Positions 1 to 54,036 of a stretch of DNA of 54,036 nt are shown piece by piece. How positions within the stretch are numbered: the first letter of the stretch is position 1; each line of letters opens with the position of its first letter. A program made the translations under genes and the position numbers. The notes under the pieces were generated by a model that made no database searches, had not been told where the DNA came from, and was given only the letters and a program-made list of their open reading frames with translations. Location: positions 1-54,036 of the forward strand of contig JAINDK010000094.1 in NCBI GenBank assembly GCA_019931185.1. Reading direction: 5' to 3'. This DNA is from Bryobacter sp. CoA8 C33. GTDB taxonomy: Bacteria > Acidobacteriota > Terriglobia > Bryobacterales > Bryobacteraceae.

Positions 1-349
1 AGGAGCTGACTGAAAATGCTGGATACTTGAGCCATGGGCGGTTTCCTTGCGGGGTAGAGATGTGTTCTTGCAGGAACTTCTTTACACTAACAGCAGGCCG
101 CCCTCATGCTCGACTTAGGAAGCTAATTTGGACACGAGTGGCCCGTAACTGATCCACGCAATTAGCAAAAAGAAATAGCAGAAAAGAATGAGACGAGAAA
201 TCACGGTTGTCCGTGCTCCACTGAGCTGAATTCGATACAGGGAATCATTCGCTTCATTGAAACAAGCGTTATTCCCCGCACAATAATGTCACCCATTACA
301 TTAAAAGTTATTCGAATGTACCCGAAGTATCTGGACAGTGAATCAATCG
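1..349. other. Left-edge region without a recognisable gene
   Basis: I see no convincing coding region, RNA gene or repeat here. The stretch is visibly less GC-rich than the genes to its right (for example the A-rich run around 165-195), and ORFs touching it are antisense shadows of the adjacent hydrolase gene. It may be intergenic DNA or the decayed end of something beginning outside the window. Confidence 0.5.
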
Positions 350-1015
350 TCAAGCAAATGTACGCTCACTCGCAACAATGCCGTGCTGACACAAAAATGG
401 ATTCCACTTCGCCTCTTCCCCCACCGTCGTCTCCGGCCCATGTCCCGGATAAATTTCCGTCTCCGGCGGCAACCCCAACAGTTTCCTGCGTATACTCCGG
501 ATCAGCGTCTCCAGGTTCCCTCCCGGCAGAACCGGCCTTGCAATCGATCGCCGGAGCAACGTATCCCCCGCCACCACCCGCTTCTCTTCCGGAATGAACA
601 TCGATACACTCGCCGACGAATGCCCCGGCGTCTCCAGCATCTCAAGCCGCAGCTTCCCCAGCTTGAGCACCATCCCTTCCCGTAACTCATGCTCAATGGC
701 CGCCATCCGCGGCGCCGGCAGTCCCAAAAGCCCCGCCTGCCGGCCTACACCTGCATACAACTCAGCCTCCCCCGGATGCATCCATGCCTCCACCCCCAGC
801 GCCTCCTTCACTTCCGCCACCGCCCCCACATGATCGAGATGCGCATGCGTAATCAGCACCCCCTTCACCTTCACCCCCAACTCCTCCACCTTCGCCAGAA
901 TCAACCCCGGCTCAGCCCCCGGGTCGACGATAAACGCCTCCCTCGTCTCTTCATCGCCCAAGATCGAACAGTTCTGCTGAAACAAAGAACCTACCGGTAC
1001 AATCGCGTGAATCAT
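350..1015 (-). CDS. MBL-fold metallo-hydrolase, copy 1 (diverged)
   Basis: A 221-residue metallo-beta-lactamase-fold protein of the glyoxalase-II/YcbL type, which normally hydrolyses thioesters such as S-lactoylglutathione in the cytoplasm. The metal ligands are present: THAHLDH near residue 56, the His of PGHSSAS, the Asp of AGDTL and the His of GHGPET near the C-terminus. The family signature that follows the bridging Asp, SIGRTDLPGG in copy 2, reads SIARPVLPGG here, so a highly conserved second-shell segment has eroded. The C-terminus is 12 residues longer than in copy 2 because copy 2 has a stop where this gene reads through. It is a direct tandem paralogue of the next gene. It is probably expressed but possibly altered or weakened in activity; this is inference. 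Confidence 0.85.
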   Translation of the reverse strand: MIHAIVPVGSLFQQNCSILGDEETREAFIVDPGAEPGLILAKVEELGVKVKGVLITHAHLDHVGAVAEVKEALGVEAWMHPGEAELYAGVGRQAGLLGLPAPRMAAIEHELREGMVLKLGKLRLEMLETPGHSSASVSMFIPEEKRVVAGDTLLRRSIARPVLPGGNLETLIRSIRRKLLGLPPETEIYPGHGPETTVGEEAKWNPFLCQHGIVASERTFA

Positions 1016-1785
1016 AACGTCTGACTAGAGAGGCGATATTCCCGGCTCAAACAAGTCATCTGGACAATCAACTATTTTTTGTGGACACCTACCTGAAACT
1101 TTGATTAGTCAATCAGCGGTGGCGCGAAGATACCGTCACCCGCAACACGGCCTTACTAACGCAAGAACGGATTCCACTTCGCCTCTTCCCCCACTGTGGT
1201 TTCCGGCCCATGTCCCGGATACACTTCCGTCTCCGGCGGCAACACCAGCAGCTTCCGGCGAATACTCCGCAGCAGCGTCTCCAGGTTCCCTCCCGGCAAA
1301 TCCGTCCTACCAATCGAGCGCCGGAACAAGGTATCCCCCGCTACCACCCGCTTCTCTTCCGGAATGTAAATCGACACACTCGCCGGCGAATGCCCCGGTG
1401 TCTCCAGCATCTCAAGCCGCAGCTTCCCCAGCTTCAGCACCATCCCTTCCCGCAACTCATGCTCAATGGCCGCCCTCCGCGGCGCCGGCAGCCCGAATAG
1501 AGCCGCCTGCTGCCCTACGTTCGCATACAACTCCGCCTCCCCCGGATGCATCCATGCCTCCACACCTAGTGCTTCCTTCACCTCCGCCAATGCTCCGACA
1601 TGATCGAGATGCGCGTGCGTAATCAGCACCCCCTTCACCTTCACCCCCAACTCCTCCACCTTCCCCAGAATCAACCCCGGCTCATCCCCCGGGTCGACAA
1701 TAAACGCCTCCCCCGTCTCTTCATCGCCCAAAATCGAACAGTTCTGCTGAAACAAAAACCCCACCGGCACAATCGCGTGAATCAT
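370..1785. repeat. Direct tandem duplication of a hydrolase gene
   Basis: The block 373-1015 and the block 1143-1785 align over their whole length with an offset of 770 bases, including about 35 bases beyond the stop codon of the second copy. The copies are similar but not identical, and the roughly 115 bases between them (1016-1130) show little similarity to the flank of the other copy and are AT-richer. This is an old, diverged tandem gene duplication and not an assembly repeat. Confidence 0.85.
1156..1785 (-). CDS. MBL-fold metallo-hydrolase, copy 2 (canonical)
   Basis: A 209-residue metallo-beta-lactamase-fold hydrolase related to glyoxalase II/YcbL. All expected motifs are intact: THAHLDH (about residue 56), PGHSPAS, GDTLFRRSIGRTDLPGG with the bridging Asp, and GHGPET. 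Length is typical for the short YcbL-type enzymes that lack the C-terminal glyoxalase-II helical domain. Its start codon lies only 11 bases from the start of the divergent membrane-protein gene. No Shine-Dalgarno sequence is visible; instead CATAAT sits 8 bases upstream of the ATG on this strand, so the mRNA may be nearly leaderless. The exact substrate cannot be told from sequence. Confidence 0.92.
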   Translation of the reverse strand: MIHAIVPVGFLFQQNCSILGDEETGEAFIVDPGDEPGLILGKVEELGVKVKGVLITHAHLDHVGALAEVKEALGVEAWMHPGEAELYANVGQQAALFGLPAPRRAAIEHELREGMVLKLGKLRLEMLETPGHSPASVSIYIPEEKRVVAGDTLFRRSIGRTDLPGGNLETLLRSIRRKLLVLPPETEVYPGHGPETTVGEEAKWNPFLR

Positions 1786-1799
1786 ACACTGTGATTATG
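1785..1799. promoter_or_regulatory. Compact divergent start region with back-to-back -10-like hexamers
   Basis: On the + strand TACACT (1785-1790) lies 6 bases before the ATG at 1797; on the - strand CATAAT (complement of 1794-1799) lies 8 bases before the ATG at 1785. With only 11 bases between the two start codons, any promoters must overlap the coding regions and the transcripts would have almost no leader. No good -35 hexamer is seen on either strand, so this is tentative. Confidence 0.3.
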
Positions 1800-2180
1800 G
1801 AACTACTGATTCAGGCCATCCCAGCATGGGCCCATATTTTCTTCGCCATCGTCATGGTCGGCGGCGCTGCGGGTGGCGCTTACTTGAATGCTGGCGGGAT
1901 CTCCCCCCTTGCGCGTGGCGGCGTCATCGGCGCCATCGTCACACTCCTCACCAGCGGCATCGTTCAGATGTTCACCGTCATGCCCGGCGCCCCCAAGGGC
2001 TGGCACATGTGGTTTGGCATCAAGTTCCTGCTCGCCCTTCACGTCTTCGCCATGATGTTTCTTCTCACCAAGGCCGACGCCACCGACGCCAAGCGCAAGC
2101 GCTGGCACTTTTCCCTGCTTACCGGCGTCGCCTTGGTCGTCGCCATCGGTTCTTACCTCGGCAGGCTGCGCGGAGCCTAA
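1797..2180 (+). CDS. Small integral membrane protein
   Basis: A 127-residue protein with about four hydrophobic segments (around residues 8-30, 38-58, 70-90 and 100-120). I do not recognise the family securely. Histidines sit inside or at the ends of membrane segments (WAH near residue 12, GWHMW and LLALHVF in the third segment), a pattern seen in haem- or copper-handling membrane proteins such as CopD or HemJ, but this is only suggestive. ATG at 1797 is preferred over an in-frame GTG at 1791. The downstream ygfZ gene starts 8 bases after the stop, so the two are probably cotranscribed. Confidence 0.75.
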   Translation: MELLIQAIPAWAHIFFAIVMVGGAAGGAYLNAGGISPLARGGVIGAIVTLLTSGIVQMFTVMPGAPKGWHMWFGIKFLLALHVFAMMFLLTKADATDAKRKRWHFSLLTGVALVVAIGSYLGRLRGA

Positions 2181-2188
2181 CTCCTACC

Positions 2189-3124
2189 ATGCAGGGCTAC
2201 CAATCCCTCCGCACCGCCGCCGCCTGGCGTGACACGAGTTCCCGCGGCCGCATCCTCGCCCACGGCGAGGATAACGCGCGACTGCTCCACGCCATGTGCT
2301 CGAATCACATCCAGGGCCTCAACGACGGCCAAGGTTGCTATGCCTTCTTCCTGAGTGCCCAAGGCCGCATCCAAACCGATGCACACATCCTCAAGTGCGG
2401 CGCCAGCTTCCTCATCGACACCGAGGCATCCACCCACGCCCTTCTCCTCGCTCACCTCGACAAGTTCATCATCGCCGACGACGTGACGCTCGAAGACCTC
2501 GCCACGAGCCATTACGAAATCGCCTTCGAGGGCCCGGGCGCCCTCGACTCAGCCGCCGCCCACTCCATCCCGGTACCCAGCGAAGCCTACGGCGTCTTTC
2601 CCTACCAGGGTGGCTACATCGCCCGCCTCAACGAGACCGGCTTCGACGGACTGCGCTTCATTCTCCCCCTCTCCGTCCCGCGCCCCGGCTTCCTGGCCGA
2701 ATACCCGGAGGCTGACCTCGATGCCTGGGAAACGGTCCGCCGCGAACAGGGTAAGCCGCGTTTCGGCGTCGAGATTCTTGATCGGCATCTCATCCAGGAA
2801 ACCCGCCTGCTCCATGGCGTCCACTTCAAAAAAGGCTGCTATCTCGGCCAGGAGATCGTCGAGCGTGTCCGCGCCCGCGGCGCTGTCCACAAAGGCCTCG
2901 CCGCGCTCACGATCGAAACCAGCGAAGTCCCCTCCGTGCCAGCCGACCTCTGCGGCGGCGGAGATCAAGCCGGCCAACTCCTGGGCGTCTCCTACTCCCC
3001 GGCCGAAGGCAAGTGCGTCGGCATCGCCTTACTCGGCATTGACTACCTCAAGGGCGGCAAGCATCTTACCTGCAACGGCCACCTCGCTACTCTCCGCGCT
3101 TCCAGTGCATTCGCGACCTTGTAG
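2189..3124 (+). CDS. ygfZ: YgfZ-type folate-binding / Fe-S maintenance protein
   Basis: A 311-residue protein of the GcvT-fold YgfZ family. These cytoplasmic tetrahydrofolate-binding proteins help repair or assemble iron-sulphur clusters of enzymes such as MiaB. The diagnostic motif KGCYLGQE is at residues 215-222 with its essential Cys at 217, followed by an aminomethyltransferase beta-barrel-like C-terminus. The reading frame is open further upstream, but the ATG at 2189 gives the normal family length and N-terminus (IxGxDxxxFL-like segment replaced here by RILAHGEDNARLL). Its 3' end overlaps the convergent gene at 3087-4028 by 38 bases. Confidence 0.9.
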   Translation: MQGYQSLRTAAAWRDTSSRGRILAHGEDNARLLHAMCSNHIQGLNDGQGCYAFFLSAQGRIQTDAHILKCGASFLIDTEASTHALLLAHLDKFIIADDVTLEDLATSHYEIAFEGPGALDSAAAHSIPVPSEAYGVFPYQGGYIARLNETGFDGLRFILPLSVPRPGFLAEYPEADLDAWETVRREQGKPRFGVEILDRHLIQETRLLHGVHFKKGCYLGQEIVERVRARGAVHKGLAALTIETSEVPSVPADLCGGGDQAGQLLGVSYSPAEGKCVGIALLGIDYLKGGKHLTCNGHLATLRASSAFATL

Positions 3125-4028
3125 CAGCCGCCCCCTCGCCCCGCACCGTCATCCCGATCTGCCGCGTATCCAGCAGCGCCGCAAAGGCCCCTTCATGCAC
3201 GCCGTCCGGCAACTCCACGCTCTGCACCCCAACCCCCAACAAACGCAGCGAATCCAACATCTCGTGCAGCCCCTCCAAATCCAAATCCCGCATCTCGCTC
3301 AAGTCCAGTTCTAAATCAAACGACCGGCCTAGGCCCACTCGCATCGCCTGCTCAAATTCCGCCACCCGCCGCACCTCCCGCACATCGTTGAGCATCAACC
3401 CAAACCGCGAAAACGGCGCCCCCTGCTCGGCTCCCACCGGTTCCCGCATCTTCTCAAGCATCGCTACCCACCCCTCCGCCCACCCGCTCTCTAGCACCGG
3501 CAAGCAGATTTCCCAACCGGCCGCCTGCGTCCGCAAGCCCGGCAATACGTTGCCCCGCCGGCTGAACCGCGCGAAAAATTCCTTCGCCCCCTCCCCATAA
3601 GGCCGGCTCTCTATGCTTTGCACACTCGTCACCCGCGCCCGCCGCTCCGGATACAGTTGCTCCACAATCTTCCCTAGATTTGTCCCCACCTCGATGGCAT
3701 TCACCACGATCTCCCGCAATCCCGCCGGCCGCGCTCGCGCCACCAGCACCGGATTCGGAAACAGCGGCGTCGTCCCCGCCGTCGCCGGCGCTACATGCAA
3801 CAACCACAGCCCTGTCGCCGCCCGCACCAACAAATAAAAGGTGTCCCCCTGTACCGGATCCCCCACCAGCGTCCCCACATAAACCCGCAGCTTCTCCAAC
3901 CGCAACAACGGAAGCCGTCCTGCCAGCTTGCTCCCCCCCGCCCGGGCTCCGCCCGTCTGCAAAACCATTTCCGCAATCGCCACCGCCTCGCTCGGTGATA
4001 CAGGAGCCAGCAGTCCGCCCGGATTCAT
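3087..4028 (-). CDS. Uncharacterised 313-residue cytoplasmic protein
   Basis: I do not recognise this protein. It has no signal peptide or membrane segment, is rich in Leu, Arg, Val and Glu, and looks like a mixed alpha/beta soluble domain. Codon use follows the G-ending preference of other minus-strand genes here, which supports it being real. It lies 8 bases downstream of galU on the same strand, so it is probably in the galU transcript. Its end overlaps the convergent ygfZ gene by 38 bases. A role in envelope polysaccharide synthesis could be guessed from the neighbour only. Confidence 0.7.
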   Translation of the reverse strand: MNPGGLLAPVSPSEAVAIAEMVLQTGGARAGGSKLAGRLPLLRLEKLRVYVGTLVGDPVQGDTFYLLVRAATGLWLLHVAPATAGTTPLFPNPVLVARARPAGLREIVVNAIEVGTNLGKIVEQLYPERRARVTSVQSIESRPYGEGAKEFFARFSRRGNVLPGLRTQAAGWEICLPVLESGWAEGWVAMLEKMREPVGAEQGAPFSRFGLMLNDVREVRRVAEFEQAMRVGLGRSFDLELDLSEMRDLDLEGLHEMLDSLRLLGVGVQSVELPDGVHEGAFAALLDTRQIGMTVRGEGAAATRSRMHWKRGE

Positions 4029-4036
4029 ACGCCCTC

Positions 4037-4921
4037 CTACAACTTCAGACTTTTCAGATAATTCTTGAAAGCCCCTCCCAGGTCTTCCCGCTGCAACGCA
4101 AATTCCACCGTCGCCTTCAGAAACCCTAATTTATCGCCCGCATCGTAGCGCTTGCCATCAAACTTGAAACCGTAGATCGGCCGTGATCGCAGCAAGTGCC
4201 TCAGCCCATCGGTCAATTGGATCTCCCCGATCGCCCCCGGTCCTGTCTCCTCAATCGAGGTGAAGATCTCCGGCGTCAGTACATAGCGCCCAATGATCGC
4301 CAGGTTCGATGGCGCATCCTCCACCTTCGGCTTCTCCACCAGATTTCTCACCCGGTACAATCGGTCCTTCGTGCCGTTGTGCGGCACCGGCTCGGCATCC
4401 ACCACCCCATAGCTCGAGATCATCTCCCTCGGCACTTCCATCAACGCCACCACACTCGCCCCATAAAACTCATACACATCGAGCAACTGCCGGATGCATG
4501 GCACTTCGCTGTCGATCACATCATCCGCCAGTACCACCGCGAACGGCTCGTTGCCCACCAGTTCCTTGGCCCGCAATACCGCATGCCCCAAACCCAGCGC
4601 TTCCTTTTGCCGCACGTAGCACACATCGATCATGTCCGAAATCGACCGCACCGCCGCCAGCAGATCCTTCTTCCCCTTCGACTCGAGCGTATGCTCCAGC
4701 TCAAAGCTCACATCGAAATGATCTTCGATCGCCGACTTGCCGCGCCCCGTCACGATGATCATGTTCTGGATCCCGGAGTGCAGCGCCTCCTCCACCCCAT
4801 ACTGGATTATCGGCTTGTCCACCAGCGGCAACATCTCCTTCGGACTTGCCTTCGTCGCCGGCAGGAACCTCGTCCCCAAACCAGCCGCTGGAAACACTGC
4901 TTTCCGCACCTTTGCAATCAT
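4037..4921 (-). CDS. galU: UTP-glucose-1-phosphate uridylyltransferase
   Basis: A 294-residue GalU enzyme that makes UDP-glucose from glucose-1-phosphate and UTP, feeding lipopolysaccharide, exopolysaccharide and trehalose synthesis. The nucleotide-binding motif FPAAGLGTRFLPATK is at residues 9-23, followed by KEMLPLVDKPIIQY; later motifs VLADDVID, VEKP and ARYDAGDKLGFL-like (RYDAGDKLGFL) are intact. Length is normal. An in-frame TTG at 4942 would add seven residues, but the ATG at 4921 matches family N-termini. TAGAAT ends 7 bases before this ATG, so a very short leader is possible. Confidence 0.95.
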   Translation of the reverse strand: MIAKVRKAVFPAAGLGTRFLPATKASPKEMLPLVDKPIIQYGVEEALHSGIQNMIIVTGRGKSAIEDHFDVSFELEHTLESKGKKDLLAAVRSISDMIDVCYVRQKEALGLGHAVLRAKELVGNEPFAVVLADDVIDSEVPCIRQLLDVYEFYGASVVALMEVPREMISSYGVVDAEPVPHNGTKDRLYRVRNLVEKPKVEDAPSNLAIIGRYVLTPEIFTSIEETGPGAIGEIQLTDGLRHLLRSRPIYGFKFDGKRYDAGDKLGFLKATVEFALQREDLGGAFKNYLKSLKL

Positions 4922-5011
4922 CGCTTTTATTCTACTTAACAAGGATTGAGAATTTATTTAGTTTTTGCAGCACTTAGCCATTGCAGTGCATCTCACTTTC
5001 GGATAGAACTG

Positions 5012-5503
5012 ATGGGGAACATGACCGACCCCCGGGTCGAACTCGCGATTCAGCTGTTTCAGGACGCCTACCAGATGCAGCTCCAGGGTGAACTGGACGT
5101 CGCGATGGACCTTTATCAGAAGTCAATTCGCTTGCATCCGACGGCCGAGGCTTACACCTTCCTCGGCTGGGCCTACCGCTTTCAAGGCCGACTCGACGAC
5201 GCCATTCTCGAGTGCAAGCACGCCATCGAGATCGACCCCACCTTCGGCAATCCCTATAATGACATCGGCGCCTATCTCATCGAGAAGGGTCAAATCGATG
5301 ACTCCATCCCCTGGCTCGAAAAAGCCACCCGCTGCCCCCGCTACGACAGCTACCACTTCCCTTGGTACAACCTCGGCCGCGCCTACATGCAAAAAGAAAT
5401 GTACCGCCGCGCCCTGGATTGCTTCCAGATGGCCATCGATATCGAACCCGACTACAACATGGCCAAACAGGCACTAGCCAAAGTTCGCCGCCTCATCCAC
5501 TAA
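5012..5503 (+). CDS. TPR repeat protein
   Basis: A 163-residue soluble protein made mostly of three to four tetratricopeptide repeats (about residues 10-140), with typical Gly/Ala/Pro spacing such as YTFLGWAYRFQGRLDDAI and WYNLGRAYMQKEMYRRAL. Such repeats form protein-binding superhelices; no enzymatic domain is present. ATG at 5012 is chosen; a second ATG at 5021 and an upstream TTG at 4946 are alternatives. It is transcribed away from galU and is not obviously in an operon with carD, which has its own promoter. Partner unknown. Confidence 0.85.
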   Translation: MGNMTDPRVELAIQLFQDAYQMQLQGELDVAMDLYQKSIRLHPTAEAYTFLGWAYRFQGRLDDAILECKHAIEIDPTFGNPYNDIGAYLIEKGQIDDSIPWLEKATRCPRYDSYHFPWYNLGRAYMQKEMYRRALDCFQMAIDIEPDYNMAKQALAKVRRLIH

Positions 5504-5531
5504 TCCGGCACCCCGTTCCAGCCCTAAGTTA

Positions 5532-5550
5532 TACACCTCAAGGTGGTGTA
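5532..5550 (+). other. Short inverted repeat after the TPR gene
   Basis: TACACC (5532-5537) and GGTGTA (5545-5550) form a 6-bp stem with a 7-base loop 29 bases after the TPR stop. No T-run follows, so it is at best a weak terminator or mRNA 3'-end structure. Confidence 0.3.
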
Positions 5551-5619
5551 CTCCCCCTCCCAAATTTCCCTGGTTTTGAGCCCAGCGAAGAAAATATGAT
5601 TTTTTTGCAACTCCGCGCG

Positions 5620-5648
5620 TTGACATTCGTCTAAGGGCGATCTACCCT
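5620..5648 (+). promoter_or_regulatory. Sigma70-type promoter of the carD-like gene
   Basis: A perfect -35 hexamer TTGACA (5620-5625), a 17-base spacer and the -10-like TACCCT (5643-5648). Transcription would begin near 5655, leaving a leader of about 65 bases that contains the strong AGGGAGG ribosome-binding site just before the ATG at 5721. Confidence 0.65.
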
Positions 5649-5720
5649 TCGATTAGCCCATTGTTTTCAAGCGATGTAGACGCAATTTCTTTCTCATTTT
5701 CCTTTTAGGGAGGTTCTCGG

Positions 5721-6230
5721 ATGACTTTTCAAGTCGGCGAAAAAGTGGTTTATCCCAACCACGGTGTCGGAACAATTGAAAACATTAGTATTCGATCCTT
5801 CGGAGCACAAAATGAGCGTTTTTACTTGCTCAAGCTTGCCTACAGCTCCATGACGGTGATGGTCCCCTTTAGCCACGCCGAAGGAGTGGGTCTTCGCAAG
5901 GTCACCAAGAACACGGAAATTGCCAAGGTCCTCAACTTCCTCGCTACCGGAATGCCTCGTTGGAACCCCGACTGGAAGCACCGCTTCAAGGAAAATACGG
6001 AAAAAATGAGTAATGGCTCGCTCAGCGCGATCGCCGAAGTTTTCAAAACTCTGCTCCTGATCCAGGGCGACAAGCCCCTTAGCTTCCGCGAAAAAAAGAT
6101 GCTCGAGCGCTCCCGCCAGATGCTCCTCGCCGAAGTCGCCATCTCCCGCTCCCTGTTGGAAAAGGATGCCATCGACCTGCTCGACCGTTCTCTCCAGAAA
6201 GCTAAGCTTCGTTTTCCAGAACCGATCTAG
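5721..6230 (+). CDS. CarD/CdnL-family RNA polymerase-binding regulator
   Basis: A 169-residue CarD_CdnL_TRCF-family protein. The N-terminal RNA-polymerase-interacting Tudor-like domain starts with FQVGEKVVYPNHGVGTIENI and continues with the Y-L-L-K-L-x-Y strand; the rest is the helical DNA-binding domain (about residues 75-165). These proteins bind the RNA polymerase beta subunit, stabilise open complexes at promoters, particularly for ribosomal RNA genes, and are often essential. A strong Shine-Dalgarno AGGGAGG precedes the ATG; an upstream sigma70 promoter and a strong downstream terminator show it is a monocistronic unit. Confidence 0.92.
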   Translation: MTFQVGEKVVYPNHGVGTIENISIRSFGAQNERFYLLKLAYSSMTVMVPFSHAEGVGLRKVTKNTEIAKVLNFLATGMPRWNPDWKHRFKENTEKMSNGSLSAIAEVFKTLLLIQGDKPLSFREKKMLERSRQMLLAEVAISRSLLEKDAIDLLDRSLQKAKLRFPEPI

Positions 6231-6256
6231 TCCCACCTTCTATCTCCCATCCTCTC

Positions 6257-6291
6257 AAAGCCAGCTTTTTCTTAAGCTGGCTTTTTCTTTT
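6257..6291 (+). terminator. Rho-independent terminator of carD-like gene
   Basis: An 11-bp perfect stem, AAAGCCAGCTT (6257-6267) with AAGCTGGCTTT (6274-6284) around a 6-base loop, followed by a T-rich tail TTCTTTT. It lies 26 bases after the carD-like stop codon. Confidence 0.9.
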
Positions 6292-6309
6292 CGCCAGCTG
6301 TACCGGATC

Positions 6310-6612
6310 TCACTCCCCTTGGGCCGAAGAAACTTTCTGCGCCGCCCAATTCCCTCCTCCGGCCTTGCGCCCCCGTGCCAAGTAAATAATCTTGTGCTCG
6401 TAGCGCGCGGGCAAGGCGGGTAGCAGGTAAACCGAAGCGGAAGCTTCACGGGCAGCCGCGAGCGCCGATACTTTTTCCACGCGGCCCGCCACGGTCGCAT
6501 ACACCACCGGCGGTTTGAACAATTCGTAGGCAAACAGGGCCACGGTTGCCAAAAGCAATATGCCGGTCATTGCCTGTATCACCCGGTTGAAGTCGATTTG
6601 CACTAGGTTCAT
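6310..6612 (-). CDS. Small membrane-anchored protein of unknown function
   Basis: A 100-residue protein with one hydrophobic segment at about residues 13-30 (MTGILLLATVALFAYELF) and a basic, Ala-rich soluble tail, so it is probably a single-pass inner-membrane protein with its C-terminus outside. No family is recognised. AAGGGGA about 10 bases upstream of the ATG could serve as ribosome-binding site and is part of an inverted repeat. It lies downstream of the PQQ dehydrogenase on the same strand and might be read with it. Confidence 0.55.
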   Translation of the reverse strand: MNLVQIDFNRVIQAMTGILLLATVALFAYELFKPPVVYATVAGRVEKVSALAAAREASASVYLLPALPARYEHKIIYLARGRKAGGGNWAAQKVSSAQGE

Positions 6613-6624
6613 CGCCGAAATTCC

Positions 6625-6651
6625 CCTTAGAAAAAGTTGTTTTTCCTAAGG
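6625..6651. other. Inverted repeat between the PQQ dehydrogenase and the small membrane gene
   Basis: CCTTAG (6625-6630) and CTAAGG (6646-6651) flank AAAAA...TTTTT, giving an almost perfect 11-bp hairpin with one bulge. On the minus strand it lies after the PQQ dehydrogenase stop and one arm carries the ribosome-binding site of the next gene, so it could weaken translation of that gene or stabilise the upstream mRNA end. There is no clear T-tail. Confidence 0.4.
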
Positions 6652-6689
6652 AGTATCGGGAGAAAACCGCAGTGGGATTAGGGTAGTCC

Positions 6690-8288
6690 TCAGTGAATTT
6701 TCACCGGTGGCACCGGAACACTCTCTACCGGCGCGAATAAACTAAACGTGAACAAGGCGTTGGCATTCGCGATCGTCACATACTGTTTGCCCTCCACCAT
6801 ATAAGTAATCGGCGAGGAGTAAATTTGCGCTCCCGTCTGATAGTGATACAAATGCTTTCCCGTCCGCGAATCCAGCACGATCAGATGCCCGTCGTCGTCA
6901 CCGGAAAAGAGCAAGCCGCTCGCGGTGCCCGTTAAGCCCGCCCACATTTCCGCCTTACCTGTCATCGGATACTGCCAGCGCAAATCCCCTGTCAGCGGAT
7001 CAAACGATCGAACAAAAAACTGTCCCGGCTCATTCGGCCGCGGCCCGGCCCCGCCGCCAGCAAAGTTCGTACCCGGCTCAGGTTTCTTCGATGAGCTCGT
7101 ATAGATGTCGCATTGCTCGAGAACGACCACGCTCAGCAGACCCGTGGCCGCGTTCCAGCTCTGGCTCATCCAGTTTGTCGCCCCTCGCACTCCCGGGCAC
7201 ACACGGTTGCCCTCCGGCGTCGGATTCTTGTCCGGATTGGGAATCGGCCGCCCGTTGGCGTCAATTCCCTTGGCCCAGTCGAGTTTCTGGATCAGCGGCT
7301 GCGAGCGCAAATAGCGCCCCGTCTCGCGATCAAGCACATAGAGAAATCCATTCCGGTTGGCGTGAAACACCACTTTGCGCGGCTTTCCTTCCCAGTTCAC
7401 CTCCACCAACACCGGCCAGCTCTGCGCGTCCCAATCATGCCAGTCCCCAGGCGTGAACTGAAAGTACCACTTCATCTTCCCGGTGTCGGCATCAATCGCC
7501 AGCAGCGAACAACTGTAGAGATTGTCACCCTTGCGGTCCCCGCCATAGAAATCCGGCCACGGATTTCCCGTCGTCCAATACAGCGTGTTTGTCTCGGGAT
7601 CAAAAGTACCCGATAGCCACGTAGCCGCTCCGCCATATTCGATGTAATCGCCCCAGGTTTCGCTGCCCGGCTCACCCCGCTTCGGCACCGTGTAAGTGCG
7701 CCAGACCTCCTTGCCGCTCACCGCATCGAGCGCCGCCAGATAGCCGCGCATTCCCTCATCTCCGCCCGCCGTGCCCACAATAATCTTATCGCGAAGCGCC
7801 ACCGGCGCCGCCGAGCAAAACACCCCGTCCTTGATGTCGCCGTACTGCTTGCGCCACGCCAGACCGCCCGTCCGCCGGTCGAGCGATACCAGATGACAGT
7901 CCGCCGTCGCGAAATACACCTGATTGCCAAGAATCGCCGCCCCCCGGTTCACGGCCTCCTTCTTGGATTGCGTGTCGTTGTACTGCCAGATCACGCGTCC
8001 GCTGCGCGCATCAAGCGCATAGATCGCGTTCGTATTCGTGTAGTACATAACCCCCTCGGCCACGACCGGCCGCGCCCGCAGCCCCTTGGCTCCCGGCACC
8101 TGAAAAGTCCACTTCGGCGTCAGATTCCGGGCATTGTCCGGCGTGATCTGCACCAGCGGCGATAGCCCGCGACCCTGATAATCCCCGGCGTAAGTCAGCC
8201 AGTTCTCATTCGGGCTCTGCCGCAGAGCCTCATAGCTCACCTGCGCCTGCAGCGCGGCGGCAAACACAAGAGGAAGAAACAGTTTCAT
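6690..8288 (-). CDS. PQQ-dependent alcohol dehydrogenase (quinoprotein)
   Basis: A 532-residue periplasmic quinoprotein with a short signal peptide (residues 1-15) and an eight-bladed propeller with W-motifs such as YALDARSGRVIWQY. It oxidises alcohols and passes electrons from pyrroloquinoline quinone to cytochrome c. By family alignment the active site is Glu178 (GGDEG), Asn242 (TTGNPWP) and Asp285; the residue two further on, Asp287 (HDWDAQ), is the additional aspartate that marks lanthanide-dependent enzymes of the XoxF/PedH kind. The vicinal Cys-Cys pair typical of methanol dehydrogenases is missing (the expected place before NRG at about 114 has none). A di-haem cytochrome c gene lies 10 bases upstream in the same operon. 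Substrate is unknown. Confidence 0.92.
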   Translation of the reverse strand: MKLFLPLVFAAALQAQVSYEALRQSPNENWLTYAGDYQGRGLSPLVQITPDNARNLTPKWTFQVPGAKGLRARPVVAEGVMYYTNTNAIYALDARSGRVIWQYNDTQSKKEAVNRGAAILGNQVYFATADCHLVSLDRRTGGLAWRKQYGDIKDGVFCSAAPVALRDKIIVGTAGGDEGMRGYLAALDAVSGKEVWRTYTVPKRGEPGSETWGDYIEYGGAATWLSGTFDPETNTLYWTTGNPWPDFYGGDRKGDNLYSCSLLAIDADTGKMKWYFQFTPGDWHDWDAQSWPVLVEVNWEGKPRKVVFHANRNGFLYVLDRETGRYLRSQPLIQKLDWAKGIDANGRPIPNPDKNPTPEGNRVCPGVRGATNWMSQSWNAATGLLSVVVLEQCDIYTSSSKKPEPGTNFAGGGAGPRPNEPGQFFVRSFDPLTGDLRWQYPMTGKAEMWAGLTGTASGLLFSGDDDGHLIVLDSRTGKHLYHYQTGAQIYSSPITYMVEGKQYVTIANANALFTFSLFAPVESVPVPPVKIH

Positions 8289-8298
8289 GGGGCCATCC

Positions 8299-9069
8299 TT
8301 ATTGGGGACTCTGCTGGCGCAGAAAACTGACTAGATTGGTAATCTCTTCCCGGCTCAGGCGGGCGCCATAATCACCTGGCATCGCTGAGGTGGACTGCAA
8401 ATCCAGCGCCTCCACCTGCTTCATGTCGAGGGTCCGTAACGTACCGTCTTTTAGTTGCAACTGCAACTGATAGTTCGTCCGGTCCTTGACGAGTCCGCTC
8501 AGCTTCGCCCCGTCGCGCAAGACCACCTCGGCCCGCTCAAACCCGGGCGTGCGTTCATAATCGGGCTCGAGGATCGACCGCCGTAATTTGGGCAGCGTCG
8601 AGCTTCGCCCCACATTGGAAAGATTCGGACCTGTAAATCCCCCCTTGTCTCCAATCCGGTGGCAGGCCGAACACCCGGCGCGGCCCCAAAACAGCATCGC
8701 TCCCGCCGCCGCCGCCCCCGGCGCTTTCATTTCGATCGCCGGCGCCGTCAGAGAACGGACAAACGCAGCCAGCTCCCATCCCCGGTCTTCCGGCAGCTTG
8801 GCCGCCGGCATGATCCCAACTCCGTTCTGGATCGTTTTAAACAGCATCTCGTCGCTCATCGGATGCCACGCACCCCGCTCCACCAAGCTCGGCCCTCGCC
8901 CACCCATGCCCTCCGGGCCATGGCACCCCGCGCAGCCCCCGGCGTAGATTTTGCGCCCGGCTTCGATTCGCGCCGCATCTCCCATAAAGAGATGCCGCGC
9001 CTTCTCATCATCCTTGCCGTGCTGGGCCAGCGCCAGCACTGGTACTAAGATCCCAATCAGTTTGCCCAC
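8299..9069 (-). CDS. Di-haem cytochrome c, partner of the PQQ dehydrogenase
   Basis: A 256-residue secreted cytochrome c. After an N-terminal hydrophobic signal, two haem-binding sites are visible: CAGCH (residues 46-50) and CSACH (133-137), with likely Met ligands in MPAAKLPEDRGW and MPGDYG contexts. It presumably takes electrons from the dehydrogenase encoded 10 bases downstream and passes them to the terminal oxidase. The segment after the second haem (about 165-235, with DGAKLSGLVKDRT) resembles the haem-binding region repeated in acidobacterial and planctomycete cytochromes. Translation starts at a GTG (9069); TAGAAT lies 9 bases upstream, so the leader may be minimal. Confidence 0.9.
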   Translation of the reverse strand: MGKLIGILVPVLALAQHGKDDEKARHLFMGDAARIEAGRKIYAGGCAGCHGPEGMGGRGPSLVERGAWHPMSDEMLFKTIQNGVGIMPAAKLPEDRGWELAAFVRSLTAPAIEMKAPGAAAAGAMLFWGRAGCSACHRIGDKGGFTGPNLSNVGRSSTLPKLRRSILEPDYERTPGFERAEVVLRDGAKLSGLVKDRTNYQLQLQLKDGTLRTLDMKQVEALDLQSTSAMPGDYGARLSREEITNLVSFLRQQSPQ

Positions 9070-9400
9070 GGTACTCGGATTCTACACCCACCACGCTGCC
9101 CGAGGCGAACTGCCCAGCCCGCTTGCCCAGGCTGTCGCCCATGCCCAGCGTCCGTCTCTTTGCTCAGCCCGCCTCCCCACAGCAGCACCCAACCCGCTGC
9201 CGGCCGCAGCTCCAATTCACAACTCTTCACCCTTTCCTCCTGATAGAGTAACGTCCGAATGGCCGGCCACTCTTCAGTTCACCTTCACAGCAAGTAAACT
9301 AAAGAATCGCCTCCACCCATTCGCCAAGGCAGGCTATAAAGTTCATGGCGCTGTTCGCCGATTCCCCCCTTGGGCAAAGTGGATTGGGAGTAAATGGTTC
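9070..9400. other. Intergenic region between divergent operons
   Basis: About 330 bases between the divergent cytochrome c and amidase genes. I see no conserved gene. An open frame on the + strand runs through it in frame with the amidase but its translation is Ser/Pro/His-rich with no family resemblance. CTATAAAG near 9339 is a possible -10 for the amidase operon, without a good -35. Confidence 0.45.
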
Positions 9401-10624
9401 TTGAGTCATCTGATTCCGAGAGATGTCCTAAAGTCGATGATTGCCTCGCGGGCTTCGAAGATCGAAGATCCCGTCGAGAAGCTGCGTTTCCTCAAAACCA
9501 CGGAAAAGCGCTTCAGTCAAATCGAAGATCTTCTTCTTAGCCCCCATTTCTGGTGGTTAAGCAATCGCAAGATTTGGATCACTGTCGCCTTCCTTTTGCT
9601 GATTCCCACGCTGTCCCTGCTCCGCCGGTCCCCGCTTCCGGTTATCGACGCCTCGGCCGTGGCTGGCGGAAAACTGTCCACCGTCCGCCCCGCTCCGGAA
9701 GTACCGCTTGAGAAAGCCTATCTCATCGACAACCGCGGCGGCGTGGAAACCTGGTCGAATGGTCTTCATATTGAGACCCGCTTCACCACCAGCAACCGTC
9801 CGCGCGAGTACTATGTATGGAATCGCAACGCCCCACAAGCCTCCTTGTCCCGGCTTCCCTCTCAACAAGCCGCCGGCATCGTTTATCACACGACAGAAAG
9901 CACGCTCGAGGAACTCGAAGAAACACAATTACGCCGGCTCAAACTCCTCGGCGAATCGCTGCTTCAGTATGTCCAGAAGGAAAAGGCCTACCACTATGTC
10001 ATTGACCGCTTTGGCCGCGTCTTTCGCGTTGTCGTCGAGTCCGATGCGGCCAATCACGCCGGCAAGTCGACTTGGGCCGATGAGGAATGGGCCTATATCG
10101 GCTTGAATGATTCCTTCCTCGCCATCTCTTTTGAAACACAAACTCGCCCTGGCGATGAGTCCCCCGAGATTACCCAGGCACAAGTTGACAGCGGCCGCAT
10201 GCTCACCCGTATTCTACGCAGCCGCTACGCTATCCGCGCCTCCAATTGCGTCACCCACGCGCAGGTTTCCATCAATCCCTCCAACTTTCAGATTGGCTAT
10301 CACACCGATTGGGCCGGCAATTTCCCCTTTGAAGCCATGGGTCTGCCCGACAACTACGAGCTGCCTCTGGCCAGCCTATTCCTGTTTGGCTTTAGTTATG
10401 ACGGCACTTTCTTTGCCGCAACCGGGGCGCGCATGTGGAAAGGAGTCGTCTCCAGTGAAGACCTTCTGCGGTCCCGGGCTGGAAAAGATTCCATTTCTGT
10501 CGCGCAGCTCCGCACCCAGTTGCGCAACCAGTACCGCCGGTTGAGCGCCTTGTTGCCTGAGAGCAACGAGCCGGCCGGCACAACCGATTCGCGTGCGAGC
10601 AATCCTCGCCAGGAGAACCCATGA
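9401..10624 (+). CDS. Membrane-anchored N-acetylmuramoyl-L-alanine amidase-like protein
   Basis: About 407 residues. A helical N-terminal part (1-55) is followed by one membrane segment (about 58-75) and a C-terminal amidase_2/PGRP-type domain (about 155-315) placed outside the membrane. Candidate zinc ligands are His163 (VYHTTES), His286 (CVTHAQV) and His301 or Asp303 (GYHTDWAGNFP), with the family-like stretches YHYVIDRFGRVFRV and ANHAGKS. Such domains cut the peptide stem from peptidoglycan glycan chains. The TTG at 9401 is chosen because GGGAG lies 10 bases before it; ATG at 9437 is the alternative. The stop overlaps the start of the actin-like gene by 4 bases (ATGA), so the two are translationally coupled. 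Whether the zinc site is complete is uncertain. Confidence 0.75.
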   Translation: MSHLIPRDVLKSMIASRASKIEDPVEKLRFLKTTEKRFSQIEDLLLSPHFWWLSNRKIWITVAFLLLIPTLSLLRRSPLPVIDASAVAGGKLSTVRPAPEVPLEKAYLIDNRGGVETWSNGLHIETRFTTSNRPREYYVWNRNAPQASLSRLPSQQAAGIVYHTTESTLEELEETQLRRLKLLGESLLQYVQKEKAYHYVIDRFGRVFRVVVESDAANHAGKSTWADEEWAYIGLNDSFLAISFETQTRPGDESPEITQAQVDSGRMLTRILRSRYAIRASNCVTHAQVSINPSNFQIGYHTDWAGNFPFEAMGLPDNYELPLASLFLFGFSYDGTFFAATGARMWKGVVSSEDLLRSRAGKDSISVAQLRTQLRNQYRRLSALLPESNEPAGTTDSRASNPRQENP

Positions 10625-11634
10625 AACAAACCCAACAAACCCCCGCCATCGGACTCGATGTCGGCACCAGCCGTATCGTCGCCGCCGTGCAAAATGGCGA
10701 TCAGTTCCTGTTCAAAAGTCAGTTGAACGCCTTCGTCGAAGTTCCCTGGTCGAAGATGACCGAGGCGTCGCTGAAGCGCGAAAGCGTCCCCTTCGTCGTC
10801 TCCGGTGAGGGCTTTGAGAAGAAGATAATTGTGCCTGGAAACGAAAGCTCGCGCTTCGCCGACTTGCTTCAGTCTGAAAGTCGCCGTCCGATGAACCGCG
10901 GCGTGCTCAATCCAACCGAACCCGAGAACGCGATCATGCTCAAGCAGTTGATCGAAAACCTCACTGAGGGCGTGCGGAGCCCCGGCATTCCTGTTTATTA
11001 CAGCGTTCCCGCCGCCCCGCTCGGCGCCGAGGAAAACCTCACCTACCACGATGCCTCGATCGCCCAAATCCTGCGGGAACTCGGCTGCGAGCCCACGCCC
11101 ATCAACGAAGGCCTCGCTGTCGTCTTCAGTGAATTGGAAGAAACCAATTATTCCGGCATCGGCATCAGCTTCGGCGGCGGCCTCGTCAACGTCTGCTTGA
11201 GCTACCTCGCCGTCCCCGTCCTAAGCTTTAGCGTCGCCAAGGCCGGCGATTATATCGATTCCTCGGCGGCCTCCATCACCGGCGAGCTCACCACGCGCAT
11301 CCGCCTCGCCAAGGAAGAGTCCTTCCAACTCAATGGCCCCTTCCATGACAAGCTCCATCAGGTTCTCAACGTTTACTACGATGAGGTCATTCGCGCCGTT
11401 TGCTCCGGCCTCAAGGAAGCCTTCTCCAACTCCCGCAATATCCCCAAAATGGGCCGCCCTGTTCCCATGGTCCTCTCCGGCGGCACCACCCTGCCCAAGG
11501 GCTTCCGCGACCGCTTCGAAAAAGTCCTCAAGGAACTCGACTTTCCCCTGCCCCTTAGCGAAATCCGCATGGCCCAGGCCCCGCTCAACTCAACGGCCAA
11601 GGGCGCCCTCGTCGCCGCCCTCGCCGAAATGTAA
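10621..11634 (+). CDS. Actin-like ATPase
   Basis: A 337-residue protein of the actin/Hsp70/FtsA superfamily. The phosphate-1 loop is AIGLDVGTSRIVAA (residues 9-22), the phosphate-2 loop GIGISFGGGLVNV (179-191) and the adenosine motif VLSGGTTLPKGF (284-295). It is not a standard MreB (no membrane-insertion or MreB motifs) and is closer in length to plasmid or magnetosome actin-like proteins; I cannot place it in a named subfamily. It is translationally coupled to the preceding membrane-anchored amidase and followed by a strong terminator, so these two form a complete operon. A filament that positions or controls cell-wall cleavage is the simplest inference. Confidence 0.82.
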   Translation: MKQTQQTPAIGLDVGTSRIVAAVQNGDQFLFKSQLNAFVEVPWSKMTEASLKRESVPFVVSGEGFEKKIIVPGNESSRFADLLQSESRRPMNRGVLNPTEPENAIMLKQLIENLTEGVRSPGIPVYYSVPAAPLGAEENLTYHDASIAQILRELGCEPTPINEGLAVVFSELEETNYSGIGISFGGGLVNVCLSYLAVPVLSFSVAKAGDYIDSSAASITGELTTRIRLAKEESFQLNGPFHDKLHQVLNVYYDEVIRAVCSGLKEAFSNSRNIPKMGRPVPMVLSGGTTLPKGFRDRFEKVLKELDFPLPLSEIRMAQAPLNSTAKGALVAALAEM

Positions 11635-11661
11635 CCCAGCGCCTCAAGTCCAAGAACCTTC

Positions 11662-11696
11662 CGCCCGCCGGCCACACGCCGGCGGGCGTTGCTTTT
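11662..11696 (+). terminator. Terminator of the amidase/actin-like operon
   Basis: An 11-bp perfect GC-rich stem, CGCCCGCCGGC (11662-11672) and GCCGGCGGGCG (11678-11688), with a 5-base loop and a T-rich tail (TTGCTTTT). It lies 28 bases after the actin-like stop. Confidence 0.9.
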
Positions 11697-11701
11697 ACTG
11701 C

Positions 11702-11986
11702 CTACTTCCGCACGCGCAGCTTACCCCCGTTGGCCGCAACTTTTCCCTGACGGATCACGACATGCGGATTGCCATCGGGCCCACTGGCCGGAACCGTGAG
11801 ATGGATCCGGTAAAGTCCCCCGAAGCCCAGCGTCAAACCCGCGAACTGAATGCTCGCGGGCTGTCCCTCTATCGTCACCACCGGCCGGATCTGCGCTTGT
11901 CTGAGCGGTGAGGACGGCGCGAAATCATCCCCCTGGCTCCCTGCTCCTCTCCCACGCACTGCTCTCCCATAACCAGGCGCCTTCAA
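11702..11986 (-). pseudogene. Remnant of a TIGR03437-type C-terminal domain
   Basis: The translated 94-residue frame ends in a segment (about residues 31-94) that matches the pattern of the TIGR03437 domain, the Ig-like C-terminal module of large secreted proteins in Solibacter-type acidobacteria: VTIEGQPASIQFAG, then GFGGLYRIHLTVPA and a terminal strand ending in R-V-R-K. The preceding 30 residues do not fit the domain and no upstream exporter or repeat part remains. I read it as the last 65 codons of a lost large exoprotein gene. It sits between the operon terminator and the tRNA gene. Confidence 0.6.
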
Positions 11987-12277
11987 CGCAATCCGCTGGC
12001 AACCTTTCTCAAAATCGGCTCCCTAGCTCCTCTTCGATGACAAGGATCGCCTCGGCGAGTTCCTCCGCCGCGGAACGCAAGTCCTCCCGCGCCTTCACAC
12101 CGGCAATCCGCTCGCGCTCACTCCCCCAAGTATTCCCATTTTCTTGTTTTTCTTTCTTCCCCGCGGCCTCACCCCGATCCCCAACCCCGTGGAACAACCC
12201 GCATGCGGCAATCAAGCAAAACCACTCCGGCCTTCCCGGCACCCCATGCAACCGGCAAATGAAGATTGACTGGACTC
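11987..12277. other. Region between the remnant and the tRNA; no firm gene
   Basis: Nothing well supported. On the minus strand a frame closing at 12009 ends in a helical, Glu-rich stretch (EDLRSAAEELAEAILVIEEE) that could be a small protein of about 45-75 residues starting between 12140 and 12230, but no ribosome-binding site or relative is apparent, and longer versions of this frame run through the tRNA gene. Confidence 0.35.
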
Positions 12278-12353
12278 TGGTGGGCCCTGCTGGATTCGAA
12301 CCAGCAACCAAAGGATTATGAGTCCTCTGCACTAACCGTTGTGCTAAGGGCCC
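12278..12353 (-). tRNA. tRNA-Ile (anticodon CAT, lysidine-modified type)
   Basis: A 76-base tRNA with encoded CCA. Acceptor stem GGGCCCT/AGGGCCC, D arm GCAC...GTGC, anticodon stem GAGGA with loop CTCATAA (anticodon CAT), T arm CTGG-TTCGAAT-CCAG. CAT anticodons occur in initiator Met, elongator Met and tRNA-Ile2. The body (TTAGC...GGTTAG.GCAG..GACTCATAATC.CTTGGT.GCTGGTTC pattern) is close to E. coli tRNA-Ile2 (ileX), which reads AUA after TilS converts C34 to lysidine. Initiator features (C1-A72 mismatch, three G-C pairs in the anticodon stem) are absent. Confidence 0.93.
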
Positions 12354-12450
12354 TCCTGATTTCTTTCCTATTGTCTCAGGAAATTCACCAAACCGCGCCT
12401 GCCCCCCGGTCATATAATCTTTCCAGCAGGCCCTGACGTCTCTCACCGAC

Positions 12451-14034
12451 ATGCCGTTTGTTTTTCTCGCATTGCTGGCCGCCGCCACCCTTCCCGAAAT
12501 GATGTCGGAAGCCGAACGCCATCTCCAGGCCGAACGCTTCCCCCAGGCGCAATCCCTGCTCGAGCAAATCCTTGAGCGCGATGCCAAATACGTCGAAGCC
12601 CATTACCGCCTCGGCTATGTTCTCTTCCGCCAGCGCAAGCTCACCAGCGCCCGCCTTCACCTTTCCGCCACCGTGCGGCTCGCCCCGCCCGCCCACCATG
12701 CCCGCTACTTCCTCGGACGCATCGCCCTGTTTGAAAACAAGCCCCTCGAGGCGATCTCCTGGTTCCAGCCCATCGCTGCATCCGGTGAAACAGTCTTCGA
12801 CGTTCACTCCCAACTGGCCGCTTCCCATGCCGCCGCCGGACAGCCCCTCCCGGCCATCCCTCTGCTCAAGCGCGCCTTGGCCTCCGCCCCCTGGGATGGC
12901 TCACTTTACTTCCGCCTCGGGCAACTCTACCAGCAAACCCGGCGGCCGGAGTTGGCCCGCGATGCCTTCGAGAGCAGCCGGCGCCTCAAGAATGCCGACC
13001 AGCAGGATGTCGCCACCCTCATGCAAACCGCCACCGCCCTCACTGCCGGCAATCGCGACCAGGCGCGGCAACTCAGCCAAAAAATCCTCAACCGCTCCCC
13101 GATCGATCCCAACGCTCTCGTCGCCCTCGGCGTACTCTATGGCGAAGCCGGCATCGCCGCCGACGCCCTGCTCGCCTTCGAGCGCGCCGCAGCCACCGAT
13201 CCCGCTTTCTTTCAAGCGCAGTATAACCACGGCCTCGCCCTCCTCAAATCCGGCCAAACCCCCTTGGCCATCCCGCCCCTCCGCCGCGCCGCCGAACTGC
13301 TGCCGCAATCCTTCGACGCCAACCTCGGCCTCGGCCTCGCCCTCGTCATCGAAGGCAATTACCCCGCCGCCATCGCTCCGCTCGAAAAAGCCCGCCAGGC
13401 CGACCCCGCTCACGCCCGCGCTTCTTCCCTGTTGGCCACGGCTTACCTCCGTTCCCAACAGGCCTCCCAGGCCGTCCCCCTGCTGCGGCAGGCCGCCACC
13501 GCCGCCCCCAGCGATTCATCCACCGCCCTCCTCCTTGTCGAAGCCCTCAATGCCGCCGAGAAACAGGAAGAAGCCCTCCAGGCCGCCCTCGCGGCCCGCG
13601 GGCGCTTCCCCTCCCTCCCGCAAGCCCACCTCGCCGCTGCCCAGCAGTTCGCCCGCCTCGGTCAATACCAGCAAGCCCGCCCCGCTTTCGAAGAGACCCT
13701 CCGCCTCGCCCCGGGCCTCCCGGAAGCCTCCCTCGGCCTCGCCGACACCTTGCAGAAAAATGGCGCCCACCCCCAGGCCCTCGATTTCTACCGCGCCGCC
13801 CTTTCCTCCCCTTCCACCTCCCTGGCCGCGCGCCTCGGCCTCGCCCGCAGCCTCGGCTCCCTCCGCCGCTTCGCTGAGGCCAGAGACCTCCTCGAACAGG
13901 GCTTGCCCACACACCCCAACGATCTCACGCTCCGCCTCGAACTCTCTCGCGTCCTGCTCCGCCTCGGCCTCCCCGAATTGGCCGCTGAACAAACCCGCCA
14001 GATCGAAGCCCTCCGCTCCGGACGTCCCCAGTGA
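12451..14034 (+). CDS. Large TPR repeat protein, possibly exported
   Basis: A 527-residue protein built almost wholly of about 13 tetratricopeptide repeats, preceded by a short hydrophobic N-terminus (PFVFLALLAAATL) that could act as a signal or anchor. Repeats are regular, for example HYRLGYVLFRQRKLTSARLH and LGVLYGEAGIAADALLAFERA. No catalytic domain. TATAAT at 12413-12418 is a good -10 for this transcript. Its last codons overlap the GTG start of the CRTAC gene by 4 bases, so the two are translationally coupled, and the pair lies just upstream of an Oar-type receptor. TPR/CRTAC pairs are common in acidobacteria; their role is not established. Confidence 0.88.
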   Translation: MPFVFLALLAAATLPEMMSEAERHLQAERFPQAQSLLEQILERDAKYVEAHYRLGYVLFRQRKLTSARLHLSATVRLAPPAHHARYFLGRIALFENKPLEAISWFQPIAASGETVFDVHSQLAASHAAAGQPLPAIPLLKRALASAPWDGSLYFRLGQLYQQTRRPELARDAFESSRRLKNADQQDVATLMQTATALTAGNRDQARQLSQKILNRSPIDPNALVALGVLYGEAGIAADALLAFERAAATDPAFFQAQYNHGLALLKSGQTPLAIPPLRRAAELLPQSFDANLGLGLALVIEGNYPAAIAPLEKARQADPAHARASSLLATAYLRSQQASQAVPLLRQAATAAPSDSSTALLLVEALNAAEKQEEALQAALAARGRFPSLPQAHLAAAQQFARLGQYQQARPAFEETLRLAPGLPEASLGLADTLQKNGAHPQALDFYRAALSSPSTSLAARLGLARSLGSLRRFAEARDLLEQGLPTHPNDLTLRLELSRVLLRLGLPELAAEQTRQIEALRSGRPQ

Positions 14035-15710
14035 TCTCCCTCTTCCGCCACCTCCTCCTGCTGCTGGCCTTCGCCCAAGCCTCCGCCCCCGTCCGCTTCG
14101 TTGACATCACCACCAAGGCCAACCTCAAGGACATCATCGTTTCCGGCGGCCTCAAGAAACGCTTCGTCCTCGAGGTCAACGGCAGCGGCTCCTGCTGGCT
14201 CGATTACGACGCCGACGGCCGCATGGATCTTTACCTTGTCAATGGCGCCACCGTGGAGCAACTCCAGGGCAAACAGCCCCCCTCCACCACCAATCACCTC
14301 TATCGCAACAACCCCGATGGCTCCTTCACCGACGTCACCCAAATCGCCGGCGTGCCCGGCAAAGGCTGGGGCTTCGGCTGCGTCGCCGCCGACTACGACA
14401 ACGATGGCCATACCGATCTCTTCGTCTCCAACTTCGGCCACAACCTCCTCTATCGCAACCGCGGCGATGGCTCCTTTACCGACTCCACCGCCAAGGCCGG
14501 CCTCGCCGGCGATCCCATCTGGCATGCCGGCGCCACCTTCGGCGATTACAACCTCGATGGCCACCTCGATCTATTCGTGCCCGGCTACCTCGATTTCAAT
14601 ATCGCCCGGCCCGAACTCCGCTCCTGTGAATACCGCGGCCTCAAGGTCAACGCCTGCGGCCCTCTCGGCTATGCCGGCGCCCCTGACTCCCTCTACCGCA
14701 ACAACGGCGATGGCACCTTCTCCAATGTCACTACCTCCGCCGGCGTCGCCGACAATAAGCTCCTCTTCGGCTTCCAGGCCGTCTTCGAAGACTTCGACAA
14801 CGACGGCTGGCCCGATCTCTTCGTCGCCAACGACTCCCACCCCAACCTCCTGTACAAGAACAACCGCGACGGTACTTTCACCGAGCTGGGTGTCCCCGCC
14901 GGCGTCGCCTACAACGCCGACGGCAAGGAAATGTCCAGCATGGGCGTCGCCGTCGGCGACTACAACAACGACGGCAACACCGACCTGTTCATCACCACTT
15001 TTGCCAATGACAACTACGTCCTCCTGCAGAATGAGGGCGCCGGTCTCTTCACCGATGTCTCCTTCCCCGCCGGCGTCGGCGAACCCACCATTCCCTACCT
15101 CGGCTGGGCCAGCTTCTTTCTCGACTATGACAACGACGGCTTCCTCGATCTGCTTTGCGCCAACGGCCACGTCTACCCCGAAGTCGACGGCGTCCTCCGC
15201 GAATCCTACCGCCAACCTCTCCAACTCTTCCAGAATCTCCGCAACGGACGCTTCCGCGATGTATCCCGCGATACCGGCTTAACCGCTTTCGCCAAACAAT
15301 CCGCCCGCGGCGGCTCCTTCGCCGATATCGACAACGACGGCGATCTGGATTTCGTCGTATCCAACATCGATTCCTTGCCCACCCTCGCCGAAAATCGCGG
15401 CGGAAATCAGCAAAACTGGTTGCGCATCGTCCTCCAGGGTCAAACCTGCAACCGTATGGCTGTCGGCGCCAAAGTCAAGGTCACTACCCCCAACACCGTC
15501 TCCTACAACCGCCTCCGGGCCGGTGAAAGCTACCTGTCCTCCGCCGACCCCCGCCTTCACTTCGGCCTCGGCAAGGAATCCACCGTCACCGTCGAGGTCC
15601 AATGGCCCGGCGGAAAAACCGAGGTCATCCCCAACCTCCCCGCTAACCAAACCGTCTTCATCCGCCAAGGACAAGGCAAGGTTGCCACCGGGATCAAAAA
15701 AATTCCCTAA
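14031..15710 (+). CDS. CRTAC family protein (FG-GAP/VCBS propeller with ASPIC/UnbV domain)
   Basis: A 559-residue secreted protein. A signal peptide (about residues 1-19) precedes roughly seven FG-GAP/VCBS repeats carrying calcium-binding loops such as DYDNDGHTDLF, DYNLDGHLDLF and DFDNDGWPDLF, which form a beta-propeller, and a C-terminal ASPIC/UnbV domain (about residues 470-545). It is expected in the periplasm or on the cell surface, with a binding or adhesion role. GTG start at 14031 overlaps the TPR stop by 4 bases. A promoter follows for the Oar receptor, so the operon probably ends here. Confidence 0.93.
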   Translation: MISLFRHLLLLLAFAQASAPVRFVDITTKANLKDIIVSGGLKKRFVLEVNGSGSCWLDYDADGRMDLYLVNGATVEQLQGKQPPSTTNHLYRNNPDGSFTDVTQIAGVPGKGWGFGCVAADYDNDGHTDLFVSNFGHNLLYRNRGDGSFTDSTAKAGLAGDPIWHAGATFGDYNLDGHLDLFVPGYLDFNIARPELRSCEYRGLKVNACGPLGYAGAPDSLYRNNGDGTFSNVTTSAGVADNKLLFGFQAVFEDFDNDGWPDLFVANDSHPNLLYKNNRDGTFTELGVPAGVAYNADGKEMSSMGVAVGDYNNDGNTDLFITTFANDNYVLLQNEGAGLFTDVSFPAGVGEPTIPYLGWASFFLDYDNDGFLDLLCANGHVYPEVDGVLRESYRQPLQLFQNLRNGRFRDVSRDTGLTAFAKQSARGGSFADIDNDGDLDFVVSNIDSLPTLAENRGGNQQNWLRIVLQGQTCNRMAVGAKVKVTTPNTVSYNRLRAGESYLSSADPRLHFGLGKESTVTVEVQWPGGKTEVIPNLPANQTVFIRQGQGKVATGIKKIP

Positions 15711-15735
15711 TCACGCTTGCAATACAAGATTAATC

Positions 15736-15764
15736 TTTACAGAGGCATTTTCTTGAAATAGTAT
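15736..15764 (+). promoter_or_regulatory. Sigma70-type promoter of the Oar-like receptor gene
   Basis: TTTACA (15736-15741), 17-base spacer, TAGTAT (15759-15764), in a short AT-rich island. Transcription would start near 15771, giving a leader of about 47 bases that contains the GGAG ribosome-binding site before the ATG at 15818. Confidence 0.65.
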
Positions 15765-15817
15765 TTTTCTATTATCCCAGGGGCTTGCCTCTGGTGGATC
15801 GCTATAGGAGTCCCTGA

Positions 15818-18800
15818 ATGCCTCTGTTCCGCGCAATTTTTACCGCCCTTGTCTGCTGCCTGCTTCTGTCCCCTGCCTCCCTCTTCGGACAAGCCACCAC
15901 CCTCGGTTCCATCGTCGGACAGGTGGTCGACCCCTCCGGCGCCGCCGTGCCCGGTGCGCAGGTGCGCGTCATCAATGCCCAAACCGGGATCGCCCGCGAA
16001 ACCACCACCTCGGAAAGCGGCAACTTCTCCGTTCTTTCCTTGATCCCCGGCTTGTACAGCACGGAGGTCACGGCCCCAAACTTCCGCAAGCAGGTCCAGG
16101 AGAACCTGAAGCTGGAGGTCGCCGGCGCTATCTCCTTGACCTTCCGCCTCACCGTCGGTCAGGTCACCGAGTCGGTTAGTGTTACCGCCGAAGGCGAACT
16201 GCTCAAGGCCACCGAAGGTGTCATCTCCACCACCATCGACAACACAAAGGTGGTCGAATTGCCTCTAAACGGACGGAACTTCAATAACCTCGTCCGCCTC
16301 ACTCCCGGCGCTACGCGCGGCGCCAACGGCGGCGGCCCCACCCTCAACGCCCAAACCTGGGCCGTCACCGGCAGCCGCAGCGACAACGCCAACTATACCC
16401 TCGATGGCACTTTCAACAACGGCAGCTTCTTTAAAACCGCCGCCATCGCCCCCTCGATTGACGCCATCTCCGAATTTAAAATCCAGACCAACATGTCGGC
16501 CCGCTTCGGCGCCGGCGCCGGCGCCAACATCAACGTCTCCATCAAATCCGGCGGCAACGAATACCATGGCACTCTCTACGAGTTCCTCAGAAACTCCAAG
16601 ATGGACTCCCGGGAGTACTTCGCCGCCCGGCGCCCCGACTTCAAGTTCAATCAGTTCGGCTTCACTCTCGGTGGCCCCATCCGCATTCCCAAGCTCTACG
16701 ACGGAAAAAACCGCACCTTCTTTTTCTTCAACTACGAAGGCTTCCAACAGCGCCGCGGCGCTGTTCAGATCGGCACCATTCCCAACGCTGCCTGGAAGGG
16801 GGGCAACCTCTCACGCAACCTCGATGGCAATTCCGCCATGCCCGCCATCTTCGATCCCTTCACCGGCGCTCAGTCCGGCGTCAACGCTCAGGGTCAGGCC
16901 GTCTTCACCCGTCAGCCCTTTCCCAATAACCAGATTCCCACCTCCCGCGTCCCCGCTTATGCCCGCGCTTACATGAATCTCTGGTTCCCCGATTCCTTGA
17001 ACCCCCTGGCGCTCAACACCGGCAACTACACCAACACCACCGGCAGCGCTCGCGAGGACAATCAAACCCACACTCGCGTCGACCACAAGTTCTCCGACAA
17101 CAACAATTTTTTTGCCCGCGTTTCCTGGTCTGATATCTTCCAGCGCGATCCGCGTAATTTCCCTAACGCCAACGGCGCTACCTATAACAAGTACTTCGGC
17201 GTCACCATCAGCGATACCCACATCATCGACCCCCGCTCCATCATCGACTTCCGCCTCGGCTACCTCCGCGCCGATCTCGGCCAAGGCCCCCTCCACAAAT
17301 TCATCGATGCCTACCGCTCCGCCGGTCTGCAGAACGTCCCCACCAACTTCCGCAACTTCGACTTCCCCGTCAATTTCAACATCGCCGGCCTCACCGGGCC
17401 CAACAACGGAAACCTGATCAACGGCCCGGACTTCACCTACCAAGGCTCCGTCTCGATGACCAAGATCATCGACCGGCACACCCTCGCCTTTGGCTATGAC
17501 TACACCCGCCTGCGCACAATTCACGATTCCGTGTTTCTGAATTTCGGCTTCAACAACATCCCCACCGCCGATCCCCAAAACGTTGCCGTAACCGGCCATC
17601 CCTTTGCCAGTTTCCTGCTCGGCACCGTCAATGAGGCGGGCCGCATCACGGGTGAAGCCGACCTCGACATTGACCAGTCCCTGCATCACTTCTGGGTCCA
17701 GGACGACATCAAGCTCACCAGCAAGCTCACCGTCAACGTGGGCTTGCGCTACGAATACAATGCTTGGCCCCACCACCGCCGCGGCCGCATGGGCGGTTTC
17801 GACATGAATGCCGGTCAGTTCTACTGGACGGCTCAAAATCCAATCACCGGCCAGCCCGCCAATGCCCCGCGCACCATCGCCAATCCGCAGCGGCTCAACT
17901 TCGCCCCCCGCATCGGCTTCGCCTACCGCATCATGCCCAAGACCGTCATTCGCAGCGCTTACGGTATTTTCTACAACGCCAACTTCGGCTGGGAATGGTC
18001 GACCGGCCGCGGCAACTGGCCCTTCTCCCTTTCCGACAACCTCACCGGCCTGAACATCGCCGGAGTGGCCCCCACGCGCGCTGACCAGCTCTTTGGTTCC
18101 TTCAACCCCGCCCTCGTACAGCCCAATGCCCAGCACACCATCGCCCGCGACCTCCAAACCCCCTACATGCAAAACTGGAACTTCGGCGTCGAGCACCAAC
18201 TCACTCAATCCCTGCTGCTCGAGATGAACTACCAGGGCGCCAAGGGTACCCACCTGTCCAGCTTCCTCAGCACCAACGATCCGCCTCCCGGCCCCGGCGC
18301 CCCCAATCCCCGTCGCCCCTATCCCCAGGCCGGCGCCCTCAGCGAACTCAAAACCATCGCCACCTCCAAGTACCATGGGCTCACCGCCAAGGCCGAACAG
18401 CGCATGTACAAGGGCCTGACATTCGTCGCCTCCTATGCCTTCCAGAAAAATATTGACCTCAACTCCCAGTTCGGTGGCACCTCACCCCAGGACAACCGCG
18501 ACAATCGCGCTTCCATGGGCCCCTCCGACTTCGATCAAAACCACGTCTTCAATACCGGCTACAGCTACATGCTGCCAAATTTCGGCCTCAAGGGCCCGGC
18601 CAAGGCCCTGCTCGGCGGCTGGCAGACCACCGGCCTTTGGACCTTCGAAACCGGCCGGCCTTTCAATATCACGCTGCCTTTTGATAACGCCAACGTCGGT
18701 GCCCGCGGTAACTTCCAGCGGCCCAACCTCGTCGGCAACCCCTTCCCCAGCGGCTGGACCCCGCAATACGGTCCCGCTGGCCTCTATTTCAACACTGCCG

Positions 18801-19072
18801 CCTTCGCCGCCGCACCACAGTTCAGCTTCGGCAACCTTGGCCGCAATGCCCTGCGCGGACCTGGCTTCCGCAATTTCGATCTCGGCGTCTTCAAGAACTT
18901 CTCCATCCGTGAACGGATCCGCCTGCAATACCGCGCCGAGCTGTTCAATGCCTTCAACAACACAAACTTCTCTAATCCGGGCGCATCCTTCGGCACTCCC
19001 AATTTCGGCCGCATTCTCGGCACGGCAATCCCGCAGCGCTCCATTCAGATGGGTCTGAAGTTGTACTATTGA
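15818..19072 (+). CDS. Oar-like TonB-dependent outer-membrane receptor
   Basis: A 1084-residue outer-membrane protein. Signal peptide about residues 1-25 (cleavage after LFGQA), then a carboxypeptidase-regulatory-like Ig domain (about 28-110, GSIVGQVVDPSGAAVPGAQV), a TonB-dependent plug (about 125-245, with LPLNGRNFNNLVRLTPG) and a 22-stranded barrel ending in an aromatic residue (LKLYY). The phrase ELPLNGRNF and the layout are typical of the very large acidobacterial family of Oar-like proteins, thought to import or export large substrates. Good ribosome-binding site GGAG. The TPR gene that follows starts 4 bases after the stop. The ligand cannot be inferred. Confidence 0.94.
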   Translation: MPLFRAIFTALVCCLLLSPASLFGQATTLGSIVGQVVDPSGAAVPGAQVRVINAQTGIARETTTSESGNFSVLSLIPGLYSTEVTAPNFRKQVQENLKLEVAGAISLTFRLTVGQVTESVSVTAEGELLKATEGVISTTIDNTKVVELPLNGRNFNNLVRLTPGATRGANGGGPTLNAQTWAVTGSRSDNANYTLDGTFNNGSFFKTAAIAPSIDAISEFKIQTNMSARFGAGAGANINVSIKSGGNEYHGTLYEFLRNSKMDSREYFAARRPDFKFNQFGFTLGGPIRIPKLYDGKNRTFFFFNYEGFQQRRGAVQIGTIPNAAWKGGNLSRNLDGNSAMPAIFDPFTGAQSGVNAQGQAVFTRQPFPNNQIPTSRVPAYARAYMNLWFPDSLNPLALNTGNYTNTTGSAREDNQTHTRVDHKFSDNNNFFARVSWSDIFQRDPRNFPNANGATYNKYFGVTISDTHIIDPRSIIDFRLGYLRADLGQGPLHKFIDAYRSAGLQNVPTNFRNFDFPVNFNIAGLTGPNNGNLINGPDFTYQGSVSMTKIIDRHTLAFGYDYTRLRTIHDSVFLNFGFNNIPTADPQNVAVTGHPFASFLLGTVNEAGRITGEADLDIDQSLHHFWVQDDIKLTSKLTVNVGLRYEYNAWPHHRRGRMGGFDMNAGQFYWTAQNPITGQPANAPRTIANPQRLNFAPRIGFAYRIMPKTVIRSAYGIFYNANFGWEWSTGRGNWPFSLSDNLTGLNIAGVAPTRADQLFGSFNPALVQPNAQHTIARDLQTPYMQNWNFGVEHQLTQSLLLEMNYQGAKGTHLSSFLSTNDPPPGPGAPNPRRPYPQAGALSELKTIATSKYHGLTAKAEQRMYKGLTFVASYAFQKNIDLNSQFGGTSPQDNRDNRASMGPSDFDQNHVFNTGYSYMLPNFGLKGPAKALLGGWQTTGLWTFETGRPFNITLPFDNANVGARGNFQRPNLVGNPFPSGWTPQYGPAGLYFNTAAFAAAPQFSFGNLGRNALRGPGFRNFDLGVFKNFSIRERIRLQYRAELFNAFNNTNFSNPGASFGTPNFGRILGTAIPQRSIQMGLKLYY

Positions 19073-19076
19073 CCGT

Positions 19077-20144
19077 TTGCAACCGCTGCTAATCCTCCCC
19101 TGGCTGGCCGCCGGCCTCGCCGCCCAAACTCTGCCTCCCTCCGCGCTTGCCCCTCAGACAGGGCAGGCGCGGGACTTCTTAGCCGCCGAGGCGGCCTACG
19201 AAAAGGAAACCCAGCTCCGGCCCTCGCCCCTTGCTTGGCAGCGCTTAGGCCTGTCACGCCATCTCCAGAACAAGTTTGATTCCGCGATCCCCGCTTTCCG
19301 CTCCGCGATCCAACTCGATCCCGCTCTATGGACTTCCCACCTCTTCCTCGGCATCTGCCTCTACCGGACCAATCGCTTCGAAGAAGCCGAATCCTCGCTC
19401 CAAATCGCCAACCGCTTGGCCCCGCCTCGCGACCCCGGCCGTGACGATCTCGAATTCTGGCTCGGCGCCACCCTGGTGGCGCGGCGTAATCCCCTCGCCG
19501 GTCTCCAATTTCTCGAGCGCCTGCTCACTCGCAATCCCAAGCACACCGGCGCTCTGGAACTCGCTACCCGCGCTTACGCCGAAGCCTCCATCGCGCTTTG
19601 GAATGATGTGGCCGAACGGGATTTTGAATCCCCCGCCGGCTGGGAGGTCCACGGCCATGCCCTGCAGAGCGAAGGCAACGCTTCCAAAGCCATTGAGGCT
19701 TTTCGCCGCTCGCGCCAATTGGCCCCACACCGCCCCGGCCCGGGCCTCGCTCTCGGCTTCCTCCTCCTCCGCGAGGGCAAGCCCCAGGAGGCTTTCACTG
19801 TCCTCGCCGCGGAGGCCAAGCTGCCCGCCTCCGCTCCCGAAGCTCGCTTCTACGCCGGCTTGGCCGCTATGCAACTGAAGAACTACCCGGCCGCCATCCC
19901 CCTCCTCCGCGCTGCCGCCAAGAACCGGCCCGCTAACCCCGAGATCCCCTTGGCGCTCGCCCAAGTGTACTTGGCCCTCGCCCAGCCCACTGCCGCCGTC
20001 CCGGCTGCCCAGCGCGCCGTGGCGCTCGCCCCGCGCTCCCCCGCCGCCCACGAAATCCTGCTCGCCGTCCTGGAACTCGCCGGCCTCAGCCCGGCGGCGG
20101 CCCAGGAACGGCTACGCTGGCAAAGCCTCCCGCCCCAACCCTGA
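19077..20144 (+). CDS. Secreted TPR repeat protein
   Basis: A 355-residue protein with an N-terminal signal-like segment (LLILPWLAAGLAAQ) followed by about eight tetratricopeptide repeats. It begins with a TTG codon 4 bases after the receptor stop, a start chosen because it gives the signal peptide immediately at the N-terminus. The close spacing suggests it is translated with the receptor, so a periplasmic or outer-membrane helper role in that system is likely, by inference. Confidence 0.8.
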   Translation: MQPLLILPWLAAGLAAQTLPPSALAPQTGQARDFLAAEAAYEKETQLRPSPLAWQRLGLSRHLQNKFDSAIPAFRSAIQLDPALWTSHLFLGICLYRTNRFEEAESSLQIANRLAPPRDPGRDDLEFWLGATLVARRNPLAGLQFLERLLTRNPKHTGALELATRAYAEASIALWNDVAERDFESPAGWEVHGHALQSEGNASKAIEAFRRSRQLAPHRPGPGLALGFLLLREGKPQEAFTVLAAEAKLPASAPEARFYAGLAAMQLKNYPAAIPLLRAAAKNRPANPEIPLALAQVYLALAQPTAAVPAAQRAVALAPRSPAAHEILLAVLELAGLSPAAAQERLRWQSLPPQP

Positions 20145-20148
20145 CTGC

Positions 20149-20961
20149 TTATTCCTTGCCCGCTCGCGCTCTCCGCTGCTCGAGCAACCCGCGGTGCCGC
20201 GCCAGCGCCTCCTGCGCTTTTTCCTCTTGTCCTAAATCCCGGTACACTCCGCTCAACAGGTAATGCACTTGTTCATCCTCCGGCTTCGCCCGCGCCACAT
20301 ACTCCCATTCCCGCCGCGCTTCTTCATTGCGGTTCAGCTTCCGGTAAGCCTTGCCCAAGTCCCTTCGCGCCTCGATCGATTCCGGCATCGACGCCCTCGC
20401 CGCCTCCAGCGGCCCTAGCGCCCGCTCCTCCTCGCCACTGCTCATCCAGGCCTGCCCCAGCCGTAAGTTCGCCATGCCATGATGCGGACTCAGCGCCAAC
20501 TCCCGATTCAGTTCCCCAATCGCCGCCTCCAACTCCCTCATCTTCCAAAGCACATTCCCCAGCCGGTAATGCAGCCCCGGCCGGTCCGCTTCGAGCTTGG
20601 CCGCCTCCCGGTACTCCGCCAGCGCTTCGGCAAATTGGCCCAGCCTCTCATGGCGGTCCCCCGCCAACTCACTCAGCCCGGCCGACCGCGGAGCCGCTTC
20701 CCGCAACGCCTCCAGCCGCGACTCCGCCAAGCCCCGCAACAACTTCCCCGCCTGAAACCGTACCTCCGCGCCCGGCTTACCCGCCAACGCTTTCCCCAGT
20801 TCCTCGAGCGCCTCCACACGCCGCTGCTGCTGTAGAAACTCCCGCGCCCGCGCCAGCCGCGCCTCCGCGCTCAGCGGTGGCGTCTTCACCGCTGGCTGTC
20901 CTTTTGCGCTCATGCCAAGCAGGCACGGCAGCGCCAGCAAGTAAATCGTTTTCTGCCTCAT
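20149..20961 (-). CDS. Secreted TPR repeat protein
   Basis: A 270-residue protein with a signal peptide (RQKTIYLLALPCLLGMSAKG) and about six tetratricopeptide repeats such as AEALAEYREAAKLEADRPGL and YRDLGQEEKAQEAL. The ATG at 20961 is chosen over one 24 bases upstream because it places the basic residues directly before the hydrophobic core. It converges on the preceding TPR gene with only 4 bases between the stop codons. The Cys in LALPC could be a lipobox remnant, but spacing is poor. Confidence 0.8.
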   Translation of the reverse strand: MRQKTIYLLALPCLLGMSAKGQPAVKTPPLSAEARLARAREFLQQQRRVEALEELGKALAGKPGAEVRFQAGKLLRGLAESRLEALREAAPRSAGLSELAGDRHERLGQFAEALAEYREAAKLEADRPGLHYRLGNVLWKMRELEAAIGELNRELALSPHHGMANLRLGQAWMSSGEEERALGPLEAARASMPESIEARRDLGKAYRKLNRNEEARREWEYVARAKPEDEQVHYLLSGVYRDLGQEEKAQEALARHRGLLEQRRARAGKE

Positions 20962-21042
20962 CGGGATGCCGGAACTGCCCAACATATCATTGCCGGCCCC
21001 TTCCCGCTCGCCCCGCTCCCTGACAAAACTTGCTATCTCTGA

Positions 21043-21972
21043 ATGTGGATGTTGATTCCCAGCCGGCGCCGGCAGACCATTTTCTTCAGCATTCTCGGTA
21101 TCCTCCTGGTCACCCTCGCCGTTGCCCTCAATATCGGCTGGGTACTGCTCAACTGGCGTACCGGCATCCTCTTCGTCTTCGGCATCATCTTCTTCCTACT
21201 CCTGATCGCCGGCATGGTCTTCAACACCATCTTCCTGCTCCGCGAAATCCGCAAAAACGAGCAGCACGACGCCTTTCTCAACGCGGTTACCCACGAGCTG
21301 AAAACCCCCGTCGCCTCCATCCGCCTCTATCTCGAAACACTCGACAGACGCGAGATCCCCGCACCCAAACGCCAAGAGTTCTACCGCATCATGCTCGACG
21401 ATACCGACCGCCTCCTCGGCACCATCGAACAGGTGCTCGAGGCCAGCCGCGTCGGCGGCCGCGGCGGCCGCGGCAACCAGCCCGTCCCCCTGCTCGACCT
21501 TGTCAACGACTGCGCCAGCATGGCCCGCCTCCGCCACCACATCGAGGACGAACGCCTCCGCATCGAACGGCGCCTGCCCACCGGCGACACCGCTATTGTC
21601 CGCGGCGACCCCCAGGAACTCAAAAGCGCCGTCAGCAACCTCCTCGACAACGCCATCAAGTATTCCGGCAACAGCATCAAAGTCACTCTCGAGCTCGAGC
21701 GGCTCGATGGCAACCGCGTCGCCCTCCGCGTCCGCGATCAGGGCATCGGCATCCCCCCCGCTGAACTCAAACGCATCTTCGGCCGCTTTTACCGCATCCC
21801 CGGCGTCATTTCCCAAAAGATCAAAGGCACCGGCCTCGGCCTCTTCATCGTCCGCAGCGTCGCCCGCAAACACGGCGGCCGCGTCTATGCCGAAAGCCCC
21901 GGCGCCGGCCTCGGCAGCACTTTCACGCTTGAGCTGCAAAGCGAATTCCAAGCCAAGGGAGCTTCCGCCTGA
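21043..21972 (+). CDS. Sensor histidine kinase
   Basis: A 309-residue membrane histidine kinase with two transmembrane helices (about 13-37 and 41-66) separated by only a short loop, so it has almost no periplasmic sensor domain. The HisKA domain carries the phosphorylated His84 (AVTHELKTPV); the HATPase domain has the N box LLDNAIKYS, G1 box RDQGIGIP, F box FGRFYR and G2 box KGTGLGLFIV. Its stop overlaps the start of the response-regulator gene by one base. With this topology it more likely senses membrane state or a partner protein than a free ligand. Confidence 0.94.
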   Translation: MWMLIPSRRRQTIFFSILGILLVTLAVALNIGWVLLNWRTGILFVFGIIFFLLLIAGMVFNTIFLLREIRKNEQHDAFLNAVTHELKTPVASIRLYLETLDRREIPAPKRQEFYRIMLDDTDRLLGTIEQVLEASRVGGRGGRGNQPVPLLDLVNDCASMARLRHHIEDERLRIERRLPTGDTAIVRGDPQELKSAVSNLLDNAIKYSGNSIKVTLELERLDGNRVALRVRDQGIGIPPAELKRIFGRFYRIPGVISQKIKGTGLGLFIVRSVARKHGGRVYAESPGAGLGSTFTLELQSEFQAKGASA

Positions 21973-22670
21973 TGCGCGTTCTCGTCGTCGAGGATGAACA
22001 ACATCTCGCCGAAGGCCTCCGCTTCAATCTCGAAGCCGAAGGCTTCGAGGTCACCGTCCGCGACAACGGCGAGGACGCCCTCGCTGCCTTCACCGGCGCC
22101 TCTGCTCCCTTCGATCTCCTCATCCTCGACGTCATGCTGCCCGGCATCGACGGCTTCGAGGTCATCCGCCGCCTCCGCGATGAACGCCATTACCTTCCCA
22201 CCCTCATACTCACCGCCCGCGGCCGTCCCGATGACGTCGTCAAAGGCATCGCCGCCGGCGCCGACGATTACCTCGCCAAACCCTTCGATCTCGGCGTCCT
22301 CATCGCCCGCATCAAGAGCCTCCTCCGCCGCCGCCAATGGTCCGCCGAAAAAGCCGCCCTCCCCCCCAATCAGACCGTTATCAACGGCCGCAGAATTGAC
22401 TTCAATACTCTCGAAATCGAAGTCGACGGCGAACGCCAGCCCCTCACCGTCATGGAAGCCAACCTCCTCCGCTACCTGCTCGAGCGCGAAGGCCAGCCCG
22501 TCAGCCGCGCCGAGATCCTCGACAAGGTCTGGCAGGTGCAAAGCGATACCGATACCCGCGCCATTGATAACTTCATCGTCCGCCTCCGCAAGTATCTCGA
22601 GACCGACCCCACCCACCCCGAATGCCTGCTCACCGTTCGCGGCGTTGGCTACCGCCTCAACCGCGTCTAG
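21972..22670 (+). CDS. OmpR/PhoB-family response regulator
   Basis: A 232-residue two-domain regulator: receiver domain (1-120) with acidic pocket VEDE, phosphoacceptor Asp53 (LILDVMLPGIDGFE), Thr of ILTARG and Lys of AKPFDLG, then a winged-helix DNA-binding domain (about 135-230, ending in TVRGVGYRLN). It is the cognate partner of the coupled upstream kinase. The last 4 bases overlap the convergent aminotransferase-like gene. Confidence 0.95.
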   Translation: MRVLVVEDEQHLAEGLRFNLEAEGFEVTVRDNGEDALAAFTGASAPFDLLILDVMLPGIDGFEVIRRLRDERHYLPTLILTARGRPDDVVKGIAAGADDYLAKPFDLGVLIARIKSLLRRRQWSAEKAALPPNQTVINGRRIDFNTLEIEVDGERQPLTVMEANLLRYLLEREGQPVSRAEILDKVWQVQSDTDTRAIDNFIVRLRKYLETDPTHPECLLTVRGVGYRLNRV

Positions 22671-23860
22671 CCGTAAACTTCCTTCACCGTATCGAACAGA
22701 CGATCGAGATCCGACCGCCTCGTGTGTATGTGGCTCGACACCCGTATCTTTTGCCCCCGCAGCGTCCAGATTTTACGCTCACCCAGCTTCTTCCACAACG
22801 GCTCATAATCCCGGCGCTCCACCTCAAAGGCCACCATCCCGCCATACAGCCGGTCATCGACCGCCGTCAGCACCTTCAGATACGGAATTGCCCGCGCCCG
22901 CTCCGCCGCATACCGCGCCAGATAATGTATCCGCGCCCGCATCCGCTCCGCCCCCACCTCGCCAATAAACTTCAGCGCCTCCAGCATCCCCTCGAGCTCA
23001 GCCCGGTTATTGCATCCCAACTGCATATACTTCAGGGCATCCTTCTGGTTCCGCCAGCCTTCCACCACAATCGTCGGCCACAGCCGCGACTGAAAGCTCT
23101 CCCGCACATACAGCACCCCGCAACCCGGCGGCGTCAACAACCACTTGTGCAAACTGCCCGCGAACACATCGCAGCCCAACTCATCCAGCCGGAACGCTAC
23201 CTGCCCCGGCATGTGCGCCCCATCAACCACCGTGATCACGCCCCGTTCCCGCGCCGCCGCGCAAATGCTCGCCACCGGAAACATCAGCCCCGTGTGCGTC
23301 GTGATGCCCGAAAATGAAAGTACTTTGGTCTCCGGCCGGATCGCCCCAACCACCGCCTCGTGTATCTCCTCGGCGTTGCGCGGCGGTACCGGCACAGGCG
23401 CCTCGCGAATCCGGATTCCCTGCCGCGCCTGCTTCAACTGCCAACAACCCCGCCCCGATGGATGTTCCTGATCCGTGATCAGTACCTCATCGCCCGGCTT
23501 CATATCCAGCCCGTTGGCGATCAGACTCATCGATTCCGTCGCATTATGCGTCAGCGCGATTTCCTCCCGCCGCGCCCCCAGAAACTTCCCCAGCGCTTCG
23601 CGATGGCCCTCCATCGCCTCGTAGCCCCAGCGCGGATACTGCTCCGTCGCATATGATGCCCCAAGCGAGAGGTATTGATTCGTCGCCTCCACCACTCGCC
23701 GCGGCGCCGTCCCCACGCTCCCCGTGTTCAGATAGGCCCGCCAGTCCGGCAGTAAGAAGTGCTCGGCCCGGAATTTCTCCCAGGCGGCTTCATCCTCGAC
23801 CGCCGGGCTCAAAGCTGCAGGAGCTAGGGCGGCATGGCGCAGAAATTGACGGCGTAGCAT
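22667..23860 (-). CDS. Class-V aminotransferase-like PLP enzyme with Tat-type N-terminus
   Basis: A 397-residue fold-type-I PLP enzyme of the class-V group (cysteine desulphurase / isopenicillin-N epimerase-like). Schiff-base Lys239 lies in AGSLHKWLLTPPGCG, the cofactor Asp213 and His216 in VVDGAHMPGQ, and substrate-side features in THNATESM. The N-terminus (LRRQFLRHAALAPAAL) fits a twin-arginine export signal, which suggests the enzyme works folded in the periplasm, as known for some EgtE/epimerase-like members of this family. Substrate unknown. Divergent from rpsA with 34 bases between starts; TACATT lies 9 bases before its ATG. Confidence 0.87.
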   Translation of the reverse strand: MLRRQFLRHAALAPAALSPAVEDEAAWEKFRAEHFLLPDWRAYLNTGSVGTAPRRVVEATNQYLSLGASYATEQYPRWGYEAMEGHREALGKFLGARREEIALTHNATESMSLIANGLDMKPGDEVLITDQEHPSGRGCWQLKQARQGIRIREAPVPVPPRNAEEIHEAVVGAIRPETKVLSFSGITTHTGLMFPVASICAAARERGVITVVDGAHMPGQVAFRLDELGCDVFAGSLHKWLLTPPGCGVLYVRESFQSRLWPTIVVEGWRNQKDALKYMQLGCNNRAELEGMLEALKFIGEVGAERMRARIHYLARYAAERARAIPYLKVLTAVDDRLYGGMVAFEVERRDYEPLWKKLGERKIWTLRGQKIRVSSHIHTRRSDLDRLFDTVKEVYG

Positions 23861-23894
23861 CTATGAGACAATGTAGATTCTCGCACGGATTTGT

Positions 23895-25619
23895 ATGAGT
23901 TCTATGGAAAACACCCGGCCGCTTTCCCCGGAAGATCCTCAGGAAACAGCGGAAACCCTGGCAGACACTGGCTTCGGCGATATTCTTCGCGATTTCGAAA
24001 CACAGCAAACCACCGAAGCCGATGATTCGCCTCGCGGCTTGGTCAAGGGCCACGTCCTTCGCATCACCCCCGACGGCGTCGTCATTGACATCGCCCGCAA
24101 GCTCGAAGGCCTCCTGCCCCTCGATCTCGTTCAGGGCCGTGACGGCGAAGTGCTCGTCCAACTCGGCCAGACTCTCGAGGTCGCCATCGCCGGCCGCACC
24201 GACGACGGCGGCTACTATCGCCTCTCCGTGCAAAAGGTCGAAGCCCCCAAGGACTGGTCCGGCATCGAGCAGGCCTTTGAATCGAAATCCGCTGTCTCCG
24301 GCAAGGTCCTCGAAGTCGTCAAGGGCGGCCTGCGTGTCGAGGTCGCCGGCGAACGCGCCTTCCTGCCCGCCTCCCGCTCCGGCGCCCGCGACGTGGCCGA
24401 AATGGCCAAGCTCGCCGGCCAGACCATCGAGTGCCGCATCACCAAGTTCGACAAGGAAAAACAGGACATCGTCGTCGACCGCCGTGTTCTGCTCGAGGAA
24501 CAGTCCGCTCAGCGCAAACAGGAAGCCTTCGCCGCCCTCGCCGAAGGTCAGGTTCTCGACGGCCGCGTCCGCACCCTCACCGACTTCGGCGCCTTCGTCA
24601 GCATCGGGGAAGTGGATGGCCTCCTCCATGTCAGCGACATCAGCTGGACCCGCATCGGCAATCCCGCCGACCTGCTCACGGAAGGCGACACCGTCCAGGT
24701 CAAGATTCTCAAGATCAACCCCGCCACACGCAAAATTTCCCTCGGCATGAAGCAACTCCAGCCCGAGCCCTGGGCTCAGGCCGCCGAGCAGTTCAGCGTG
24801 GGCCAGCGCCTCTCCGGCAAGGTCATGCGCTTGGCCGAATTCGGCGCCTTCGTCGAGCTCCTGCCCGGCATCGAAGGCCTCGTGCGGCTCATGGACCTCA
24901 CCTGGGATAAGCGCGTACGCAAGCCCGGTGATGTCGTCCAGGTCGGCGATGTCGTCGAGGTCCAGATCCTCGACCTCAAGATCCCCGAGCGAAAGATCGG
25001 CCTCGGCCTCAAGCAGTTGGTCGAAGACCCCTGGGCCGCCGCCAAAGCCAAATACCCCATCGGCTCCATCGTCGAGGCCCCCGTCACCGACCTGCAGAAT
25101 TTCGGCGCCTTCATCGGCCTCGGCCCCGGCGTCGAAGGCATGGTCCACGTCGCCGACATCACCCGCCAAAAACGCATCGATCACCCCAAGGAAATTCTCA
25201 AAGTCGGCGACATCATCAAGGCCGCTGTCACCGAATTTGAAGTGGACCGCCGCCGTATCCGCCTCAGCATCAAACAGCTCGAGCCCACCAGCGCCGACCA
25301 CTTCATCGCCGAAAACAAGGTGGGCGATCTCGTCACCGGACGCGTCAGCGATGTCAAGGAAGGCCGCGCCAAGGTCCAACTCGCCGAAGGCGTCACCGGT
25401 TCCTGCCCCTTACCGCGCGACAAATCCGCCACCGAAACAACGGCCTCCTCCGGCAAAGTCGATGTCAGCTCTCTGTCGGCCATGCTCAACGCCCGCTGGA
25501 AGGAAGGCGCCGGCGCCGATACCAGCAATAATCTGGTCCGCGTCGGCCAGATCCGCCAGTTCCGCATCACCCAGATGGACCCTCAGCTCAAACGCATCGA
25601 CGTCGAACTGGCCGATTAA
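23895..25619 (+). CDS. rpsA: Ribosomal protein S1-like RNA-binding protein
   Basis: A 574-residue protein with six S1 (OB-fold) domains, beginning at about residues 48, 132, 220, 305, 392 and 478; for example LDGRVRTLTDFGAFVSIGEV and the third-domain VDGLLHVSDISW. It brings mRNA to the 30S ribosome and is usually essential, particularly where Shine-Dalgarno sequences are weak, as for several genes here. The acidic N-terminus (about 1-45) replaces the usual ribosome-binding S1 start. A short hairpin plus T-run overlaps the stop codon. Confidence 0.93.
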   Translation: MSSMENTRPLSPEDPQETAETLADTGFGDILRDFETQQTTEADDSPRGLVKGHVLRITPDGVVIDIARKLEGLLPLDLVQGRDGEVLVQLGQTLEVAIAGRTDDGGYYRLSVQKVEAPKDWSGIEQAFESKSAVSGKVLEVVKGGLRVEVAGERAFLPASRSGARDVAEMAKLAGQTIECRITKFDKEKQDIVVDRRVLLEEQSAQRKQEAFAALAEGQVLDGRVRTLTDFGAFVSIGEVDGLLHVSDISWTRIGNPADLLTEGDTVQVKILKINPATRKISLGMKQLQPEPWAQAAEQFSVGQRLSGKVMRLAEFGAFVELLPGIEGLVRLMDLTWDKRVRKPGDVVQVGDVVEVQILDLKIPERKIGLGLKQLVEDPWAAAKAKYPIGSIVEAPVTDLQNFGAFIGLGPGVEGMVHVADITRQKRIDHPKEILKVGDIIKAAVTEFEVDRRRIRLSIKQLEPTSADHFIAENKVGDLVTGRVSDVKEGRAKVQLAEGVTGSCPLPRDKSATETTASSGKVDVSSLSAMLNARWKEGAGADTSNNLVRVGQIRQFRITQMDPQLKRIDVELAD

Positions 25620-25638
25620 ACCGTAACAGGTTTTTTTT
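25618..25638 (+). terminator. Short terminator overlapping the rpsA stop
   Basis: AAACC (25618-25622) and GGTTT (25629-25633) form a 5-bp stem whose 3' arm runs into a stretch of eight T. The stem is weak, so termination may be partial. Confidence 0.45.
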
Positions 25639-25645
25639 CCTTCCC

Positions 25646-25670
25646 GAACGTGACAGAATCGCGGTTGTCG
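25646..25670 (+). promoter_or_regulatory. Possible ECF-type autoregulated promoter
   Basis: GAAC (25646-25649), a 17-base spacer and GTCG (25667-25670), placed 84 bases before the ECF sigma gene. GAAC/GTC elements with 16-17 base spacing are the usual pattern of ECF sigma factors that transcribe their own genes. Only short matches support this. Confidence 0.35.
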
Positions 25671-25753
25671 CGTCCCTGTTGTTGGTGAATGCTCAGCTTA
25701 CCGGGCAGGGAGCCCTTGTGGCTCGGCTCCGCTTGCCCGTCAATCAATCCCCT

Positions 25754-26323
25754 ATGGATGAAGCCGCCCTGATTCGCGCCGCGCAGGCCGGCGACCAGCA
25801 GGCCTTTGCCTCCCTGGTTGCTGGCTACGACCAGCAGGTCTTGCGCTTGGCCTACAATCTCTTACGCTCCCCGGAGGAAGCCGCCGACATCTACCAGGAG
25901 GCCTTCCTCCGCGTACACCGCAATCTAGCCAAGTTCCGCTTCGACTGCAGCTTCCACACCTGGCTCTACCGCATCGTTACCAATCTCTGCCTCGATGCCC
26001 TGCGCAAGAAAAAAGTCCGTAAGGAAGAACCCGCCGTCGTCGAAACCAGCGATGGCCCGCGCGACCGTCTCGAAACGGCTCCCGAGCAACGCGCCGACCT
26101 CGACCCCCAGCGCAAGCTCCTCAGCCGCGAATTGCGCGAACGGATCGAGGCCGTCCTCGCCGGTCTCACCCCAAGAGAGCGTTTGGTTTTCGAGATGCGC
26201 CACTTCGAGGGTATGCGTCTGCGCGCCATCGGTGATTCCCTCGGTACCACCGAGGAGGCCGCCAAAAACTGTTTGTTCCGCGCCACGCAAAAGATGCGCG
26301 CCGCCCTCGGAGATTTCCTATGA
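25754..26323 (+). CDS. ECF-type RNA polymerase sigma factor
   Basis: A 189-residue group-4 (RpoE-like) sigma factor. Region 2 covers about residues 12-80 (YDQQVLRLAYNLLRSPEEAADIYQ region then FHTWLYRIVTNLCLD) and region 4 about 128-185 (LTPRERLVFEMRHFEGMRLRAI then EEAAKNCLFRATQKMR). The ATG at 25754 gives the normal length; a TTG at 25679 would add an unrelated 25 residues. The stop overlaps the anti-sigma start by 4 bases (ATGA), which is the usual arrangement of sigma/anti-sigma pairs. Confidence 0.93.
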   Translation: MDEAALIRAAQAGDQQAFASLVAGYDQQVLRLAYNLLRSPEEAADIYQEAFLRVHRNLAKFRFDCSFHTWLYRIVTNLCLDALRKKKVRKEEPAVVETSDGPRDRLETAPEQRADLDPQRKLLSRELRERIEAVLAGLTPRERLVFEMRHFEGMRLRAIGDSLGTTEEAAKNCLFRATQKMRAALGDFL

Positions 26324-27213
26324 ATTGCGATCAGCTCCAGTCCCGCATCGATGCATACATCTACGGTGAAATGGACTTCCACGAGGAAGAACAGTTCGAA
26401 GTCCACGCCAGCCAGTGCCAGGCTTGCCGCCATCAAATCGAGCAACACCGCGCCATGCTGCGCCTGATCAGCGAAGCGGAAGTCGAGCCGCCGCGCGCCC
26501 TGCTCGACCAGTGCCGGGCCGGTCTGCGGCAGTCCTTGGCCGCCTCCAGTCCCAGTCCCGGCCGCTGGCGCACCCGCCTGGCCGGCTGGCTGCCCGCCTG
26601 GGGGCCCGTCGCCAGGCCCGCTCTCGCCTGCGCCCTGCTCGCTCTTGCTTTCTTTGCCGGCCGCGAGGTCGAACAGCGCCGCGGCCTCATCCCCGCCGGT
26701 CTGGATCTCGCCCGCGTCCGCACCATCCAGGGTACCGGCAACGGCATGGTGCAAATCGTCCTCGAAGAACCCCACCAGCGCACCATCGAGGGCGGCCTCA
26801 ATGACATCGACATCGAACGCGCCCTGCTGGCCGCCGCCCGCCAGGCGCCCGATCCCGGTATGCGCGTCGAAAGCGTCGAGCTCCTTCGCAACCGTTGCAA
26901 TCGCGACGACATCCGCAAGGCTGTCCTTGCTGCCCTCGAACAGGACGAAAGCCCCATCGTCCGCCTGCGCGCCCTGGATGCCCTTCGTCCCCACGCCCGC
27001 GAGACTGAAGTCCGCCAAGCCCTGTCCCGCGTCCTCGCCCGGGATAGCAGCCCCAATGTCCGCGTTCAGGCCATCGACCTGCTTATGGACCGCTACCCGG
27101 CCGATATCGTCGGCACTCTCCAGGAAGTCATCCGCCGCGAAGAGGACGAGTATGTCCGCACCCGCATCCTCCGCGCCCTGAGTCAGGTCCGCGCTTCTCC
27201 CGGGGTTTTCTGA
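26320..27213 (+). CDS. Zinc-finger anti-sigma factor with C-terminal HEAT-like repeats
   Basis: A 297-residue membrane protein. Residues 1-50 form a ZAS/zf-HC2 anti-sigma domain with the His-x3-Cys-x2-Cys signature (His29, Cys33, Cys36) that binds the coupled sigma factor in the cytoplasm. A single membrane helix follows at about 97-113, and about 150-290 outside the membrane consist of HEAT/PBS-lyase-like helical repeats (RVESVELLRNRCNRDD, IVRLRALDALRPHARETEV, NVRVQAIDLLMDRYPAD). The repeats would act as a periplasmic sensor or protein-binding arm. The PDZ gene follows immediately. Confidence 0.88.
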   Translation: MNCDQLQSRIDAYIYGEMDFHEEEQFEVHASQCQACRHQIEQHRAMLRLISEAEVEPPRALLDQCRAGLRQSLAASSPSPGRWRTRLAGWLPAWGPVARPALACALLALAFFAGREVEQRRGLIPAGLDLARVRTIQGTGNGMVQIVLEEPHQRTIEGGLNDIDIERALLAAARQAPDPGMRVESVELLRNRCNRDDIRKAVLAALEQDESPIVRLRALDALRPHARETEVRQALSRVLARDSSPNVRVQAIDLLMDRYPADIVGTLQEVIRREEDEYVRTRILRALSQVRASPGVF

Positions 27214-27286
27214 TATGCCGCCGCTTCAGCCCACCCAATCCGCCCACCCTTCGCGACCAACCCGAACCAACTCCGTCTTTCCAGTT

Positions 27287-28210
27287 ATGAGACTACTTTC
27301 CTTTTCCGTCACCGCCACCATGTTCGCGGCCCTGGCCGCCCTCGCCCCGGCCCAAATTGTCCTGCCCGATTCCGAGCCCGCGGCTCTCCTTAGCCAAACA
27401 GCCCCCGCCCCCCCCAATCCCCCTGCGCCGCCCGCCCCCCAACCCCCCATGGGCGAAATCGTCCGCCTCATGTCGAGCAACGGCAGCTACCTCGGGGTCG
27501 GCGTTCGCGACGTGGACTCGGACCGCAAGCAGGCCCTGAATCTCAAGGAAGAGCGCGGCGCGGAAATCACCAGCGTCGAGGAGAATTCCCCGGCCGCCAA
27601 AGCCGGCCTTAAGACCGGCGACGTGGTCCTCGAATTCGCCGGCAATCGCGTCGAAAGCATGGAACAGTTCATACGGCTCGTACGCGAGACCCCGGCCGGC
27701 CGCGAAGTGAAAATGGCCGTCAGTCGCGCCGGCAGCCTCACCACCATCTCGGCTCGCCCCGAGTCCGCCCGCAGCCGCCTCGAGCGCTCGATCCAGGTCC
27801 GCATTCCCAGCTCCGGTGAAATCCGCGCCATGGTCCATGGCTTTGACAGCCCCCGCGCCGCCATGTACTGGAAGTCCAGTCAGCTCGGCGTCGAAGCCGA
27901 GTCTGTCGACTCACAATTGGCCGAGTTCTTCGGCATCAAGCAGGGCGTCCTGGTCCGCTCCGTCAGCCGCGAAACTCCAGCGGAAAAGGCCGGCGTCCGC
28001 GCTGGCGATGTCATCGTCCGCGTCGAGGAAACACGCGTCAGTTCGCCACGTGAAGTCACCACCGCCGTGCGCGAAGCGCGTGCCAGCGCGAGGACCGTCA
28101 ATTTGACCGTCGTCCGCGAAAAGAAAGAACTGGCCCTTAAGGTCACCTTCGAGGACCAACCGCCTCCCCGGGCCCCTCGCGCCCGTACTATCCAAAATAA
28201 GTTCCAGTAG
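27287..28210 (+). CDS. Secreted protein with two PDZ domains
   Basis: A 307-residue periplasmic protein with a signal peptide (RLLSFSVTATMFAALAAL), a Pro-rich linker and two PDZ domains (about residues 60-150 and 205-295), with carboxylate-binding loops YLGVGVRDV and QLGVEAESV and the GDVVLEF / GDVIVRV strands. No protease domain is present. ATG at 27287 is chosen for its signal peptide; an ATG at 27215, one base after the anti-sigma stop, would be coupled but would bury the signal behind 24 residues. It is the third gene of the sigma/anti-sigma operon and may present peptide C-termini to the anti-sigma factor, by analogy with DegS/RseP. Confidence 0.85.
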   Translation: MRLLSFSVTATMFAALAALAPAQIVLPDSEPAALLSQTAPAPPNPPAPPAPQPPMGEIVRLMSSNGSYLGVGVRDVDSDRKQALNLKEERGAEITSVEENSPAAKAGLKTGDVVLEFAGNRVESMEQFIRLVRETPAGREVKMAVSRAGSLTTISARPESARSRLERSIQVRIPSSGEIRAMVHGFDSPRAAMYWKSSQLGVEAESVDSQLAEFFGIKQGVLVRSVSRETPAEKAGVRAGDVIVRVEETRVSSPREVTTAVREARASARTVNLTVVREKKELALKVTFEDQPPPRAPRARTIQNKFQ

Positions 28211-28226
28211 ACGGACCTTGCCTGTT

Positions 28227-28634
28227 TCATGTTTTCGTCGTGGCCCTTTCCATCTTGATCAGGAACTCAATTTCGGGCTTGGGGATAGAGAGGGCTGCTG
28301 AGATTTTGGCGCTGGTATCCCCACGTCTTACCATCTCAATCGCTCTCATCTTGGTGCTGCCGGCCCAAAGCGAGACCGCCCCGGGCGCGGCCTTCGTCCG
28401 TAGCGGAAAACTAACCTCGGCCTTCATTGGCGCCTTGTGCCCCAGCGTGGCGTCTTCGCGTCGCACCGTCTGGATCAAGCGGCTCCGCTGTTCTTCCACC
28501 TGAAAACGAATTTGCTCGATTTCCTTGCGCCAATTCCGGTCCTGCCGCCGCATCTGCACCCTGGTCTCAAGCCACAGATACAAACTCGTCAGCAATCCCA
28601 GCGCGAGGAGAAAAATTGCAATTTGAAATTCCAT
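28227..28634 (-). CDS. DUF2802-like flagellar-operon membrane protein
   Basis: A 135-residue protein: one N-terminal membrane helix (about 3-20), a charged coiled-coil-like stretch (about 28-60) and a C-terminal helix-turn-helix-like motif (KISAALSIPKPEIEFLIK). This layout matches DUF2802 proteins often found at the end of flagellar/chemotaxis operons; their role is unknown. It is the last gene of the minus-strand flagellar operon, 9 bases after the fliN-like stop. Confidence 0.7.
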   Translation of the reverse strand: MEFQIAIFLLALGLLTSLYLWLETRVQMRRQDRNWRKEIEQIRFQVEEQRSRLIQTVRREDATLGHKAPMKAEVSFPLRTKAAPGAVSLWAGSTKMRAIEMVRRGDTSAKISAALSIPKPEIEFLIKMERATTKT

Positions 28635-28643
28635 CCATCACTC

Positions 28644-29486
28644 CTAGTTCACAGTGCGCAACCGGTCCTGCCGGCTGACGATTTGTTGGATTCTTACACC
28701 GTAGTTGCCTTCCACCACCACGACCTCACCGCGCGCAATCACGCAGTTGTTTACGATGACCTCAACCGGCTCGGAAACGGCCCGGTTCAATTCCACAATC
28801 GAGCCTGAACTGAGCTTCAATACCTCCTTCAGCGGAACCATGGCCCGGCCAAAGCTCACACTTACCGGCAACTGGACATCGAGCAATAGGTCGTATTGTG
28901 GCAGGGGCGCACCCCCCTGGCTTCCTTCCGCCGCCAGTGTCGCCGCTTTCGCCGCCGATGCCTCCCCATTCGGCTGCAACAGCGCCTGGACCAGCTCCGG
29001 GCTGACCTGCACCATAATCCTGGCCTCTTGTTCCCCCATGGGCAGCCGGTAACCCCAACTGTCCCAGCTTTCCTCTGGCGTAACCCCGGTCTCGCTCCCA
29101 CTCGACTCCCACTTCTGGCCAGCAAAACCCGATAGGTCCTGACTGAAGGCGGAAGCCGTTTGCATCAATGTTTCCAGAAACGTGCTTTCGAGCGTGGCAT
29201 CATCCAATTCATCGACGCCGGCCGCTTCAAGAACTGTTTTCCCGAATAGCTGCCAATCAGCCGGAGCGGCGAAGATTCGCAACTCGATTCGCGGTCCGGC
29301 AGAAAAATGGGACGTCCAGCCCAAAAGCTTCTCGCCCACACCCAGTTGCGCCGTCATCGGGAAGTCGGAAACCAGATGACAGCGCTGCGAAGTTCCAATC
29401 ATCGCCTCAAGCGCTTGCACCACACGCGACAGCAGACTCTCCTTGAGCTTACCGACTAATTCGTCGCGATGAATGTTCGGCTTCAT
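28644..29486 (-). CDS. FliN/FliY-like flagellar switch protein (long form)
   Basis: A 280-residue protein with a C-terminal SpoA/FliN domain (about residues 203-275; LDVQLPVSVSFGRAMVPLKE, LSSGSIVELNR, NCVIARGEVVVVEGNYGVRI). The N-terminal 190 residues look like a divergent FliM/FliY middle domain or a clamp domain. It would sit in the cytoplasmic C-ring, in addition to the 83-residue FliN encoded further upstream. It could replace FliY, and could be the C-ring element linking to chemotaxis, but no CheY-binding EIDAL-type motif is visible at its N-terminus. Confidence 0.82.
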   Translation of the reverse strand: MKPNIHRDELVGKLKESLLSRVVQALEAMIGTSQRCHLVSDFPMTAQLGVGEKLLGWTSHFSAGPRIELRIFAAPADWQLFGKTVLEAAGVDELDDATLESTFLETLMQTASAFSQDLSGFAGQKWESSGSETGVTPEESWDSWGYRLPMGEQEARIMVQVSPELVQALLQPNGEASAAKAATLAAEGSQGGAPLPQYDLLLDVQLPVSVSFGRAMVPLKEVLKLSSGSIVELNRAVSEPVEVIVNNCVIARGEVVVVEGNYGVRIQQIVSRQDRLRTVN

Positions 29487-29501
29487 GGGTGGGGTACTTT
29501 C

Positions 29502-30293
29502 TTAGCTGCCCTTCACCACCGGCCACCGCTTCTCAAGATACGAGCGCAGCCGCAAAACCGCCTGACTCTTTAGCTGCGAGATCCGGGACTCGTGCAGGTT
29601 CACCACTTTCGAGATTTCCCGCAGCGTCAGTTCCTTTTGGTAATACAGACTGAGTACCGTCCGCTCGATCTGCGGCATTCGTTGTATCGCCTCGGCCAGC
29701 AGCCTTTCGAGCTCGGATCGCTCCACCAGATTCGAGGGCCAGTTCTCTTCCTTGTCGGCGATGAATCGCAGCAAATCGCGATTCTCTTCATCGCCGCCTC
29801 CCGATTCGAGGCTGCCCAGATTTACGCCCCGCACCTCCACCAGCCAATCATGGTACTCCTCGATCGTGATTTTTAACTCAAAAGCGATTTCTTCTTCCCG
29901 CGGCGCACGCTTCAAGCGCTGTTCCGCTAACGATATCGCTGCCTCGATCTGCTTGGCCTTCTTGCGCTGCTGCCGCGGCGCCCAGTCGAGCCCACGCAAA
30001 CTGTCGAGAATCGCACCACGAATCTTGTATTCGGCATACGTCTTCAGCTTTACGTTCAAGCTCGGGTCAAAGCGGTCAATCGCCTGAATCAGCCCCAGGA
30101 TCCCGGTCGACACCAGGTCCTCGAGACTCACACTCTCCGGCAGACGTTCATGGATGCGGCGGGCGATCAACCTGACTTGCGGCAGATGCTCGAGGATCAT
30201 GCGCTCCCGGTCTTCCACGCTTTGGACTGTCTGCGTTGGCGAATAATACATTTCAGGTTCGTCTCCGATGGCTTGCTCGTTTTCCGGTTTCAT
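29502..30293 (-). CDS. fliA: Flagellar sigma factor sigma28
   Basis: A 263-residue FliA/WhiG sigma factor that directs transcription of late flagellar genes (filament, motor, chemotaxis). Region 2 is LEDLVSTGILGLIQAIDRFD and LKTYAEYKIRGAILDSLR; region 3 starts near RAPREEEIA; region 4 is LSLYYQKELTLREISKVVNL and ESRISQLKSQA. It lies between flhF and the fliN-like gene within the long operon. The match to RpoD region 1.1 is absent, as expected. No FlgM anti-sigma gene is in the window. Confidence 0.93.
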   Translation of the reverse strand: MKPENEQAIGDEPEMYYSPTQTVQSVEDRERMILEHLPQVRLIARRIHERLPESVSLEDLVSTGILGLIQAIDRFDPSLNVKLKTYAEYKIRGAILDSLRGLDWAPRQQRKKAKQIEAAISLAEQRLKRAPREEEIAFELKITIEEYHDWLVEVRGVNLGSLESGGGDEENRDLLRFIADKEENWPSNLVERSELERLLAEAIQRMPQIERTVLSLYYQKELTLREISKVVNLHESRISQLKSQAVLRLRSYLEKRWPVVKGS

Positions 30294-30317
30294 CTGCCGC
30301 TTTCCTGGGGAACTGCT

Positions 30318-31304
30318 TCATGCTGCGCTGGTCCTCGACTCGTTGCCTTGCCGGCTCACTGAGCCAGAATCGGACCGGCGAAATCTCTCGATTATCGATT
30401 CAATCGCTGCCCGGGCCGCTCCCCGGCCCTCGGCCGAACCGGCCGCTGGCGCAAATCGTGTCCGCACCGGCCCGCTCCCATCCCGTCCCGCTTCCGGAAT
30501 ATCCAGCGCGGCTGCTCGCTCCATCACCTGACCTGCCTCCTGCAGGTCCTCTGGGACCGAGCGGCCCGTCCCGCACCAGCGGATCGCCAACCCGCGTAAC
30601 TCCTCGAGGCCCTCTCCGCTCAGATCCATCCTTGCCTCGTCGAGATGCGTCGGCAGCAGAAACTCCGGCCGCAGGCTGCGATAGCTCTGCCAGCAACGCC
30701 TCAGATAGCCTTCCGAGTAGGTGCTCGAGAGCACGAGATGCACTTCCGCGCGCCGATGCGCCCCAAGCAACTGCATCATTTCTTCCTCGCCATGGCCCGT
30801 GCCTTCCAGGGCAGGCGTATCCACGAGAACCAGCTCTTCGCCTTCCCATTCCGCCAATACCGCTTGAAAGTCCGCAAGCCGGTCCACCATCCGAAAATTC
30901 AGCCCGCCAATTTCGCAATAGGCGCGAACACTGTCCGTCGCCCCGACCCGGCTGCCGTCCCAACTCAGGATCGCTGGCCCCTTCCCCCCTTGAAACTTGC
31001 CCTGTATGGCGATCTTCGCGCAGCAAGTGCTCTTGCCAGCTCCGCTAGGTCCCACCAGGAAGATCAAGCGGGTCTGCTTCGCCCGCCGCTTCACCGTCTC
31101 CTCCCGCGGCGGAATTCGTGCTTCACCCGGCTCCAGCTTTTCCGGCTCGACCGCTACCGCGCAAACCACTTCATAGCGCCCGAAATGTCGAAATTCAGCC
31201 GGTGATTCACGGGTATTCAGTATCAACGCTTCTTGCCCCATTTCCTTGCTCGCGGAATGGAGCGCCAACTCGATGCTTTCTGCGTAAAACGATTTGATTC
31301 TCAC
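30318..31304 (-). CDS. flhF: FlhF-like SRP-type GTPase with altered G motifs
   Basis: A 328-residue FlhF-family protein, which normally sets flagellar number and position through GTP-dependent dimerisation. The N-terminus (RIKSFYAESIELALHSASKE) and the RVGATDSVRAYCEIGG segment (119-134) are FlhF-like. The G1 loop is GPSGAGKST (85-93), but G3 reads DTPA (162-165) in place of DTAG and G4 reads THLDE (219-223) in place of TKLDE. The last 70 residues are Gly/Arg-rich and low complexity. GTG start. No flhG gene follows. It may bind nucleotide weakly or hydrolyse it differently; inference. Confidence 0.85.
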   Translation of the reverse strand: MRIKSFYAESIELALHSASKEMGQEALILNTRESPAEFRHFGRYEVVCAVAVEPEKLEPGEARIPPREETVKRRAKQTRLIFLVGPSGAGKSTCCAKIAIQGKFQGGKGPAILSWDGSRVGATDSVRAYCEIGGLNFRMVDRLADFQAVLAEWEGEELVLVDTPALEGTGHGEEEMMQLLGAHRRAEVHLVLSSTYSEGYLRRCWQSYRSLRPEFLLPTHLDEARMDLSGEGLEELRGLAIRWCGTGRSVPEDLQEAGQVMERAAALDIPEAGRDGSGPVRTRFAPAAGSAEGRGAARAAIESIIERFRRSDSGSVSRQGNESRTSAA

Positions 31305-31322
31305 GTTGCCGGATCCTCTCGC

Positions 31323-33485
31323 CTAGATCTGCCCCAGTGAATTCACCGGGATTCCGGATGCAATCTCGGAATGAGAGATCACATTCAGGTTTGGAAAAAC
31401 CGGTTCCGTCAGTTGGCGGACAAAGAATCGGGCATTCGATCCCGTCAAGATCGTGGCGCTCGACATCGGGTTCTCAAAAACTTGCCGCAGTCGCTGCAAC
31501 AGTTCCCGTACTCGCGCCGGCGGCGCCGTCAGGTGGCTGCTAAACTCTCCATGCTCCACCGCACTTTCCAATTCCTGCTCCAGTTCGGCGTTGAGCAGCC
31601 ATGCATTCAACTCATTGCCCGCCGTCAACAATTGCTTGGTAATCGTGCGCCGGATCGATTGGCGGACAAACTCGGTGATCAGAGTCGGATTCCGCGTCAT
31701 CGCCCCACCCTCGCTCATCGCCTCCAAAATCGAAACGCCATCGCGAATCGAGACTCGCTCTCGCAATAGATTCTGCAAGATCTTCTGCACGGTACTTAGC
31801 GGTAGCAATTTGGGGACCAAATCCTCAACCAGCTTCGGCGTCTCTTCGGCAACCCGATCGACATAACGCTTGGCATCCTGTCGCGTGAAGATCTCCGCCG
31901 CGCAACGCTTCATCGTTTCCGAGAAATGAGTCCCCACGATACTGGCCGAATCAACAACCGTGCATCCCTCAAGTCTTGCCGTTTCAATGTGTTCAAGAGG
32001 CACCCACAGGGCATCCAGTTGAAAGGCCGGCTCCTTGGTCACAATCGCCCCGAGCCCGCTCAGTCGCTCCACCACCCCGGTTTGGTTCCTCTCGTGGGCC
32101 TCGCCCGGCAGCAGCGCCAGTTCAAAACCACGTTTCATTTCGAAACGCGCCATTTCATTGCCCTTCACTAAAATGCGATACTCCGGCGCCTTCAAAGTCA
32201 GATTGTCCGCCACTCGCACCGCCGGCAGGATAAACCCGAGATCCGACGCCATCTGCCTCCGCACTCCGGCAATTCGCTGCAATAATGTGCTCTGGCTTCC
32301 CCCTTCCACCAACCGCACCAGACCGAGCCCCACCTCGACCGCCACCGCGTCTACCTTGAGCAGCCCCTCAATGCTCTCCTTGGCCGCCGCCGGCCCCGCC
32401 GGACTCGCCGGCTCAACTGGCAAATTCTCTTCGACATGCCGCTTTTCCATCATTTTCTTGGCCGAGTAGACCGCCACCGCTCCCAGGGTCAGAAACGGCA
32501 GCTTCGGCAAGCCCGGAACCAGCGCCAGGAACAACAGCACGAAGCCCGCCAACCCGATCGGCTCGGGCACGGTAAACACTTGTCGCCGGATTTCGCTGTC
32601 CAATTGCCCCTCACTGGCCGCCCGCGTCACGATCAAACCGCCCGCCAGCGAGATCATCAACGAGGGAATCACGGTCACCAGTCCATCGCCAATCGTCAAA
32701 ATCGTATAGGTCTCAAAGGCCCGACCCAGATCCATGCTGTACTGAAACACCCCGATCAGGAACCCCGCGATCACATTAATCAGCAGAATGAGTATCCCTG
32801 CCACCGCGTCACGCTGTGTGAACCGGCTGGCGCCATCCATTGCTCCATAAAACTCCGTCTCCTGCGCCAGCTTCTTGCGCCGCAGTTTCGCCTCCGCCTC
32901 GTCAATCAGACCCGCGTTCAGGTCGGCGTCGATCGACATCTGCTTACCCGGCAGGGCATCGAGCGTGAACCTCGCCGTCACCTCCGAGATGCGCACCGCG
33001 CCATGATTGATCACGACATACTGGATTCCCACTAGCACCAGAAACATCACCAGCCCGATGATGAAACTTCCTCCGACAACAAATTGCCCGAAGGATTCAA
33101 TCACGTCTCCCGCCGCGGACGTACCCAGGTTGCCGTTCATCAGAATCAGCCGGGAGCTCGAGATATTCAACGCCAGGCGAAACAGCGTCAACAGCAGCAG
33201 CGAAGAGGGAAAGATCGAGAATTCAACCGGCTTCTGAATGTACATCGAGACCAGCAGCACCAGCAGGCTGATCGCGATGTTAAGGGAAATCAACAGATCC
33301 AGCAGCAGCGGCGGCAAGGGCAGGATCATCGCCATGATGATTCCCAACACCGCTACCGGCACGCCGATTTCCGCCCTTCGCAGCGCCTGCCAGTTGAAGA
33401 CCGAAGGGGGGCCGGCCGCCGCCGCGCCGCCGCCGGGACGCCCGCCGGACACCGGCTTCCGCGAGAGAGGGAGTGAGGGATTCAT
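31323..33485 (-). CDS. flhA: Flagellar type III export gate protein FlhA
   Basis: A 720-residue FlhA. About eight transmembrane helices occupy residues 40-350, with the conserved FHIPEP-family loop (TARFTLDALPGKQMSIDADLNAG at about 170-192, here TLDALPGKQMSIDADLNAGL) between helices 4 and 5, and a four-subdomain cytoplasmic part (about 380-700) that docks chaperone-substrate complexes as a nonamer. Length is slightly above average because of a Gly/Ala/Pro-rich N-terminal extension. It lies 11 bases downstream of flhB. Confidence 0.96.
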   Translation of the reverse strand: MNPSLPLSRKPVSGGRPGGGAAAAGPPSVFNWQALRRAEIGVPVAVLGIIMAMILPLPPLLLDLLISLNIAISLLVLLVSMYIQKPVEFSIFPSSLLLLTLFRLALNISSSRLILMNGNLGTSAAGDVIESFGQFVVGGSFIIGLVMFLVLVGIQYVVINHGAVRISEVTARFTLDALPGKQMSIDADLNAGLIDEAEAKLRRKKLAQETEFYGAMDGASRFTQRDAVAGILILLINVIAGFLIGVFQYSMDLGRAFETYTILTIGDGLVTVIPSLMISLAGGLIVTRAASEGQLDSEIRRQVFTVPEPIGLAGFVLLFLALVPGLPKLPFLTLGAVAVYSAKKMMEKRHVEENLPVEPASPAGPAAAKESIEGLLKVDAVAVEVGLGLVRLVEGGSQSTLLQRIAGVRRQMASDLGFILPAVRVADNLTLKAPEYRILVKGNEMARFEMKRGFELALLPGEAHERNQTGVVERLSGLGAIVTKEPAFQLDALWVPLEHIETARLEGCTVVDSASIVGTHFSETMKRCAAEIFTRQDAKRYVDRVAEETPKLVEDLVPKLLPLSTVQKILQNLLRERVSIRDGVSILEAMSEGGAMTRNPTLITEFVRQSIRRTITKQLLTAGNELNAWLLNAELEQELESAVEHGEFSSHLTAPPARVRELLQRLRQVFENPMSSATILTGSNARFFVRQLTEPVFPNLNVISHSEIASGIPVNSLGQI

Positions 33486-33495
33486 TTCGTCTTAC

Positions 33496-34557
33496 CTAAC
33501 GGGCGGTACTCCGCCCAAGAATGCGATACACGTAAGCAAGCACTTCCGCTACCGCCCGGTACAGGTGCAGCGGAATCTCCTGGCCGGCCTCAACCGACTT
33601 GTAAAGCGCCTGCGCGAGCGGAGGGTTTTCAATAATGGGAATCTCTTTTTCGAGCGCAATCTTGCGGATGCGCAGCGCCGTGTGGTCCACGCCCTTGGCC
33701 AGCACTAGGGGCACCGTCATCTCCTCGGCTTCGTAACGAATGGCTACGGCATAGTGCGTGGGGTTCGTGATCACCACGGTCGCCTTCGGCACCTGCGACA
33801 TCATGCGCCTGCTGGCGAATTCCTTCATGATCCTGCGGATCTTCGCCTTCACCTCGGGATTGCCGTTGCCTTCCTTGAACTCCTCTTTCAATTCCTGCTT
33901 CGTCATCTTGAGTTCCTCTCGGAACTTCCGCATCGCCAATCCAAGATCCACCGCTCCCACCACCACGAAAAGCAGGCAGGCGAGCTTGCCATAGTCCGCC
34001 AGTTGCCGTCCCTGCTCAAGCCACTGCGCCAGAACCGGCATCCGCGCCAGAAAGGAGCACCAAGCAAGCAGTTCAGCCCCATTCATCCACAGCACAGTCG
34101 CGAACAGCAACAGTATCAGCCCCGCCAAGGCGAGCGACTTGAGCCCTTCCCGCCACTGGGCCTGAAGCCGGTTCAAGCTGAAGATTTTTCCCAAATCCGG
34201 CTTGAGGCGCGACAGGCTGAAATAGCCTTGGCTAACCACCATCTGCGCCGCTAGCCCCGAGCCCGTCGTCGCCGCCGCCGCCCAAATCAACTGACTCAGC
34301 GTTTGCCGCGCCCGCTCGAGCGCCGGGTTCAACATCGCCTCGCCCAACCTTGGCGCGTCAAACGCCGAGCTAAGCCACATGCGCCACTGCTCGAGCGCCA
34401 AACCCGCCTCGCCCTCAAGACTCTTGAAACAATAAAACGCCACGACGAACTGAACGGCCGCCACCAAATAGCGGCTCGAAACTATCCTGCCTTCTTCCCG
34501 CGCTTTCTCCAACTTTCGCGGTGTTGCCTGTTCGGTTCTCTCTCCCGTTTGGCTCAT
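33496..34557 (-). CDS. flhB: Flagellar export switch protein FlhB
   Basis: A 353-residue FlhB with four membrane helices (about 30-210) and the self-cleaving cytoplasmic domain containing the NPTH site (VVITNPTHYAVAI, at about residue 268-280), whose cleavage switches secretion from hook to filament substrates. Conserved start MSQTGERTEQATPRKLEKAREEG. The ATG at 34557 overlaps the fliR stop by 4 bases; a longer frame to 34665 lies inside fliR and is not used. Confidence 0.96.
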   Translation of the reverse strand: MSQTGERTEQATPRKLEKAREEGRIVSSRYLVAAVQFVVAFYCFKSLEGEAGLALEQWRMWLSSAFDAPRLGEAMLNPALERARQTLSQLIWAAAATTGSGLAAQMVVSQGYFSLSRLKPDLGKIFSLNRLQAQWREGLKSLALAGLILLLFATVLWMNGAELLAWCSFLARMPVLAQWLEQGRQLADYGKLACLLFVVVGAVDLGLAMRKFREELKMTKQELKEEFKEGNGNPEVKAKIRRIMKEFASRRMMSQVPKATVVITNPTHYAVAIRYEAEEMTVPLVLAKGVDHTALRIRKIALEKEIPIIENPPLAQALYKSVEAGQEIPLHLYRAVAEVLAYVYRILGRSTAR

Positions 34558-35315
34558 CGGCCGCCCCCTTCCCTGAGTGCTGCCAGCGCTCCTCCTGCCA
34601 ATCTCGCTTCTATCAAATGAAGACTCGCCGTCGACACCCAGAGCAGCAACAGTGTCGCCAGCCACTTCAGCGGAAAAATCAGCACGCTGACCTGAAACCG
34701 CTCCGCGAACTTGCCGGCCAGCGCCGAGGCCAAATCAAGCAGAATCATACAGGCCACATAGGGCGCCGCCAGTCTCAATCCCGTCTCAAAGCTGAAGCCC
34801 AGCACCTGCTTCATCACGCTCAGTCCCACACCCGATTGCCTCATTCGCTCCCAAATCGGATCCGCTTCGAGCAACGCCGCCAAGAACTCCAGATGCACGC
34901 CGCCAGCCAGCAATGTCAGCAGCAGACAGAATTGCACAATCGCCAGCAGCGAGCCGCTCTCGGTGTCGTTGGTGGGGTCTATGATCGAGGCGTAGCTCAA
35001 TCCCGATTGCACGCTGGCCAGTTGCACGGCCAGTGCGCAGGCCTCGAGCACCAGGTTCCAAAGCAAGGCTACGAATAGCCCCGTAATCAGGTTCCTCCCC
35101 GCAAGCCCCCAGAAGCTCCCCATGTCCAACGCGGCCGCCTCCCCCGGCCAGCGCGCCGCGAAGCAGGCCGCCGCAATCATCAAACCCAGCGCAACCCGTG
35201 CCGCCGCCGGCATCTGCTTCATCCCCGGCAGGTGCAGAATACTAACCGCGCTCACCGCCCGGATCAATTCACCGGCAAAAATCAGCGCCGCCCGCTCCAG
35301 TTCGCTTGGATTCAC
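34554..35315 (-). CDS. fliR: Flagellar export gate protein FliR
   Basis: A 253-residue FliR with about six membrane helices and the family segments FAGELIRAVSAVSILHLPG near the N-terminus and LASVQSGLSYASIIDPTNDTES in the middle (quoted partly: SGLSYASIIDPTND). It forms the export pore with FliP and FliQ. The start is GTG at 35315, overlapping the fliQ stop by 4 bases; the open frame beyond it is antisense-free shadow of fliQ in another frame. Confidence 0.94.
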   Translation of the reverse strand: MNPSELERAALIFAGELIRAVSAVSILHLPGMKQMPAAARVALGLMIAAACFAARWPGEAAALDMGSFWGLAGRNLITGLFVALLWNLVLEACALAVQLASVQSGLSYASIIDPTNDTESGSLLAIVQFCLLLTLLAGGVHLEFLAALLEADPIWERMRQSGVGLSVMKQVLGFSFETGLRLAAPYVACMILLDLASALAGKFAERFQVSVLIFPLKWLATLLLLWVSTASLHLIEARLAGGALAALREGGGR

Positions 35316-35581
35316 CGGACAATCCTCGGAATCATGTCCGCCGTCCGCGTCACGAATCCCCCCATCTGGTTCAGCATCCAGGGCAGAAGCAAGAGAAAGG
35401 CAAAGGCGCATACCGTGAAGCGCGGAATCGAGCTGAAGCCCGGATCCTGAATCGAGCTCGCCACCTGGATCAGATTGAAGATCACGCCGACGATCAGGCA
35501 AATCCCTAGCAGCGGACCAGCAATTAATATCGCCGTGAAAATCGTGTGGCGCACGATTTCCACCGCCAGCGCGGATTCCAT
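35312..35581 (-). CDS. fliQ: Flagellar export gate protein FliQ
   Basis: An 89-residue FliQ with two membrane helices and the conserved stretches EIVRHTIFTAILIAGPLL and LIVGVIFNLIQVASSIQD. It packs around the FliP-FliR pore as four copies in known structures. ATG at 35581 overlaps the fliP stop by one base (TGATG); an upstream start at 35632 would lie inside fliP. Confidence 0.95.
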   Translation of the reverse strand: MESALAVEIVRHTIFTAILIAGPLLGICLIVGVIFNLIQVASSIQDPGFSSIPRFTVCAFAFLLLLPWMLNQMGGFVTRTADMIPRIVR

Positions 35582-36285
35582 CAGCGTGCCACCTCGAAAG
35601 ATTTCATCACCGCATCGAGGATCACCGACCATCCGTCAGCAAGCACGAAAATCAGGATCTTGAAGGGAGCCGACACCATCACCGGAGGCAGCTGAATCAT
35701 GCCCAGGGTGACAATCACCGCCGACACGATCAGGTCCACGATCAAAAAAGGCATGTATAACAGCACGCCGATCTTGAAGGCACTCTTGAGCTCACTCAGC
35801 ATGTAGGCGCCCGCCACCACCGGAAAGCCCAACTCCGCCGGACTCCGCGGCGCGGCCGCGCGCGACACCCGCAGCATCAGCCCAATCTCTTTCTCACCAA
35901 GATAAGGCAACATATAGGACTTCATCTGCTGGCCGCCCGTGCTCAAAGCCTGCTCTTCACTCAGAGCGCCACGGTTGTATGGCAGCACGGCCCCCTCATA
36001 GATCGACACCAGTTGCGGGGAGATCGTCAGCAGCGTCAACATCCCCGATAGCGCGATGATCACCTGGTTGGAAGGAACGGTTTGCGTCCCCAACGCCTGA
36101 CGCAGAAAGTGCAGGACCACGCTAATACGCAAGAACGGCGTCAGCGTCACAAAAGCCACGGGTACCATCGCCGCCAGTGTTAGCTGAATCGCCATCTTCA
36201 GCGGCGTGCTTCCCGCCTCCGCCGCCGCGCCGCCGCCCTGGACAGGAATCGCCAGCAGCACACAAATTGCTAGTAGCTTCAGCAT
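35581..36285 (-). CDS. fliP: Flagellar export gate protein FliP
   Basis: A 234-residue FliP with a cleavable signal-like N-terminus (MLKLLAICVLLAIPVQGG) and four membrane helices. Family motifs are clear: TPFLRISVVLHFLRQALGTQTVPSNQ (partly quoted: RISVVLHFLRQALGTQ), PFLIVDLIVSAVIVTLGM and PFKILIFVLADGW. Five FliP subunits build the export pore. ATG at 36285 overlaps the fliO stop by one base; a TTG at 36288 is the alternative. Confidence 0.96.
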   Translation of the reverse strand: MLKLLAICVLLAIPVQGGGAAAEAGSTPLKMAIQLTLAAMVPVAFVTLTPFLRISVVLHFLRQALGTQTVPSNQVIIALSGMLTLLTISPQLVSIYEGAVLPYNRGALSEEQALSTGGQQMKSYMLPYLGEKEIGLMLRVSRAAAPRSPAELGFPVVAGAYMLSELKSAFKIGVLLYMPFLIVDLIVSAVIVTLGMIQLPPVMVSAPFKILIFVLADGWSVILDAVMKSFEVAR

Positions 36286-36545
36286 CAAACCGTCTGCCCC
36301 TTAACCGCCGCCCCGGCCGGCCCCACCTCGAGCGGCGCCATCTGCCCAGCTTGCCGGCTTGTCCATAGCACGAATTGTTGCCGCCGTCCTTCGCCTTCGA
36401 TCTCGATCACCCGAAGCATCTCTCCCGGCCCTAACCACCGCTGGCCGCGAATTTCGATCTTCGCCGTCTGGGAGCCTTCCGATCCAGGCCCCGCAAGAGC
36501 CCCGCGCAGAAGGCCTAGCCATCCCCGCTGAAACGCACCTGTCAT
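36285..36545 (-). CDS. fliO: Short FliO-like protein without membrane helix
   Basis: An 86-residue protein in the exact fliO position between fliN and fliP. Its centre (IEIRGQRWLGPGEMLRVIEIEG, residues about 30-51; key part QRWLGPGEMLRVIEI) matches the small FliO beta-strand core with its L-G-P and V-E/I-E pattern. FliO proteins normally start with a transmembrane helix; here the first 25 residues are only mildly hydrophobic and contain no clear span. It may associate with the membrane through FliP, or the helix has been lost. It overlaps the fliN stop by 4 bases. Confidence 0.68.
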   Translation of the reverse strand: MTGAFQRGWLGLLRGALAGPGSEGSQTAKIEIRGQRWLGPGEMLRVIEIEGEGRRQQFVLWTSRQAGQMAPLEVGPAGAAVKGQTV

Positions 36546-36793
36546 GATGCCTCCGCCGTCAGATCCGTCACTCGCACTCCCATCGAGTCGTCGATAATCA
36601 CAACCTCGGCGAAAGCCGCCTGTACTCCTCCGACGAAAAGATCGATGTTCTCCCCCGCCGACCGGTTTAGCTTGATCACCGTCCCCTCCTCAAGGGCTAG
36701 AATCTCGTAAATCGTCATCGTCTTCTCATCTAGGACTGCCTCAACCTGCAGCGTCATATCCAGATAGGGCTCGAACTTCTTGACCAGGCTCAT
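36542..36793 (-). CDS. fliN: Flagellar switch protein FliN (single SpoA domain)
   Basis: An 83-residue FliN consisting of just the SpoA domain: LDMTLQVEAVLDEKTMTIYE, LEEGTVIKLNRSAGENIDLF and VVIIDDSMGVRVTDL. It forms the base of the C-ring with FliM and binds export ATPase regulators. The second residue of the typical VGKVAVIDENFGVRIT motif has diverged to EVVIIDDSMGVRVT. Located 21 bases after flgE. Confidence 0.93.
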   Translation of the reverse strand: MSLVKKFEPYLDMTLQVEAVLDEKTMTIYEILALEEGTVIKLNRSAGENIDLFVGGVQAAFAEVVIIDDSMGVRVTDLTAEAS

Positions 36794-36814
36794 TCGTATT
36801 CGCCCTCATTCTCA

Positions 36815-38056
36815 CTACCGCTTGAGATTGATCGTTTCCTGGCTGATCTCATCCACCGTCGTGATCACCCGCGTATTGGCCTGATAGCCGCGCTGCAAGA
36901 CGATCAGTGAGGTAAACTCCCGGGCAATATCGACCGTCGAAGCCTCGACTGCCCCCCCAATGATCGTGCCCCGCCCCCCCGTGCTTGGGATTCCAACGGC
37001 AGGCAGCGCGCTCCGCTCACTAAGCTGAAAAGCGTTGTCACCCACGGCAACCAGAGATTCCGGATTCCGGATCGACGCCATGGCCAGTTGTCCTACCGCC
37101 GTTTGTACCCCGTTGGAGTACTGCGCCAGCACCCGGCCACCATCCCCAATTCCCACCCGGATCAACTGCGCCGACGGCTCGCCGTCCTGCGAATTCGCGC
37201 TCACCGCCGACGGTTGGGCGAACTGCGTGATACGCGGCGTTGTCCCGTTATACAGATTCCACCGCAAATTGATATCCGCGGCGCCATTGGCCAACCCTGA
37301 AATGGCGAACACGATGTCCGTGAGCGAGTCCGGCGAGGTCAGCTTCCCACTATTGCCGAATTGCAATGTGCCCGTCTGCGGCGCAACCGGCGCGGTAACG
37401 CTCGAATCCGGTATCGTAATGCTGTAATTCCAGGAATTCGCCGTTGTCGATTTCGTGAAGGTCACCGACACTACATGGCTGCTGCCCAGCGAGTCGAAAA
37501 TCTCGATCGAGGTCCGGAAAGTGTCCGCTGGCGGCCCGGCCGATGCCGCTGCATTCAGATTCATATCAAACTGAAAGGCCGTCGAAGGCCGTGGCGCTTT
37601 GATTGAGCCGACCGGCACGACAATGTCTCCCACCGGTCCGTTCGTATCCAGGCGTCCTCCACTTTCCGTCCAACCCTGCACCCGGTAGCCTTTACCCGTT
37701 AGCAGGTTACCCGATTTGTCCACCACCAAATTGCCGCCACGAGTGTACAAGGTCTCCCCTTGACGTCCTTTCAACAGGAGAAATCCGTCCCCCTGGATCG
37801 CCGCATCCAGCGCTCCCGAACTCGTCTGAATCGCTCCTTGCGAAAAACTTCGCAACGTCACCGGACGGCCCACCCCGAAGCCAACCTGCGTCTCCCCAAG
37901 GCCGGCCCCCAACGATTGCGTCACCAGGTCATAGAAGGAAACCGTGCTCGACTTGAATCCCGGTGTATTCAGATTGGCAAGATTGTTGCCGACAACATCC
38001 ACGGCTGTCGCGTGCGCGCCTAATGCCGACAATGCGGTTGAAAATGATGTAAACAT
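36815..38056 (-). CDS. flgE: Flagellar hook protein FlgE
   Basis: A 413-residue hook subunit with the N-terminal rod/hook helix (SALGAHATAVDVVGNNLANL), the central D1-D2 beta domains (about 80-340) and the C-terminal helix (EFTSLIVLQRGYQANTRVI) that form the coiled hook core. AAAGGAGT is placed 2-9 bases before the ATG, one of the strongest ribosome-binding sites in the operon, in keeping with the high copy number of hook protein. Confidence 0.94.
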   Translation of the reverse strand: MFTSFSTALSALGAHATAVDVVGNNLANLNTPGFKSSTVSFYDLVTQSLGAGLGETQVGFGVGRPVTLRSFSQGAIQTSSGALDAAIQGDGFLLLKGRQGETLYTRGGNLVVDKSGNLLTGKGYRVQGWTESGGRLDTNGPVGDIVVPVGSIKAPRPSTAFQFDMNLNAAASAGPPADTFRTSIEIFDSLGSSHVVSVTFTKSTTANSWNYSITIPDSSVTAPVAPQTGTLQFGNSGKLTSPDSLTDIVFAISGLANGAADINLRWNLYNGTTPRITQFAQPSAVSANSQDGEPSAQLIRVGIGDGGRVLAQYSNGVQTAVGQLAMASIRNPESLVAVGDNAFQLSERSALPAVGIPSTGGRGTIIGGAVEASTVDIAREFTSLIVLQRGYQANTRVITTVDEISQETINLKR

Positions 38057-38083
38057 AGACTCCTTTACTTCTCCTCGAATCCC

Positions 38084-38395
38084 TTAGCCCTTCGCAACGG
38101 CATCCAACGCCGAGATTTTTTCATTCATGGTCTTCAATTGGCTCTTGATGTCGACCAGTTGCTCCACCCCGGTAAACTGGCTCAATTGCGTCAAGTACTG
38201 AATACTGTCTCCCGGCTTGGTCGGATCCTGATTCTTGATCTGCGCAATCAGCAACTGCAGAAATACCTCCTTGTTCGCAAGGTCGTTCGGATCAACCGTG
38301 CTGTTCTTCTTCGGTCCGCTCGCGGCGCTTCCCGCAACTCCCGCCGGATTGATGCCAGGCAGACTCGAACCGCTTGCGCTTGGCGTGGTTATCAT
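38084..38395 (-). CDS. flgD: Hook-cap scaffolding protein FlgD, minimal form
   Basis: A 103-residue FlgD containing only the conserved N-terminal scaffold region (LANKEVFLQLLIAQIKNQDP then LTQLSQFTGVEQLVDIKSQL). The usual Tudor/FnIII-like C-terminal domains (about another 100 residues in enteric FlgD) are missing. FlgD caps the growing hook and promotes FlgE polymerisation. Minimal FlgD proteins are known in other phyla, so it may well be functional. Between fliK and flgE as expected. Confidence 0.88.
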   Translation of the reverse strand: MITTPSASGSSLPGINPAGVAGSAASGPKKNSTVDPNDLANKEVFLQLLIAQIKNQDPTKPGDSIQYLTQLSQFTGVEQLVDIKSQLKTMNEKISALDAVAKG

Positions 38396-38422
38396 TTTTG
38401 GCTCCTTTTCTCGGCTGCGGGC

Positions 38423-39976
38423 TCAAGCCCCCAGCTGTTCAACAAATTCATCTCTCCAGGTCTCTTCCCGCTCGGGATGGGGCTCTTCCGGATCATCCCT
38501 TCGCTCGCCCCGCTGCCGGGGCGAATCCTCAAAGCTGAAGCCGGAACTGCTCCCGTTCTGGTTCATCAAACTCTCGCGTATGTTCTCGAGCGCCGCCCCG
38601 CCGGAGGCCAACGTCTCAATCGGCCTTACAAGCTCAGTTGCCCCTTCCCCACTCCGTGCCGCCATCACCGGCTCGGATGCTTTCGCCGACCAATTCTCCC
38701 CGCGTAATCGCTCCATCAAGGACGGCATCGCGCTTTCCACCTCACGCTGCAAGTCGAGGCTCGGAGAATGAATCTGCAAAGTCAAATCGTTCCGCTTCTG
38801 CTCGAAAACAATGTCGAGATGCCTCCTCGCCCCTCCCGCGTTCGCCTCCGAAAGCGGGATCCGAATCGCAATCGTCTTCTTCTCCTGTGAAACAGGCGGC
38901 CCAGGCAAAACGAAGTTCTCCTTTTCGACCCGCCGCTGCCCCGAAGTTATCTCCGCCGCCTTCGGACGCCCCTCGGAGGACTGCACCCGCGACGAAATCA
39001 CCTCCCCCCGGCCCTCTCCCACCACCCCTTCCCCGGCCACCGGCTGCATCCCCTCAGGACGCGCCTCCTCCCGCTTCCGCGCCTCCACCACCCAAGCCGC
39101 AGCCTCCTGCCCTGCGGACTCCCTCTCCCACTCCAAATGCTCCTCACGCACCGGCCCCCCAACATCCGCCCGCGTCTCTTTCCCCGCCAGCTTGCTCTCC
39201 CCGCTTTCCTCCACCGCGCCTGCACCCCTCACCGTCGATTCCCCTTTTCCCTCTCCCCTATCTTCCCTTTCCGGCTTCCACAAACCAGCGCGCCAATTCC
39301 TTTCCAGTTCAAGCACGGTCCGAAATGGCGCTGCCTCTTGCTCCCCTGCCGCCTCGGCCTGCTCGCGCGCAACTCCCCGGCCCTCCGGCAGAATTCCCTC
39401 CGCCGGCCTGTCCACTCTCGTCTCGACCTTCTGATCCTCGATCGGCCCCGCCAGTACCACCCCGGCCGCAATCTCTTTCCGCAACCCCCGCGATTCCCGC
39501 TCCACCCCACTCGCCCCATCCAGGGAGACCCACACCGCAGTCCCCGCGCGGCTTTCCTCCGCACCCTCTCTTCTAGCGGCAGTTTCCTCCCCTCCCTCGC
39601 TTCCCGCTCTCGCCTCTTCTATGGCTTCCATCCCGGCCGAGAATACATCCAACCCACCCTGGCTTGGCCTCTCCGCCGTGGCCCCTACCACCCCGCCCCA
39701 CATCTCCGCCACCCGCCGCGGTTGCTCTTCCCCCTCACGGCCGGTAACTTCCTGAATCTCTTCGCCCTCCCCCTCCCAGGAACCACCCGCCGGCAGACTT
39801 TCCGGCAGCGGTTGCAGTTGCTGTTGCAACAACATGGCCCATACCGTCAATAACGCCGCGTTCGACTCCCCCGGCGCCCCCTCTTCGATACCCGCCGCCT
39901 TGGCTTCCCGCCCCTCGCCAGCCACCTCCACGGGCATCGCCGTAAATCCGAAATCCATTCCCATCATTGCCTGCAT
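38423..39976 (-). CDS. fliK: Hook-length control protein FliK-like
   Basis: A 517-residue protein with a long, highly charged, Glu/Gly/Arg-rich and probably disordered N-terminal and central region (about 20-385) and a C-terminal Flg_hook domain (about 390-470: IAIRIPLSEANAGGARRHLD, FEQKRNDLTLQIHSPS). FliK measures hook length and flips FlhB specificity. The ATG at 39976 is chosen because GGGAAAGG precedes it and it fits the sigma54 promoter; later Met codons at 39967 and 39964 are alternatives. First gene of the operon. Confidence 0.85.
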   Translation of the reverse strand: MQAMMGMDFGFTAMPVEVAGEGREAKAAGIEEGAPGESNAALLTVWAMLLQQQLQPLPESLPAGGSWEGEGEEIQEVTGREGEEQPRRVAEMWGGVVGATAERPSQGGLDVFSAGMEAIEEARAGSEGGEETAARREGAEESRAGTAVWVSLDGASGVERESRGLRKEIAAGVVLAGPIEDQKVETRVDRPAEGILPEGRGVAREQAEAAGEQEAAPFRTVLELERNWRAGLWKPEREDRGEGKGESTVRGAGAVEESGESKLAGKETRADVGGPVREEHLEWERESAGQEAAAWVVEARKREEARPEGMQPVAGEGVVGEGRGEVISSRVQSSEGRPKAAEITSGQRRVEKENFVLPGPPVSQEKKTIAIRIPLSEANAGGARRHLDIVFEQKRNDLTLQIHSPSLDLQREVESAMPSLMERLRGENWSAKASEPVMAARSGEGATELVRPIETLASGGAALENIRESLMNQNGSSSGFSFEDSPRQRGERRDDPEEPHPEREETWRDEFVEQLGA

Positions 39977-39991
39977 CTCGTACCTTTCCCT

Positions 39992-40008
39992 TGCACGATG
40001 CGTGCCAA
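39992..40008 (-). promoter_or_regulatory. Sigma54 promoter for the fliK operon
   Basis: On the minus strand TTGGCACGCATCGTGCA: GG and GC separated by exactly 10 bases, matching TTGGCACG-N4-TTGCA at all positions except one (G for T). Transcription would start about 12 bases further, near 39981, just before the fliK ATG. It faces away from the flgF promoter 15 bases away. Confidence 0.75.
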
Positions 40009-40022
40009 ACCCCTCACCCCCC

Positions 40023-40039
40023 TTGGCAAACGAATTGCT
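40023..40039 (+). promoter_or_regulatory. Sigma54 promoter for the flgF operon
   Basis: TTGGCAAACGAATTGCT: the -24 GG and -12 GC are 10 bases apart and the sequence fits TTGGCA-N6-TTGCT. Transcription would start near 40050, with GGAG (40051-40054) as ribosome-binding site and ATG at 40061, so the leader is about 11 bases. Confidence 0.8.
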
Positions 40040-40060
40040 CACCCACCCCCGGAGCAATTC

Positions 40061-40816
40061 ATGGACCTCACAACCAGTATTCTCGCCAGCGGGTTGCGTT
40101 CCCGCGCCGAAACCCTCGATCTAGTGGCCAATAACCTGGCCAATAGCGGTACTCCCGCCTTTAAATCCGAGCTCGAACGCTATGCCCTTTACGGCTCCGA
40201 GGAGGCTCTCAGCGCCAACGGCGGCCCTGATTTTTCAGCACTTTCCCCCGATCTACGCAAAACCTGGATCAACTTCGGCCAGGGAGTGCTCGAGGAAACC
40301 GCGCGCGGCCTCGACCTCGCCCTCCAAGGCCCCGGCTATTTCGTCACAGAATCGCCAGACGGCAATTTGTTGACACGCAATGGCAGCTTTCAAATCGGCA
40401 TCGACGGCCAGCTTCGTACCAAAGAGGGATTCAAAGTGAAACTCACTCTGCCCGATGGCCAGCCCCTGCCCCCCAACTTCCGCCTTAACCCGAATCAGTC
40501 TCTCCTATTCGACCGAGAAGGCGTCCTGCGCCAGAACAATCTCCCCGTTGCCCGCCTCGACCTGATGACCATCGAGGATGGTCAAAAACTTGCCAAACAA
40601 GGCAATTCCTATTTCTCTCTCTCCGATACCGCCGCCCTCAAAAAAGCCGCCCAGATCGAGGTCCACCAAGGCTGGCTCGAGAAGTCCAACGCCGACCCCA
40701 CCTCCAACAGTATTCACTTGATCAAAATCTCCCGCCAATTCGAAATGCTGCAAAAGGCCCTCCAATTGCACAGCGAAATGGGGAAGCGTTCCACCGAAGA
40801 GGTCGGACGCGTTTAG
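40061..40816 (+). CDS. flgF: Flagellar rod protein FlgF
   Basis: A 251-residue proximal-rod subunit. N-terminal helix LRSRAETLDLVANNLANSGT, the conserved core motif LDLALQGPGYFVTESPDGNLLTRNG (partly: LALQGPGYFV) and C-terminal helix IHLIKISRQFEMLQKALQL. GGAG lies 6 bases before the ATG. First gene of the plus-strand operon, 9 bases before flgG. Confidence 0.93.
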   Translation: MDLTTSILASGLRSRAETLDLVANNLANSGTPAFKSELERYALYGSEEALSANGGPDFSALSPDLRKTWINFGQGVLEETARGLDLALQGPGYFVTESPDGNLLTRNGSFQIGIDGQLRTKEGFKVKLTLPDGQPLPPNFRLNPNQSLLFDREGVLRQNNLPVARLDLMTIEDGQKLAKQGNSYFSLSDTAALKKAAQIEVHQGWLEKSNADPTSNSIHLIKISRQFEMLQKALQLHSEMGKRSTEEVGRV

Positions 40817-40825
40817 GAAAACATT

Positions 40826-41617
40826 ATGATTCGTGCTCTTTATAGCGCCGGCTCCGGCATGTCGGCCCAACAACTGAATGTCGACAACATCGCTCACAAT
40901 CTCGCCAACGCCAACACGGCCGGCTTCAAGATGCGGCGCGCCCAGTTTCAGGATCTGATGTACCAGAGCCTCGTGCAGCCGGGCGCGGCTGCCGGCGCGC
41001 AAACCAACATCCCCAGCGGCCTCCAGCTCGGCCTCGGCACCCGTACCGCCTCGAACGAGATCGTCTTCACCCAAGGTGACTTTTCCCTCACAAACAATCC
41101 TCTCGACCTCGTCATCCAAGGCAAAGGCTTCTTCCAGGTCCGCCGCCCCACCGGGGAAACGGCCTTCACCCGCTCCGGTTCCTTCCATCTCGACCGTGAT
41201 GGCAATATCGTCACGCAGGATGGCGAGGCCCTTGAGCCCCAGATCACCATCCCCGCCGAAGCCCAGGGCGTGACGATCGGCTCGGATGGCACCGTCAGCT
41301 TCTCTCTCCCCGGCCAAACCGCTACTCAAATCGCCGGCCAGATCCAGATCGCTAACTTCCCCAACCCCGCCGGCCTCAACAGCATAGGCCGCAATCTCTA
41401 TATGCCGACAGACGCCTCCGGCGAAGCCCAGATCGGCATCCCCGGCGGCCAGGAAGGCATGGGCTCTCTCCTGCAGGGCTACGTCGAGCAATCCAATGTC
41501 AGCGTCGTCAGCGAATTCATCAACCTCATCGTGGCCCAGCGCGCCTACGAAGCCAATTCCAAGATCGTCCGCGCAGCCGACGAGATGTATCAGCAGGCCA
41601 ACAACGTAACGCGCTAA
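40826..41617 (+). CDS. flgG: Flagellar distal rod protein FlgG
   Basis: A 263-residue distal-rod subunit with the typical start MIRALYSAGSGMSAQQLNVD, the core LDLVIQGKGFFQVRRPTGET (here LDLVIQGKGFF) and the C-terminal SNVSVVSEFINLIVAQRAYE. Length matches E. coli FlgG (260). The gene overlaps the flgA start by one base (TAATG). Confidence 0.97.
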   Translation: MIRALYSAGSGMSAQQLNVDNIAHNLANANTAGFKMRRAQFQDLMYQSLVQPGAAAGAQTNIPSGLQLGLGTRTASNEIVFTQGDFSLTNNPLDLVIQGKGFFQVRRPTGETAFTRSGSFHLDRDGNIVTQDGEALEPQITIPAEAQGVTIGSDGTVSFSLPGQTATQIAGQIQIANFPNPAGLNSIGRNLYMPTDASGEAQIGIPGGQEGMGSLLQGYVEQSNVSVVSEFINLIVAQRAYEANSKIVRAADEMYQQANNVTR

Positions 41618-42528
41618 TGCCCATACTCCTGCTCCTGCTCAGCCTGTCCGCGGCGCCGCCGTGCCTCGTGCTCAGCCATCCCCAAATCCGCGCCGCCGAT
41701 CTCGCCACCCGCATCGACGCCTTCGCTGCTCTCCCGCCCGAAGCCTCGATCGGCGCCTCCCCCAGCTTCGGCTCCCAAAGAACTCTCTCGGCCGCTCAAC
41801 TGCGCCAGTTCGCTATCAGCCTCGGCCTCAGCGCAACTCCCGCCTGGCCCGACTTGTGCGTCTACCGCGCCGGCGCCTCTCTCAACCAAATCCGCGTCAC
41901 CGAAACACTCCACGAGGCATTCCAAAGTCTGTTCGGCTTTGACTCGGCCGCCAGCGGCCTCACCATTCTCGAAACCCGCCTCGGTCCCGCTCCCCCCGGC
42001 CAGATCATCCTCGAGCGCCAGGGCCTTCAATTCCAATACTCTACTTCAACCTATCTCTGGCAGGGCCGCGTGCAATTGGACCAGCTCTCCGGCCCCCTCA
42101 CCATTCGCTTTCGCCTCCACGCCCGGACCACTCGCCCAGTAGCCACCCGTCCCCTCACCGCCGGCCATGTGCTGGCCGCCTCGGATTGGCGGCTCGAGGA
42201 TTTCCCCGTCCGCCCCGAACTCAACCAAAAGGCTCCCTTACCCACCACCCTCACCGGCAAGGTCCTCCGCCGCTCTCTCCCGAAGGCAAGCCCCATTTCC
42301 ACTCAACTGCTTACCGAGCCGCCCCTCATCGAGCCCGGCGAAAAGGTCGAACTCTGGAGTAGTGCCGGCCAAGCACGGATCCGAACCGAAGCTACCGCCC
42401 GCGGCAAAGCCCGCCGCGGAGAATCCCTCCTCGTTCGCATCCATGAAAACCAGCAACTCGTCCGCGCCGTTGCCGTCGATCCCGGCCGCGTCGAGATCCA
42501 GGCTTCCCCACGAGGTACAAAACCGTGA
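41617..42528 (+). CDS. flgA: P-ring assembly chaperone FlgA
   Basis: A 303-residue periplasmic protein with a signal peptide (PILLLLLSLSAAPPCLV) and, in its C-terminal half, the SAF/FlgA domain: ARTTRPVATRPLTAGHVLAASDWRLEDF and the end motif RGKARRGESLLVRI plus LVRAVAVDPGRVEI. FlgA helps FlgI polymerise into the P ring. The N-terminal 150 residues are divergent. It overlaps flgG by one base and flgH by 4 bases. Confidence 0.88.
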   Translation: MPILLLLLSLSAAPPCLVLSHPQIRAADLATRIDAFAALPPEASIGASPSFGSQRTLSAAQLRQFAISLGLSATPAWPDLCVYRAGASLNQIRVTETLHEAFQSLFGFDSAASGLTILETRLGPAPPGQIILERQGLQFQYSTSTYLWQGRVQLDQLSGPLTIRFRLHARTTRPVATRPLTAGHVLAASDWRLEDFPVRPELNQKAPLPTTLTGKVLRRSLPKASPISTQLLTEPPLIEPGEKVELWSSAGQARIRTEATARGKARRGESLLVRIHENQQLVRAVAVDPGRVEIQASPRGTKP

Positions 42529-43127
42529 AACGCTTCCTCCTCCTGCTCGCTTGCCTCCTACCCGCCCCGGCACAAAACGCCCCCGGCTCCGCTTTCTCCG
42601 AAAGCGGCCGCTACAGCGATCTCGCCACCGACCTCCGCTCCCGCCGCGTCGGCGACATCATCACCATCCTCGTCTCCGACCGCCTCACCGCCTCAAGCCA
42701 AGGCGCCTCGGCCTCCTCCCGCTCCTCGAGCGCAAACGCCAATGTCACCCGCTTCCTGGGTCAACCAGGCCCCCTCGGCGCCCTCCCCAATCTCGCCACC
42801 CTCTCCGGGGAACAAGCCCTCGACAGCGCCGGCAGAACCAACCGCTCCAACGTCCTGACCACCACCCTCAGCGGCCGCATCACCGAGGTTCTCCCCAACG
42901 GCGACCTCGTCATCCAGGCATCCAAGGAAATCGGCGTCAATTCCGAAAAACATAAGATCCAGATCCAAGGCATCATTCGCTGGAATGACCTCAACTCCGC
43001 CAATCAGGTCCGCAGCGACCGCATCGCCATGATGAACCTCCAGCTCAACGGCAAGGGCATCGTCTCCGATGCCATCCGCCGTCCAAATTTCCTCTATCGC
43101 ATGCTCCTGAGTCTGCTTCCATTCTGA
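42525..43127 (+). CDS. flgH: Flagellar L-ring protein FlgH
   Basis: A 200-residue outer-membrane L-ring protein with the FlgH signatures RRVGDIITILVSD and LSGRITEVLPNGDLVIQASK plus IIRWNDLNSANQVRSDRIA. The N-terminus is MKRFLLLLAC; LLAC at residues 7-10 resembles a lipobox, but the hydrophobic part is unusually short, so whether the protein is a lipoprotein as in enterics is uncertain. GTG start, overlapping flgA by 4 bases. Confidence 0.93.
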   Translation: MKRFLLLLACLLPAPAQNAPGSAFSESGRYSDLATDLRSRRVGDIITILVSDRLTASSQGASASSRSSSANANVTRFLGQPGPLGALPNLATLSGEQALDSAGRTNRSNVLTTTLSGRITEVLPNGDLVIQASKEIGVNSEKHKIQIQGIIRWNDLNSANQVRSDRIAMMNLQLNGKGIVSDAIRRPNFLYRMLLSLLPF

Positions 43128-44233
43128 TGCTCTTACTTCTTCTCCTCTGCCTCCTCTCAATCCCCTCCCCGGCCGCCGACAGCAAGCCCATCCGGGTCAA
43201 GGAACTCGTTGCCCTCGAGGGCGCCCGCGACAACCAACTGCTCGGCTACGGCCTCGTCGTCGGCCTCAATGGCACCGGCGACAAACGGCAAACCTTCTTC
43301 TCCACCCAAAGCCTCGCTTCCATGCTCGAGAAGATGGGCGTCCAAGTCAACCCAATCCAGATCCTGGTTCGCAACATTGCCGCCGTCATGGTCACCGCCA
43401 CCCTCCCCCCTTTCGCTCAAAACGGCACCAAGCTCGATATCACCGTCGCCGCCATCGGTGACGCGCAAAACCTCCAGGGCGGCATCCTCATCCAAACCCC
43501 CTTGCGCGCCGCGAATGGACGCGTCTACGCCGTCGCCCAAGGTCCCCTCGTCACCGGCGGCTTCGTCGCCGGCAACCGCGGTAACTCCCAAACCACCAAC
43601 CACCCCACCGTCGGTAGGGTCATCAATGGCGCCATCGTCGAATCCGATGCCCCCTCCATTGCTCCCGGTGAATCCCTCAAGCTCCAATTGCTCAAGGCCG
43701 ATTCAAGCGCCGCCGCCCGCATCAGCGCCGCCATCAATCGCAAATTCCCCCGCCCCGCCGGCCAACCCTCCATCGCCTCGGCAGCTAACCCCGCTCTCGT
43801 TACCGTTCAAACCCCAACAGAATTCCGCGGACGCGAAGTCGAGTTCTTTTCCCTCATCGAAGATCTCGCCGTCCCCATCGACCGCCTCGCCAAAGTCGTC
43901 ATCAACGAACGCACCGGCACCGTTCTCCTCGGCAAGGACGTCACCCTCCGGCCCATCTCCATTCTCCACGGCTCCCTCTCCATCGATATCTCCACCTCCT
44001 TCGTCACCAGCCAGCCCGAACCCCTCAGCCAAGGCCGCACCACCGTCGTGCCCCAGGTCGGCGTCGGCGTCAAGGAAGATAAAGCCAAATCCATCTCGCT
44101 CGGCGCCGGCGCCAGCGTCGATGAACTCGTCCAGGCGCTCAAGCAAATCGGCTCCACGGCCCGCGACGTCATCGCCATCCTCCAAACCCTCAAAACCGCC
44201 GGCGCCCTCGAAGCCGAAATCGAGGTCCTCTAG
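43127..44233 (+). CDS. flgI: Flagellar P-ring protein FlgI
   Basis: A 368-residue periplasmic P-ring subunit. Signal peptide about 1-17, then the conserved VKELVALEGARDNQLLGYGL, VGLNGTGDKRQTFF and LDITVAAIGDAQNLQGG motifs, and the C-terminal TARDVIAILQTLKTAGALEAEIEVL stretch (ARDVIAILQTLKTAGAL). Full length. It overlaps flgH by one base, and flgJ begins 3 bases after its stop. Confidence 0.96.
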   Translation: MLLLLLLCLLSIPSPAADSKPIRVKELVALEGARDNQLLGYGLVVGLNGTGDKRQTFFSTQSLASMLEKMGVQVNPIQILVRNIAAVMVTATLPPFAQNGTKLDITVAAIGDAQNLQGGILIQTPLRAANGRVYAVAQGPLVTGGFVAGNRGNSQTTNHPTVGRVINGAIVESDAPSIAPGESLKLQLLKADSSAAARISAAINRKFPRPAGQPSIASAANPALVTVQTPTEFRGREVEFFSLIEDLAVPIDRLAKVVINERTGTVLLGKDVTLRPISILHGSLSIDISTSFVTSQPEPLSQGRTTVVPQVGVGVKEDKAKSISLGAGASVDELVQALKQIGSTARDVIAILQTLKTAGALEAEIEVL

Positions 44234-44235
44234 CC

Positions 44236-44610
44236 ATGAACCCCATCCAGTTTCAGCCCTCCCCCCTGCGCAACAACCCCAATCCAGCCCCCCCGGATCA
44301 GAAACTCAACAACGCCCTCCAGGAATTCGAAACCCTCTTCGCCTCCACCCTCCTGCGCACCGCCCGCGAGGAATCCGGCTCCGGCTGGCTCGGCTCAAGC
44401 TCCGGCGCCGGCAACGACGGCATCATGGAATTCGCCGAACAGCACATCGCCCGCGCCCTGTCTTCCCAAGGCGCCCTCGGCATCGCCAAAACGATCCAGA
44501 CCTCCCTCGCCAAACGTGATCACCAAGCCCCCGCTCAAGCTCCACGCACCGCCCGGATCGCCGCCGTCAACTCCGGCAACACCTCAAACAAATCCGCGCA
44601 CAAACCATAA
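44236..44610 (+). CDS. flgJ: Rod-binding protein FlgJ (N-terminal domain only)
   Basis: A 124-residue protein with only the rod-binding domain: LQEFETLFASTLLRTAREES then GIMEFAEQHIARALSSQGALGIAK. The C-terminal muramidase domain of enteric FlgJ is absent, as in alphaproteobacteria and many other phyla, so a separate peptidoglycan hydrolase must open the wall. Its last 76 bases overlap the convergent etfA gene; the overlapping Ala/Gln/Ser-rich tail (about 100-124) looks unconserved. Confidence 0.85.
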   Translation: MNPIQFQPSPLRNNPNPAPPDQKLNNALQEFETLFASTLLRTAREESGSGWLGSSSGAGNDGIMEFAEQHIARALSSQGALGIAKTIQTSLAKRDHQAPAQAPRTARIAAVNSGNTSNKSAHKP

Positions 44611-45413
44611 TCCGCCACCTCAAAGATCGGTGCATTCTCATCCCGGTTGATCGCCACCACCGTCTTGGCCCCCTTCATCCCCACCAGATGCTGAATCGCC
44701 CCCGATAACCCCACCGCCACATACAACCGCGGCGCCACCGTCTGCCCGCTGCTGCCCACCTGCCGCTCCATCGGCAACCACCCGTTGTCACAAATCGGCC
44801 GCGACGCCGCAATCTCGGCCCCCAAGGCTGCCGCCAAGTCCTCAATCAGACCCAGGTTCTCCCTCTCCTGAATCCCCCGCCCCACACTCACAATCCTCTG
44901 CGCCGTGCTCAAATCCACCGCCCGCTGCGCCTCGCGGAACCTCGCCTCCGGCCGCTGCCTCACCTCTCCCCCCACCTCCGGCATCTTCTCCACAATGCTC
45001 TCCACCCCATCCCCCACCCCATACGCTCCCGCCTGCAGCGAAACAAACACCGGCTCCCCCACCGCCCGGATCTCCGCATTCAACTTACCCTGAAACAATT
45101 GCCGCGTCGCAATCACCTGCCCCTGCTCCACCCGCATCCGCGTCACATCCGGAATCAACGCCCGCTCAAATCGCGTCGCCAGCTTCGGCGCATAATCCCT
45201 CACCTGATACGTGTGCGGAAACAACACATAGCGAAATCCCTTCTCCCGGATCAACGCCTCCAGTCCCGCCGTATAGCCATCCGCCGTATACTCCCCCTCC
45301 GGCTCCACGCTATGCACCGCCAATCCCAACTCCCCAGCCAACATCCCCGCCGCCCCCAGCGTCTCCGCCGATAACTTATGCCCCGCCTCAAGCACCGCCA
45401 GAATCCCGCTCAT
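44535..45413 (-). CDS. etfA: Electron transfer flavoprotein alpha subunit
   Basis: A 292-residue EtfA. The C-terminal FAD-binding domain is clear: IVSVGRGIQERENLGLIEDL, then GSSGQTVAPRLYVAVGLSGA with IQH, and AINRDENAPIFEVADYG. The N-terminal part is shortened relative to typical 310-320 residue EtfA. With EtfB it carries electrons from acyl-CoA and other dehydrogenases to the quinone pool through ETF-quinone oxidoreductase. The ATG overlaps the etfB stop by 4 bases. Confidence 0.94.
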   Translation of the reverse strand: MSGILAVLEAGHKLSAETLGAAGMLAGELGLAVHSVEPEGEYTADGYTAGLEALIREKGFRYVLFPHTYQVRDYAPKLATRFERALIPDVTRMRVEQGQVIATRQLFQGKLNAEIRAVGEPVFVSLQAGAYGVGDGVESIVEKMPEVGGEVRQRPEARFREAQRAVDLSTAQRIVSVGRGIQERENLGLIEDLAAALGAEIAASRPICDNGWLPMERQVGSSGQTVAPRLYVAVGLSGAIQHLVGMKGAKTVVAINRDENAPIFEVADYGLCADLFEVLPELTAAIRAVRGA

Positions 45414-46165
45414 AACACCCTCGCCTCGTTCTTCAACTTCTCTACCAATTCCCCCACTCCCCCCACCATCTGCGTCTGCTTCAACCGCGGCGGCGGATTC
45501 ACCCCCAACACCTCATAGGCCGGCCGCAACTCCACCCCCAAATCCCCCGCTCCCACCACCTTCACTTCCTTCGTCTTCGCCTTCTTGATCCCCATCAACG
45601 TCGCATAACGCAGCTTCTTGATCCCGGATTGAATCGTCAACACCGCCGGCATCGGCATCCCCACATACTGATACAAACCATCCTCCAGTTCCCGCTTCAC
45701 CCGCAACACACCCTCCCCGATCTCCACCTGCATCACGATCGTCCCATGCGGCATCCCCAACAACTCCGCCATCACCACCCCCGTCTGCCCCGCGCCCAAA
45801 TCGTCCGACTGCAACCCCGTCAAAACCAAATCCGGCCCTTCCCCTCGCGCCGCCGCCGCCAGCAATCGCGCCATCGACAGCGTATCCCATTCCTCCGGCG
45901 CCTCCACCTCGATATGGATCGCCCGGTCCGCCCCCTTGGCCAGCGCCTCCCGCAACGCGCTCCCCGCCCGCTCCGGCCCCGCGCACATCACCACCACCTC
46001 ACCCCCATGCGCCTCCCGCAACTGCAACGCCTCCTCAAGCGCATACGCGTCCGGCTCGTTGATCTCGTACTCCAAACCGTCTTCCTCAATCCACTTGCCG
46101 CCCGCCCCAGCCACAAACTGCGAATCCCGCGCCGCCACTTGCTTGATTGCCACCAGTATCTTCAT
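45410..46165 (-). CDS. etfB: Electron transfer flavoprotein beta subunit
   Basis: A 251-residue EtfB with the AMP-binding and family motifs: MKILVAIKQVAARDSQF, NEPDAYALEEALQLREAHGG, AAARGEGPDLVLTGLQSDD and VKRELEDGLYQYVGMPMPAVLTI (VKRELEDG). It begins 7 bases after fabF in the same operon and forms the ETF heterodimer with the coupled etfA product. Confidence 0.95.
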   Translation of the reverse strand: MKILVAIKQVAARDSQFVAGAGGKWIEEDGLEYEINEPDAYALEEALQLREAHGGEVVVMCAGPERAGSALREALAKGADRAIHIEVEAPEEWDTLSMARLLAAAARGEGPDLVLTGLQSDDLGAGQTGVVMAELLGMPHGTIVMQVEIGEGVLRVKRELEDGLYQYVGMPMPAVLTIQSGIKKLRYATLMGIKKAKTKEVKVVGAGDLGVELRPAYEVLGVNPPPRLKQTQMVGGVGELVEKLKNEARVL

Positions 46166-46172
46166 CCGAACC

Positions 46173-47414
46173 TCAATCCGTGTAGCGCTTGAAGATCAGA
46201 CACCCGTTCGTGCCCCCAAATCCAAAGGAATTGCTCAACGCCACATCAATCTTCATCGCCCGTGCCGCGTTCGGAATGTAATCGAGATCACACCCCTCCC
46301 CCGGCTCCTCCAGGTTCATCGTCCCCGGCGCGATCTGGTCCCGCACCGCCAACACCGTCACCCCGGCCTCGAGCGCCCCCGCCCCGCCTAACAAATGCCC
46401 TGTCATCGCCTTCGTCGACGAAACCGGGATCTCATACGCTCTCTCCCCCATCGCTGCCTTGAATGCCCGCGTCTCAATAATGTCCCCGGCCGGTGTCGAC
46501 GTCGCATGCGCGTTGATGTAATCGATATCGGCCGGCGTTACCCCCGCATCCTTCATCGCATTCAACATCACCCGCCGCGGCCCGTCGCCATCCTCGCTCG
46601 GCGACGCCATATGAAACGCATCCCCGCTCATCCCGTAGCCAATCATCTCTGCCAGAATCTTCGCCCCCCGCGCCTTGGCATACTCCAACTCCTCGAGTAT
46701 CAGAATCCCCGATCCCTCCCCCACCACAAATCCGTCCCGGTTCTTGTCCCACGGCCGCGAAGCCCGCTCCGGATCCTCATTCCGCGTCGACAGCGCCCTC
46801 ATCGCCGCGAACCCCGCCACACTCAACGGCGTACACGCCGCCTCCGATCCCCCCGCGATCATCGCATCCGCGTATCCATGCTGAATCAGCCGGAACGAAT
46901 CCCCCACCCCGTGCGCCCCCGACGTACATGCCGTCGCCGTCGCCGAGTTCGGCCCCTTGGCCCCCGTACGGATCGACACCTGCCCCGACGCCAGATTCAC
47001 AATCGACGCCGGAATAAAAAACGGCGACACCTTCCCCGGCCCCCCCGCCAGCATCTTTTCATGCTCGCGCTCGATCACCTCGAAGCCGCCAATCCCGCTC
47101 CCGATGTAAACACCGATCCGGTCCGCGTTCTCCGCCGTGATCTTCAGCCCGCTCATCGCCAGCGCTTCATCCGCGGCCGCGATCGCCAGGTGCATGAACC
47201 GCCCCATCTTCTTTACTTCTTTTTTGTCAATAAATCGCGTTGGATCGAATTCCTTTACCTCCCCGGCAATCTGGCACGCATGCTGCGACGGGTCAAATAG
47301 CGTGATGCGCGCAATGCCACTCTTGCCCGCGCGCAACGCCGACCACACCGTCTCCGTGTCGTGACCGACCGAGCAGATCAACCCAATACCAGTGACTACA
47401 ACTCGCCGTGGCAA
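46173..47414 (-). CDS. fabF: Beta-ketoacyl-ACP synthase II
   Basis: A 413-residue KAS II that elongates acyl-ACP with malonyl-ACP in fatty-acid synthesis. The catalytic triad is intact: Cys163 (TACTSGAHGV), His303 (NAHATSTPAGD) and His340 (MTGHLLGGAG), with Lys335 (SSTKAM). The start appears to be a TTG at 47414, since no ATG or GTG is available before the conserved RRVVVTGIG strand. It follows acpP by 15 bases, the usual acpP-fabF order. Confidence 0.96.
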   Translation of the reverse strand: MPRRVVVTGIGLICSVGHDTETVWSALRAGKSGIARITLFDPSQHACQIAGEVKEFDPTRFIDKKEVKKMGRFMHLAIAAADEALAMSGLKITAENADRIGVYIGSGIGGFEVIEREHEKMLAGGPGKVSPFFIPASIVNLASGQVSIRTGAKGPNSATATACTSGAHGVGDSFRLIQHGYADAMIAGGSEAACTPLSVAGFAAMRALSTRNEDPERASRPWDKNRDGFVVGEGSGILILEELEYAKARGAKILAEMIGYGMSGDAFHMASPSEDGDGPRRVMLNAMKDAGVTPADIDYINAHATSTPAGDIIETRAFKAAMGERAYEIPVSSTKAMTGHLLGGAGALEAGVTVLAVRDQIAPGTMNLEEPGEGCDLDYIPNAARAMKIDVALSNSFGFGGTNGCLIFKRYTD

Positions 47415-47429
47415 GGGAAAACGCCTGTC

Positions 47430-47666
47430 TTACTTCTTCTTTTTGTTTTCGATGTACTCGATGGCAGCCTTGACCGTTGTGATCTTCTCGGCATCTTCAT
47501 CCGGTACATCGATCCCGAAGGCTTCTTCAAAAGCCATCACCAGTTCGACGATATCGAGCGAGTCCGCTCCCAGATCGTCGACGAACGAAGCCGTATCGTC
47601 TACCTGCGCCTCGTCCACACCCAGCTGTTCCACGATGATTGTTTTTACTTGTTCTCTTACGTCCAT
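47430..47666 (-). CDS. acpP: Acyl carrier protein
   Basis: A 78-residue acyl carrier protein, acidic and helical, with the phosphopantetheine attachment serine Ser36 in [14 protein letters not shown]. The C-terminus ends in a Lys run (ENKKKK). CGGAGA lies about 10 bases before the ATG and TAAAAT sits just upstream as a plausible -10. First gene of acpP-fabF-etfB-etfA. Confidence 0.97.
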
Positions 47667-47706
47667 TGCAGTTTGTCTCCGATTTTAGCAGAGCTATGCT
47701 GTGGAA

Positions 47707-49077
47707 ATGCGAACTCTTCGCGCTTTTACCTTCATCCTGCTCGCCGCCGCCTTCCTCCCGGCCTCCCCCAACCCCCAACGCGCCGGCTGGATCGAGGTCC
47801 GCCTCGAAGGCTCCCCCCGCCAAATCGGCCGCCAACACGCCCTCGCCCTCGCCCCCGAAATCGAAGACGGCCTCCGCGCCATCCAAACCATCATCCTCCA
47901 CGACACCGCCAAGGACTGGGCCTTTTACCGCACCGCCGCCCAAAACATCCTCTGGCCCCGCATCGAATCCCAATACCGCGAAGAGCTCGAAGGCCTCGCC
48001 GAGGGCCTCAAACAAAAAGGCTCCCCCCTCGACCTCTGGGACGTCGTCGCCCTCAACGGCTGGATGGAATTAGCCTGGTACTACGTCCCTGTCTACAACA
48101 AGAAACACGGCCTCCCCACCCCCGCTTCCGTCGCCGCCCCCGAACACTGCTCCGCCTTCCTCGCCACTGGCTCCTTCACCCGCAATCGCAAAATCGTCAT
48201 CGCCCACAACGCCTGGGTCGATTTCGCCATCGGCCAGCGCTGGAACATCATCTTCGACATCCGCCCCAAACAAGGCCAGCGCATCCTCATGGACGGCTAC
48301 CCCGGCCTCATCCATTCCGGCGATGACTTCGGCATCAACTCCGCCGGCATCGTCCTCAGCGAAACCACCATCTCCGGCTTCGAGGGCTTCGACGAAAACG
48401 GCATCCCTGAATTCGTCCGCGCCCGCAAAGCTCTCCAATACGGCAAATCGATCGACGAGGTCGCCACCCTGCTCCGTACCGGCAACAACGGCGGCTACGC
48501 CAACGCCTGGCTCATCGGCGACAACAAAACCAACGAAATCGCCCGCCTCGAACTCGGCCTCAAAAACGTCCACCTCGAACGCACCCGCGACGGCTTCTTT
48601 GTCGGCTCCAACTTCCCCGTCCACCCCCGCCTCATCGCTGAAGAAGCCCCCGGCTTCGACCCCAAGGACCTCTCCTCCTCCCCCACCGCCCGCCGTCTCC
48701 GCTTCGAACAACTCATGGCCGACCACAAAGGCAGCATCGATCTCCCCCTCGCTCAAAAACTCATGGCCGACTCCTACGATTCCTTCGACCGCCGCGATCA
48801 ACCCAGCGAACGCACCCTCTGCGGCCGCATCGACCTCTCCCCCCGCGGCAGCGCCGGCTGGCAACCCCCCTTCGGCCCCAGTGGCGCCGTCCAAAACAAA
48901 GCCGCCGACTCCAGCCTCATCGACCGCATGGCCCTCACCGCCGCCTACGGACCCCAGTGCGGCCCCGCATTCCGCGCCACCGATTTCCTCACCGCCCACC
49001 CCGAATTCAACTACCAGCAACCCGTCCTCCGCGACATGCCCCCCCAGCCCTGGACCCGCTTCCCCTCACCCCGATAA
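47707..49077 (+). CDS. Phospholipase B / peptidase C45-like Ntn hydrolase, secreted
   Basis: A 456-residue protein with a signal peptide (RTLRAFTFILLAAAFLPAS) and an Ntn-hydrolase domain of the phospholipase-B-like/C45 acyltransferase group. The likely autoprocessing nucleophile is Cys148 (APEHCSAFLATG), followed by IVIAHNAWVDF and a Gly/Asn-rich core with GINSAGIVLSETTI. Such proteins cleave themselves before this Cys and hydrolyse amide or acyl-ester bonds; substrates vary widely. ATG at 47707 is preferred over GTG at 47701; TATGCT lies 6 bases upstream. Divergent from acpP, convergent with the cytochrome b gene. Confidence 0.85.
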   Translation: MRTLRAFTFILLAAAFLPASPNPQRAGWIEVRLEGSPRQIGRQHALALAPEIEDGLRAIQTIILHDTAKDWAFYRTAAQNILWPRIESQYREELEGLAEGLKQKGSPLDLWDVVALNGWMELAWYYVPVYNKKHGLPTPASVAAPEHCSAFLATGSFTRNRKIVIAHNAWVDFAIGQRWNIIFDIRPKQGQRILMDGYPGLIHSGDDFGINSAGIVLSETTISGFEGFDENGIPEFVRARKALQYGKSIDEVATLLRTGNNGGYANAWLIGDNKTNEIARLELGLKNVHLERTRDGFFVGSNFPVHPRLIAEEAPGFDPKDLSSSPTARRLRFEQLMADHKGSIDLPLAQKLMADSYDSFDRRDQPSERTLCGRIDLSPRGSAGWQPPFGPSGAVQNKAADSSLIDRMALTAAYGPQCGPAFRATDFLTAHPEFNYQQPVLRDMPPQPWTRFPSPR

Positions 49078-49142
49078 ATTTATTTCCGCTCTCCCGTAAC
49101 CTCCCACCCCTCGCCATCGACTATCAATCATATCCCCGTTAT

Positions 49143-49191
49143 GAAGGCGGATGCCTTGAACATCACCCCGATATTCAGGACATCCGCCTTC
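49143..49191. terminator. Long inverted repeat between convergent genes
   Basis: GAAGGCGGATG (49143-49153) and CATCCGCCTTC (49181-49191) pair perfectly, and the inner sequences CCTTGAACATC and GATATTCAGG pair imperfectly, giving a hairpin of about 20 bp. It sits between two converging genes and most likely ends both transcripts, although neither side has a strong T-run. Confidence 0.6.
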
Positions 49192-49214
49192 GCTATTTCC
49201 CCTCTACTTACAAC

Positions 49215-50819
49215 TTACGGCAGCGCCATCAAGTAACTGGTAATCGCTTCATTCTCCGCGGCCGTGAACTTGTAAGACGGCATCGTCGAATCCGCGTCAA
49301 ACTTCTGCGGATCCAGAAAGTGCGCCTTCACCCACTCCGCCTTCCGTCTCTTGGCCAATCCATTCAGCGGCGGCCCGTTGTTCATCCCCGCCCCGTTCAC
49401 CTGATGGCAAATCCCGCACTGGTTCTTCTGATACAGTAGCGCCCCCTCCCAGGCAAACTGCGGCACCTCGCTCATCTTCGCCGCATTCTGTGGCGTCAGC
49501 TTCACCAGAAACGACGCCAGCGCATTCATCTCGCTCCCCTTCAACGCCATCGTCGCCATCGGCAAGCCCGGCTTCTTGAAGTGCGCAATCATCCACGCCG
49601 TATCCCGGCTCACTCCCCCCGTCCCTAGATTCGGCCCCGCCTTGCCTTCATCCGCCAGCCCCAGCGTGTGACACTGCCCGCAGTTCTCTTTTTGAAAATA
49701 CCCCACCCCCGCTAACTCCATCGGCGTCAACTCCACCCAATCCATCGGCCCCATCGCCTCGGCGATCGCCGCCTCCCGCGGCGTCTCGGCAATCGCCGCC
49801 GCCGTCAGCCCGGTCCACCCCACCGCCGCCAGCACCACCACCGCCATCGCCGTCGTCCGCCGCCCCACCCGCACCACCGCCCCCCGGTCCAAAAACGGCG
49901 CCGCGAACAAGCCACCGATCGCCAGCCCCGGCAACACCACCGTCGCCACCAGCTCGAGCGGCCCCTCGCAATACTTCAACAACTGAAACAGAAACTGAAA
50001 ATACCACTCCGGCCGCGGTATATAGGTCGTATCCGTCGGGTCCGCCAGCCGCCCCAGCGGCGCCTTCGCCACCACCGCCAACGCAAACAACACCGCAAAC
50101 GCCCCAAAGATCGCCACCGTGTCCTTGAATACCTGCTTCGGATAAAACTTCTGCTTCGGCAGCGCCTCATCCCCCGGCTCCGGCGCCACTCCATGCCGCC
50201 TCACCAGATACACGTGAAACACAATCATCAGCGCCGTCAGCGCCGGCAAAATCAACACATGCGCCGCATAAAACCGCGCAAACGTCACCACCCCCACTCC
50301 CTCCTCGGCCCCCATCAACCGCAACGCATACGGCCCGATCCCCGGCACCCCCGCCGCGATCTGCGTCGTCACCACCGTCCCCCAATACGCCCGGTTATCC
50401 CACGGCAACAAATACCCCGTCAGCGCAAACGCCAGCGTAAACAACAACAACACCACCCCCGCCATCCACGTCGTCTCCCGCGGCTTCTTGTACGCCCCCC
50501 ACACAAACACCTGCACCATATGCAGCACCACCACGATCACCATCGCCGACGCCCCCCAGTGATGCAATCCCCGGATCAGCGCCCCCCCCGTCAGCTCGTT
50601 CATGATGTACCGGATGCTGTGATACGCCTCCCCCGGCGTCGCCCCATAGTTCAGCCCCAACAAAATCCCCGTGAACGCCTGCACCAGAAACAGAAACAGC
50701 GCCACCGACCCGAATACCTGATGCCACCCCGCGCTCGCCGGAATCTCCTCCTCGAGAAAATGCGCCACCCCCGAGATCAGCCCCGTGCGGTCTTCAATCC
50801 AATCGACCAGCGGCTTCAT
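49215..50819 (-). CDS. Cytochrome b of a bc complex fused to two cytochrome c domains
   Basis: A 534-residue quinol oxidase subunit. Residues 1-310 are cytochrome b6-plus-subunit-IV-like, with haem ligands His86, His100, His187 and His202 (second pair 15 apart as in b6) and the quinol-site PEWY (270-273). A further membrane helix (about 323-343) leads into two periplasmic cytochrome c domains with CGQCH (380-384) and CGICH (468-472). Thus the cytochrome c1 role is built into the b subunit. It is encoded 3 bases after the Rieske gene. The complex moves electrons from quinol to the terminal oxidase and pumps protons. Confidence 0.93.
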   Translation of the reverse strand: MKPLVDWIEDRTGLISGVAHFLEEEIPASAGWHQVFGSVALFLFLVQAFTGILLGLNYGATPGEAYHSIRYIMNELTGGALIRGLHHWGASAMVIVVVLHMVQVFVWGAYKKPRETTWMAGVVLLLFTLAFALTGYLLPWDNRAYWGTVVTTQIAAGVPGIGPYALRLMGAEEGVGVVTFARFYAAHVLILPALTALMIVFHVYLVRRHGVAPEPGDEALPKQKFYPKQVFKDTVAIFGAFAVLFALAVVAKAPLGRLADPTDTTYIPRPEWYFQFLFQLLKYCEGPLELVATVVLPGLAIGGLFAAPFLDRGAVVRVGRRTTAMAVVVLAAVGWTGLTAAAIAETPREAAIAEAMGPMDWVELTPMELAGVGYFQKENCGQCHTLGLADEGKAGPNLGTGGVSRDTAWMIAHFKKPGLPMATMALKGSEMNALASFLVKLTPQNAAKMSEVPQFAWEGALLYQKNQCGICHQVNGAGMNNGPPLNGLAKRRKAEWVKAHFLDPQKFDADSTMPSYKFTAAENEAITSYLMALP

Positions 50820-50822
50820 CCT

Positions 50823-51335
50823 TCAGGCTCCCTTCTTCTCACCGGCCGGCTTGGCCGGCTCAATCGTCCCGATCAACAGCCGCGTCCCCTGCACCTTCAC
50901 CGGATACCGGTCGAGCGGCCGCGGCGCCGGCCCGTTCAACACCCGCCCGTCGATCGCGAAATTCGTCGTATGGCACGGACAGATAAACTCATTCTTCGCC
51001 GCCTCAAAGTGATACGCACACCCCAGATGCGTGCACATCGGCGAATACGCCACCACCTCGTTCTCCGACAGCTTCACCACCCACGCCGTCGCCTTCTCCG
51101 TGATCAGCTTCCAGCCATCCTTGCGGATCCGCTGAAAACTCACCTCCTCCGGCGCCCTCATCTTCAATTGATTCAGATCCACCGCATCCACATACCCCCC
51201 CGGCGCCACCGTCCGCGCCGGCCTCAACAAATACACCAGCGCCGGCACCCCCAGCCCACCCGCGATCACCGCCCCCAGTATCTCCGTCGCCCGCGCGAAA
51301 AACCCTCGCCGCACCATCTCGTTTGTTCCAGCCAT
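50823..51335 (-). CDS. Rieske iron-sulphur protein of the bc complex
   Basis: A 170-residue Rieske protein with a basic N-terminus and one membrane helix (about 18-37; RRGFFARATE before it could be a Tat signal anchor). The 2Fe-2S ligands are Cys101 and His103 (CTHLGC) and Cys119/Cys121-His122 (CPCHTTNF); the disulphide partner is Cys106. The usual Gly-Ser after CPCH is Thr-Thr here, which would be expected to alter redox potential. ATG at 51335 is preferred to a TTG at 51344; TATAAT lies 11 bases before the ATG, so the transcript leader is very short. Confidence 0.94.
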   Translation of the reverse strand: MAGTNEMVRRGFFARATEILGAVIAGGLGVPALVYLLRPARTVAPGGYVDAVDLNQLKMRAPEEVSFQRIRKDGWKLITEKATAWVVKLSENEVVAYSPMCTHLGCAYHFEAAKNEFICPCHTTNFAIDGRVLNGPAPRPLDRYPVKVQGTRLLIGTIEPAKPAGEKKGA

Positions 51336-51394
51336 AGCTGTCAAGAATTATATAGTTATCACCGCCCCGCCCACTCCCTCGTCTTAACAAAACC

Positions 51395-52585
51395 TCATCT
51401 CACCCGCCGAAACGCCACCACCGCGTTCAACCCCCCAAACGCAAACGAATTCGACAACGCCGCCTCAAACCGCTTCTCCCGCGCCACATTCGCCACCACA
51501 TCCAGCGCACAATCCGGGTCCGCCGCCTCAAAGTTCACCGTCGGCGGCATCACCCCCCGCCTCATCCCCTCAATCGTCGCCACCGCCTCCAGCGCCCCCG
51601 CCGCCCCCAGCCCATGCCCGTGCAGCGACTTCGTCGAACTCGCCGCCACCCCCTCGCCCAGCACCGTGCGGATCGCCAGACTCTCCGTCGGATCATTCGC
51701 CAGCGTCCCCGTCCCATGCGCATTCACATACCCCACCTCCTCCGGCTCCATCCCCGCATCCCGCAGCGCCATCCGCATCGCCGCCATCGCCCCCTCCGCC
51801 TTCGGCTGCGTAATGTGATGCGCGTCCGACGACAGCCCGAATCCCGCCAACTCCGCCAGAATCTCCGCCCCCCGGCCCCGCGCATGTTCCTCCGTCTCGA
51901 GCACCAGCATCCCCGCCCCCTCCCCCAAACTCATCCCCTTCCGCCCCAGCGAAAACGGCCGGCACACATCCGGACTCACCACCCGCATCGCCTCCCACGC
52001 CTTCAAAAATCCAAACACGAACGGCGCCTCGCTCCCCCCCGCCAGCGCCACCTCCGCCGTCCCCTGCCGCAACAACCACAGCGCCTGCCCGATCGCATGA
52101 TTCGCGCTCGAACACGCCGTCGAGGTCGTCAATACCGGCCCCTCCACCCCATGCTCCAGCGCCATCAGGCTCGCCGCCGAATTCGCCATCACCTTCGGAA
52201 TCGTCAGCGGATGCACCCGCGACTTCTGCTCCCGGTACACATCCCAATACGCCGCGTCCTCCATGTGCTTGCCCCCCACGCAACACCCCGTTAGAATCGC
52301 CGCCGTCCGCGGCAGCTGCAGCCCCGCCTGCCCCAACGCCTCCCGCGCCGCCAGTAAAGCGAACTGCGCATTGCGGTCCGCCATCAAGACATGGTCCTTG
52401 CCCAGATGCTCCTCCGCCCGGAACCCCCCATACTCCGCCCCCGTCGTGATCTTGATCTGCGACGTGTCCAGCGTCCGCAACGCCCCAATCGCCGTCCGCC
52501 CCTGCTCGATCCCCTCCCACAACGCCTTCACCCCCAGGCCATACCCCGTCACCGCCCCCAAGCCCGTTACAACAACCTTTTTCAT
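51395..52585 (-). CDS. Second beta-ketoacyl-ACP synthase (FabF-like)
   Basis: A 396-residue condensing enzyme related to KAS I/II. Active-site residues Cys158 (STACSSANHAIG), His290 (NAHGTGTLANDP) and His324 (LHGHGLGAAG), plus Lys319, are present, so it should be active. It is more distant from E. coli FabF than the enzyme at 46173-47414 and resembles ketosynthases of secondary lipid pathways, but no other genes of such a pathway are beside it. Divergent from a GNAT acetyltransferase gene with 23 bases between starts. Confidence 0.9.
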   Translation of the reverse strand: MKKVVVTGLGAVTGYGLGVKALWEGIEQGRTAIGALRTLDTSQIKITTGAEYGGFRAEEHLGKDHVLMADRNAQFALLAAREALGQAGLQLPRTAAILTGCCVGGKHMEDAAYWDVYREQKSRVHPLTIPKVMANSAASLMALEHGVEGPVLTTSTACSSANHAIGQALWLLRQGTAEVALAGGSEAPFVFGFLKAWEAMRVVSPDVCRPFSLGRKGMSLGEGAGMLVLETEEHARGRGAEILAELAGFGLSSDAHHITQPKAEGAMAAMRMALRDAGMEPEEVGYVNAHGTGTLANDPTESLAIRTVLGEGVAASSTKSLHGHGLGAAGALEAVATIEGMRRGVMPPTVNFEAADPDCALDVVANVAREKRFEAALSNSFAFGGLNAVVAFRRVR

Positions 52586-52608
52586 TCCCCCACTCTACAA
52601 TAAACCCC

Positions 52609-53010
52609 ATGGATCTCCGCGCCTTTTCTCCCGCCGACCACCAGGCTTGCCTCGATCTCGCCGCCGCCCGCTCCCCCCTCTTCCCACCCCGCCTCGCAGC
52701 CTTCCTCGCCCACCCCGCGGATTTCTACGTCCTCGCGCACGACGGCCTCATCCTCGCCTGCGGCGGCTTCTCCCTCTCCCCCAACTCCCCGGAGGCTCAT
52801 CTCCACTGGCTCCTCGTCTCCCCCTCCCACGAACGCCAAGGCCTCGGCCGCTACCTCACCATGTTCCTGCTCAAACAAATCTCCTCCCGCGGCCCCATCT
52901 CCCTCGTCCACGCCTCCCTGCCCCCTCCCTTCGAAACCTTCCTCCTCAAACAAGGTTTCCACCCCCACCCCGGCCACCTCTACACCAAGAAACTTACCGT
53001 CTGCCCCTAG
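52609..53010 (+). CDS. GNAT-family acetyltransferase
   Basis: A 133-residue single-domain GNAT protein with the acetyl-CoA binding motif A in HERQGLGRYLTMFLL (about residues 84-98; Q/R-x-x-G-x-G/A as RQGLGR) and the preceding strand HLHWLLVSP. It transfers an acetyl group to an amine, target unknown. TACAAT (52596-52601) ends 7 bases before the ATG and no Shine-Dalgarno is present, so a leaderless transcript is plausible. Confidence 0.85.
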   Translation: MDLRAFSPADHQACLDLAAARSPLFPPRLAAFLAHPADFYVLAHDGLILACGGFSLSPNSPEAHLHWLLVSPSHERQGLGRYLTMFLLKQISSRGPISLVHASLPPPFETFLLKQGFHPHPGHLYTKKLTVCP

Positions 53011-53067
53011 GCAGCCCCCCAGCCCGTTTTTACGCGATGACGTGCTCAAAAAAACCATCGCAGCATC

Positions 53068-53568
53068 TCAACTGCTCCGCCATAGCCTTGAACCTTCAGG
53101 ACAACGGTCTCCCTCGCCCCAGATCGCGGATTCCTCCGGCAGTGCCGAAAAAAGGCGCCATTGGATAGAACACCGGGAATCCTCCTTGGAACTTCGTCTC
53201 CTGCAATTGATGCCAGATCCGCCCCCGCAACCCATGCCGCGCAGATCCCAAAACGCGCTCACCGCCTCCCCCGCCGGCACCGTCACCGATCGTCCCGCCA
53301 GCCCCCACACCACGCAGTCCCCACCCCCGCCCATCTCCGGCGGCCCCACCAGAACCATGTCTTCTTCGTAGACGCGCATCCTCTCCCCGCTCACATTCCG
53401 CATCTCCGCCCCGATCCCCAAATCCGCATCAAAATTCGCCTGCCCCTTCGACAGTGTCACTCGGATCTCAAATACCCCCTCTTGCCCCCACACACAACAA
53501 ACCCCCAACACCACCACCCACCACAGTCCCGCCATCACTCTTCGCATCGGTCGCATCATACGCCCCAC
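53068..53568 (-). CDS. Small secreted protein of unknown function, possibly frameshifted
   Basis: A 166-residue frame. After a good signal peptide (VMAGLWWVVVLGVCCVWGQ) comes a beta-rich segment (VFEIRVTLSKGQANFDADLG, MVLVGPPEMGG, AGRSVTVPAGEAVSAFWDLR). Beyond about residue 115 the translation turns into a Cys/Arg/Ser-rich sequence, whereas another frame over 53096-53230 reads as ordinary protein (RIWHQLQETKFQGGFPVFYP). A run of five C at about 53221 is a likely frameshift point. No family is recognised. Starts at 53553 or 53544 are also possible. Confidence 0.5.
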   Translation of the reverse strand: MGRMMRPMRRVMAGLWWVVVLGVCCVWGQEGVFEIRVTLSKGQANFDADLGIGAEMRNVSGERMRVYEEDMVLVGPPEMGGGGDCVVWGLAGRSVTVPAGEAVSAFWDLRGMGCGGGSGINCRRRSSKEDSRCSIQWRLFSALPEESAIWGEGDRCPEGSRLWRSS

Positions 53569-53911
53569 CCCACCCCGCGTTAATCCACACTTCGCTCGCT
53601 AATATCGATCCCGGATTGTGAACGCAAAGCTTTTGGAGAACTCTCTTCTGCACGGAATGAGATTTCAACTTGTTCTTGATGGCTCCGTTGATAGTAGTGC
53701 TGTACTCGTCATAGCTTCCGAAATTCCTCATGAGTTCCAGACACACCTTTGGGTCTTTCGGAAGCTGTTGGATGCTTGTCGGGATCTTGGATAATGAAGG
53801 GCTTGAGGGAGACTTAGCGGTGCTCTTGTCGCCACTGCCGCTCCGGAACACGGTGAAGATAAGCCCGATTCCGCCCATTCCCCACGTAAGCGCAACCCTC
53901 CGTGCCAACAT
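53468..53911 (-). CDS. Uncharacterised membrane-anchored protein, C-terminus doubtful
   Basis: A 147-residue frame: a hydrophobic N-terminus (about residues 6-22), a Ser/Lys-rich linker and a soluble segment (VCLELMRNFGSYDEYSTTI to SILASEVWINAG). Base composition here is more balanced than in the neighbours. From about 53585 leftwards the frame enters the C-rich DNA of the next gene and reads Gly/Val-rich, so the last 35 residues are probably not native. It overlaps the start of the gene at 53068-53568 by about 100 bases. Function unknown; it may be a gene cut at an insertion or deletion junction. Confidence 0.45.
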   Translation of the reverse strand: MLARRVALTWGMGGIGLIFTVFRSGSGDKSTAKSPSSPSLSKIPTSIQQLPKDPKVCLELMRNFGSYDEYSTTINGAIKNKLKSHSVQKRVLQKLCVHNPGSILASEVWINAGWGGAYDATDAKSDGGTVVGGGVGGLLCVGARGGI

Positions 53912-54036
53912 AGCTGAGACACTACCGGTCTCACTAATTAGAGAGCAGGGCGGAGGAGCCAACCGCAATGAACAAGCAGTACAGGAATGGTCTAGCCTCG
54001 GCGTTGGGGGCCGGGGAACGGAGTGGAGGCGAGCGG

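Follow-up and report, generated by a model that had tools for sequence, protein, structure and literature searches.

A volactin encoded with a predicted membrane-anchored peptidoglycan amidase in Bryobacterales, and a candidate docking motif between the two proteins

Haloferax is a haloarchaeon and has no peptidoglycan. It is also the genus from which the actin homologue volactin was named, and in the accessible text of the source the volactin of Haloferax volcanii (VolA) is described as forming dynamic filaments in cells, contacting the membrane via the tips of these filaments and being required for timely acquisition of the disk shape (PMC10869688). A role of VolA in tissue is mentioned in the accessible part of a further source (PMC7617734). 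The family of VolA also includes, over its full length, the second of two products (ORF 1 and ORF 2) encoded together in the DNA analysed here, a stretch of 54,036 nucleotides from Bryobacter sp. CoA8 C33 that is referred to below as the window. In two haloarchaeal genera volactin also follows a gene for a membrane protein, as it does in the window. However, VolA acts in the disk shape of an archaeon, and the neighbour examined on haloarchaeal plasmids is a DUF7139 protein and not an amidase.

In bacteria, actin homologues have been linked to wall proteins in other ways. In Bacillus subtilis, MreBH interacts with the wall hydrolase LytE and governs its site of action (PMC3817527, accessible text). 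The original prediction knew of no described system with a dedicated actin homologue encoded with its own anchored wall hydrolase. MreBH-LytE is a precedent for an actin homologue governing a wall hydrolase; MreBH is a paralogue of MreB, however, and the accessible description contains neither a dedicated operon nor a bitopic anchored amidase (PMC3817527). In Escherichia coli, the actin-like protein FtsA recruits the bitopic wall protein FtsN via a short cytoplasmic domain (PMC9426451, accessible text). FtsA belongs to another actin family than volactin. Moreover, FtsN is not an enzyme, whereas the periplasmic part of the window protein is the amidase itself. The arrangement proposed here for the pair would be wired like FtsA-FtsN and serve a purpose like that of MreBH-LytE, and is neither one. 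The zinc amidases AmpD, AmiD, AmpDh2 and AmpDh3 have their fold and conserved, putative ligand positions in common with ORF 1, which differs from these enzymes in having a cytosolic segment with a conserved motif, followed by a membrane helix, N-terminal to the domain. Giant bacteria have an actin close to MamK and additional to MreB, termed Bbp (big bacteria protein), whose gene cluster has a Kelch-domain protein (PMC10580974, accessible text); Bbp and volactin are compared here by description. The volactin and amidase families are both known. A report of their pairing was not found among the papers listed in literature searches on volactin, DUF7139 and bacterial actins (with few subscription papers). 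The gene pair, the extent to which it is conserved and the motif all seem to be new.

Locus layout and its two products

The source assembly has a size of 5.05 Mb, and the closest named loci, with volactins 82-86% identical, come from Acidobacteria MAGs, three of six being titled Bryobacter sp. or Bryobacteraceae. The features of the locus are collected in Table 1. The two-gene layout that had been claimed is borne out by both the ATGA overlap and a strong 3' terminator, the latter with an 11-bp stem composed entirely of G+C, followed by TTGCTTTTAC (fold z = -3.3). A sigma-70-like promoter was not found at the locus by a simple scan. Downstream of the pair lies a tRNA-Met (cat) gene on the minus strand (12278-12353), and upstream, on the opposite strand (6690-9069), PQQ-type dehydrogenase-like and cytochrome c-like genes were recognised by eye.

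Table 1. Features of the amidase-volactin locus, in positions of the window
Feature	Position	Strand	Remarks
GGGAG, ribosome-binding-like	9386..9390	+	10 nt 5' of the TTG start; seen by reading the sequence
Amidase gene (ORF 1)	9401 (TTG)..10624	+	407 aa, membrane-anchored Amidase_2 protein
Codons of motif IEDPVEKLRFLK (amidase aa 21-32)	9461..9496	+	Proposed volactin-docking site (candidate)
Membrane helix, ~aa 56-76	9566..9628	+	From hydropathy
Amidase_2 match, aa 156-289	9866..10267	+	4.4e-13, 50.2 bits, Pfam cut-off 26
Putative zinc ligands H163, H286 and D303	H163 and H286 within Amidase_2 match; D303 just behind, 10307-10309	+	
ATGA, shared by amidase stop and volactin start codons	10621..10624	+	
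Volactin gene (ORF 2)	10621 (ATG)..11634	+	337 aa
Phosphate-1 loop GLDVGTSR (volactin aa 11-18)	10651..10674	+	G11, D13, G15, T16 invariant in alignment
Phosphate-2 loop GIGISFGGGLVN (volactin aa 179-190)	11155..11190	+	Ser183 at MamK Asp position
Intrinsic terminator	11662..11697	+	Stem at 11662-11688, then a T-rich tail

The actin-like protein had been left without a family name. It is in fact a full-length Volactin, of the family of the shape actin VolA, matching Pfam PF25216 at 8.2e-76 (256 bits, cut-off 35) over model positions 2-321 of 321. That it is not MreB was claimed correctly (13.8 bits against a TIGR00904 cut-off of 365.75), and an MreB scoring 496.7 bits is encoded separately in the same genome. 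MamK is likewise ruled out (23.6 bits, NF040964 cut-off 400), and the salactin score of 12.9 bits is far under its cut-off of 400. The AlphaFold2 model of ORF 2 (pLDDT 83.8, pTM 0.83) has an actin-type fold, and the structural comparison that was run as a check on the assignment returned MreB/Mbl (Foldseek 3.9e-15), MamK (TM 0.71) and BeeR (TM 0.73); the nearest solved relative by profile is MamK (5e-9). All three nucleotide motifs of the actin fold had been claimed. The phosphate-1 loop is present and E163 is retained as well, but the phosphate-2 loop is not canonical: in an alignment with MamK, the Asp of the latter (DIGAG) is replaced by Ser183, a residue that is invariant in a 12-row volactin alignment including haloarchaeal and huge-phage members.

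The first protein was described from the outset as an amidase with one membrane helix, and both the Amidase_2 match and a hydrophobic stretch at about aa 56-76 are found. The top 19-residue Kyte-Doolittle means in ORF 1 (1.68) begin at aa 56 and 57, and the structural model has helices at 48-54 and 56-66 in the membrane region, at low confidence. The approximately 55 residues N-terminal to the membrane helix contain 10 K/R and 7 D/E and are taken as cytosolic, although a cleaved signal peptide may be the alternative to a membrane anchor.

Pairing of volactin and amidase across the order and the phylum

In a sample of 160 genomes of the order, 94 encode volactin, 95 the amidase and 93 both, with a co-occurrence p of 3.6e-41 (Fisher) that is not to be taken literally because the genomes are related and hence non-independent. 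In the one genome with volactin alone (G680) the gene is a fragment at the edge of a contig. The two with the amidase alone (G721 and G741) are 84 and 87% complete. All four other genomes of the source genus in this sample carry both genes. With both present in 93 of the 160 and three exceptions, pairing by chance is rejected. An amidase was counted in the order above 200 bits, with at most 11 candidates scored per genome, and in the phylum a strong match was one above 300 bits, with at most six; some absences may be misses because the candidates were limited in this way. The order counts omit second pieces of split genes (volactin in G686, G738 and G752; amidase in G677 and G614), a partial volactin that does not reach the cut-off (G630) and amidase matches of 20.9-45.2 bits in G628, G644 (twice), G647, G664, G688, G719, G734 and G750. 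If these were counted, G628 and G647 would be amidase genomes without volactin, and G644 an amidase genome with it.

The two genes are mostly neighbours. Of the 99 places at which the amidase is encoded, 79 lie upstream of volactin on the same strand (76 of them no more than 150 nt away and the other three no more than 2.5 kb), 15 are divergent, one is downstream and four have no volactin on the contig. Conversely, 95 of 106 volactin places share a contig with the amidase; the other 11 are mostly second copies or pieces, with another copy in the same genome. Conservation of the pair side by side across the order, which had been proposed as a check, is thus seen, and the idea of an actin-family protein with its own dedicated, anchored amidase extends far beyond close relatives.

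Similar results were obtained for the phylum, where 17 of 297 genomes have a volactin over the cut-off, 14 a strong amidase match and 13 both (Fisher p = 2e-18). The amidase-only genome (G148) has its gene at a contig edge, and a strong amidase match is absent from the volactin genomes G290, G266, G146 and G062. In G267 volactin and amidase lie on separate contigs, so co-inheritance needs no adjacency. A sequence search gave 26 loci, 24 of them with a full or nearly full volactin. All but one of these 24 have an amidase relative adjoining volactin (23 loci: 21 with the amidase gene upstream on the same strand and two, L022 and L023, with it divergent); in L018 it was not found beside volactin. 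Over 33 pairs, the distance matrices of the two proteins are correlated (r = 0.84; permutation p = 0.0005), with shared descent included in the correlation. One locus with its amidase in two frames (L001) was left out of the conservation and mirror-tree counts. Elsewhere, L102 was dropped as a duplicate, and some ORF clusters judged to be nested or antisense were dropped from the neighbourhood comparison. In five acidobacterial loci (L073, L075, L077, L083 and L084) a further protein is encoded 5' of the amidase gene, and the one member scanned, from L073, has a SPOR domain (2.7e-16). Its position beside an amidase fits, because SPOR domains bind glycans bared by amidases (PMC9426451, accessible text).

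The cytosolic motif and the proposed role of the pair

Within the N-terminal region of the amidase lies a motif with the consensus [ILF]-x-[DNSR]-P-x-x-[KR]-L-x-[FY]-[LI], in which P24 and L28 are present in all 26 amidase representatives (<60% identical). The conservation of aa 17-34 among these representatives amounts to 2.59 bits per column and nearly equals that of the catalytic domain (2.86). The flanking segments aa 1-16 and aa 35-53 have only 1.33 and 1.14 bits, and the membrane helix has 1.46. In the model of ORF 1 it stands at the start of a helix spanning aa 24-45. A motif scan gave 55 matches in 58 loci, 48 in amidases and seven elsewhere, and none in 160 viral loci. Of the seven, three (L290, L291, L293) are duplicates of L280-L282 and another is a truncated amidase, which leaves three distinct small ORFs. 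These lie just before volactin in three genomes of one genus (G734, G688 and G750; 72, 94 and 74 aa), in which the amidase gene is divergent, and they contain only the motif and a hydrophobic helix. Differences between the G688 and G734 copies fall 19, 20 and 26 by codon position in 70 codons, a weak bias, and a decayed copy is present in another genus (G709). As far as can be read from their sequences, the small ORFs may be the anchor alone, a mini-protein of that one genus.

It seems fairly probable that this cytosolic motif is what allows volactin filaments to hold a trans-envelope peptidoglycan amidase and to determine its place. The two gene products would then form one machine across the inner membrane. 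Volactin would polymerise into cytoplasmic filaments, the amidase would cross the membrane once with about 55 residues inside, and its cytosolic helix with the motif would bind volactin. The filament would in this way gather, position and perhaps gate the periplasmic zinc amidase, which is predicted to cut stem peptides off peptidoglycan, and the outcome would be local wall remodelling linked to cell shape, a role in shape being suggested by analogy with VolA of Haloferax. That a filament gathers the amidase was already part of the original prediction and, with the conserved cytosolic motif as the likely means, appears better founded now; the two purposes first suggested, septation and the fitting of a large machine into the wall, are speculative.

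Both genes might instead be co-inherited without any contact between their products, as parts of a shared pathway in which each serves cell shape and the motif binds another target or aids insertion into the membrane. The likeness of the motif between the partner families of different volactins (see below) is only suggestive, which is compatible with such an explanation. However, the 93 co-occurrences against three exceptions in 160 genomes, the continued proximity of the two genes even in divergent arrangements and the separation of the conserved motif from a variable membrane helix all speak against it, and a shared pathway without contact is considered unlikely.

The ORF 1 model (pLDDT 79.4) matches AmpD, AmiD and AmpDh2/AmpDh3 at 2e-7 to 3e-6, with TM-scores by target of 0.47-0.61 for the four. 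The AmpD equivalog itself (NF008758) is ruled out (27.5 bits, cut-off 143). Across 22 aligned amidase homologues H163, E245, H286, H301 and D303 are invariant. H286 is aligned with a His of AmiD and AmpDh3, and H163 and D303 are presumed, from their position and the anatomy of AmpD, to be the other zinc ligands. The zinc site, which had been singled out as a check, is a putative one with conserved candidate ligands in an AmpD/AmiD-like model. None of the three outcomes named in the original prediction as refuting it was observed. It is also conceivable that this domain binds peptidoglycan fragments and reports the state of the wall to the filament, in the fashion of PGRP-like receptors and as a sensor instead of an effector. 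PGRP domains are also among the structural matches of the model, and His301 presumably sits at the position of the catalytic Lys of AmpD, which we assume could lower activity. Against this stand the invariance of H163, H286, D303 and E245 in the 22 rows and best structural matches that are all enzymes, and a sensor is regarded as improbable, while an amidase positioned by volactin is the preferred reading.

Volactins elsewhere and the reach of the motif

In a volactin tree, from which 11 near-duplicates were left out, the volactins with this amidase fall into one 33-row group (support 100/98). The group includes one gammaproteobacterial MAG (L024), as a result of either transfer or misbinning, and four members for which an adjoining amidase relative was not found (L018, L074, L081, L086). 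Outside it are 21 phage, two haloarchaeal and 12 other proteobacterial rows, together with an acidobacterial row (L070). Volactin is fused in frame to a response-regulator receiver in L081 and to an HU-like DNA-binding domain in L082.

In the proteobacterial set, which was drawn from the phylum of the genome of L024 (G297, titled Gammaproteobacteria), volactin is over the cut-off in 16 of 299 genomes. Fourteen loci were examined, the two other genomes being G297 itself and one with a contig-edge fragment. In 12 of them (L090-L101) the genes ahead of volactin encode a FimV-like and a small membrane protein, whereas the neighbours differ in L088 and L089. FimV_N was matched by both FimV-like members that were scanned (5.7e-9 and 1.1e-9), and the cytosolic C-terminal tails of the FimV-like and small membrane proteins are alike (hhalign P = 1.5e-7, 11 and 12 tails; the FimV-like set omits L100 and, from L090 and L097, the two far FimV-like copies). 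Haloarchaeal plasmid volactins are 37% identical to ORF 2, and on plasmids of Haloarcula and Natrinema the gene just before volactin codes for a long-tailed DUF7139 protein. This membrane protein is a candidate for the archaeal anchor. In L052 and L053 its tail appears by eye to be repeat-rich and acidic.

At least 584 viral stretches in IMG/VR encode volactin relatives, and some of the contigs exceed 400 kb (L054, L055, L120-L279). For about 10 of 21 phage representatives the gene upstream of volactin has, by eye, a KL-like C-terminal tail, in several cases preceded by a FIP-like stretch. The phage volactin L161 branches as the sister lineage of the entire proteobacterial set (100/100), a placement that hints at exchange between phage and host. 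That the pair of the window is itself a phage-derived or phage-directed cassette, as the number of viral relatives and the grouping of proteobacterial volactins with one phage row might suggest, is very improbable, given that none of the 21 phage rows falls in the 33-row group holding the window's volactin and that a search of about 6 kb around two phage volactins and two from haloarchaeal plasmids found no amidase relative. A defence system was also considered and rejected, a PADLOC match not being found.

Aligned without gaps, IEDPVEKLRFLK of the window, VEDVARKLASMQ of a proteobacterial tail and VDDQTAKLKELR of a Natrinema tail look alike. Scored with a PSSM built from the acidobacterial motif, two DUF7139 tails had p = 0.002 (0 of 500 shuffles reached the score) and p = 0.014, a phage tail had 0.26 and 26 proteobacterial tails had 0.024 to 0.74, all of these p-values being post hoc because the likeness was first noticed by eye. 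Three of the 26 proteobacterial tails are below 0.06, with a best site other than the KL motif in two of them (L099 and L101), and the other 23 are not significant (0.07 to 0.74); the KL motif is the best-scoring site in 18 of the 26, which are related to each other. A profile of the proteobacterial tails compared with phage neighbours returned 13 ORFs with E-values no higher than 5, all of them above 0.1, and no enrichment beside volactin was found among these (2 of 13). A regex fixed earlier matched near the C terminus in only two (L054 and L182) of about 10 KL-tailed phage representatives, one of which had suggested the regex. The likeness across partner families is thus suggestive at most. 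Docking by the motif appears reasonably supported inside the acidobacterial pair; elsewhere it is only a lead, since the motif tests are mixed and the phage test is negative. A general rule, under which all volactins of archaea, bacteria and huge phages dock a clade-specific partner via a short intracellular helix of the form [IV]-[DE]-D-x-x-x-K-L-x-x-[LM]-[KRQ], is rather less likely than not; the partners would be the wall amidase, the FimV-like protein, DUF7139 and a protein of the phage structural region.

The amidase is a candidate partner of volactin with a putative binding site of 12 residues, and what volactin holds onto therefore becomes directly testable. If the proposed role is true, the pair would directly link a cytoplasmic filament to a wall-cutting enzyme. 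If the general rule were also true, one actin would be re-used by a swap of partners in wall cutting, envelope building, archaeal shape and phage assembly.
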